From Rhodocyclaceae bacterium (GTDB taxonomy: Bacteria; Pseudomonadota; Gammaproteobacteria; Burkholderiales; Rhodocyclaceae), in NCBI GenBank assembly GCA_905339315.1, contig CAJPFL010000036.1, forward strand, positions 1-36,312: 36,312 nucleotides of DNA. Reading direction: 5' to 3'. The position numbers were made by a program, and so were the translations under genes. Of this stretch, positions 1 to 36,312 are shown piece after piece. Every line of letters begins with the position of its first letter. Position 1 is the first letter of the stretch. The notes under the pieces were generated by a model. It ran no database searches, was not told the origin of the DNA, and saw nothing but the letters and a program-made list of their open reading frames with translations.

Positions 1-561
1 CATGTCGGTCGGCGAGGCGAAGACCTCCGCGCCCCAGGTCTGCATCATCGAGCGGCGGAAGGGCTTCTGGTTGTAGCTCACCTTCACCATGTAGACGCGC
101 ACCTCGATGCCGAACATCTGGCCGGCGAAGGCGATCGAGGAACCCCACTGGCCGGCGCCGGTCTCGGTGGTGAGCCGGGTGATGCCAACCATCTTGTTGA
201 AGAAGGCCTGCGGCACCGAGGTATTGACCTTGTGCGAGCCGGCCGGGCTGACACCCTCGTACTTGTAGTAGATCTTCGCCGGCGTGCCGAGCATCTGCTC
301 GAGACGACGGGCGCGGAACATCGGGGTCGGACGCCACTGCTTGTAGATCTGGCGCACTTCTTCGGGAATCGGGATCCAGCGCTCGCCGGACATTTCCTGC
401 TCGAGCAGCGGACCGGGGAAGATGGCGAGCATCTGCTCGGGCGTGACCGGATTGCCGTCCGGCGCCAGGGGCGGCAGGGGCGGCTTCGGCATGTCGGCGA
501 CGACGTTGTACCAGTGGGTCGGAATATCGGCTTCGTTGAGCAAAATCTTGATGTCGGACAT
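1..561 (-). CDS. trpB2: TrpB2-type tryptophan synthase beta chain, 3' part missing
   Basis: PLP-dependent enzyme expected to join indole and serine into tryptophan. The reading frame starts at the ATG at 559-561 and is still open at the window edge, giving 187 residues of a family that is usually about 450. The Schiff-base lysine is visible as K111 in GSHKVN, followed by the catalytic motif ETGAGQWG. The N-terminal extension ([13 protein letters not shown] and a proline-rich stretch before residue 60) is typical of the TrpB2 branch and absent from classical TrpB. A strong AGGAGG ribosome site precedes the ATG. No trpA or other trp gene is adjacent, as is usual for TrpB2. It could be a salvage enzyme using free indole; that is inference. 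Confidence 0.9.
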
Positions 562-666
562 CTCTTATCTCCTCCTGATTTTATGGATGGATTGCCAGGC
601 ACGCCCTCACCCTGCAGCCTGATCGATACCGCCTTGCAGAATCACCTTAGCCCAAGTGCGGGAAAA

Positions 667-695
667 ATAATAGCCCGGGTATACTGCATACACAA
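667..695 (-). promoter_or_regulatory. Sigma-70-type promoter for trpB2
   Basis: On the minus strand TTGTGT (690-695) and TATTAT (667-672) are separated by exactly 17 bases. Transcription would start near 660, leaving a leader of about 100 bases before the trpB2 ATG. The match suggests trpB2 is transcribed separately from the DUF4139 gene upstream, which lies 194 bases away. No clear terminator for the DUF4139 gene is visible in the same gap. Confidence 0.5.
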
Positions 696-755
696 GACAC
701 CTTTCAGCTCGGGACTCCCATCAATTGGACATCCGATCCCAACTTATAAGCGCGC

Positions 756-2171
756 CTACCAGCGCATTCTGACACTGTAATCGAGCGTGGCCTTGCCCTG
801 GGCCGGGACATTCACCAGCCAGACCGCGGAATGCGCATCGCCCTTGGCGTGCTTCTGGCTCTCGGACACCATTTCCCAGTCGCCTGGCACCGGCTCGACC
901 ACCTTCACCGTCACCGGGAGGTCCTTGGCATTGGAAAGCTCGATGCTGAAGGCGCTCTCATATACCTTGTCGGCGACCTTGCGGAAGCTGGTCTGCTTGC
1001 GGGAAGCCTTGACGTCGAAGGCGTCGCCCAGCTTCAGGCGCACCACCTCGTTCTTCGCCGTATGGTCGATGCGATCCTCGCCGATAAAAAGGCCGTTGCC
1101 GCGCGAGTCCTTCTTGTATACCCGTACGATGCCTTTGGGCAGCGGCACGCCCAGTTCGCCGCCCTTGTTGTCGAACTCGACGAAGACCGCCACCTTGTGC
1201 TGGCGGCCAAGGTCCGACTGGGCGCCGCGGTAGTACCAGTCCTGCCCGGCCAGACGATACTCCTTGCGCACCGGCACCGCCGCGGCGGAGAGCAGCGCCA
1301 CCTGCTTGGTCTGGTTGTCGAGGATCGTCGTCGGCCGGTTGAGCGAATAGAGGTGATACTCGAACAGCTGCTCACGGGCCATCTCGACCGCCGGCGCCGG
1401 CGCCACGGCCTTGGCGGCGAACTGCTGGGTGCGCATTTCGTCGCGCACGCGGTTCACATCGCCGGCCACCAGTTGCAAGCGGGCGTTGCCGTAGCTCGCC
1501 CCACTCTGGTTGGTCAGCGTCACCCAGCCGGCGAGGTCGAGCTTCGACTCGTCGCCGGCGAGTTCGGCGACGTAGTCGGCACGCCAGGACAGCCCGCCGC
1601 TGAGATAGGACAGTTCCGCCGGCTGTCGCCCGGACGCGGTGCTCTCCAGCTGCACCACCAGCGTCGGCCGGTCGCGCAGGTTGGCGGGGATCGCGCCGTA
1701 GGCAATGCGGCCGGGCACGCCGGTCTCGATGCGGTCGGCGTATTTCAGCACCACGCCGCCGTTGGTCGCCAGCACTTCGGCCGGCTCGCGCGTCTCGGCG
1801 CCGGTGGCCGGGTTGGTCTTGATCACCGTGACGCTGCGGCCAACGTACTTCTCCAGCAGCTTCTGCGGCGTCAGCAGGTCGAAGTCGAAGTTCTGCTCGA
1901 TCAGGCGCAGGCTGCCGCCGGACAGCGCACGCAGGCTGGCCGTCTCCGGCCGCATCTTGGCGCTGACGTCGCGCAGGGCAATGCTGTTGGCGCCGCGCTC
2001 GAAGGGAATGCGGCGCACTTCCTTGATGAGGGCGAGCGAATCGTTGTAGATGGTGACGGCGACCTCTTCGCGATCCTCGGCGCGGCTGACTGTTTCGGCG
2101 GCAGCGGCCGGCAGGCAAGCGGCGGCAAGGATCGCCAGCGCGAAGGTGCGGCGCGGTGTGCGGAAGTTCAT
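756..2171 (-). CDS. Secreted DUF4139 domain protein
   Basis: Protein of 471 residues with an N-terminal signal peptide: a basic start, a hydrophobic core around residues 10-20 and an AAAAE cleavage region. The mature part has a repeated beta-rich pattern and the segments YNDSLALIKEVR, LSYLSGGLSWRADYVAEL and VRVYKKDSRGNGLFIGED, which belong to DUF4139 proteins. Family members are predicted envelope proteins of unknown biochemical role. GGAGAC lies just before the ATG. It follows coaX by 46 bases in the same direction, so it may be read from the birA-coaX transcript, but nothing links its function to CoA or biotin. I recognise the family but can assign no activity. Confidence 0.8.
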   Translation of the reverse strand: MNFRTPRRTFALAILAAACLPAAAAETVSRAEDREEVAVTIYNDSLALIKEVRRIPFERGANSIALRDVSAKMRPETASLRALSGGSLRLIEQNFDFDLLTPQKLLEKYVGRSVTVIKTNPATGAETREPAEVLATNGGVVLKYADRIETGVPGRIAYGAIPANLRDRPTLVVQLESTASGRQPAELSYLSGGLSWRADYVAELAGDESKLDLAGWVTLTNQSGASYGNARLQLVAGDVNRVRDEMRTQQFAAKAVAPAPAVEMAREQLFEYHLYSLNRPTTILDNQTKQVALLSAAAVPVRKEYRLAGQDWYYRGAQSDLGRQHKVAVFVEFDNKGGELGVPLPKGIVRVYKKDSRGNGLFIGEDRIDHTAKNEVVRLKLGDAFDVKASRKQTSFRKVADKVYESAFSIELSNAKDLPVTVKVVEPVPGDWEMVSESQKHAKGDAHSAVWLVNVPAQGKATLDYSVRMRW

Positions 2172-2217
2172 GATGTCTCCTGTGGAAGTGACGGCTGCGT
2201 TAACGCCGTTGTCGCGT

Positions 2218-2952
2218 CTATGGGGTTATTTCGCGGCCGATGCGCGCCAGGCCCTCGAGCACCAGATTATCAATCCGCCGCTTCGGCATGCGCAGCATGT
2301 CGAAGAATTGTCCGGCGGCGCCGCCGCCGACGAGGCAGGCCGCCCCCGGCAGGGCCGCGACCTGCTCGAACATGCGCTCGATGGCGCCGGCCTGGGCCTG
2401 CAGGCAGCCGCTGACGATGGCGTCCCTGGTGTTGCGCGGCAGACCGGCGAACTTGCCGTCGGCCAGCGGCAGCTGCGCCGTATTGGCGGCCAGCACGCGG
2501 CACATCAGCTCGACGCCGGGCAGGATCAGGCCGCCCTGGAAACTGCCCTCCGCATCGAGGATATCGACTGTCGTCGCGGTACCGGCACAGACGACCAGGC
2601 AGGCGCCGTCATGCAGGGTGCGCGCGCCGATCAGCGCCGCCCAGCGGTCGGCCCCGAGCTGCTCGGGATGATCGTAAAGATTGCGCACGCCGTATTGCGC
2701 AGACTGACTTTTCACCCAGTGCTGCGGAATGCCCAGCGCCGCCACGGCGGCCGCCACGGCCTCACCCACCAGCGGGCCGGCGACATTGACAGCCACCACC
2801 CTGTCGGCACGTGGCTGCGCGCGCAACTGCTCGGCGAAACCCTGCAGACCTGCATAATCGAGCTTTCCCTGCGCACGCCAGCCCGCGCTGCCGTGCAAGC
2901 CCCACTTCAGCCGGCTGTTGCCGCAATCGATGGCCAGGATCAACGCAGTCAT
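2218..2952 (-). CDS. coaX: Type III pantothenate kinase
   Basis: Phosphorylates pantothenate in the first step of coenzyme A synthesis. The 244-residue protein begins MTALILAIDCGNSRLKWG, where DCGNSRLK is the phosphate-binding motif of the ASKHA fold. GADRWAAL (substrate site) and CAGTATTVD (second phosphate motif) follow in the expected order. The start is the ATG at 2950-2952, which overlaps the birA stop codon in an ATGA arrangement and implies translational coupling. The frame stays open upstream through birA, but that part is not CoaX-like. The birA-coaX pairing is common in betaproteobacteria. The cytosolic ATP-dependent CoaX type is not feedback-inhibited by CoA, unlike CoaA (family knowledge). 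Confidence 0.95.
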   Translation of the reverse strand: MTALILAIDCGNSRLKWGLHGSAGWRAQGKLDYAGLQGFAEQLRAQPRADRVVAVNVAGPLVGEAVAAAVAALGIPQHWVKSQSAQYGVRNLYDHPEQLGADRWAALIGARTLHDGACLVVCAGTATTVDILDAEGSFQGGLILPGVELMCRVLAANTAQLPLADGKFAGLPRNTRDAIVSGCLQAQAGAIERMFEQVAALPGAACLVGGGAAGQFFDMLRMPKRRIDNLVLEGLARIGREITP

Positions 2953-3752
2953 CGCGGCCTCAGCGAAACTTCCCCGCTGACGATGCGGCGCACTCCGGTT
3001 GCGGTATCGAGCAGCAGCGCGCCATCGATATCCACGCCGGCACAGCGGCCCTCGATCGGATCGGCGCCTTCGGCAAGAATGCTCACGCGCGCTCCGGCAT
3101 GGGCATTGCGCGCCAGCCACTCCTCGACGAAGCCGGCAAAACCCGAGCGCCCGAATTCGTCCAGCATCTCCCCCAGCGCCTTGAGCAGATTGGCCAGCAG
3201 AAGATTGCGGGAGGGCGCATACGGCATGACCGAAACCAGCGCACCTGCCTCGGCATCGACGGCTTCGGCGATCTCCCTCGGCAGGCGCACATTGATGCCG
3301 ATGCCGATCACCGCGACATGCTGGCCGCCGTGGGCCACGGTCTCGACCAGGATGCCGCCCAGCTTGGCGCCATCGGCCAGGATGTCGTTTGGCCATTTCA
3401 GGCGCACGCCGGCCGCCCCCATGCCTTCCAGCGCGCGCGCCGCAGCCACGCCCACTGCCAGGCTGAGGCCGGCGGGCGGCAGCATGCCGGGTGGAAAGCG
3501 CCACAGCATTGAAAAGGTCAGGCTGTCGCCAGGCGCCGACAGCCAGCTGCGACCGCGCCGGCCGCGTCCCGCGGTCTGCCGCTCGCAGACGACGACGCTG
3601 CCCGAGGCCTGATCCGGCATGGCGCGGTCGAGCAACACGCTGCTGGTCGAAGCGCAATGCTCGATCACCTCAAGCGAGAAGCGCGTCGCCATATCGCCCA
3701 GCGCCATGGCGACGATGCGACCGTCCAAAGGATCGGCTGGATTGGAATTCAT
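2949..3752 (-). CDS. birA: Biotin--[acetyl-CoA-carboxylase] ligase
   Basis: Activates biotin to biotinyl-AMP and transfers it to the biotin carrier protein of acetyl-CoA carboxylase. The adenylate-binding motif GRGRRGRSW and the biotin-site motif LKWPNDIL are present, followed by GGILVE and a small C-terminal SH3-like domain. There is no N-terminal helix-turn-helix, so this is a single-domain ligase that cannot act as the biotin operon repressor. The chosen start (MNSNPADP, ATG at 3750-3752) gives 267 residues. An in-frame ATG at 3780-3782 is the main alternative, and neither has a strong ribosome site. The gene is divergent from the lipoprotein gene at 3847. Confidence 0.93.
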   Translation of the reverse strand: MNSNPADPLDGRIVAMALGDMATRFSLEVIEHCASTSSVLLDRAMPDQASGSVVVCERQTAGRGRRGRSWLSAPGDSLTFSMLWRFPPGMLPPAGLSLAVGVAAARALEGMGAAGVRLKWPNDILADGAKLGGILVETVAHGGQHVAVIGIGINVRLPREIAEAVDAEAGALVSVMPYAPSRNLLLANLLKALGEMLDEFGRSGFAGFVEEWLARNAHAGARVSILAEGADPIEGRCAGVDIDGALLLDTATGVRRIVSGEVSLRPR

Positions 3753-3846
3753 TGTGGGCAAACTCGCGTTTTTTCGCTGCATTATGCTGGAATTCAAGGT
3801 TTTGCGTGGTGACGCCGGCAGGTGCATGCGCTAGACTCGAAATTTG

Positions 3847-5046
3847 ATGAAGCACGCTCGTTCCTCTCAGGCCGGTCTTCTGCGCCGGCCGATGTTCCTG
3901 CTGGCCTGCGCTGCGCTGTGCGGCGCCTGCTCCACGTCGCCGACCTCCGGCCGCACGCAGTTCAACATCCTGCCCGAGCCGCTGGAAACGCGCGTACCGG
4001 ACATACGCTTCGAAGTGCATACCCTGCTGACGTCCAAAGGAGAGTATTGCAGCGAGAACGAAAGCCCCTGCGCTGCGCTGGAACAAGCGGAGAAGCTGAC
4101 GCAGCGCATGGCTCCGATGGCCGAGCGGCTCGGCAAGCTGGCCGTTGATCTCAGTCCGGAGCTGGCGAAGCGCGTGCCCCTGGTGGAAGTTTTCGTCGTC
4201 GCCAAGGATTCCCCCTCGGTGATCTCCAGCGCGGGAGGGAAGATTGCCGTCAGCAGCAGCCTGGCGCAACTCGAACTGCCGGATTCCGACCTTGCCTTCG
4301 CCCTGGCGCGCGAATTCGGCCGGCTGGCAGCCGCCCACCACCGCGAAAGCACTTCCGCCGGCCTTGCCGTTTCCCTACTGGCCGGCTCGCCGCTCACGGG
4401 CGCCTACCTGGCGACCACGATCCTCGCCGACCTGCTGTTTCCGATGGGCACGCTGTTCAAGCTCGGCATCTCATTGATCGGATCGATGGGCACGGAGCAA
4501 CTGGTCGAGATTTCGCAGCAGGAGGAAGCGGACGTGTTCGCCGGCAAGCTCATGCTGGCAGCAGGCTATGACCTGCGCGAACTGGCCAAGCCCCATCCCG
4601 GGCTCGAGGAAGGCGCTGCCAGGATCGGCTGGTTGCCGCGCTTCGTCGCCTCGCGCGCCAGAGTGGCGGCAATGGCGGCGCCGGAATTTGCCGCTGCCGG
4701 CCAGCCCGATCCATGGCCGGACGAAGCGTCGGCACCGGTCGCATTGGCCGTCGCACCAGATCCATGGCCGGACGAAGCCCCGCTGTCGGTCGCCCAGGGC
4801 GTGACACCCGAACCTTGGCCCGATGAAGCGCATGAAACGCCAGGGGCGCCGGCCGAAGCGCCAAAAACAAGTCCGGAGGCCATCCCCCAGCTTGCCGCTG
4901 CCGGAGCCGAAGCCAACGAAACGCGGGAGCCGCAGGCACCGCCGCCCAAAGTCACGGCAGCAAAAGCGCAAGAGCAAAAGAAATCCGCCGGGAAAAAAAG
5001 CAAGAAAAAGAAACGCAAGCCGTCCAAGAAAAAGCAGCGTCCCTAG
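3847..5046 (+). CDS. M48-like lipoprotein with substituted zinc site, repeats and Lys-rich tail
   Basis: Predicted envelope lipoprotein of 399 residues. A hydrophobic segment ends in a lipobox-like CGAC (Cys29). Residues about 90-275 resemble M48 metallopeptidases: the stretch LAFALAREFGRLAAAHHRE aligns with the family's HExxH helix, and EEADVFAGKLMLAAGYD aligns with the downstream Glu motif. Both zinc histidines are replaced by arginine (R155 and R159 in REFGR), while the central E156 remains. Residues 287-337 are three 17-residue repeats beginning P(D/E)PWPDEA. The last 30 residues are lysine-rich. I chose the ATG at 3847; a TTG codon precedes it. Proteolysis is unlikely, and a binding or structural role is inference. 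It converges on ntrC, which ends 31 bases away. Confidence 0.7.
   Translation: MKHARSSQAGLLRRPMFLLACAALCGACSTSPTSGRTQFNILPEPLETRVPDIRFEVHTLLTSKGEYCSENESPCAALEQAEKLTQRMAPMAERLGKLAVDLSPELAKRVPLVEVFVVAKDSPSVISSAGGKIAVSSSLAQLELPDSDLAFALAREFGRLAAAHHRESTSAGLAVSLLAGSPLTGAYLATTILADLLFPMGTLFKLGISLIGSMGTEQLVEISQQEEADVFAGKLMLAAGYDLRELAKPHPGLEEGAARIGWLPRFVASRARVAAMAAPEFAAAGQPDPWPDEASAPVALAVAPDPWPDEAPLSVAQGVTPEPWPDEAHETPGAPAEAPKTSPEAIPQLAAAGAEANETREPQAPPPKVTAAKAQEQKKSAGKKSKKKKRKPSKKKQRP
4705..4857 (+). repeat. Three tandem 51-base coding repeats
   Basis: Units start at 4705, 4756 and 4807, each exactly 51 bases (17 codons). Each opens with the codons for P-D/E-P-W-P-D-E-A and continues with a variable Ala/Val-rich spacer. 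The first two units share the near-identical core GATCCATGGCCGGACGAAGC. The third has diverged (GAACCTTGGCCCGATGAAGC). The pattern is consistent with duplication inside the gene and gives a Pro/Trp/acidic linker in the lipoprotein. Confidence 0.9.
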
Positions 5047-5077
5047 CACCCCCTACCGGCGGCTGACTTGGCGGGCC

Positions 5078-6489
<1,412 letters not shown>

Positions 6490-6493
<4 letters not shown>

Positions 6494-7566
6494 TGGTTTT
6501 CCTGGTGGTTGGTATGCAGCGGCAGCAGCACCGTGAAGCAGGTCCGGCCCGGCCGGCTGTCGACCTCGATGCTTCCATGGTGCTGCAGGATGAAATTCTG
6601 CGCCAGCGTCAGGCCGAGCCCGCTGCCGCCCTCGCGGCCGGAAACCAGCGGATAGAACATCTGCTCGCGGATCGCCTCCGGAATGCCGGGGCCGTTGTCA
6701 ATCACCTGCAGTTCCAGCGCCAGGCGGTAGCGTCGCTTGGCCAGCGTGACCTGTCGCAGGGCGCGGGTCCTTAAGACGATTTCACCGCGCCCTTCCAGCG
6801 CCTGCGCGGCGTTGCGCACGATATTCAGGATGGCCTGAAGCAGTTGCTCCCTGTCGCCCGTCGCATCCGGCAGGCTGGTGTCGTAGTCGCGCTTCACGTC
6901 CAAATCAGGGAACTCGGCCAGGATGAGGGAACGCACCCGTTCGAGGATTTCGTGGATGTTCACCGGCTGCGGCTGCATCAGCCGGTGCGAACTGAGCAGC
7001 CGGTTCATCAGTTCCTGCAGGCGGTCGGCCTCCTTGATGATGACCTGGGTGTATTCGTGCAGCTGCGGATTGGGGAGCTCCCGCTCAAGCAGTTGCGCCG
7101 AGCCGCGAATGCCTCCGAGCGGATTCTTGATTTCATGTGCGAGGTTGCGTATCAGCTCGCGGTTGGCCTGCTGCTGCTCGGCCAGGCGCTCTTCCCGCGC
7201 TGTCTTCAACTGGGTATCGATATGCCGAAACTCCAGCAGCAGGCGAATGTTGCCGGCCTCGACCGGCGTCACCGTGCAATCCAGATGCAGCGGCTTCGCA
7301 CCATGATGGTGCGTCGTCAGGTTCTGCCCCGTATAGCTCCAGTTGTTGGCCAGCGCGTTGCCGAGCGCGGCGGTCAACCCTGGCGGTTCCCCAAGCAGCT
7401 GGGCCAGGGGCCGGCGCAGCAACTGCCGGGCGCTGATTGCAAACAGATTCTCGGCAGCGGGGTTGAGATACTGGATGACCAGATCGGCATCGAGCAGGAT
7501 GACCGCCGAGGAGAGCAGGTCCAGCCCGGCGAAGTTGGTAACGGGGAGTTTTTCCGGTGCGGCCAT
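6490..7566 (-). CDS. ntrB: Nitrogen sensor histidine kinase/phosphatase NtrB (NR-II)
   Basis: Soluble two-component kinase of 358 residues that phosphorylates or dephosphorylates NtrC according to PII signalling. An N-terminal PAS domain (about 10-115) contains LLDADLVIQYLNPAAENLF. The dimerisation/phosphoacceptor helix has H144 in NLAHEIKNPLGGIRGSAQLL. The ATP-binding domain shows VIDNGPGIPE and GSGLGLTLAQNFI. No transmembrane segment is present, as expected for NtrB. It sits 49 bases after the DUF4124 gene and overlaps ntrC by four bases. No gene for PII lies in the window, so the regulatory partner must be encoded elsewhere. Confidence 0.97.
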
Positions 7567-7594
7567 GCCCTTAGGTTAGCAAAAACCGCTCCAC

Positions 7595-7616
7595 CGAGCC
7601 GGGGCGGGCTCGCCCC
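7595..7616 (-). repeat. GC-rich inverted repeat between the DUF4124 gene and ntrB
   Basis: GGGGCG (7601-7606) pairs with CGCCCC (7611-7616) around a four-base loop. An alternative pairing uses CGAGCC (7595-7600) with GGCTCG (7607-7612). The element abuts the DUF4124 stop codon. On the minus strand it is not followed by a T-run, so it is more likely an mRNA-stabilising or REP-like hairpin than a full terminator. Only one copy was seen in this window. Confidence 0.4.
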
Positions 7617-8083
7617 TACCTGAGATTGCCGATTTCCTTATTCAGGGCCTCGATATTGCGCTCGTGAAGCGCCACCTTGTCCTTGTAAGGCTGCAGGCGC
7701 TCCAGCACCCGCTGGTAGTTGCGCTCGTCACCCGTGCGAATCGCCTCCTGCTCGGCGAGTTCCTTCTTCGACTGATCAAGGCTTTTCTGCTCGGTGGCCA
7801 GTTCCTGCTCGAGAATCTTGCGACGGTCATTGTCGCGCGCCTTTTGCGTATCGCCATCGACCTTGGGAAAGCCGCTCGGCGAAGGCTTGTTTGCTGCCCG
7901 GCCGGGTACGGTCGACACGCGCTGCTCGCGGCTCAAAGCAGAGCATTTGGATTTGGCGGAAGGCTTGGTGTTGGTGTAAGTAACGTGGCCGTCGTCGTCG
8001 ACGCACTTATAGACGTCTGCCCTCGCCAGTGAAACAACCAGCAGGCCAAGCCAGATCAGGATAATTTTATGCCAAATATTCAT
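7616..8083 (-). CDS. DUF4124 domain protein, secreted, coiled-coil
   Basis: Small protein of 155 residues. The start chosen is MNIWHKI (ATG at 8081-8083), which gives a clean signal peptide with hydrophobic core ILIWLGLLVVSLARA. The mature N-terminus ADVYKCVDDDGHVTYTN is the DUF4124 signature, in which a Tyr-Lys-Cys strand is followed by a Gly-containing turn. Residues about 80-150 are charged and heptad-like (EQELATEQKSLDQSKKELAEQE), predicting a coiled coil. Its biochemical function is unknown. It lies between glnA and ntrB, an arrangement I recognise from other betaproteobacteria. A role in nitrogen control is possible but not shown by sequence. Confidence 0.8.
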   Translation of the reverse strand: MNIWHKIILIWLGLLVVSLARADVYKCVDDDGHVTYTNTKPSAKSKCSALSREQRVSTVPGRAANKPSPSGFPKVDGDTQKARDNDRRKILEQELATEQKSLDQSKKELAEQEAIRTGDERNYQRVLERLQPYKDKVALHERNIEALNKEIGNLR

Positions 8084-8115
8084 AGTGTTCCGCCGCAAAA
8101 CGAGAACCTGCATCA

Positions 8116-8144
8116 AGTGTATGCGAAGACCCGGTTCTTTACAA
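8116..8144 (-). promoter_or_regulatory. Candidate sigma-70 promoter for DUF4124-ntrB-ntrC
   Basis: On the minus strand TTGTAA (8139-8144) is followed after 17 bases by TACACT (8116-8121). It lies between the glnA terminator and the DUF4124 gene, which would allow basal expression of ntrBC independent of the nitrogen-controlled glnA promoter. The leader would be about 25 bases. No NtrC dyad is visible beside it. Confidence 0.45.
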
Positions 8145-8170
8145 ACGCTTTCGGTGCCGAAAAGTGCACA

Positions 8171-8198
8171 AAAAAAGGACGGCCGCGGCCGTCCTTTT
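8171..8198 (-). terminator. Rho-independent terminator after glnA
   Basis: The inverted repeat GGACGGC/GCCGTCC (8177-8194, loop CGCG) is flanked by A4/T4 that can extend the stem. On the minus strand it is followed by a T-run read from 8176 down to 8171. It begins about 18 bases after the glnA stop codon. Its position implies that glnA is mostly monocistronic and that ntrBC depend on read-through or on their own promoter. Confidence 0.85.
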
Positions 8199-8215
8199 CG
8201 GGGTGCTCCAACGAA

Positions 8216-9625
8216 TCAGAGCGAGTAATACATCTCGTACTCGACCGGGTGGGTGGTCATGCGGAAGCGCGTGACCTCCTCCATCTTCAGCTCGATGTAG
8301 GCGTCGATCATCTCGTTGGAGAAGACGCCGCCGCGGGTGAGGAACTCGCGATCCTTGTCGAGGTAATCGAGGGCCTGGTCGAGCGAGGAGCAGACGGTCG
8401 GGATCTTGGCATCCTCTTCCGGCGGCAGGTCGTACAGGTTCTTGTCGGCCGGGTCGCCCGGATGGATCTTGTTCTGCACGCCGTCCAGGCCAGCCATCAT
8501 CAGGGCGGTGAAGGCCAGATAGGGGTTGGCGGTCGGGTCAGGGAAGCGCACCTCGATGCGGCGCGCCTTGTCGCTCTGCACGTAGGGAATGCGAATCGAG
8601 GCGGAACGGTTGCGGGCCGAGTAGGCCAGCTTCACCGGGGCCTCGAAGCCGGGCACAAGGCGCTTGTAGGAGTTGGTGCCAGGGTTGGTGATGGCGTTCA
8701 GGGCGCGGGCATGCTTGATGATGCCGCCGATGTAGTACAGGGCGAACTCGGACAGGCCGGCGTAGCCGTTGCCGGCGAACAGGTTCTTGCCGCCCTTCCA
8801 GATCGACTGGTGAACGTGCATGCCGGAACCGTTGTCGCCGACGATCGGCTTCGGCATGAAGGTGGCGGTCTTGCCGTAGCTGTGGGCGACGTTATGCACG
8901 ATGTACTTCAGCACTTGCGTCTGGTCGGCGCGGCGCACCAGGGTGTTGAACAGGGTGCCGATCTCGCACTGGCCGGCGGTGGCGACTTCATGGTGGTGCA
9001 CTTCCACCTCGACGCCACAGGCTTCCAGGGCCAGGCACATGGCGGCGCGGATGTCGTTCAGGCTGTCGACCGGCGGCACCGGGAAGTAGCCGCCCTTGAC
9101 GGTGGGCCGGTGGCCGGTGTTGCCGCCGTCGAACTTGTCGGCGGAGGCCCAGGCGGCTTCCTCGGAGAAGACTTTCGAGTAGGAGCCGGACATGTCGACC
9201 GACCACTCGACAGAATCGAAAATGAAAAACTCGGGCTCGGGTCCGAAGTAGGCAACATCGCCCAGGCCGGTGGACTTGAGATAGGCCTCGGCGCGCTTGG
9301 CGATGGAGCGCGGCTCGCGGTCATCGCCCTGGCCGTCGGCCGGTTCGACCACGTCGCAGGAGATTACCATGGTGGTCTCGTCCATGAAGGGGTCGATGTA
9401 GGCGGTCGCGGGATCGGGCATGAGCAGCATGTCGGAGGCCTGGATGCCCTTCCAGCCGGCAATCGACGAGCCGTCGAAGGCATGGCCGGATTCGAACTTG
9501 TCGGCGCCGAAATGCTTGACCGGCACGCCGACGTGCTGCTCCTTGCCGCGCGTATCCGTAAAGCGGAAGTCGACGAACTTGACTTCCCGGTCCTTGACCA
9601 GCTTGAGAACATCTTGAGGGGACAT
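8216..9625 (-). CDS. glnA: Glutamine synthetase type I
   Basis: ATP-dependent synthesis of glutamine from glutamate and ammonia. It is a cytosolic dodecamer of 469 residues, identical in length to the E. coli enzyme. Recognisable segments include the latch-like N-terminus, [12 protein letters not shown], the metal-ligand region [16 protein letters not shown] and NRSASIRIP. The adenylylation tyrosine is Y398 (Y397 after Met removal) in [10 protein letters not shown], so activity is expected to be controlled by GlnE. The start is the ATG at 9623-9625, six bases after AGGAG; a GTG lies one codon upstream. Expression should come from the sigma-54 promoter and NtrC-type sites at 9683-9807. Confidence 0.99.
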
Positions 9626-9682
9626 CACTCTCTCCTAGCAAATTGAATTCGGGATGATGGAAAACTGCATGTCCAGGGCTTT

Positions 9683-9700
9683 AGCAGAAAATGTGCCAAC
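9683..9700 (-). promoter_or_regulatory. Sigma-54 (-24/-12) promoter of glnA
   Basis: On the minus strand the sequence TTGGCACATTTTCTGCT has the invariant GG and GC separated by ten bases, matching the TGGCAC-N5-TTGC consensus except for one T. Transcription should start near 9672, about 48 bases before the glnA ATG. Activation would need NtrC bound at the upstream pair of sites. Confidence 0.88.
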
Positions 9701-9761
9701 GCCCGAAAAGAAGAACATCATTGTGACATAAGGAAGAACTTCCTGAACCGAAAAGGTTGTC

Positions 9762-9807
9762 GCACCAAGATAGTGCGTATATTTTCAAATATGCACTATC
9801 TTGGTGC
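9762..9807 (-). promoter_or_regulatory. Pair of NtrC-type enhancer sites upstream of glnA
   Basis: Two 15-base dyads, GCACCAAGATAGTGC (9762-9776) and GCACTATCTTGGTGC (9793-9807), are exact reverse complements of each other. Each fits the NtrC pattern GCAC(C/T)A-N3-T(G/A)GTGC. Their centres are 31 bases apart, about three helical turns, and lie roughly 97 and 128 bases upstream of the predicted start. This closely parallels the enteric glnA enhancer (known). The distal site overlaps the stop codon of the upstream transporter gene. Confidence 0.85.
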
Positions 9808-10974
9808 GATACGGCAGTTCAGGGAAATGGAGCGAATGTAAGGGTCTTTGTCCAGTTGTGCGGCAATACGCTGTTCCAGCCTGGCCATGCGTGCATCATC
9901 CAGGCAGGTCTGCGGGGGGATAAAAATCTCCGCTTCGACCCGGTTTCCAAGATAGTGCAGCACGGTTTTTTCGATCCCTCCAGCTTCCTCCCCCAACAAG
10001 CGGTTCAGATGCGCCAGGAGCACATCCCGATCGGGCAGATTGGCGCTGTTGCTCATTAGGGCCTGATCCTCTTCGGCATCGATATGCACCAGCACGTCTG
10101 CAACCTCGGGGTGGGCTTCGAGGACCCGCTGCCGGGCGCGTTCACCCATGCGGTGGCCCTCGGACACACTGATGCGCGGGTCGACCAGCACATGCGCATC
10201 GACCAGCGCCTGATGGGCCATGCGCCTTGTGCGCAGTTCATGCAAGCCCAGCACCCCCGGCGTCTCGAGCAGCGTCCGGCGAATGGCTTCGACCTTCTCC
10301 TTGTCGAGGGCAGTATCAATCAGTTCCTGCAGGGAATCCCATGCCAGCTTCAGCCCCATGCGCAGGATCATGAAGCCCATGATCGCCGCCGCCAGGAGAT
10401 CGAGGAAGGTCCAGCCCATCAGGGCGCCAGCAATGCCGACGACGACGACCAGCGCCGATGCGGCGTCGGCTCGCGTGTGCCAGGCGTTGGCCGCGAGCAT
10501 GGGGGAGCGCAAGCGTTCGGCGACACGAAAAAGATAACGAAACAGGGCCTCCTTCGAGGCGGCCGTAATGATGGCCACCCACAGCGCGATCAATTCGACG
10601 GGCGGCAGGTCGGCGACGTGCTGCAGGCGCAAGGTCGCCTCCCAGAGGATGCCGAAGCCGATCGCCGCCAGGGAGGCGCCAAGAACCAGCGTGGCGGCAG
10701 TCTCGACGCGGGCATGGCCATAGGGGTGCTCGCGGTCGGCCGGATGGCTGCCCTTGCGGTTGGCATAAAGCACAAGAAAATCCGATAGCAGGTCGGAAAA
10801 CGAATGCAGGCCATGGGCGATCAGGGATTGCGAATGCGCCAGCCAGCCGACAATCAGCTGGACGACGGTCAGCGCCAGGTTGAGGCCGGCCGATATCCAG
10901 GTGGCGCGGCTCGCCTCGCGATAGCGTGCCGGATCGACCGGCTCGGCGCGAAATGGGGATTCTTCGACTGGCAT
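9796..10974 (-). CDS. Cation diffusion facilitator transporter, extended C-terminus
   Basis: Inner-membrane metal/proton antiporter of the CDF family, 392 residues. Six hydrophobic segments lie between about residues 25 and 215. Transport-site residues are visible as HSFSD in the second helix and HTRAD in the fifth, giving an HxxxD/HxxxD site; E. coli FieF has Asp in the first position. HPADREHPYGHAR is the inter-helix motif. After the usual cytosolic metal-binding domain (about 215-300) comes a further stretch of about 90 residues ending LNCRIAPR that looks like a second alpha/beta module. The family's usual length is about 300. The metal is not predictable here. The stop codon overlaps the NtrC-type site of glnA. 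Confidence 0.88.
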   Translation of the reverse strand: MPVEESPFRAEPVDPARYREASRATWISAGLNLALTVVQLIVGWLAHSQSLIAHGLHSFSDLLSDFLVLYANRKGSHPADREHPYGHARVETAATLVLGASLAAIGFGILWEATLRLQHVADLPPVELIALWVAIITAASKEALFRYLFRVAERLRSPMLAANAWHTRADAASALVVVVGIAGALMGWTFLDLLAAAIMGFMILRMGLKLAWDSLQELIDTALDKEKVEAIRRTLLETPGVLGLHELRTRRMAHQALVDAHVLVDPRISVSEGHRMGERARQRVLEAHPEVADVLVHIDAEEDQALMSNSANLPDRDVLLAHLNRLLGEEAGGIEKTVLHYLGNRVEAEIFIPPQTCLDDARMARLEQRIAAQLDKDPYIRSISLNCRIAPR

Positions 10975-10992
10975 CTGTGCTTCACGTATACT
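10963..10992 (+). promoter_or_regulatory. Candidate promoter for the rhodanese gene
   Basis: TTCGAC (10963-10968) and TATACT (10987-10992) are 18 bases apart. The -10 is good and the -35 is weak. The -35 region overlaps the start of the divergent transporter gene. The predicted leader is about 30 bases. Confidence 0.35.
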
Positions 10993-11027
10993 TTTCAGAA
11001 CTGAATTTTAAAACGCTCGCCGCCCCA

Positions 11028-11480
11028 ATGGGAAAACTCAGCAACATACTGTCCCTGGCACAGAACCGCGCCCGGGAACTCGGCCTCCCTTATGAAGGAG
11101 CGCTCACGCCGCCGGAAGCCTTCGAGGTCCTGCAGCTTGCTCCCGGGGCGAAACTGGTGGATGTGCGCACGCGGGCCGAGCTCGACTTCGTCGGCCGCAT
11201 TCCCGGCGCCGTCGAGATCGAATGGCAGTTCTATCCGGGTTATGCGCCCAACCTGCATTTCATGGCAGAACTGAAGCAGCGGGTCGACCCGGAGTCCCTG
11301 ATCCTGTTCATCTGCCGCAGCGCACACCGTTCGCACCGCGCGGCTGCGGCGGCCACCGAAGCCGGATTCACGGACTGCTACAACGTCCTGGAAGGCTTCG
11401 AGGGCGACAAGGACGCCCGCGGGCATCGCGGCAAGGTCGGTGGCTGGCGCGCCGCCGGCCTGCCGTGGCAACAAAGCTGA
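11028..11480 (+). CDS. Rhodanese-like domain protein
   Basis: Single-domain sulfurtransferase-like protein of 150 residues. The rhodanese fold is shown by KLVDVRTRAELDFVGRIPGAVEIEW and by the catalytic cysteine C96 in LFICRSAHRSHRAAAAA, followed by YNVLEGFEGDKD. The loop CRSAHRS has Ala where many members have Gly. It probably transfers sulfane sulfur in the cytosol; the acceptor is unknown. The start at ATG 11028 (MGKLSNIL) is chosen because the frame upstream runs into the divergent transporter's promoter region. The ribosome site is weak. It lies 50 bases before nadA. A sulfur supply role for the NadA iron-sulfur cluster is speculation. Confidence 0.88.
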   Translation: MGKLSNILSLAQNRARELGLPYEGALTPPEAFEVLQLAPGAKLVDVRTRAELDFVGRIPGAVEIEWQFYPGYAPNLHFMAELKQRVDPESLILFICRSAHRSHRAAAAATEAGFTDCYNVLEGFEGDKDARGHRGKVGGWRAAGLPWQQS

Positions 11481-11491
11481 AGAACGCCTTG

Positions 11492-11508
11492 CTAATTTGT
11501 TAAATTAG
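11492..11508. promoter_or_regulatory. AT-rich palindrome upstream of nadA
   Basis: CTAATTT (11492-11498) and AAATTAG (11502-11508) form a perfect 7-base inverted repeat around GTT, 23 bases before the first nadA start codon. It stands out in GC-rich surroundings. It could be a transcription factor operator or part of a promoter (TAAATT at 11501). I cannot assign a regulator. Confidence 0.4.
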
Positions 11509-11530
11509 ACAGTTTGGCAAGCTCGCAAGC

Positions 11531-12646
11531 ATGGGAAATCCAGGAAATATGCAATCCGCCATCCAGTTCGACCGTTTCAATGCCCTCGCCGACGAGCAGG
11601 CGCAGGAGCGCATCCTTGCCGCGCGCAGTCGGCTCGGCAGCCGCGCCGTGCTGCTCTGCCACCACTACCAGCGCGCCGATGTATACCGTCATGCCGACCT
11701 GACCGGCGACTCGCTGAAGCTGTCACGCCTGGCGTCGCAAAGCAACGCCGAATACATCATCTTCTGCGGCGTGCATTTCATGGCGGAGGTGGCCGACATT
11801 CTTTCCAAGCCGGAGCAGGTATCCATCCTGCCGGACCTCGCTGCCGGCTGCTCCATGGCCGACATGGCGAACCTCGCCAAGGTCGAACGCTGCTGGCGCG
11901 AACTGGAAGAAATGTCCGGCGATCCAGACGCGCTGTTCACGCCCGTCACCTACATCAATTCCAGCGCCGACCTGAAGGCCTTCTGCGGCGAGCATGGCGG
12001 CATCGTGTGTACCTCGAGCAACGCACCGAAGATCCTCGAATGGTCGTTCGCGCGGCGCAAAAAGGTGCTGTTCTTCCCCGACCAGCACCTTGGACGCTGG
12101 AGTGGCCACAAGATGGGCATCCCGCTCGATGAAATGGTCGTGTGGGACCCGGATCTGCAGAACGGCGGCCTCACCGCCGAGCAGGTGCGGCGCGCGCGCA
12201 TCCTGCTGTGGAAGGGACACTGCTCGGTTCACCAGATGTTCCAGGCAGGCCACATACTGCGCTTCAGAAACGAGCACCCGGACGGTCTCGTCATCTCCCA
12301 CCCCGAATCCAGTTTCGATGTCTGCCGCCTCTCGGACTACGTTGGCTCCACCGAGACCATCATCAAGACCGTCAAGTCGGCGCCGGCCAACACACGCTGG
12401 TTGGTCGGCACCGAGCTGAATCTCGTCAGCCGCCTCGCCGAGGAAGTCAAGCCGGAGGGCAAGGTCGTGCAATTCATGGCGCCGATGGTCTGCATGTGCT
12501 CGACCATGGGGCGCATCGACCCGCAACACCTGGCATGGTGCCTGGAGAATCTCGCCGAGGGCAATGTCGTCAATCGCATCTCCGTGCCGCCGCACGAAGC
12601 CGAACTGGCGAAGCGAGCCCTCGAACGCATGCTCGAAGCATCTTAG
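11531..12646 (+). CDS. nadA: Quinolinate synthase
   Basis: Condenses iminoaspartate (from NadB) with dihydroxyacetone phosphate to quinolinate in NAD synthesis, using an oxygen-sensitive 4Fe-4S cluster. Family motifs seen are LLCHHYQRADVY, TGDSLKLSR, FCGVHFMAE, GCSMADMA, YINSSADLKA, VCTSSNA, FFPDQHLG and the C-terminal VCMCSTMGRI, which include the cluster cysteines. Length is 371 residues from the ATG at 11531. A second ATG at 11549 follows CAGGAAAT and may be the true start (365 residues). No nadB or nadC is in the window. The phosphodiesterase gene follows within about 10 bases, so co-transcription is likely. Confidence 0.97.
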   Translation: MGNPGNMQSAIQFDRFNALADEQAQERILAARSRLGSRAVLLCHHYQRADVYRHADLTGDSLKLSRLASQSNAEYIIFCGVHFMAEVADILSKPEQVSILPDLAAGCSMADMANLAKVERCWRELEEMSGDPDALFTPVTYINSSADLKAFCGEHGGIVCTSSNAPKILEWSFARRKKVLFFPDQHLGRWSGHKMGIPLDEMVVWDPDLQNGGLTAEQVRRARILLWKGHCSVHQMFQAGHILRFRNEHPDGLVISHPESSFDVCRLSDYVGSTETIIKTVKSAPANTRWLVGTELNLVSRLAEEVKPEGKVVQFMAPMVCMCSTMGRIDPQHLAWCLENLAEGNVVNRISVPPHEAELAKRALERMLEAS

Positions 12647-12656
12647 CCGCAACGTG

Positions 12657-13472
12657 GTGAAAGCCGCCGTCACCCGCCGCCAGACCCGGACGCCGGACGC
12701 CGCGTCGCACGGGCGCTCTGCGGTCCGCAAGTTGCACGTGCTCACCTATAACATCCACAAGGGCTTTTCGCAGTTCAGCGCACGCATGATGATCCACGAG
12801 TTGCGCCGCCGGCTGCACGGGCTCAATCCCGACATCGTCTTCCTGCAGGAAGTGCAGGGACTGCACGAGCGCCACGCCGAGCGACGGCACGACTGGCCCG
12901 AAGGCGGGCAGCACGACTTCCTCGCCGAGGGCGTCTGGCCGGACACCGCCTACGGCGGCAACGCCATCTACGACCACGGCCATCACGGCAACGCCATCCT
13001 CTCGCGCTTCCCCATCCTCTCTTCGCACAACCAGGACATCTCCGAATTGCGCTTCGAGCGGCGCGGCATGCTGCATACCGAACTGGCAGTCCCCGGCTGG
13101 AAGGAGCCGTTGCATTGCGTCTGCGTTCACCTCGGGCTCACCGCCGCCGCGCGCCGACGCCAGATGCTCGCGCTGGCGGAGCGCATGGAGGAAGTCAGTC
13201 CTGGCGATACGCCGCTGATCATCGCCGGCGATTTCAACGACTGGCACAACCGCGCCGGCAACCTCATCGCCGAACGCCTCGGCCTGGTGGAAGTCTTCGG
13301 CGGCCTCAACGGCCAGCCGGCACGAAGTTTCCCGGCCACCCTGCCGATGTTCCGGCTCGACCGCATCTACGTGCGTGGCTTCGAAATCGAACGTGCCGAG
13401 GTGCACTTCGGCCGGCCCTGGTCGAAAATTTCAGACCACGCCGCACTTTCGGCCTACATAGGCGCCAAATAA
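12657..13472 (+). CDS. Endonuclease/exonuclease/phosphatase family protein, YbhP-like
   Basis: Metal-dependent phosphodiesterase fold, 271 residues from the GTG at 12657. Motifs in order are YNIHKG (Asn), FLQEVQG (metal-binding Glu), HGNAILSRFPI, HLGLTAAARRRQ, IIAGDFNDWHNR and the terminal SDHAAL with the catalytic Asp-His pair. In E. coli ybhP precedes ybhO (clsB), as here, which points to a linked role in phospholipid metabolism. The substrate is unknown. The start is uncertain: GTG at 12654 is equally possible and neither has a clear ribosome site. It begins 11 bases after nadA and ends 9 bases before clsB. Confidence 0.87.
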   Translation: MKAAVTRRQTRTPDAASHGRSAVRKLHVLTYNIHKGFSQFSARMMIHELRRRLHGLNPDIVFLQEVQGLHERHAERRHDWPEGGQHDFLAEGVWPDTAYGGNAIYDHGHHGNAILSRFPILSSHNQDISELRFERRGMLHTELAVPGWKEPLHCVCVHLGLTAAARRRQMLALAERMEEVSPGDTPLIIAGDFNDWHNRAGNLIAERLGLVEVFGGLNGQPARSFPATLPMFRLDRIYVRGFEIERAEVHFGRPWSKISDHAALSAYIGAK

Positions 13473-13481
13473 GCCGGAGCG

Positions 13482-14642
13482 ATGAAAGCCGCATACCTGA
13501 CCGGCAACGCCATCGACCTGCTTCAGAACGGCAGCGAATTCTTTCCCGCGCTGATCGCCGCCATCGATGCGGCGGAGCGGGAATTCCACCTGGAAACCTA
13601 CATCTTCGAGGACGACGCCACGGGACGCGCCGTCGCCGGGGCGCTTTGCCGAGCAGCCCGGCGCGGTGTCGCAGTACGCGTACTGGCCGACGGTTTCGGC
13701 GCGGCGGATTTCGTCGCCACGCTCAGGCCGCAACTGGAAGCCGCCGGCGTACAGGTGCTGGTGTATCGCCCGGAAATCGCCCGTTTCCGCCTGCGCCGAC
13801 ACCGCCTGCGCCGCCTGCATCGCAAGCTGGCAGTGGCCGACGGCCGCAGCGCCTTCGTTGGCGGCATCAACATCGTCGACGACATCGACGCGGCGCACCC
13901 GGCGCCGCCACGCTTCGATTACGCCGTGCGCGTCGAAGGCCCGCTGCTCGTTCCGATCCACACCACGGTACGGCGCCTGTGGACGCTGGTGTCCTGGGCC
14001 AGCTTCCGGCGGCGCCTGCGCCTGCCCGCCACACTCCCTGTCACGGCCGAGCCGCGCGGCAGCACGCGCGCCGCCTTTGTCATCCGCGACACGCTACGGC
14101 ACCGTCGCGACATTGAGGAAGCCTACCTGGAAGCGATCGGCAAGGCGCAGAAGGAGATCGTGCTGGCCAATGCCTACTTCCTGCCGGGCAGACGCTTTCG
14201 CCAGGTGCTGCTGGCAGCCGCCGCACGCGGCGTGCAGGTGACGATCCTGCTGCAGGGCCGGATTGAATACGCTTTGCAGCACTATGCCACCCAGTCCCTC
14301 TACGACATGCTGCTCGGCGCTGGGGTGCGCATCTTCGAATACCACCACAGCTACCTGCACGCCAAGGTGGGGGTCATCGACTGCTGCTGGGCCACGGTGG
14401 GGTCGAGCAATATCGATCCCTTCAGCCTGCTCCTGGCGCGCGAGGCCAACGTGTTCGTCGACGACCGGGAATTCGCGACGCGGCTGCACGCCAGCCTGGA
14501 AACCGCGATGCGGGACGGCGCCCGCGAGTTGCGCCGGGAGGATTGGGAACGCAAGCCCTGGCTGCAGCGCCTGGCAAGCCGGCTGGCCTATGGCCTGGTA
14601 CGGCTGATGATCGGCATCGCCGGCTACGGCGGCAAGCACTGA
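13482..14642 (+). CDS. clsB: Cardiolipin synthase B
   Basis: Phospholipase D superfamily enzyme of 386 residues that makes cardiolipin or related phosphatidyl transfer products at the inner membrane. Two HKD motifs are intact: H113-x-K115 in LHRKLAVADGRSAFVGG and H293-x-K in LHAKVGVIDCCWATVGSSN, each followed by the family's Gly/Ser-Asn turn. It lacks the N-terminal transmembrane pair of ClsA and matches the roughly 400-residue ClsB type. GGAG precedes the ATG. It is coupled to the YbhP-like gene, as in E. coli. It converges on the CoA-binding gene with only 9 bases between stop codons. Confidence 0.95.
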   Translation: MKAAYLTGNAIDLLQNGSEFFPALIAAIDAAEREFHLETYIFEDDATGRAVAGALCRAARRGVAVRVLADGFGAADFVATLRPQLEAAGVQVLVYRPEIARFRLRRHRLRRLHRKLAVADGRSAFVGGINIVDDIDAAHPAPPRFDYAVRVEGPLLVPIHTTVRRLWTLVSWASFRRRLRLPATLPVTAEPRGSTRAAFVIRDTLRHRRDIEEAYLEAIGKAQKEIVLANAYFLPGRRFRQVLLAAAARGVQVTILLQGRIEYALQHYATQSLYDMLLGAGVRIFEYHHSYLHAKVGVIDCCWATVGSSNIDPFSLLLAREANVFVDDREFATRLHASLETAMRDGARELRREDWERKPWLQRLASRLAYGLVRLMIGIAGYGGKH

Positions 14643-14651
14643 ACCTGTCGG

Positions 14652-15134
14652 TCAGGCGGTGGGCCCGCCAGCGCAGGGCGGTCGTTTCGAGGAGACAATG
14701 CCGGTGTTCACGCCAAACCAGTTCAGCCCGCCGAACAGGCGCGCGTGCTCGATCTTCACGCAGCGGTCCATGACCACTTCCAGCCCGGCCGTTTCGGCCT
14801 TGCGCACCGCCTCCGGGCTAATCACGCCGAGTTGAAGCCACAGCACCTTCGCGCCGATGGCGATTGCTTCGTCGGCGATCGCCGGAATCTCTTCGGCGCG
14901 ACGGAAGCAGTCGACAATGTCCACTGCTTGCGGCACTTCACGCAGCGATGCGTAGCATCTCTGGCCAAGCACCTCTTCATAGGCCGGATTCACCGGAATC
15001 ACCGTGTAGCCGTGGCCCAGCATGTACTTGGCGGCGAAATAGCTCGGCCGGTGCCAAGTGGCCGACAGGCCGACCACGGCAATCGTGCGGTTCTGCATCA
15101 GGATCCGGCGCAGGCCGGCAACGTCGTCAATCAT
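14652..15134 (-). CDS. CoA-binding domain protein (YccU-like)
   Basis: Small Rossmann-fold protein of 160 residues of the family with a succinyl-CoA-synthetase-like CoA-binding domain. Visible motifs are TIAVVGLSATWHRPSYFAAKY, GYTVIPVNPAYEEVLG, VDIVDCFRRAEEIP and VLWLQLGV near residue 100, followed by VVMDRCVKIEH. The start at ATG 15132-15134 is supported by a GGAGGG ribosome site; the frame is open further upstream into gluQ. It lies 16 bases after gluQ in the same direction. The biological role of this family is not established. Confidence 0.85.
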   Translation of the reverse strand: MIDDVAGLRRILMQNRTIAVVGLSATWHRPSYFAAKYMLGHGYTVIPVNPAYEEVLGQRCYASLREVPQAVDIVDCFRRAEEIPAIADEAIAIGAKVLWLQLGVISPEAVRKAETAGLEVVMDRCVKIEHARLFGGLNWFGVNTGIVSSKRPPCAGGPTA

Positions 15135-15150
15135 CAGCGTACCCTCCGAT

Positions 15151-16074
15151 CTACCATCCTGCCGGCGCAGGCGCGATTCGGCAACGCGGCAAGTGCTGCC
15201 GCTGCCAGTGTGCGATCGCCCAGTGCCAGACATCCTCCAGTCCGGCCTCGGCCAGCCCGTCCGGCGGCGCCTGGCCGAGAAATTCCAGGGCGGCCGTCAG
15301 AGACGCTTGCGGCCGGTGTTCGTCGATGGGCTGGGCCCGCGTCTGCTTCGACAGCTTTTCCCCCAGCGCATTCACCACGGCCGGCAGATGAAGATAGGTC
15401 GGCTGCGGCAGGCCAAGCTGGCGCTGCAGGTAGATCTGGCGCGGCGTCGAATCGATCAGGTCGGCGCCGCGCACAATATGCGTCACGCCCTGCTCGGCAT
15501 CGTCCACGACCACTGCCAGTTGGTAGGCGAAGAAGCCGTCGGCGCGCAGCACCACGAAGTCCCCGACCTCGGTGGCCAGATCCTGGCAGATGCGGCCCTG
15601 CAGCACGTCCTCGAAGCAGACCCTGCCCGGTTCGACCTTCAAGCGCCAGGCCCGCGCCGCGCGCGCCGGCGGCAAGCCGTCGCGGCAGGTACCGGGATAG
15701 CGCGGCGCCCCATCGGTGCCGAGGCCGGAGTCGGCAACTTCTCGGCGGCTACAGGCGCAGGCGAATACTGCGGCGGAAAGACGCAGCCGCTCGAAAGCCG
15801 CACGGTAGCGCCCCGTGCGCCGGCTCTGGAAGACAACCTCGCCGTCCCAGGCGAAGCCCATGCGCTCCAGCGTCCGCAAGATCGAATCCGCCGCACCCGC
15901 CGCCGTGCGCGGCTCATCCACGTCCTCAATGCGAAGCAGCCATTCCCCCCCAGCAGCGCGAGCTTCGAGATAACTGCCGACAGCCGCCACAAGGGAGCCG
16001 AAGTGCAGCACACCTGTCGGCGAGGGTGCGAAGCGCCCGCGATAGTTCAGGCCTGAAGTTTCTGAGGCTTTCAT
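15151..16074 (-). CDS. gluQ: Glutamyl-Q tRNA(Asp) synthetase
   Basis: Truncated relative of glutamyl-tRNA synthetase (307 residues, no anticodon-binding domain). It charges the queuosine at position 34 of tRNA-Asp with glutamate. The class I signature FAPSPTGVLHFGSL and the KMSKS-like GEKLSKQT are present. The zinc site ACAC followed by YPGTC matches the Cys-x-Cys, Tyr, Cys pattern of YadB/GluQ. The ATG at 16072-16074 is chosen because MKASETSGLNYRGRFAPSPTG has the family's usual short N-terminus. Translation probably leads on to the CoA-binding gene. Confidence 0.96.
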   Translation of the reverse strand: MKASETSGLNYRGRFAPSPTGVLHFGSLVAAVGSYLEARAAGGEWLLRIEDVDEPRTAAGAADSILRTLERMGFAWDGEVVFQSRRTGRYRAAFERLRLSAAVFACACSRREVADSGLGTDGAPRYPGTCRDGLPPARAARAWRLKVEPGRVCFEDVLQGRICQDLATEVGDFVVLRADGFFAYQLAVVVDDAEQGVTHIVRGADLIDSTPRQIYLQRQLGLPQPTYLHLPAVVNALGEKLSKQTRAQPIDEHRPQASLTAALEFLGQAPPDGLAEAGLEDVWHWAIAHWQRQHLPRCRIAPAPAGW

Positions 16075-16222
16075 GGCCGGATGATAGCGCAGCGTTTGTT
16101 GCCTACCGCCTGGAAAATGGCGACGTCCGCCCATGGAACGTGATGGGTTTCACGGTGCTTGATGACATACGCGTGTAGCATGCTGCTCGATCAGGGACGG
16201 CGGCAACAGCTAAGGGGCGGGC

Positions 16223-18178
16223 GTGTCGGAGCCATACAAGCTTGAGAGCTGGCAATCCAGCGTAAACATGGCATGCCACGCCGAGCGCGTGCGGCTGCTG
16301 TTTGCCCTGTCACGCATCTCGGTCGCCGCCACCCTCGCCGCCGCACTCCTAGTCTCGGCGTGGCTGTGGTCCGTGGTTAACCACGGCAAGTTGCTCGCCT
16401 GGCTGATATTGATGCTCTGCAATGCCGCTGCGCTGCTCTGGATGCAGCATGCCCATCATGCCCGGCGGCCGGCTATCGAGGAAGCGTCTCGCTGGGAGCG
16501 CTGGTTCACGATCATGAGCGCCGCCAGCGGCCTTCTCTGGGGCATGCTGATTTGGCTGCTCACACCCGGGGTAGGCGAGCTCATTCATGTCGTTTTTATT
16601 CTGATGCTGTGCGCCGTCTGCCTCGGCGCTACCGCCGTACTTACGCCCTCGCGTCCTGCCTACTACGCATTCATGGCGCCGATGGTTCTGCCAGCGGCCT
16701 TGTTCCTGACATCCTTCGGCAATCCGGGCGGCATCGCAGCGGCAAGCTGGGCGGTGCTGATCTATGTCATCGTTCTTGTCGGCGTCCATGACGTCCTGCA
16801 CAGAAACCTGGTCGCCACCATCCGGCGACGCTATGAAAGCGAGGCACTGGTCGCCGAACACAAGGTTATTCTCGACTCGGCGGCGGAAGCCATCGGCCTG
16901 TTGAGGCCGAATTACCTCGCAAAATGCAACCGGCAGTGGTGCGTCCTGTTCGGCTATGACATGGATGAAGCCGTCGGCAAGCCTGCCTGGGCGTGGTGGC
17001 CCAGCTACGAAGACTGGAGCCAGTTCGCGCAGATCTGCATGGAGCCCATCAGCAAAGGCAAGCCCTACAGCGCCATCGTGCAACTGCGCCGCAAGAACGG
17101 CAGCCTGTTCTGGGCGGAAATCAGCGGCATGGCCGTCAACCCGGCCAATCTGGATCTGGGCGTTGTGTGGATGGGCACGGATATCAGCGAACGCCTGCTC
17201 ACGGAATCCAAGTTGAAGGCGAGCGAGCAGCGCTTCCGGGATCTGGTATCGCTTTCGACCGACTGGTACTGGGAACAGGATGCCGAGTTCCGCTTCACAC
17301 GCTTCAGCGGGCCGGCGCTGGAGAAAATCGGCATCGACACCCGCCACCTGCTCGGAAAAACGCGCTGGGAGATAAAGCGGCTTGGCGGCGCCACCCCTCA
17401 GCAGTGGCAGTCCCATCGCGAGACCCTGCTGTCACGCCAGCCCTTCCATGACTTCATCTACGAAGTCCGGCTGACCCCGGCAGACCAGCGCTGGTTCTCC
17501 ATCAGCGGCAATCCGGTCTTCGACGAAAACGGCGACTTCGCCGGTTATCACGGCGTCGGCACGGACATCACGGATCGCGTCAATGCCGCCGAAAAGTACC
17601 GCCACCTCGCTCACCACGATACGCTGACCGGGCTGCCCAACCGCAGACTTCTGGGCGATCGCGCGGAGCAGGCGCTGGCCCTGGCCAGACGCAGCGGCCA
17701 CCTGGTCGCGCTGCTGCTGCTGGACCTTGACGATTTCAAGATCATCAACGACACCGACGGGCATTCGGCGGGTGATATCGTCCTCATCGCCATCGCCCAG
17801 CGCCTGCGTGCCCTCGTGCGGGAAATCGACACCGTCGCACGCCTGGGCGGCGACGAATTCGTCATCCTGCTTCAGGAAATAAGCCACCAGGCAGATGCCG
17901 CACGGGTTGCGGAGAAGGTCATCGAGGCGATCCGGAAACCGATCGAAGTCGGCAACCGGCAGTATCTGCTCGGCGTGTCAGTCGGCATCGCGCATTTTCC
18001 CGACCACGCTGCCAACATGGAAGGTCTGATGCAGCGGGCGGATATCGCCATGTATCAAGCCAAGCAGGCGGGGGGGCGCGCCTATCGCTTCGCCGACAGG
18101 ATCGCTTCCCCTGTTGCCAATGCTTCAGTGCATTCCCAGCCGTCCGACCACCCTCAGGAGAGCAAGCCTACACATTGA
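16223..18178 (+). CDS. Membrane PAS-PAS-GGDEF diguanylate cyclase
   Basis: Predicted inner-membrane c-di-GMP synthase of 651 residues. About six hydrophobic helices lie within residues 25-200. Two PAS domains follow: about 210-330, ending [13 protein letters not shown], and about 335-460, containing [13 protein letters not shown] and ending [10 protein letters not shown]. The catalytic domain has an intact GGDEF at 542-546. The inhibitory I-site RxxD (REID) sits five residues before it, so product inhibition is expected. There is no EAL domain. The start is GTG at 16223, supported by AAGGGG upstream; an internal ATG is possible. The 148-base gap before it shows no convincing promoter. Its last 11 bases overlap the 3' end of ychF on the other strand. 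Confidence 0.92.
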
Positions 18179-19259
18179 AGCGGAAGTGCATGACATCGCC
18201 GTCGTGCACGACATAGTCCTTGCCTTCCAGCCGCATCTTGCCGGCCTCCTTCGCCCCTTGCTCGCCCTTGCAGGCAATGAAATCGGCGAACGAAATCACT
18301 TCGGCGCGAATGAAGCCATGCTCGAAATCGGTGTGGATGACGCCTGCCGCCTGCGGCGCGGTGTCGCCGGCATGGATGGTCCAGGCACGCACTTCCTTCA
18401 CGCCGGCGGTGAAGTAGGTCTGCAGGCCAAGCAACTGGTAGCCGGCGCGGATGAGGCGGTTGAGCCCCGGCTCCTCCAGCCCCATGTCCGCCAGGAACAC
18501 TGCCTTGTCCTCGTCCGGCAGATCGGCGATTTCCGCCTCCATTGCTGCGCAAAAGGCCACCACCGGCGCCTTCTCCTTGGCCGCGTGGGCTTCCACGGCG
18601 GCCAGAAGGGGATTGTTGGTGAACCCCTTCTCGTCAACGTTGGCGGCGTAAAGGGTCGGCTTCGCCGTGATCAGGCAAAAGGGCTTGAGGTTGGCCTGCT
18701 CTTCCTTCGACAGGTCGAGTGCGCGCACCGGCTTCGCCTCATTGAGTTGCACTACACACTTGTCGAGCACCGCCACCAGGAGCTTTGCCTCTTTGTCGCC
18801 GGCCTGGGCCGGCTTGCGGTAGCGCGTCAGCGCCTTTTCCACCGTCGCCAGGTCGGCCAGGGCCAGTTCGGTTTCGATGGTCTCGATGTCGTATAGCGGC
18901 CTGACTTCCCCGGCCACGTGCACAATGTTCTCATTGTGGAAGCAGCGTACGACATGAACGATGGCGTCGGTCTCGCGAATGTTGGCGAGAAACTGGTTGC
19001 CCAATCCTTCCCCCTTGCTCGCCCCCGCCACCAGGCCGGCGATATCCACGAACTCGACAATGGCGTTCTGCACGCGCTGCGGCTTGACGATCTCGGAAAG
19101 CCGGGCCAGCCGGGTGTCGGGCACCTCGACGATGCCGACGTTCGGCTCAATGGTGCAGAAGGGATAGTTCTCCGCTGCGATGCCGGACTTGGTGAGTGCG
19201 TTGAAGAGAGTCGACTTGCCGACGTTGGGCAGGCCGACGATGCCGCACTTGAGGCTCAT
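18168..19259 (-). CDS. ychF: Ribosome-binding ATPase YchF
   Basis: OBG-family P-loop protein of 363 residues that prefers ATP and binds ribosomes. P-loop GLPNVGKS is at residues 9-16, the switch region [14 protein letters not shown] follows, and a TGS domain forms the C-terminus ([21 protein letters not shown] and ending DVMHFRFNV). The nucleotide-base motif is N-x-D-E type (ANVDEKG), as expected for YchF. AAGGAA precedes the ATG, which overlaps the pth stop codon by three bases (19257-19259). It is the last gene of the lolB-ispE-prs cluster. Confidence 0.98.
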
Positions 19260-19855
19260 GGTGTTCCTTTTTCTGAAGCCGGCGGCGCAGGCCGGGTGTT
19301 TATCTTCTGCATGGCCGCCGGATACTCCCCGCGCGCCAGCAACGGCCAGGCATCGAGGGCGCGATCCAGCGCCTCCTCGATCTGGACGCGTTCCTCAGCG
19401 CGCGGCTTTTTCAGGACGTAGTCGACGACCTGATCGCGGTCGCCCGGATGGCCGACACCGATGCGCAGACGCCAGAAATCCTGCGTACCCAGATGCGCGG
19501 CGATGTCCTTGAGGCCGTTATGGCCGCCAAGGCCGCCACCGAACTTCAGGCGCAGGGCGCCAGGCGACAGATCGAGCTCGTCGTGCAGGACCAGCATCTC
19601 CGCCGGCGAAATGCGATAGAAGCGCATCAGCGCTCCCACCGCCTGTCCCGAGCAGTTCATGAAGGTCTGGGGCATCAGCAGCCAGAGTTGCTCGCGCGTA
19701 CGGCCGGCAATGCCGTGAAAACGGGATTCGCGCCTGAGTTCGGTGCCAAGCTGCGCCGCCAGCCGCTCGCACAGCCAGAAGCCGGCGTTATGCCGGGAGT
19801 CGGCGTATTCGGCGCCCGGATTGCCCAGGCCGACAATGAGTCGCGGCGCGGCCAC
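19256..19855 (-). CDS. pth: Peptidyl-tRNA hydrolase
   Basis: Recycles peptidyl-tRNA released from stalled ribosomes. With the GTG start at 19853-19855 the protein has 199 residues (usual about 195) and begins [14 protein letters not shown]. The catalytic histidine is H22 in [32 protein letters not shown] and [13 protein letters not shown] follow. A TTG at 19892-19894 is in frame but lies inside the hairpin at 19872-19894, so I prefer the GTG, although no good ribosome site is visible for either. It is coupled to ychF by an ATGA overlap. Confidence 0.95.
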
Positions 19856-19871
19856 AGGTGGAAGCAGAGCG

Positions 19872-19894
19872 TTGCGGCGGCAACGCCGCCGCAA
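19872..19894 (-). repeat. Hairpin between rplY and pth
   Basis: TTGCGGCGGC (19872-19881) and GCCGCCGCAA (19885-19894) are perfect reverse complements around AAC. The hairpin starts six bases after the rplY stop codon and ends 16 bases before the preferred pth start. No T-run follows, so it could tune downstream expression or protect the rplY message rather than terminate fully. Confidence 0.6.
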
Positions 19895-19900
19895 GCGCGC

Positions 19901-20572
19901 TTACTTCTTCTCGGCCTGCTTGGCCGGGGCAGCGGCTGGGGCCGCGGCAGCCGGTACAGCAGCGGCAGCGGCTTCCTCGACCACCGCCAGCTCGGCCTCA
20001 GTTGTGCCGCGCGGCACGACGATAGTGGCCACGACCGGATTTTCGTTCCGGTGCAGCACCGCCTCGACGCCCTGCGGCAGCTGCAGGTCCTTGACGTGAA
20101 TCGAATGGCCGACGGAGACGTCCTTCATGTCGACCTCGATGAATTCGGGCAGGTCGGCAGGCAGACAGGTGACATTCAATTCGTTGAGGACGTGGCTCAC
20201 CACGCCACCCTGCAGTTTGACGCCCGGGGCGATGTCTGTATGAATGAAATGCAGCGGTACCTTCATGTGGATCTTCCTGTCGGCGGCGACCCGCTGGAAA
20301 TCCGCATGCAGCACCAGCGGCCTGAAGGGATGCATTTGGTAGTCGCGCAGCAGCACTTGCTGCTTCTCGCCATCCAGGTTCATGCTCAGCACGGAGGCAT
20401 GGAATGCCTCCTGCTTCAGGCTGTGGAAAAGGGCATTGTGGTCGACCTGAATCGGCTGGGCCGCCGTCTCACCCCCATAAAGAATGCCGGGCACCTTGCC
20501 CGCGCGACGCAGGCGGCGGCTCGCTCCGGTGCCCTGCAGTTCGCGCTTGTTCGCGATGATTTCGATTTTCAT
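19901..20572 (-). CDS. rplY: 50S ribosomal protein L25/general stress protein Ctc
   Basis: Binds 5S rRNA in the large ribosomal subunit. The 223 residues place it in the long Ctc form. The N-terminal L25 domain (about 1-95) contains [29 protein letters not shown] and [13 protein letters not shown]. The C-terminal TL5-like domain (about 100-190) has [21 protein letters not shown] and [15 protein letters not shown]. An Ala/Pro/Lys-rich tail ends the protein (PAKQAEKK). GGAG lies before the ATG at 20570-20572. It lies 52 bases after prs in the cluster order typical of proteobacteria. Confidence 0.97.
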
Positions 20573-20624
20573 TTGCCAGCTCCATTAAAGCCCCGGCCGC
20601 GACCAGCCAGGGGGTTATAAAAAA

Positions 20625-21575
20625 CTACTCCATGAACAGCGAGGAAACCGACTCCTCGTTGCTGATACGCAGCATCGTCTCCGCCATCAGCTCGGCGATG
20701 GATATCTGCCGGATGCGCGGGCAGGCCCGTGCCTCCTCGTTCAGCGGAATGGTGTCCGTTACCACCAGCTCGTCCAGAACGGATCCCCCGATGCGCTGCA
20801 CCGCGCTGCCGGAGAGCACCGGGTGCGTACAGTAGGCCAGCACCTTGGCGGCACCATGATCCTTCAGTGCCTGTGCCGCCTTGCACAGCGTGCCGGCGGT
20901 GTCCACCATGTCATCCATGATGACGCAGGTGCGCCCATCCACCTCGCCGATGATGTTCATCACCTCGGAGACATTGGCCTTCGGACGCCGCTTGTCGATG
21001 ATGGCCAGGTCCGACTCCAGCCGTTTTGCCAGCGCCCGCGCCCGCACCACCCCGCCAACGTCGGGCGAGACCACCAGCAGTTCCTTGTGCTGGTTCTTCC
21101 AGATGTCGCCGAGCAGAATCGGCGCCGCATAGACGTTGTCCACCGGGATGTCGAAGAACCCCTGTATCTGGTCGGCGTGCAGGTCAACCGTCAGCACCCG
21201 GTCGACCCCCGCTGCCTGCAACATGTTGGCCACCACCTTGGCCGAGATCGCCACGCGCGCCGAGCGAGGCCGGCGGTCCTGGCGCGAATAGCCCATGTAG
21301 GGAATCGCCGCAGTGACGCGCCCGGCCGAGGAGCGCTTCAGCGCATCGACCATGATGATCAGCTCCATCAGGTTGTCATTGGTCGGCGCGCAGGTCGATT
21401 GCAGGATGAAGCAGTCCTTGCCGCGGACGTTCTCCATGATCTCGACGTTGACCTCGCCATCCGAGAAGCGGCCCACCGTGGCCCGTCCGAGCGAGATGTT
21501 CAGGCGCCTGACCACGTCGGCGGCAAGCTTGGGGTTGGCGTTCCCCGTAAAGACCATCAGGCTGTCGTAGGCCAT
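20625..21575 (-). CDS. prs: Ribose-phosphate pyrophosphokinase
   Basis: Makes PRPP from ribose 5-phosphate and ATP for nucleotide, histidine, tryptophan and NAD synthesis. The 316 residues match the class I enzyme. Motifs are [22 protein letters not shown] (ATP site), [32 protein letters not shown] and the PRPP loop [13 protein letters not shown]. The start is the ATG at 21573-21575 ([11 protein letters not shown]), with AGAGG upstream. It lies downstream of tRNA-Gln, separated by two hairpins (21656-21675 and 21609-21639) that could affect its expression. Confidence 0.98.
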
Positions 21576-21608
21576 GCGTGCCTCTCGAGCGAATCCGTTC
21601 TTGCAAAT

Positions 21609-21639
21609 AATGCGGGCAGGTGATTCACCTGCCCGCATT
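21609..21639 (-). terminator. Strong hairpin between tRNA-Gln and prs
   Basis: AATGCGGGCAGGTG (21609-21622) pairs perfectly with CACCTGCCCGCATT (21626-21639) around ATT, a 14-base-pair stem. On the minus strand it is followed by ATTTGC, only a weak T-tract. It may be a partial terminator, an attenuator, or the 3' processing boundary of the tRNA part of the transcript. prs starts 34 bases further on. Confidence 0.6.
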
Positions 21640-21655
21640 CTTGATTTTAGTTCCG

Positions 21656-21675
21656 GCATCACGCCCGCAAGCGGG
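21656..21675 (-). repeat. Second hairpin between tRNA-Gln and prs
   Basis: GCCCGC and GCGGGC face each other around AA near 21664-21677, flanked by bases that can extend the stem with one wobble pair. It shares the GCGGGCA motif with the larger hairpin at 21609-21639. On the transcript it comes about 25 bases after the tRNA 3' end. Confidence 0.45.
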
Positions 21676-21701
21676 CATGAGTCTTCTCTAAAACTACGTT
21701 C

Positions 21702-21778
21702 TGGCTGGGGAGGAAGGATTCGAACCTTCGCATGCCGGAATCAAAATCCGGTGCCTTAACCAGCTTGGCGACTCCCCA
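21702..21778 (-). tRNA. tRNA-Gln (anticodon UUG)
   Basis: A 77-base cloverleaf reads on the minus strand. The acceptor is TGGGGAG paired with CTCCCCA, followed by discriminator G and an encoded CCA. The D arm has GCC/GGC, the anticodon stem is CCGGA/TCCGG with loop TTTTGAT (anticodon TTG), and the T arm is GAAGG-TTCGAAT-CCTTC. The mature 5' end is only six bases after the ispE stop codon, so it has no room for its own promoter outside ispE and is probably cut from the operon transcript by RNase P. Confidence 0.97.
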
Positions 21779-21784
21779 AGTGTT

Positions 21785-22654
21785 TCAGTCAGCGAGTTCC
21801 CGCAGGGGGTGTTCGTCCAAGCCTCGCGCTATCCAGCCGACCATGTCTTCCGGCAGCCGCGACTGCACGGCGCGCGCGTCCTGCTCGGCGGCAAAGGGGG
21901 CAAAAACACAGGCCCCGGAACCGGTCATGCGCGCTTCGGCGTGCTGTCTGAGCCAGGCCAGCGCCCGCGCCACCTCCGGGTAGCGCCCGCACACGACGGG
22001 TTCCAGGTCGTTTTGGCCGAACAGCAAAGGGCCCCGACCCGCACCCCAACCCGCTGAAAAGTCCGCCATTTTGATGGCTTTCGTATTCCGTGTCAAATTC
22101 GGCGCGGCGAAGATTTCGGCTGTCGGCACGGCAACGGCCGGCTCGACGACGAGGTACCAAACCGGAGGCAAATCGATCGGCTTCAGGGCCTCGCCGATAC
22201 CCTCGGCGAAAGCGTTGCGGCCGAAGACGAAGAACGGCACATCGGCGCCCAGTTGCAACCCCAGTGCCTGCAGGCGCTCGCGCGGCCAGTTCAGCCGCCA
22301 GAGGCGATTCATCGCCAGCAGCACGGTGGCCGCGTCCGAACTGCCGCCGCCCAGCCCGCCCCCCATCGGCAGGCGCTTCTCCAGCGCAATCTCAACGCCG
22401 TACCTGCAGCCGGAAGCCTCCTGCAGCAGCCGCGCCGCACGCAGGCACAGGTCACGCTCCTCGGGCACGCCGGCCAGCGGACGAAGGCGCAGGATGCGCC
22501 CGTCCGTCCGCGGCGCGAAACGCAACGTGTCTCCATGGTCTACCAGGCGGAACAGTGTCTGCAACAGGTGGTAGCCATCGGGCCGCCTGCCGACGACATG
22601 CAGAAAAAGGTTGATCTTGGCCGGTGCGGGATAGGCGCTGTCCCAATCCTTCAT
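21785..22654 (-). CDS. ispE: 4-diphosphocytidyl-2-C-methyl-D-erythritol kinase
   Basis: GHMP kinase of the MEP isoprenoid pathway, 289 residues. The N-terminus YPAPAKINLFLHVVGRRPDGYHLLQTL carries the substrate-site Lys and the GYH motif. The ATP loop is LPMGGGLGGGSSDAATVL. The C-terminal GHMP motif reads RMTGSGACVFAPF. The start is the ATG at 22652-22654, overlapping the lolB stop codon by four bases. tRNA-Gln begins six bases downstream. The lolB-ispE-tRNA-prs order is recognisable from other beta- and gammaproteobacteria. Confidence 0.98.
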   Translation of the reverse strand: MKDWDSAYPAPAKINLFLHVVGRRPDGYHLLQTLFRLVDHGDTLRFAPRTDGRILRLRPLAGVPEERDLCLRAARLLQEASGCRYGVEIALEKRLPMGGGLGGGSSDAATVLLAMNRLWRLNWPRERLQALGLQLGADVPFFVFGRNAFAEGIGEALKPIDLPPVWYLVVEPAVAVPTAEIFAAPNLTRNTKAIKMADFSAGWGAGRGPLLFGQNDLEPVVCGRYPEVARALAWLRQHAEARMTGSGACVFAPFAAEQDARAVQSRLPEDMVGWIARGLDEHPLRELAD

Positions 22655-23217
22655 CTGGACAAGCTCCAGCCATCGATCTTCAGCCGTACCTCGACGTCCT
22701 CGCGCCGAGCCTGCAGCAGCTCTGGCAGGGCATCCGGCGCTTCACTCTCGTAGCGCAGGTAGTCGATCACCCAACCCTGTTCCGAGAGACGGGCCGGCCT
22801 GCCTGCCGCGTCCACCCTGGCGAGGCCATCGAAAGCCGGACGCCCAAGTACCCAGCGTCCCAGCCCCGATACCGGCAGCGGCGTGCCGAACACCATCTCG
22901 GAAAGACCATCCATGTCTGCCGCCACGTAGCGCTTCTGGTCGGCCGTCTCCAGCAGCGCGGTACCTGCGCCCGAGGTCAACCTGGCCAGACCCTGGCCGA
23001 GCGGCCCGCTGACGACGATTTCGTCAGATTGCGCGTCGTGGCGCCAGTCGATGCCTGCCGAGAAACTCTCGCCGGCGCGACGAACGGCAATGCGTCCTTC
23101 GATGCGGAAGGCCTCGATCGCCTCACGTGCCGGGCGGACTTGCGTCGCCGCCGGCTGCAGCGTGGCGCAGCCCGCCGTGAGTGCGATTAACGCCGCCGCA
23201 GACAACAAGCGCAGCAT
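22651..23217 (-). CDS. lolB: Outer-membrane lipoprotein LolB
   Basis: Receives lipoproteins from LolA and inserts them into the outer membrane. The 188 residues begin MLRLLSAAALIALTAGC with the lipobox LTAGC (Cys17). The mature part has FRIEGRIAVRR, FSAGIDWRHDAQSDEIVVSGPLGQG and GRWVLGRPAF, typical of LolB's half-barrel. The ATG at 23215-23217 shares one base with the stop codon of the TPR gene, which fixes the start; the frame is open further upstream. It is coupled at both ends, to the TPR lipoprotein gene and to ispE. Confidence 0.94.
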   Translation of the reverse strand: MLRLLSAAALIALTAGCATLQPAATQVRPAREAIEAFRIEGRIAVRRAGESFSAGIDWRHDAQSDEIVVSGPLGQGLARLTSGAGTALLETADQKRYVAADMDGLSEMVFGTPLPVSGLGRWVLGRPAFDGLARVDAAGRPARLSEQGWVIDYLRYESEAPDALPELLQARREDVEVRLKIDGWSLSR

Positions 23218-24950
23218 CAGGGGGCGAAACGCTTGATGACCTCGGCCAGGACCTCGTTGCCGGGATGGGCCTTCGCAGCCTCCTGCCAGATCCTTTTTGC
23301 CTCGTCGCGGCGGCCCAGTGCCCACAGCACTTCGCCGAGGTGGGCAGCGATTTCCGGATCCGGTCGGATCGAGAAGGCTCGCTGCAAATGGGCCAGCGCC
23401 CCCTGATTGTCGCCCTTGCGGTAGAGCACCCAGCCCATGCTGTCGATGATGAAAGGGTCGTCCGGAGACAATTGCAACGCCTTGAGGACCAGCTGCTCCG
23501 CTTCTTCAAGTCGCTGGTTGCGCTCGGCAAAGGAGTAACCGAGAGCATTGTAGGCATGGGCATGCTCGGGCTTGAGGCGGATCAGCTTGCGCAGGCTGGC
23601 TTCCATCGCCTCGTGCCGGCCGAGCTTTTCCGCCAGCAGCGCGGACTCGTAGAGCAGTTCGGATTGCTCAGGTTGCGTAGCGAGACCGCCGGCGAGAAGT
23701 TCATAGGCTTCTTGCGTCCTGCCGCCGTCCCGCAGGAGCTGACTTTCAGCCAGCAGCAACTGGATGCGGTCGGCGTTGCCCGCAGCACGCACTTCCTGCA
23801 GATGGCGGCGGCCGGCATCCAGATTGCCCTGCCTTGCCAGCAGCTGGGCAATGCGCAGCTGCGCCGCCAGATACTGCTCGCCCGGCGCCACCTCGGCATA
23901 CCAGCGCAGCGCAGCGTCGAACTGCTTGCGTTCCTCGGCAATCTGGCCGAGGTAAAGGCGCACGGTGTCGATCTCGGCAAAGTCCTTGCCAAGCAACTTC
24001 TTAAAATTCTCCTCCGCCGCCTCCCAGTCAGAAAGCTGCACGGACAACACCGCCACGGCGTAAATCACATCGACATTGCCGGGGAAATCGCCCAGCAGGC
24101 GCTGGAATTCGGTCCGCGCCTGGGAAAATTTGCGTGCACCGACCAGGTTGCGCGCGTACTGCAGGCGTACCTCGCGCGCCTGCGGGTGGCCGGCAAGATA
24201 GGTGCGCAGGGTTTCGATCGCCGCCTCAGGGGATTCGGTGCGCTGCAGCTGTGCCTTGAGCATCACTGCGAGATCCCAGTCAGGTCTCAAATCAAGCGCC
24301 TTGTCGGCCCCGGCAATGCCTCGCCGCCATTCCGCGGCATTCAGTGCGGCCTGGGCACGGGCGAAATGCGCCTCCGGCAACCCGATATAAGGCTGCGTGA
24401 GCTGTTCGACCATGGTCAACACGGCTTTCTTGTCCGGATAGCGGGCGAACAGGCGGTTGAGCCGCATCAGGCCGTCACCCAGGTTCTCCCCTTCCTGCGC
24501 CAGCAGCTTGGCAACGTGGGGTTGCAGCTCATCGAGGCGGTTGGCGCTCACCAGAAGCCCCGCCATCATCTGGTGCGCCTGGGAAGATTCAGGATCGATC
24601 TCAACCCAAAGCCGGGTGGCCTGCAAGGCCATGTCGAGATTGCGACCATGCAGCGCCATCTCGGCGGCGCGCCGGGCCACGCGCGGGTCACGCGTCGAGC
24701 GGGCAAGGTCCATATAGGCAGAGGCCGACAGGTCGAGGTTGCCGCGCTGGCCGGCAATTTCGGCAAGCAGGGTCTGATACAGGATCTGTCCGGTCAATTC
24801 CTGCTGCGGCAACGGCTCGACGCGCGCCTTCGGTTGCACTTCGGGCGCAGCTTCCGCCGACTGCCGGGCAGGGGCCTGGGTACAGGCCGAAAGGATGAAT
24901 GCCGCAACAACCGCGACGGGGAAAAGCAGGGGGCGGAACGAGTCGATCAT
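23217..24950 (-). CDS. Tetratricopeptide-repeat lipoprotein
   Basis: 577-residue protein with lipobox ILSAC (Cys23) after a hydrophobic signal segment. It has many helical TPR-type repeats from about residue 55 to the end, for example AHAYNALGYSFAERNQRLEEAEQLVLKALQLSPDD and the following MGWVLYRKGDNQGALAHLQRA. It is probably anchored to the inner leaflet of the outer membrane and acts as a protein-binding scaffold. It is the first gene of the lolB cluster and its stop codon overlaps the lolB start, which supports an envelope role. No specific partner can be named. Confidence 0.87.
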   Translation of the reverse strand: MIDSFRPLLFPVAVVAAFILSACTQAPARQSAEAAPEVQPKARVEPLPQQELTGQILYQTLLAEIAGQRGNLDLSASAYMDLARSTRDPRVARRAAEMALHGRNLDMALQATRLWVEIDPESSQAHQMMAGLLVSANRLDELQPHVAKLLAQEGENLGDGLMRLNRLFARYPDKKAVLTMVEQLTQPYIGLPEAHFARAQAALNAAEWRRGIAGADKALDLRPDWDLAVMLKAQLQRTESPEAAIETLRTYLAGHPQAREVRLQYARNLVGARKFSQARTEFQRLLGDFPGNVDVIYAVAVLSVQLSDWEAAEENFKKLLGKDFAEIDTVRLYLGQIAEERKQFDAALRWYAEVAPGEQYLAAQLRIAQLLARQGNLDAGRRHLQEVRAAGNADRIQLLLAESQLLRDGGRTQEAYELLAGGLATQPEQSELLYESALLAEKLGRHEAMEASLRKLIRLKPEHAHAYNALGYSFAERNQRLEEAEQLVLKALQLSPDDPFIIDSMGWVLYRKGDNQGALAHLQRAFSIRPDPEIAAHLGEVLWALGRRDEAKRIWQEAAKAHPGNEVLAEVIKRFAP

Positions 24951-24995
24951 GTCAGGGTCGCAACGGCACAGCGTAGAATTGAATTTGTTCGACTC

Positions 24996-25024
24996 ATGTT
25001 AGGGGGTTTTGCCACCCCCGGCAA
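24996..25024 (-). promoter_or_regulatory. Candidate promoter for the TPR-lolB-ychF cluster
   Basis: On the minus strand TTGCCG (25019-25024) and TAACAT (24996-25001) are 17 bases apart, each matching consensus at four of six positions. The spacer contains a G5T/AC5 inverted repeat (25002-25019), which could be a regulatory site or chance. Transcription would start about 40 bases before the TPR gene. Confidence 0.35.
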
Positions 25025-25044
25025 GCGAGTCCATTCCGATTGCC

Positions 25045-25857
25045 ATGCCAGAACTGCCCGAAGTCGAAATCACGCGCCGCGGCCTCCTGCCCGCCTTGCC
25101 CGGCCTGACAATCGGCGCTGTCGTCGCGCGCCGCACGGCCCTGCGCTACCCGTTGCCACGCAACCTGGGCCGCCTGCTCGCCGGACAAACCCTTCACGGC
25201 ATCGATCGACGCGGCAAGTACTTGCTGTTCCGCTTCGATCGCGGCACGCTGATCGTCCATCTCGGCATGTCGGGCAGCCTGCGCCTGGTGCCTGCCGAGG
25301 AACCGCCGGGCAGGCACGACCACCTCGATCTCGTCTTCGGCGACAAAGCCTTGCGTCTGCGTGACCCGCGCCGCTTCGGCGCCGTACTTTGGACCAAGGA
25401 CGATGCCGCTGGCCACCCCCTCATCGCTTCGCTTGGCATCGAGCCATTGTCGGAGGACTTCAGCGGCAGCTGGCTTCACGCCGCCACCCGCGGCCGTGAC
25501 AAGCCCATCAAGCTTTTCCTCATGGACAGCCACGCCATCGTCGGCGTAGGCAATATCTACGCCTCGGAGAGCCTGTTTCGCGCCGGCATCGGCCCCGGTA
25601 CCCCGGCAGGACGCCTGTCACTCATGCGTTGCATGCGGCTGGCAAATGCCGTCAGGGCCACTTTGGAAGCCGCCCTGGCAGCAGGCGGCAGCACCCTGCG
25701 CGACTTCATCCACAGCGACGGCGCTTCAGGCTGGTTCCAGCAAACGCACTACGTGTATGGCCGCGAAGGCGAACCCTGCCGCGTCTGTGGTGCGAAGGTG
25801 CGCGCCCTGCGGCTGGGCCAGCGCTCCACTTTCCATTGTCCGCGTTGCCAACGCTGA
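25045..25857 (+). CDS. mutM: Formamidopyrimidine-DNA glycosylase
   Basis: Base-excision repair enzyme removing 8-oxoguanine and formamidopyrimidines. The 270 residues begin MPELPEVEITRRGL, where the proline after Met is the catalytic nucleophile and Glu3 assists. RRGKYLLFRF gives the conserved lysine. HPLIASLGIEPL and VGVGNIYASESLFRAGI are family segments. The C-terminal zinc finger has CRVCG and CPRC. The start is the ATG at 25045, because the mature N-terminus must be Pro. It is divergent from the TPR gene, with 94 bases between the starts. Confidence 0.98.
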   Translation: MPELPEVEITRRGLLPALPGLTIGAVVARRTALRYPLPRNLGRLLAGQTLHGIDRRGKYLLFRFDRGTLIVHLGMSGSLRLVPAEEPPGRHDHLDLVFGDKALRLRDPRRFGAVLWTKDDAAGHPLIASLGIEPLSEDFSGSWLHAATRGRDKPIKLFLMDSHAIVGVGNIYASESLFRAGIGPGTPAGRLSLMRCMRLANAVRATLEAALAAGGSTLRDFIHSDGASGWFQQTHYVYGREGEPCRVCGAKVRALRLGQRSTFHCPRCQR

Positions 25858-25887
25858 CGAACGGACGATTGCGGCCTCCCAGTTGCA

Positions 25888-25915
25888 TTGCTTTCGCGGA
25901 AATATGTGCTAAATT
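25888..25915 (+). promoter_or_regulatory. Candidate promoter for the dynamin-like gene
   Basis: TTGCTT (25888-25893) and TAAATT (25910-25915) are 16 bases apart in the 88-base gap after mutM. The -10 is preceded by TGTGC. GGAG lies seven bases before the start codon downstream. This suggests the GTPase gene need not depend on mutM transcription. Confidence 0.4.
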
Positions 25916-25945
25916 CCGGTTTCTGAAGCACTTTCTGGAGTCGCC

Positions 25946-27904
25946 ATGGGGCTTGTCCAGCAATTTTCCGCCTATAGCAGCTGGCGCTCGGCAGTATCCG
26001 GGCATCTGCTCAGCCTGCACAACTGGCTTGTCGAGAACGAGCTTGGCGACGCGCAAAGCGAACTGCGGCTGCAGCAGCTGCTGGAGCGCCTGCGCGAAGA
26101 CAAGCTGATCATCGCCTTCGTCGCCGAGTTCTCCCGCGGCAAGTCGGAACTGATCAACGCCATCTTCTTCGGCGACTACGGCAACCGCATCCTGCCCTCG
26201 ACCGCCGGGCGCACCACCATGTGCCCGACCGAACTGCTGTTCGAGGCCGGCAAGCCGCCAGCCATCGAGCTGCTGCCCATCGAGACGCGCTCGACGAATG
26301 CCAGCGTGGCGGAATTCAAGCGTTTCCCCGAGGAATGGCGCGTCGTTGAGCTGGACACCGCCTCGGCCGAGGCCATGCACGCCGCGCTCTCACGCGTAGG
26401 GGAGCAGAAACTCGTCTCGCAGGAACTCGCAGCCAAGCTCGGCTTCGCCATCGATGCCGAGGGCAAGGCGGGCCTCAAGCCGGATGCCGGAGGCCTGGTT
26501 GAAATTCCCTGCTGGCGACACGCCGTCATCAACTTCCCCCACCCCCTGCTCGAGCAGGGGCTGGTCATCCTGGACACGCCGGGCCTCAACGCCATCGGGG
26601 CCGAGCCCGAACTGACGCTCTCGCAGCTCCCCAATGCCCACGCCATTCTTTTCATCCTCGCTGCCGACACCGGGGTGACGCAGTCCGACCTTGCGGTCTG
26701 GCGCGACCACGTCAACGGCGCCCGGACGCGGCAAAAGGGCCGCATCGCCGTCCTCAACAAGATCGACGGGCTGTGGGACGGCATCCGCAGCGAAGCTGAA
26801 ATCGAAGCCGAAATCTCGCGCCAAGTCAAAAGCACGGCGGATACGCTCGAGCTGGATGCCGGCCACATCTTCCCCGTCTCGGCGCAGAAGGGCCTGTTCG
26901 CCAAGATCAGCCGCGACGCTGACCTGCTTGTGAAAAGCCGCCTGCTGGCGCTGGAGCAGGCGCTCACCGCCGAACTGATCCCGGCCAAGCAGGACATCGT
27001 CTGCGACAACACCGAGAGCGAGGCGGCAGACCTCATCGCGCGCACCCGCGCCCTCCTGGAGACACGCCGCAGCGGTGTCGCCGAGCAGCTGGGCGAGCTA
27101 TCGGACCTGCGCGGCAAGAACCAGAGTGTCATCGAATACATGATGCGCAAGGTAAAGAGCGAGAAGGACGAATTCGAGAAGGGCCTGCAGCGCTACTACG
27201 CCGTCCGCAGCGTCTTCTCGCAGCTGACGAACAATCTCTATTCCCATCTCGGCATGGATGCCCTGCGCGAGGAGACGCGCGGCACCCGCGAAGCCATGCT
27301 GGAGGCGCGCTTCACCAAGAGCCTGCGCGATGCCATGAAGAGTTTTTTCCGGCACGTGCGGGCCAACCTCGGCAAGTCAGCCGGAGAGATCAGCGAGATC
27401 ACGAAGATGATGGAAGCCATGTACGAGCGCTTCTCGACGGAACATGGCATGAAGCTGGCGCCGCCGGCGCCTTTCTCGTTGTTGCGCTACGAGAAGGAGA
27501 TCGACCGCCTCGAGCAGGGCTTCAACGCCCATTTCAATACCCTGCTCAACATGGTCACGCACGCCAAGCTCGGCCTGACGCAGCGCTTCTTCGAGACGGT
27601 GGCGATCCAGGTGCGGCGCACCTTCGAACTGATCAACCGGGACGTCGACCACTGGTTGCGCGCCGTCATGGCGCCTCTGGAAACCCAGGTGCGCGAATAC
27701 CAGCTGCAGCTGAAACGCCGGCTTGAAAGCGTCAAGCGGATCCACCAGGCCACCGACACGCTGGAAGACCGCGTGCGCGAGTTGGCGCAGATGCAGGCAA
27801 CGCTGGAGACGCAGCTGGCGGAGTTGAACCGGATTGCCGCAGCGCTGCGATCGACCCTCCATGCGGAGGCGCAGGAAGGCACCGCCCTGTTCCAGGCCGC
27901 CTGA
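25946..27904 (+). CDS. Bacterial dynamin-like GTPase
   Basis: Large GTPase of 652 residues. The P-loop is FVAEFSRGKSELINAIF, with Ala where the motif's first Gly usually stands. A switch threonine region STAGRTTMCPTEL follows. G3 is LDTPGLNA and G4 is LNKIDGLWD. From about residue 350 the protein is helical and charged, with coiled-coil character (SGVAEQLGELSDLRGKNQS and the terminal EDRVRELAQMQATLETQLAEL). I see no clear transmembrane or hydrophobic paddle segment. Bacterial dynamins can remodel membranes or act in stress responses (known of some members); the role here is unknown. It is a single copy without the partner dynamin gene often found beside such proteins. Confidence 0.85.
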   Translation: MGLVQQFSAYSSWRSAVSGHLLSLHNWLVENELGDAQSELRLQQLLERLREDKLIIAFVAEFSRGKSELINAIFFGDYGNRILPSTAGRTTMCPTELLFEAGKPPAIELLPIETRSTNASVAEFKRFPEEWRVVELDTASAEAMHAALSRVGEQKLVSQELAAKLGFAIDAEGKAGLKPDAGGLVEIPCWRHAVINFPHPLLEQGLVILDTPGLNAIGAEPELTLSQLPNAHAILFILAADTGVTQSDLAVWRDHVNGARTRQKGRIAVLNKIDGLWDGIRSEAEIEAEISRQVKSTADTLELDAGHIFPVSAQKGLFAKISRDADLLVKSRLLALEQALTAELIPAKQDIVCDNTESEAADLIARTRALLETRRSGVAEQLGELSDLRGKNQSVIEYMMRKVKSEKDEFEKGLQRYYAVRSVFSQLTNNLYSHLGMDALREETRGTREAMLEARFTKSLRDAMKSFFRHVRANLGKSAGEISEITKMMEAMYERFSTEHGMKLAPPAPFSLLRYEKEIDRLEQGFNAHFNTLLNMVTHAKLGLTQRFFETVAIQVRRTFELINRDVDHWLRAVMAPLETQVREYQLQLKRRLESVKRIHQATDTLEDRVRELAQMQATLETQLAELNRIAAALRSTLHAEAQEGTALFQAA

Positions 27905-27931
27905 ACGGGCAGCCCGCAGGCAGCGCCAGGC

Positions 27932-29218
<1,287 letters not shown>

Positions 29219-29222
29219 GGCC

Positions 29223-30512
29223 TCAGTCCCCGGCGACGATAACCGTGACCAGATGCTCGGGCTTGATGTGACGCTGGAACGCCGCACGTATCTCCGCGAT
29301 CGTCACCGCCTCGATCCTGCGCGGGAAATCGTCGAGGTAGTTGAGCGGCAGGCCGTAGAAGCCGATCACCGCGATATGGTCGAGCAGCTTGCGGTTGCTG
29401 TCGATGCGCAGCGGGAAGCCGTCGGCCAGGTTGCGCCGGGCGGCCTTGAGCTCGTCCTCGCTCGGCCCGCGGGCGAGGAATTCGGCCAGCACCTCCTCGA
29501 CCACCTTGAGCGCGTCACTGGCCTGCTCGCGCTTGGTCTGCAGGCCTATCTGGAAGGGGCCGGGCTGCTGCAACGGCTGAAAGTGGCTGTACACGCTGTA
29601 GGCATAGCCGCGCTTCTCGCGCACTTCCTTCATCAGGCGCGAGACGAAGCCGCCGCCGCCGAGAATGTAGTTGCCGGTCAGCAGCGCATAGTAGTCCGGA
29701 TCGCCGCGGCGTACGGCGGGCAGGCCGAGATGGATGTGTGCCTGGGTGGCCGGATGCTCGACCCGCTGGGTATTGCGCGCCGGCATCGCCGTATCCGGAA
29801 GACCGGCTCCTGCCGGTGCATCCGGCAGGTCCGCCGTCAGGCGCTGGGCAATCGCCTCGGCTTCGGCGCGCCCGAGGTCGCCGATGATCGAGACGACCGC
29901 CCGACGCGCACCGTAGTGCGCGCGGTAAAAGGCCAGCAGGTCGTCGCGGGTGATCTTCTCAACGCTCTCGACCGTCGGCAGGCGGCCGTAGGGATGGCCG
30001 GGGTAGAGCGCGGCAGCAAAGCGCTTGGCGGCAATGCTGCCCGGGCGCGTGTCCGCCTCGCGGATGCCGGCAATGCTGCGGGCCTTTTCCCGCTCGAGCG
30101 CGGCAGCGGGAAACATCGGCTGCTGCAGCACCAGCCGCATCAATTCCAGCGCCGCCTCGCGCTCGCGCGCCGAGGACAGGCTGCGCAGCGAAATGCTGGC
30201 GCGGTCCTGATCGACGCTGCCGCCCAGGCGGGCGCCGATGTCGGCCAGACGGTCGGCAATTTTCTCCTCGTCGAGTTCGCCGGCACCCGTGTCGAGCAGT
30301 CCGTGCGTGAGGCCGGCGAGGCCGGCCTTGTCCTCGGGCGCATAGGCGCCGCCGGCCGCAAAGTCGATCTGGATATCCACGATCGGCACGACGCGACTCT
30401 CGACGAAATAGACCTGCGCACCCGAGGGCGCCGTCCAGTGTTCGATTTTCGCACCGCCCTGGGCCAGCGTCGCGACCATGGCCAGCAGCACGGCCAATAG
30501 CAGTTTCTTCAT
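29223..30512 (-). CDS. M16 peptidase-like protein, non-catalytic partner
   Basis: 429-residue protein with a signal peptide (MKKLLLAVLLAMVATLAQGGA), so predicted periplasmic. It has the two-domain M16 fold but no HxxEH zinc motif: the equivalent place reads THGLLDTGAGE. The C-terminal half retains the substrate-binding Arg/Tyr segment EVREKRGYAYSVYS and the Gly-rich LGGGGFVSRL. This matches the non-catalytic subunits that pair with an active M16 protein, here the gene immediately upstream. GGAG precedes the ATG at 30510-30512. It probably forms a heterodimer with that protein. Confidence 0.92.
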   Translation of the reverse strand: MKKLLLAVLLAMVATLAQGGAKIEHWTAPSGAQVYFVESRVVPIVDIQIDFAAGGAYAPEDKAGLAGLTHGLLDTGAGELDEEKIADRLADIGARLGGSVDQDRASISLRSLSSAREREAALELMRLVLQQPMFPAAALEREKARSIAGIREADTRPGSIAAKRFAAALYPGHPYGRLPTVESVEKITRDDLLAFYRAHYGARRAVVSIIGDLGRAEAEAIAQRLTADLPDAPAGAGLPDTAMPARNTQRVEHPATQAHIHLGLPAVRRGDPDYYALLTGNYILGGGGFVSRLMKEVREKRGYAYSVYSHFQPLQQPGPFQIGLQTKREQASDALKVVEEVLAEFLARGPSEDELKAARRNLADGFPLRIDSNRKLLDHIAVIGFYGLPLNYLDDFPRRIEAVTIAEIRAAFQRHIKPEHLVTVIVAGD

Positions 30513-30528
30513 GGGAGCTCCGTTCAGT

Positions 30529-31899
30529 TCAGTGCCGTGCCGTAGGGACTGACTTTTGCGCCGCCCCGCTCGGCGACGGCTGCGGCAGCGGCTGCGGATC
30601 GAGCACGGCGACGGTGAGCGTGGCATCGCCGAAATACTTCCGCGCCACCGCCTGCACTTCCTCTGCCGTCACGCTGCGGATCTTGTCCAGCAGGGTGTCG
30701 ATGTCGCGCCAGCGGATGCCGGCCGCCTCGAGGCGGCCAATCTCCAGGGCCTGCGCCATCATGGAGTCGCGCTTGTAGACCTGCGCCGCGATGGTCTGCG
30801 TCTTGACGCGTTCGAGTTCCCCGGCGCTGACGCCCTCGTTCGCCACGCGGGCAATCTCGGCGCGCAGCGCCGCTTCCAGATCATTCACCGTCCTGCCCTC
30901 GGCGGGCGTGCCGGCGACGCTGAACAGCGCCTCGCCGCGCACGGTGGCATCGTAGCCGGCGCCGGCCGAGACAGCCACCCGCGTGCCGCGCACCAGGTTG
31001 CGTGCAAAACGTGCGCCCTCGTGCCCGTCGAGCACGGCGGCGAGTACTTCCAGGGCGTAGGGCTCGCGCTCCTTGTTCAGGTCCCGCAGCGCGGGCACCT
31101 TCCAGACCATGGAAAGGTAAGGCAGCTTGGCCGGCGCCTTGACGACCAGGCGCTTGATGCCGACCTGCGCCGGCTCGAGCTGCGGCTTGCGGCCGGGCAG
31201 GGCGCGGGAAGGAATCCTGCCGTAATGCCTTTCGGCAAGGCGGAAAACCGCATCCTTGTCCACGTCGCCGATGACGATCACGTAAGCGTTGTTCGGCGCA
31301 TACCAGCGGCGGTACCAGTCGCGCGCATCCGCCGCCGTCATGTTCTCCAGATCATTCATCCAACCGATGATCGGCCGCCGGTAGGGGTGCGCCTGGAAGG
31401 CGGCGGCCATCTGCTTCTCGTGCACCTGGGCCTGCGGATTGTCCTCGGTGCGCAACCGGCGCTCCTCCATGACGACCCTGATCTCCTGCTCGAATTCCTT
31501 CGCATCGAGCACCAGGTTCGCCATGCGGTCGGCCTCCAGGGACATCATCTCGCCCAGGCGGGCGCTCGGCACCTGCTGAAAATAGGCGGTGTAGTCGAGG
31601 CTGGTAAAGGCATTGTCGCGGCCGCCGGCAGCGGCGACGCGCTTGTTGAACTCGCCCTGCTTGAGGGTCTTCGTACCCTTGAACATCATGTGCTCCAGCA
31701 CATGAGCGACGCCGGAAGTGCCGTCCACCTCGTCCATGCTGCCGGCGCGGTACCACACCATGTGCACCACGGTCGGGGCACGGCGGTCTTCCTGGACGAT
31801 GACGCGCAGGCCATTGGCCAGGGTTTTCTCGTGGGGATTCGCCAGCGCCGTCGCCGCCGACAGGAGCAGTGCCGCCGCAAACAACAGTCTTCTCGTCAT
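30529..31899 (-). CDS. M16 zinc metallopeptidase, catalytic subunit
   Basis: 456 residues with a signal peptide ending ATALA, so a periplasmic peptidase of the pitrilysin/processing-peptidase family. The inverted zinc motif is HVLEH (H66, E69, H70), followed by the distal glutamate region EFEQEIRVVMEERR. NAYVIVIGDVD and the second-domain GYDATVRGEALFSV follow. The start is the ATG at 31897-31899. It is divergent from ftsY and lies 16 bases before its non-catalytic partner. The substrate is unknown; similar pairs may degrade or mature periplasmic peptides. Confidence 0.94.
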   Translation of the reverse strand: MTRRLLFAAALLLSAATALANPHEKTLANGLRVIVQEDRRAPTVVHMVWYRAGSMDEVDGTSGVAHVLEHMMFKGTKTLKQGEFNKRVAAAGGRDNAFTSLDYTAYFQQVPSARLGEMMSLEADRMANLVLDAKEFEQEIRVVMEERRLRTEDNPQAQVHEKQMAAAFQAHPYRRPIIGWMNDLENMTAADARDWYRRWYAPNNAYVIVIGDVDKDAVFRLAERHYGRIPSRALPGRKPQLEPAQVGIKRLVVKAPAKLPYLSMVWKVPALRDLNKEREPYALEVLAAVLDGHEGARFARNLVRGTRVAVSAGAGYDATVRGEALFSVAGTPAEGRTVNDLEAALRAEIARVANEGVSAGELERVKTQTIAAQVYKRDSMMAQALEIGRLEAAGIRWRDIDTLLDKIRSVTAEEVQAVARKYFGDATLTVAVLDPQPLPQPSPSGAAQKSVPTARH

Positions 31900-31916
31900 G
31901 GGGATTTGTCCGCTTC

Positions 31917-31925
31917 TGCTAAAAT
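31917..31925 (+). promoter_or_regulatory. Extended -10 element upstream of ftsY
   Basis: TGCTAAAAT matches an extended -10 (TGnTAnnnT) in the 83-base gap between the divergent M16 and ftsY genes. No good -35 is present, as expected for extended -10 promoters. The leader would be about 50 bases. The same nine bases recur upstream of rpoH at 34546-34554. Confidence 0.4.
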
Positions 31926-31982
31926 CGTTTTTGCCATTTTCGCACGGGGATCGGCCCCGTGCCGATTCAGACTGGCTTATCC

Positions 31983-32924
31983 ATGTTTGGTTTCCTGAAG
32001 AAGTCCGAGAGCCCCGCTGGGGCACGCCCCTCCTGGAGCGAGCGCCTCAAGGCCGGCCTCTCGCGCACGCGCGCCCAGCTCGGCGGCCTGTTCGGCCGCC
32101 GCATCGACGAGGAGATGCTGGAGGAACTGGAAACCACCCTGCTCATGGCCGACGTCGGCGTCGAGGCGACGCAATACCTGCTCGATGAGCTGAAAGCCGC
32201 CGTCGGGCGCGGGAAGCTGGAAACGGGCGAGCAGCTTCAGCGCGCCCTGGGCGACATCCTGCTGAAACTGCTTGCGCCGCTGGAGCAGCCGCTCGACGTT
32301 TCCGCGCACAGGCCCTTCATCATCATGATCGCCGGCGTGAACGGCTCGGGCAAGACGACTTCCATCGGCAAGCTGGCAAAGCACTTCCAGGCCCAGGGCA
32401 AGTCCGTCCTGCTCGCCGCCGGCGACACCTTCCGTGCCGCCGCACGCGAGCAGCTGGCGGTGTGGGGAGAGCGGAATGGCATTGCCGTCATCGCCCAGGA
32501 ATCGGGCGACGCCGCTGCCGTCATCTACGACGCAGTGAATGCCGCCAGGGCGCGCGGCGTCGACGTGGTGCTGGCGGACACCGCCGGCCGTCTGCCAACC
32601 CAGCTGCACCTGATGGAGGAAATCGCCAAGGTCAGGCGCGTCATCGCCAAGGCCGAGCCGACGGCGCCGCACGAGGTGCTGCTGGTGCTGGACGCCAACA
32701 TCGGCCAGAACGCGCTCGCGCAAGTCAAGGCCTTCGATGCGGCCATCGGCGTCACCGGCCTCGTCGTCACCAAGCTGGACGGCACCGCCAAGGGCGGCGT
32801 CATCGCCGCCATTGCACGACAGCAACCGAAGCCCTTGCGCTTCATCGGCGTCGGCGAAGGCATCGACGACCTCCAGCCTTTCTCGGCACGCGAATTCGTC
32901 GACGCGCTCTTCGGCAAGGCATGA
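31983..32924 (+). CDS. ftsY: Signal recognition particle receptor FtsY
   Basis: SRP-type GTPase at the inner membrane that receives ribosome-nascent chain complexes. It has 313 residues. The N domain is helical (RIDEEMLEELETTLLMADVGV). The G domain has G1 GVNGSGKTTSIGKLA, DTFRAAAREQL, G3 DTAGRLPTQ, G4 TKLDGTAKGG and the closing GVGEGIDDLQPF. The long acidic A domain of E. coli FtsY (497 residues) is absent; only about 25 residues with a basic MFGFLKK start precede the N domain. The stop codon overlaps the ftsE start (ATGA). Confidence 0.98.
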   Translation: MFGFLKKSESPAGARPSWSERLKAGLSRTRAQLGGLFGRRIDEEMLEELETTLLMADVGVEATQYLLDELKAAVGRGKLETGEQLQRALGDILLKLLAPLEQPLDVSAHRPFIIMIAGVNGSGKTTSIGKLAKHFQAQGKSVLLAAGDTFRAAAREQLAVWGERNGIAVIAQESGDAAAVIYDAVNAARARGVDVVLADTAGRLPTQLHLMEEIAKVRRVIAKAEPTAPHEVLLVLDANIGQNALAQVKAFDAAIGVTGLVVTKLDGTAKGGVIAAIARQQPKPLRFIGVGEGIDDLQPFSAREFVDALFGKA

Positions 32925-33574
32925 TCCATTTCGACCAGGTCGGCAAACGCTTCCCGGGCGGCATAGCCGCCCTGGCGGATCTGACTTTCACCGTCGAGTC
33001 CGGCGAGATGGTAATCCTCTCCGGCCACTCCGGCGCCGGCAAGAGCACATTGCTCAAGCTCATCCCCGCCATCGAGCGGCCGACGCAGGGTTCGGTTGTC
33101 GTCAACGGCCAGAATGTCGCCGCACTCAAGCGCGCCGCCGTGCCGTATCTGCGCCGCAACCTCGGCATGATCTTTCAGGACCAGAAGCTGCTCTACGACC
33201 GCAGCGCCTTCGACAACGTCGCGCTGCCGCTGGCCATCGCCGGCGTGGCCGTGCGCGATGCCGGCCGGCGCGTGCGCGCCGCCCTCGACAAGGTCGGCCT
33301 GCTCGACCGCGAGAAGGCGATGCCGGTGGCGCTCTCCGGCGGCGAGCAGCAGCGCCTGGCCATCGCCCGTGCGGTGGTGGCGCGGCCGGCGATTCTCATC
33401 GCCGACGAACCGACCGCCCATCTCGACGACGACACCGCGCGCGACATCGCCGCGATGTTCCATGCCTTCAACCAGGTCGGCGTCACGGTGCTGGTGGCCA
33501 CCCACCACGAAGCCCTGTTCGCACCCTACATGACCCGGCGCATCACGCTCTCGCACGGGAGGCTGCTGCCATGA
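32921..33574 (+). CDS. ftsE: Cell division ATP-binding protein FtsE
   Basis: ABC ATPase of 217 residues that with FtsX controls peptidoglycan amidases at the septum. Walker A is SGHSGAGKST, the Q-loop is MIFQDQKLL, the signature is LSGGEQQR, Walker B is ILIADEPTAHLD, and the switch His is in VATHH. The D-loop reads TAHLD where most FtsE proteins have TGNLD. The gene overlaps ftsY at its start and ftsX at its end, both as ATGA, so the three are translationally coupled. Confidence 0.97.
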   Translation: MIHFDQVGKRFPGGIAALADLTFTVESGEMVILSGHSGAGKSTLLKLIPAIERPTQGSVVVNGQNVAALKRAAVPYLRRNLGMIFQDQKLLYDRSAFDNVALPLAIAGVAVRDAGRRVRAALDKVGLLDREKAMPVALSGGEQQRLAIARAVVARPAILIADEPTAHLDDDTARDIAAMFHAFNQVGVTVLVATHHEALFAPYMTRRITLSHGRLLP

Positions 33575-34467
33575 AGGGCTGGCTGCTGCATCACAAGCAA
33601 GCTTCATCCCAGGCACTGCGTCGCCTGGCCGGCACGCCACTCAACACCCTGCTCGGCGCCCTGGTGCTCGGCATCGCCCTGGCCCTGCCCGCCGCTGGAG
33701 AGATGCTGCTCGCCAATTTCCTGCGCCTGGCGCAGCGCGTCGCCGCCAAGCCGCAGATCTCCGTGTTCATGGCGCTCGATGCGGCGAAAGTGGAGGTCGC
33801 CGAGATCGAGTCGCTGCTCAGGAAGCATCCGCAGACGCGCGAGGTGCGCCTGGTGCAGCGCGAGGACACGCTGAAACGATTCAAGGAAAGCGAAGGCCTG
33901 GCCGAAGTGCTCGAAAGCCTGCCGCGCAACCCGTTCCCCGACGCTTTCGTCGTCGTGCCGCGCGACGAATCGCCCGCGGGACTGGAGGCGATGCGCGCCG
34001 ATTTCGCGAAATACCGGCGCGTCGAGCACGTGCAGCTGGATTCCGCCTGGGTCAAGAAACTCGATGCCCTGCTCCGGCTGGCCCGTCTGGCAGTCACCCT
34101 TCTGGCGGCAGTGCTTGGCGTAGCCCTGGTCGCCGTCACATTCAACACCATCCGCCTGCAGATCCTGACGCAGCAGGAAGAGATCGAAGTCAGCCGCCTG
34201 CTCGGCGCCACCGACGCCTTCATCCGCCGACCTTTTTATTATTTTGGCGCCCTGCAGGGACTGGCCGGCGGCCTGGTGGCCTGGAGCACCGTCCTCATTG
34301 CCACGCTTCTGCTGCGCGGGCCGGTTGCGGATCTGGCTGCCCTCTATGGCATCGAGTTCGCACTGCACATCCTGCCGCTTGCCGATTCCGTCGTGCTGTT
34401 CGGTCTGGCCGCCTTGTTGGGCTGGGCAGGAGCCTGGCTTTCCCTTACCCGCCACCTTCGAAACTGA
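33571..34467 (+). CDS. ftsX: Cell division protein FtsX
   Basis: Integral inner-membrane partner of FtsE, 298 residues. There are four hydrophobic segments: about 25-45, 170-192, 222-248 and 270-292. A periplasmic domain between the first two contains ISVFMALDAAKVEVAEIESLLRKHPQTREV and the family pattern LPRNPFPDAFVV. The cytosolic loop EEIEVSRLLGATDAFIRRPF is the conserved FtsX coupling motif. The ATG overlaps the ftsE stop codon. No T-run terminator follows; the inverted repeat at 34490-34506 lies between it and rpoH. Confidence 0.97.
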   Translation: MKGWLLHHKQASSQALRRLAGTPLNTLLGALVLGIALALPAAGEMLLANFLRLAQRVAAKPQISVFMALDAAKVEVAEIESLLRKHPQTREVRLVQREDTLKRFKESEGLAEVLESLPRNPFPDAFVVVPRDESPAGLEAMRADFAKYRRVEHVQLDSAWVKKLDALLRLARLAVTLLAAVLGVALVAVTFNTIRLQILTQQEEIEVSRLLGATDAFIRRPFYYFGALQGLAGGLVAWSTVLIATLLLRGPVADLAALYGIEFALHILPLADSVVLFGLAALLGWAGAWLSLTRHLRN

Positions 34468-34489
34468 TTATTCAAGGTAAATCAATGCG

Positions 34490-34506
34490 TTGAAGAACGT
34501 CTTCAA
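34490..34506. repeat. Inverted repeat between ftsX and rpoH
   Basis: TTGAAGA (34490-34496) and TCTTCAA (34500-34506) are perfect complements around ACG, 22 bases after the ftsX stop codon and 18 bases before the CIRCE element. No T-run follows on the plus strand. It may be a second operator or a weak hairpin. Confidence 0.4.
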
Positions 34507-34524
34507 GGGGAACTTTCCACTCCA

Positions 34525-34551
34525 TTAGCACTCTCTTACTTAGAGTGCTAA
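34525..34551 (+). promoter_or_regulatory. CIRCE operator (HrcA site) upstream of rpoH
   Basis: TTAGCACTC (34525-34533), nine spacer bases and GAGTGCTAA (34543-34551) are a perfect match to the CIRCE consensus in both arms. HrcA binds this element and represses heat-shock genes until it is inactivated by stress or lack of GroEL (known). Here the right arm runs into the -10 of the predicted rpoH promoter, so bound HrcA should block RNA polymerase. Confidence 0.96.
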
Positions 34552-34554
34552 AAT
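34525..34554 (+). promoter_or_regulatory. Predicted rpoH promoter overlapping CIRCE
   Basis: TGCTAAAAT (34546-34554) is an extended -10. TTAGCA (34525-34530) stands 18 bases upstream as a moderate -35. Transcription would start near 34561, almost on the ribosome site GGAGGTGA (34561-34568), giving a leader of only about 14 bases. A different upstream promoter cannot be excluded. Confidence 0.5.
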
Positions 34555-34574
34555 GATCATGGAGGTGAAATCTT

Positions 34575-35429
34575 ATGACGCATGCTCTCAAACTGCCGGT
34601 CCCCTTAGCCGTTGGCAATCTGGAAAGCTATATCCAGGCAGCCAACCGTTTCCCGCTGCTCACTGAAACAGAGGAAGTCGATCTGGCGCGGCGGTTTCGC
34701 CGGGATGGCGACCTCGAGGCGGCGCGCGGATTGGTACTGTCGCATCTGCGGCTGGTGGTATCGGTGGCGCGCGGCTATCTGGGCTACGGCCTGCCCCACG
34801 CCGACCTGATCCAGGAAGGCAACGTCGGCCTGATGAAGGCCGTCAAGCGCTACGATCCCGAGCGCGGCGTCAGGCTGGTGTCGTTCGCCATCCACTGGAT
34901 CAAGGCGGAGATACACGAATACATCCTGCGCAACTGGCGCCTGGTGAAGATCGCCACCACCAAGGCACAACGGAAGCTGTTCTTCAACCTGCGCAGCATG
35001 AAGCAGGGCCTGAACACCATGAGCGGCGAGGAAGTCGGCGCCATGGCGAAGCAGCTCGGCGTGAAGCCCGAGGAAGTGCGCGAGATGGAAACGCGCCTGT
35101 CCGGCCGCGACATCGCCATGGAGAGCGGTACCGAGGACGAGGAAGAAACCTACGCGCCGATCGCCTACCTGGCCGATCCGGCCGAAGAGCCTTCCGAAGC
35201 GCTGGCCAACCGCGAAATGGAACGCCTGCAGGACGAGGGCCTGAAGCAGGCCTTGGCGAATCTCGACGCGCGCAGCCGCCGCATCATCGAGCGGCGCTGG
35301 CTGGCCGAGGGTGAGGCGGCGACGCTGCATGAACTGGCCGAGGAGTATGGCGTGTCCGCGGAGCGCATACGCCAGATCGAGGCCAAGGCCATGCAAAGAA
35401 TGAAGGGGATGCTGGCACACGCCGCCTGA
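34575..35429 (+). CDS. rpoH: Heat-shock sigma factor RpoH (sigma-32)
   Basis: Alternative sigma factor for chaperone and protease genes, 284 residues. Region 2 contains HLRLVVSVARGYLGYGLPHADLIQEGNVGLMKAVKRYDPERGVRLVSFAIHWIKAEIHEYI. The RpoH box QRKLFFNLR, which separates it from other group 3 sigma factors and from RpoD, is present. Region 4 ends with the helix-turn-helix TLHELAEEYGVSAERIRQIEAKAM. The start has a near-perfect GGAGGTGA. The CIRCE element upstream indicates HrcA control in addition to the usual post-translational control of sigma-32 by chaperones and FtsH. A strong terminator follows. Confidence 0.98.
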   Translation: MTHALKLPVPLAVGNLESYIQAANRFPLLTETEEVDLARRFRRDGDLEAARGLVLSHLRLVVSVARGYLGYGLPHADLIQEGNVGLMKAVKRYDPERGVRLVSFAIHWIKAEIHEYILRNWRLVKIATTKAQRKLFFNLRSMKQGLNTMSGEEVGAMAKQLGVKPEEVREMETRLSGRDIAMESGTEDEEETYAPIAYLADPAEEPSEALANREMERLQDEGLKQALANLDARSRRIIERRWLAEGEAATLHELAEEYGVSAERIRQIEAKAMQRMKGMLAHAA

Positions 35430-35445
35430 ACCAGCCGGAAAAGGC

Positions 35446-35481
35446 AAAGGCCGTTGCGGAACCGCAACGGCCTTTTCGTTT
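35446..35481. terminator. Terminator between convergent rpoH and SCO genes
   Basis: AAAGGCCGTTGCGG (35446-35459) and CCGCAACGGCCTTT (35462-35475) are perfect complements around AA. T-rich sequence follows on the plus strand (TTTTCGTTT). On the minus strand only a short T3 tract extends the stem. It serves rpoH well and could also stop transcripts from the SCO gene, which ends 14 bases away. Confidence 0.88.
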
Positions 35482-35494
35482 GTGCGAACGATGC

Positions 35495-36070
35495 CTACTT
35501 TCCGGCAACGAGGAGCTTCAGGTCCTTGGCGATCACTTCAGGCTTCTCGCCATGCTTGATGTAGAGCCGCAGCCTGCCCTGCGGGTCGTAGACGTAGCTG
35601 CCGGCGCTGTGATCCACCGTGTAGGTGGTCGGCGTGCTGCCCGGCTGCTTCTTGTAAAAGACGCGGAACTCCTGCGCCGTCCTGGCAATGGTTTGCGCAT
35701 CGGCATACAGGCCGAGGAAACTCGGGTTGAACACCGGCACGTACTGCGCCAGCAGCTGCTGCGTGTCGCGCTCGGGATCCACCGTCACGAAAAGCACCTG
35801 AACCTTGGCGGCGTCGCCGCCGAGCAGCTTCAGGGCCTCGGCCATGCCAGTCATGGTGGTGGGACAAACATCGGGGCACTGCGTGTAGCCGAAGAAGATC
35901 ACCACCGCCTTGCCGCGGAAATCCGCCATCGTGCGCGGCTTGCCGTTGTGGTCGGTCAGCGCGAAATCCCGCGCATACTCCGCCTCGCTGATATCGGTGT
36001 TGACGAATTGCGGCCGGCTGTCGCAGCCGGCCAGCAGCAGGGCCAGTGTGATAAGAAACAGTCGAAGCAT
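35495..36070 (-). CDS. SCO1/SenC copper chaperone lipoprotein
   Basis: Periplasm-facing protein for assembly of the CuA centre of cytochrome c oxidase. It has 191 residues, with lipobox LLAGC (Cys16). The copper-binding CPDVC gives C65 and C69, and the third ligand is H154 in TVDHSAG. The thioredoxin-like fold is shown by VVIFFGYTQCPDVCP and VLFVTVDPERDT. The ATG shares one base with the stop codon of ctaB, so the two are coupled, as is usual in proteobacterial oxidase clusters. The other oxidase genes would be expected just beyond the window. Confidence 0.96.
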   Translation of the reverse strand: MLRLFLITLALLLAGCDSRPQFVNTDISEAEYARDFALTDHNGKPRTMADFRGKAVVIFFGYTQCPDVCPTTMTGMAEALKLLGGDAAKVQVLFVTVDPERDTQQLLAQYVPVFNPSFLGLYADAQTIARTAQEFRVFYKKQPGSTPTTYTVDHSAGSYVYDPQGRLRLYIKHGEKPEVIAKDLKLLVAGK

Positions 36071-36312
36071 CAGAACTTGAAGTAGTGATCCACCAGCAGG
36101 GCGGCAAACAGCGCCGCCAGATACCAGATGGAGTAGCGGAAGGTCTTGTGCGCCAGCTTGTCGCTGTAGTCCCGGTACATGCCGATCGCGTAGGCCAGGA
36201 AAACGCCGCTCAGCAGCACGGCGCAGACAAGATAGATGAGACCGCTCATGCGAATGATGTAGGGCATGAGGGTGACGCCAAATAGCAGAATGGTATAAAG
36301 CAGGATCTGCAG
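36070..36312 (-). CDS. ctaB: Protoheme IX farnesyltransferase, C-terminal part
   Basis: The last 80 residues of heme O synthase, whose 5' end lies beyond the window. The visible sequence reads [19 protein letters not shown] at the edge, then a transmembrane segment [21 protein letters not shown], the loop [19 protein letters not shown] and a final transmembrane helix ending LLVDHYFKF. This arrangement of helices and the KTFRYSI motif are typical of the CtaB/CyoE C-terminus. The enzyme adds a farnesyl group to heme B for terminal oxidases. It is followed directly by the SCO gene. Confidence 0.92.

Follow-up and report, generated by a model that had tools for sequence, protein, structure and literature searches.

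A putative HrcA operator interleaved with Sigma-E-type and Sigma-70-type promoters in front of rpoH in a Rhodocyclaceae bacterium and its relatives

The gene encoding the heat-shock factor Sigma-32 (rpoH) is preceded in a Rhodocyclaceae bacterium by a perfect CIRCE, i.e. the operator of the repressor HrcA, and a CIRCE at this place is the normal state both in the genomes sampled from the order and in those genomes of the class sample that have hrcA. Judged from its sequence and surroundings, the element is likely to be a functional HrcA operator within the rpoH core promoter, interleaved with one promoter of the Sigma-E type and one of the Sigma-70 type, and two stress-sensing systems probably meet at the rpoH switch.

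The CIRCE and its genomic context

The stretch of DNA that was analysed (the window, 36,312 nt) carries the gene order ftsY-ftsE-ftsX-rpoH (31959-35429), which is the same in E. coli K-12, and Pfam describes the upstream neighbours, in order, as an SRP54-type GTPase, an ABC ATPase and FtsX. An earlier note on this DNA had named the downstream gene rpoH, which a profile search bears out (TIGR02392, 409 bits versus a cut-off of 323); the nearest of 80 loci from named genomes is that of Rhodocyclaceae bacterium isolate SB9, whose RpoH is 90% identical. Between the ftsX stop (34467) and the rpoH start codon (ATG at 34575) lies the CIRCE TTAGCACTC-TCTTACTTA-GAGTGCTAA (34525-34551; Table 1), the end of which is 23 nt away from the ATG. 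The two nine-base arms and the nine-base spacer are as the earlier note had described them, with 0/18 arm mismatches. The note had let the element run from 34525 to 34554, and this holds for the operator as far as 34551; the last three bases (AAT) are not part of the operator and instead complete the extended -10 sequence TGCTAAAAT. The element is the sole match with at most three mismatches in the whole window, and since none of 100 dinucleotide shuffles yielded a CIRCE, a chance palindrome can be ruled out.

Table 1. Features in front of and including rpoH, in coordinates of the window.
Feature	Position	Strand	Basis
GGAACTT, containing the Sigma-E (RpoE)-type -35 GAACTT (34510-34515)	34509..34515	+	sequence; fixed distance to CIRCE in relatives
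16-nt spacer from Sigma-E-type -35 to -10	34516..34531	+	same length in 20 of 23 rpoE motifs of relatives and in E. coli rpoH
TCTCT, Sigma-E-type -10; TC shared with the end of the CIRCE left arm	34532..34536	+	
CIRCE left arm TTAGCACTC; TTAGCA (34525-34530) doubles as a weak putative Sigma-70 -35	34525..34533	+	
CIRCE spacer TCTTACTTA, varies among relatives	34534..34542	+	
CIRCE right arm GAGTGCTAA	34543..34551	+	
TGCTAAAAT, putative extended -10 formed by right arm plus AAT	34546..34554	+	
GGAGGTG, ribosome-binding site	34561..34567	+	by sequence
rpoH, Sigma-32, 284 aa	34575..35429	+	TIGR02392

The genome-wide checks for hrcA and for other CIRCEs that the earlier note had called for gave a positive answer in both cases. 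The source genome encodes HrcA (C235:302-1300, 331.5 bits, above the cut-off) in a reading frame that is open along its full length, and it contains one further CIRCE (at most three mismatches), upstream of groES-groEL. As the assembly is only 77% complete (299 contigs), the genome may hold more of these elements.

Conservation and association with hrcA

Among 60 genomes of the order (source included), rpoH was recovered in 56 and hrcA in 59, and a CIRCE with at most four mismatches precedes rpoH in 55 of the 56. The one exception, G054, is also alone among the 60 in lacking hrcA, and no CIRCE with two or fewer mismatches occurs anywhere in its sequence. Two incomplete assemblies (G013 and G041, 81% and 68% complete) contain hrcA and have neither a CIRCE nor an rpoH match. 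Addition of the 80 loci from named genomes, with one duplicate dropped, brought the collection to 135 distinct rpoH upstream regions. A CIRCE is found in 131 of these, perfect in 81 cases and with one, two or four mismatches in 35, 14 and 1 cases, respectively, so that a single-genome oddity can be discarded, the more so because the element is likewise common in the class sample. The three remaining regions without the element belong to one Nitrosovibrio and two Nitrosospira genomes (L158, L163 and L183), all of which possess hrcA and have one perfect CIRCE elsewhere. In L183 a degraded half-site, TTAGCGCTC, is still visible in the rpoH promoter.

Such losses in hrcA-positive genomes indicate that the rpoH CIRCE is not essential, and the copy in the source genome could accordingly be an ancestral relic devoid of present function. 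We hold this to be very improbable, as all 18 arm positions are intact in the source, the arms are preserved to within two mismatches in 130 of the 135 regions while spacers and flanks drift among the relatives, and the hrcA gene itself is uninterrupted.

The class was represented by an even draw of 185 genomes (source included), most of them from different families, of which 170 have rpoH and 131 have hrcA. The comparison was made on 149 rpoH upstream regions from 148 genomes, excluding the source and leaving out 21 genomes with weaker rpoH matches. Two genomes have two rpoH matches each: G241 (L311, L360), whose two rpoH genes were entered as two rows, and G096 (L337), for which one of the two matches was included. 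In G241 one copy is preceded by a degraded CIRCE (three to four mismatches) and the other copy by none.

Among the 115 hrcA-positive rows, a CIRCE with at most two mismatches is present in 101, one with three to four mismatches in 6, and none within four mismatches in 8, whereas the 34 hrcA-negative rows divide into 7, 1 and 26. The association is highly significant by Fisher's test, without correction for kinship (p = 2e-13 for all rows and 3e-16 when the hrcA-negative genomes are restricted to those at least 90% complete, where a CIRCE occurs in 2 of 28). Seven genomes combine a CIRCE with the lack of an hrcA match, and five of these are less than 90% complete. Given that both hrcA-positive genomes without the element and hrcA-negative genomes with it occur, the link is imperfect and control of rpoH by HrcA must be dispensable. 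In one genome without an hrcA match (G141, L313), a Sigma-E-like rpoH promoter contains the left half-site TTGGCACTC but no longer a right arm, as if the latter had decayed once hrcA was lost.

The counts for the order (131/135) and for the hrcA-positive rows of the class (101/115) supply the frequency that the earlier note had left open. Because nearly all relatives examined share the placement, and because its occurrence tracks hrcA in the class sample, the proposal in that note that HrcA stands above rpoH is likely to be right, although the note had missed a second promoter, of the Sigma-E type, at the same place (see below).

The distribution also bears on the possibility that the palindrome acts mainly as a hairpin in the 5' leader of the rpoH mRNA, where it would influence how stable the message is or how well it is translated; transcription would then begin further upstream, e.g. 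by read-through from ftsEX. The arms are able to pair in RNA, and the position of rpoH directly behind ftsX makes read-through possible. Nevertheless, such a role does not account for the fact that the presence of the CIRCE follows that of hrcA, nor for the -10-like NAT tail behind the right arm. Moreover, no Rfam family scores above its gathering score in 34400-34900, and an RNA beginning at 34540, and hence including the right arm but not the left, shows no folding advantage over its shuffles (z 0.08). We therefore regard a primary role as an RNA hairpin as highly unlikely.

Promoter elements that overlap the operator

In line with the claim of the earlier note that the CIRCE merges with a -10 element just before rpoH, a promoter scan of 34300-34700 returned a single Sigma-70-type site, which spans 34525-34554 (TTAGCA-18 nt-TAAAAT, 9/12 matches, with TG; shuffle mean 0.2) and includes TGCTAAAAT. 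Among 132 rpoH CIRCEs (one duplicate included), 129 are followed by T at the third base and 120 by A at the second. The resulting AT tail occurs at 116 of 131 rpoH sites versus 1 of 34 groES sites, and is found both in short leaders (88/96) and in long ones (28/35).

The pattern of arm decay among the 131 order-level rpoH sites is more equivocal. In 31 of them the left arm has a changed third base, and in 30 the change is A to G, which gives TTGGCA and brings the sequence nearer to TTGACA, whereas the mirror position in the right arm is altered in three. Such a difference would be predicted if a -10 element had to be maintained in the right arm. The outermost base, however, is altered more often in the right arm (17) than in the left (10), which is not expected in that case, and the decay of the arms is thus not uniformly favourable to a -10 function of the right arm.

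The second putative promoter has the form GAACTT-N16-TCTCT and overlaps the CIRCE. GAACTT is the -35 motif of RpoE-type sigma factors; in this promoter it sits 9 nt ahead of the CIRCE, and the -10, made up of the final TC of the left arm and the first bases of the spacer, follows 16 nt on. When the upstream regions of the relatives were aligned on the CIRCE, GGAACTT appeared at a fixed place. The first base of GAAC lies exactly 15 or 16 nt ahead of the CIRCE at 73 of 131 order-level and 67 of 108 class-level rpoH sites, whereas the remaining positions of the upstream 60 nt average 0.71 (order) and 0.75 (class) occurrences each. The fixed GAAC is a property of short leaders in particular: it is present in 66 of 96 leaders of at most 80 nt versus 7 of 35 longer ones (absent in 30/96 and 28/35, respectively; order level). 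A strict Sigma-E pattern, blind to forms such as GAACTC and GAAACTT, was matched by 68 of the 135 order-level regions, where 3.5 were expected from mononucleotide shuffling.

The regions upstream of the rpoE genes of the relatives provide a further view of the motif. A Sigma-E-type motif clear of the start codon was found in 23 of 30 (0.5 expected), with a spacing of exactly 16 nt in 20 of the 23; as the search demanded TC-n-n-A/T at 15-18 nt, all that can be learned here is how many hits there are and which spacing they prefer. Nine of 32 motifs overran the start codon and were left out as not credible, and three upstream regions had no other. Within the 20 motifs with a 16-nt spacing, the -10 begins with TCT in 15 and has T as its fifth base in 18. 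The TCTCT of the source differs at two of five bases from the TCTGA of E. coli and fits the TCTNT of the relatives' rpoE promoters, and its congeners have TCTAT or TCTAC at the same position in 10 of 13 cases. An alternative -10 in the source, TCTTA at 18 nt, was picked by the strict pattern, whereas the congeners favour 16 nt. For rpoE itself no match above the cut-off was obtained in the 77%-complete source genome, while 14 of 15 congeners gave one.

A Sigma-E-type -10 at this place is also supported by the third base of the CIRCE spacer, which is A at 41 of the 62 order-level rpoH sites with GAAC at -15 and at 51 of 58 such sites in the class sample, as opposed to 3 of 34 groES CIRCEs. A looser distinction from groES based on A or T at this base was rejected, as 27 of the 34 groES spacers also have A or T there.

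Variations on the arrangement were also seen. In several Burkholderiaceae (L187, L193, L197, L201 and similar loci) the rpoH leader exceeds 100 nt and the Sigma-E-type promoter lies just upstream of the CIRCE rather than across it. Cupriavidus and a few other Burkholderiaceae with longer leaders have a promoter of the type GAACTA-N16-TCCAA directly upstream of the CIRCE, and several Oxalobacteraceae have CTAT some 20-25 nt upstream of it in place of GAACTT.

A simpler account would be that the HrcA operator covers a Sigma-70 promoter alone, with GAACTT as a bystander. It would be in agreement with TGCTAAAAT and its conserved NAT tail, with the skew between TTGGCA in the left arm (30/131) and changes at the right-arm mirror position (3/131), and with the persistence of the CIRCE at the 58 of 131 sites that have no fixed GAAC. 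Against it stand the constant distance of GAAC from the CIRCE at over half of the sites (62 order-level sites at -15 alone, versus a mean of 0.71 elsewhere), the presence of the same motif in front of rpoE genes, and the fact that GAACTT and TCTTA outlast the CIRCE in the three Nitrosospira-type genomes that have lost it from rpoH, where GAACTT-N16/17-TCTTA is retained. We consider a bystander role for GAACTT unlikely, and an operator shared by both promoter types the probable arrangement.

The groES CIRCEs of the same genomes, 34 of which were recognised out of 36 candidates among the matches listed, represent the same operator and presumably bind the same repressor. Unlike the rpoH elements, they lie directly behind a Sigma-32-type promoter (CTTGAAA...CCCCTAT in 33 of 34; loose pattern, without shuffle control) and the AT tail is exceptional. 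GAAC occurs 10-20 nt upstream in one of the 34, namely in the source genome, where it reads GAACAA and stands at another distance. The groES spacer is itself conserved and often reads GTTAGCAAT, which places a third TTAGCA half-site within the operator (34 sites; L002:1501-1527, L090-L124); such a half-site was not seen in the spacers of the rpoH CIRCEs.

Relation to known systems and proposed circuit

Parts of the arrangement are known already, i.e. a CIRCE on rpoH in Geobacter and the link from Sigma-E to rpoH in E. coli, Bordetella (in vitro) and Shewanella. The E. coli rpoH promoter P3 is Sigma-E dependent. In the E. coli K-12 sequence record, GAACTT-N16-TCTGA precedes rpoH downstream of ftsX, which supports the Sigma-E reading of the window, but there is no CIRCE-like site (the best candidate has 8/18 mismatches), and in the profile search of this control genome rpoE was matched and hrcA was not. 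Permina and Gelfand (2003) are the likeliest to have noted CIRCEs at rpoH in beta- and gammaproteobacteria, and because they may have done so we claim no priority for the CIRCE part. The listings of full-text searches, the coverage of which did not include that study, contained no paper on the Sigma-E/CIRCE composite at rpoH or on its class-wide spread.

For Geobacter sulfurreducens a CIRCE upstream of rpoH was predicted in 2004 (PMC545781, Table 8). It is a perfect element with the identical consensus at -51 from the start codon (the element described here starts at -50), and a second one precedes groESL (PMC545781). The case differs in that it concerns one deltaproteobacterium, in which a CIRCE is also found at hrcA-grpE-dnaK-dnaJ, and the accessible part of the paper does not describe a Sigma-E element (PMC545781). 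Regarding Sigma-E, rpoH is a known RpoE target in E. coli (PMC5493296), and in Shewanella it has been reported to be regulated by RpoE from the promoter GAACTT-N16-TCTAT, the -10 of which is close to the TCTCT of the source (PMC4336711). In Bordetella bronchiseptica SigE transcribes the fam (rpoH) promoter in vitro, so that a betaproteobacterial rpoH promoter is recognised by an RpoE-type sigma factor (PMC3490749); this paper mentions neither HrcA nor CIRCE, and HrcA is likewise absent from the accessible text of PMC2194791. As for the repressor, GroE aids the binding of HrcA in other bacteria and titration of GroE relieves HrcA, and in Helicobacter HrcA sites are situated near or over -35 and -10 elements (PMC6032397).

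A circuit can be proposed on this basis. Both Sigma-E and Sigma-70 would drive rpoH, with predicted starts a few nt past TCTNA/T (Sigma-E) and about 7 nt past TGCTAANAT. With GroE keeping it active, HrcA would lie over both -10 elements and deny RNA polymerase access, and because the Sigma-E-type -35/-10 pair is interleaved with the operator it would block at least two promoters at once. When misfolded protein occupies GroE, HrcA would be released and rpoH transcribed from the basal promoter, whereas envelope stress would bring additional transcription from the Sigma-E promoter. Sigma-32 would then activate groES-groEL, which has its own CIRCE. With a Sigma-32-type promoter immediately ahead of that CIRCE, HrcA would restrain groE both directly and via Sigma-32, and the circuit as a whole would be a coherent feed-forward loop closed by GroE.

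A broader reading, to which we give neither more nor less credence than to its negation, is that the Sigma-E promoter combined with an HrcA operator was the ancestral rpoH switch of the Gammaproteobacteria sensu lato (beta included). The folding capacity sensed by GroE and HrcA would then gate both Sigma-E-dependent and basal transcription of the Sigma-32 gene, and lineages without hrcA, like E. coli, would have kept a bare P3 as what is left of the switch and control Sigma-32 through translation and proteolysis instead.

What textbooks say about Sigma-32 control derives from E. coli, an organism without HrcA. If, in the class, most genomes with hrcA place rpoH under HrcA, then the synthesis of Sigma-32 would be set transcriptionally by GroE capacity, and the repressor-type and sigma-type systems of the heat-shock response would be joined in a single loop instead of running side by side as two regulons. 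The comparison suggests that the arrangement in E. coli could derive from a promoter with two inputs by loss of the repressor.
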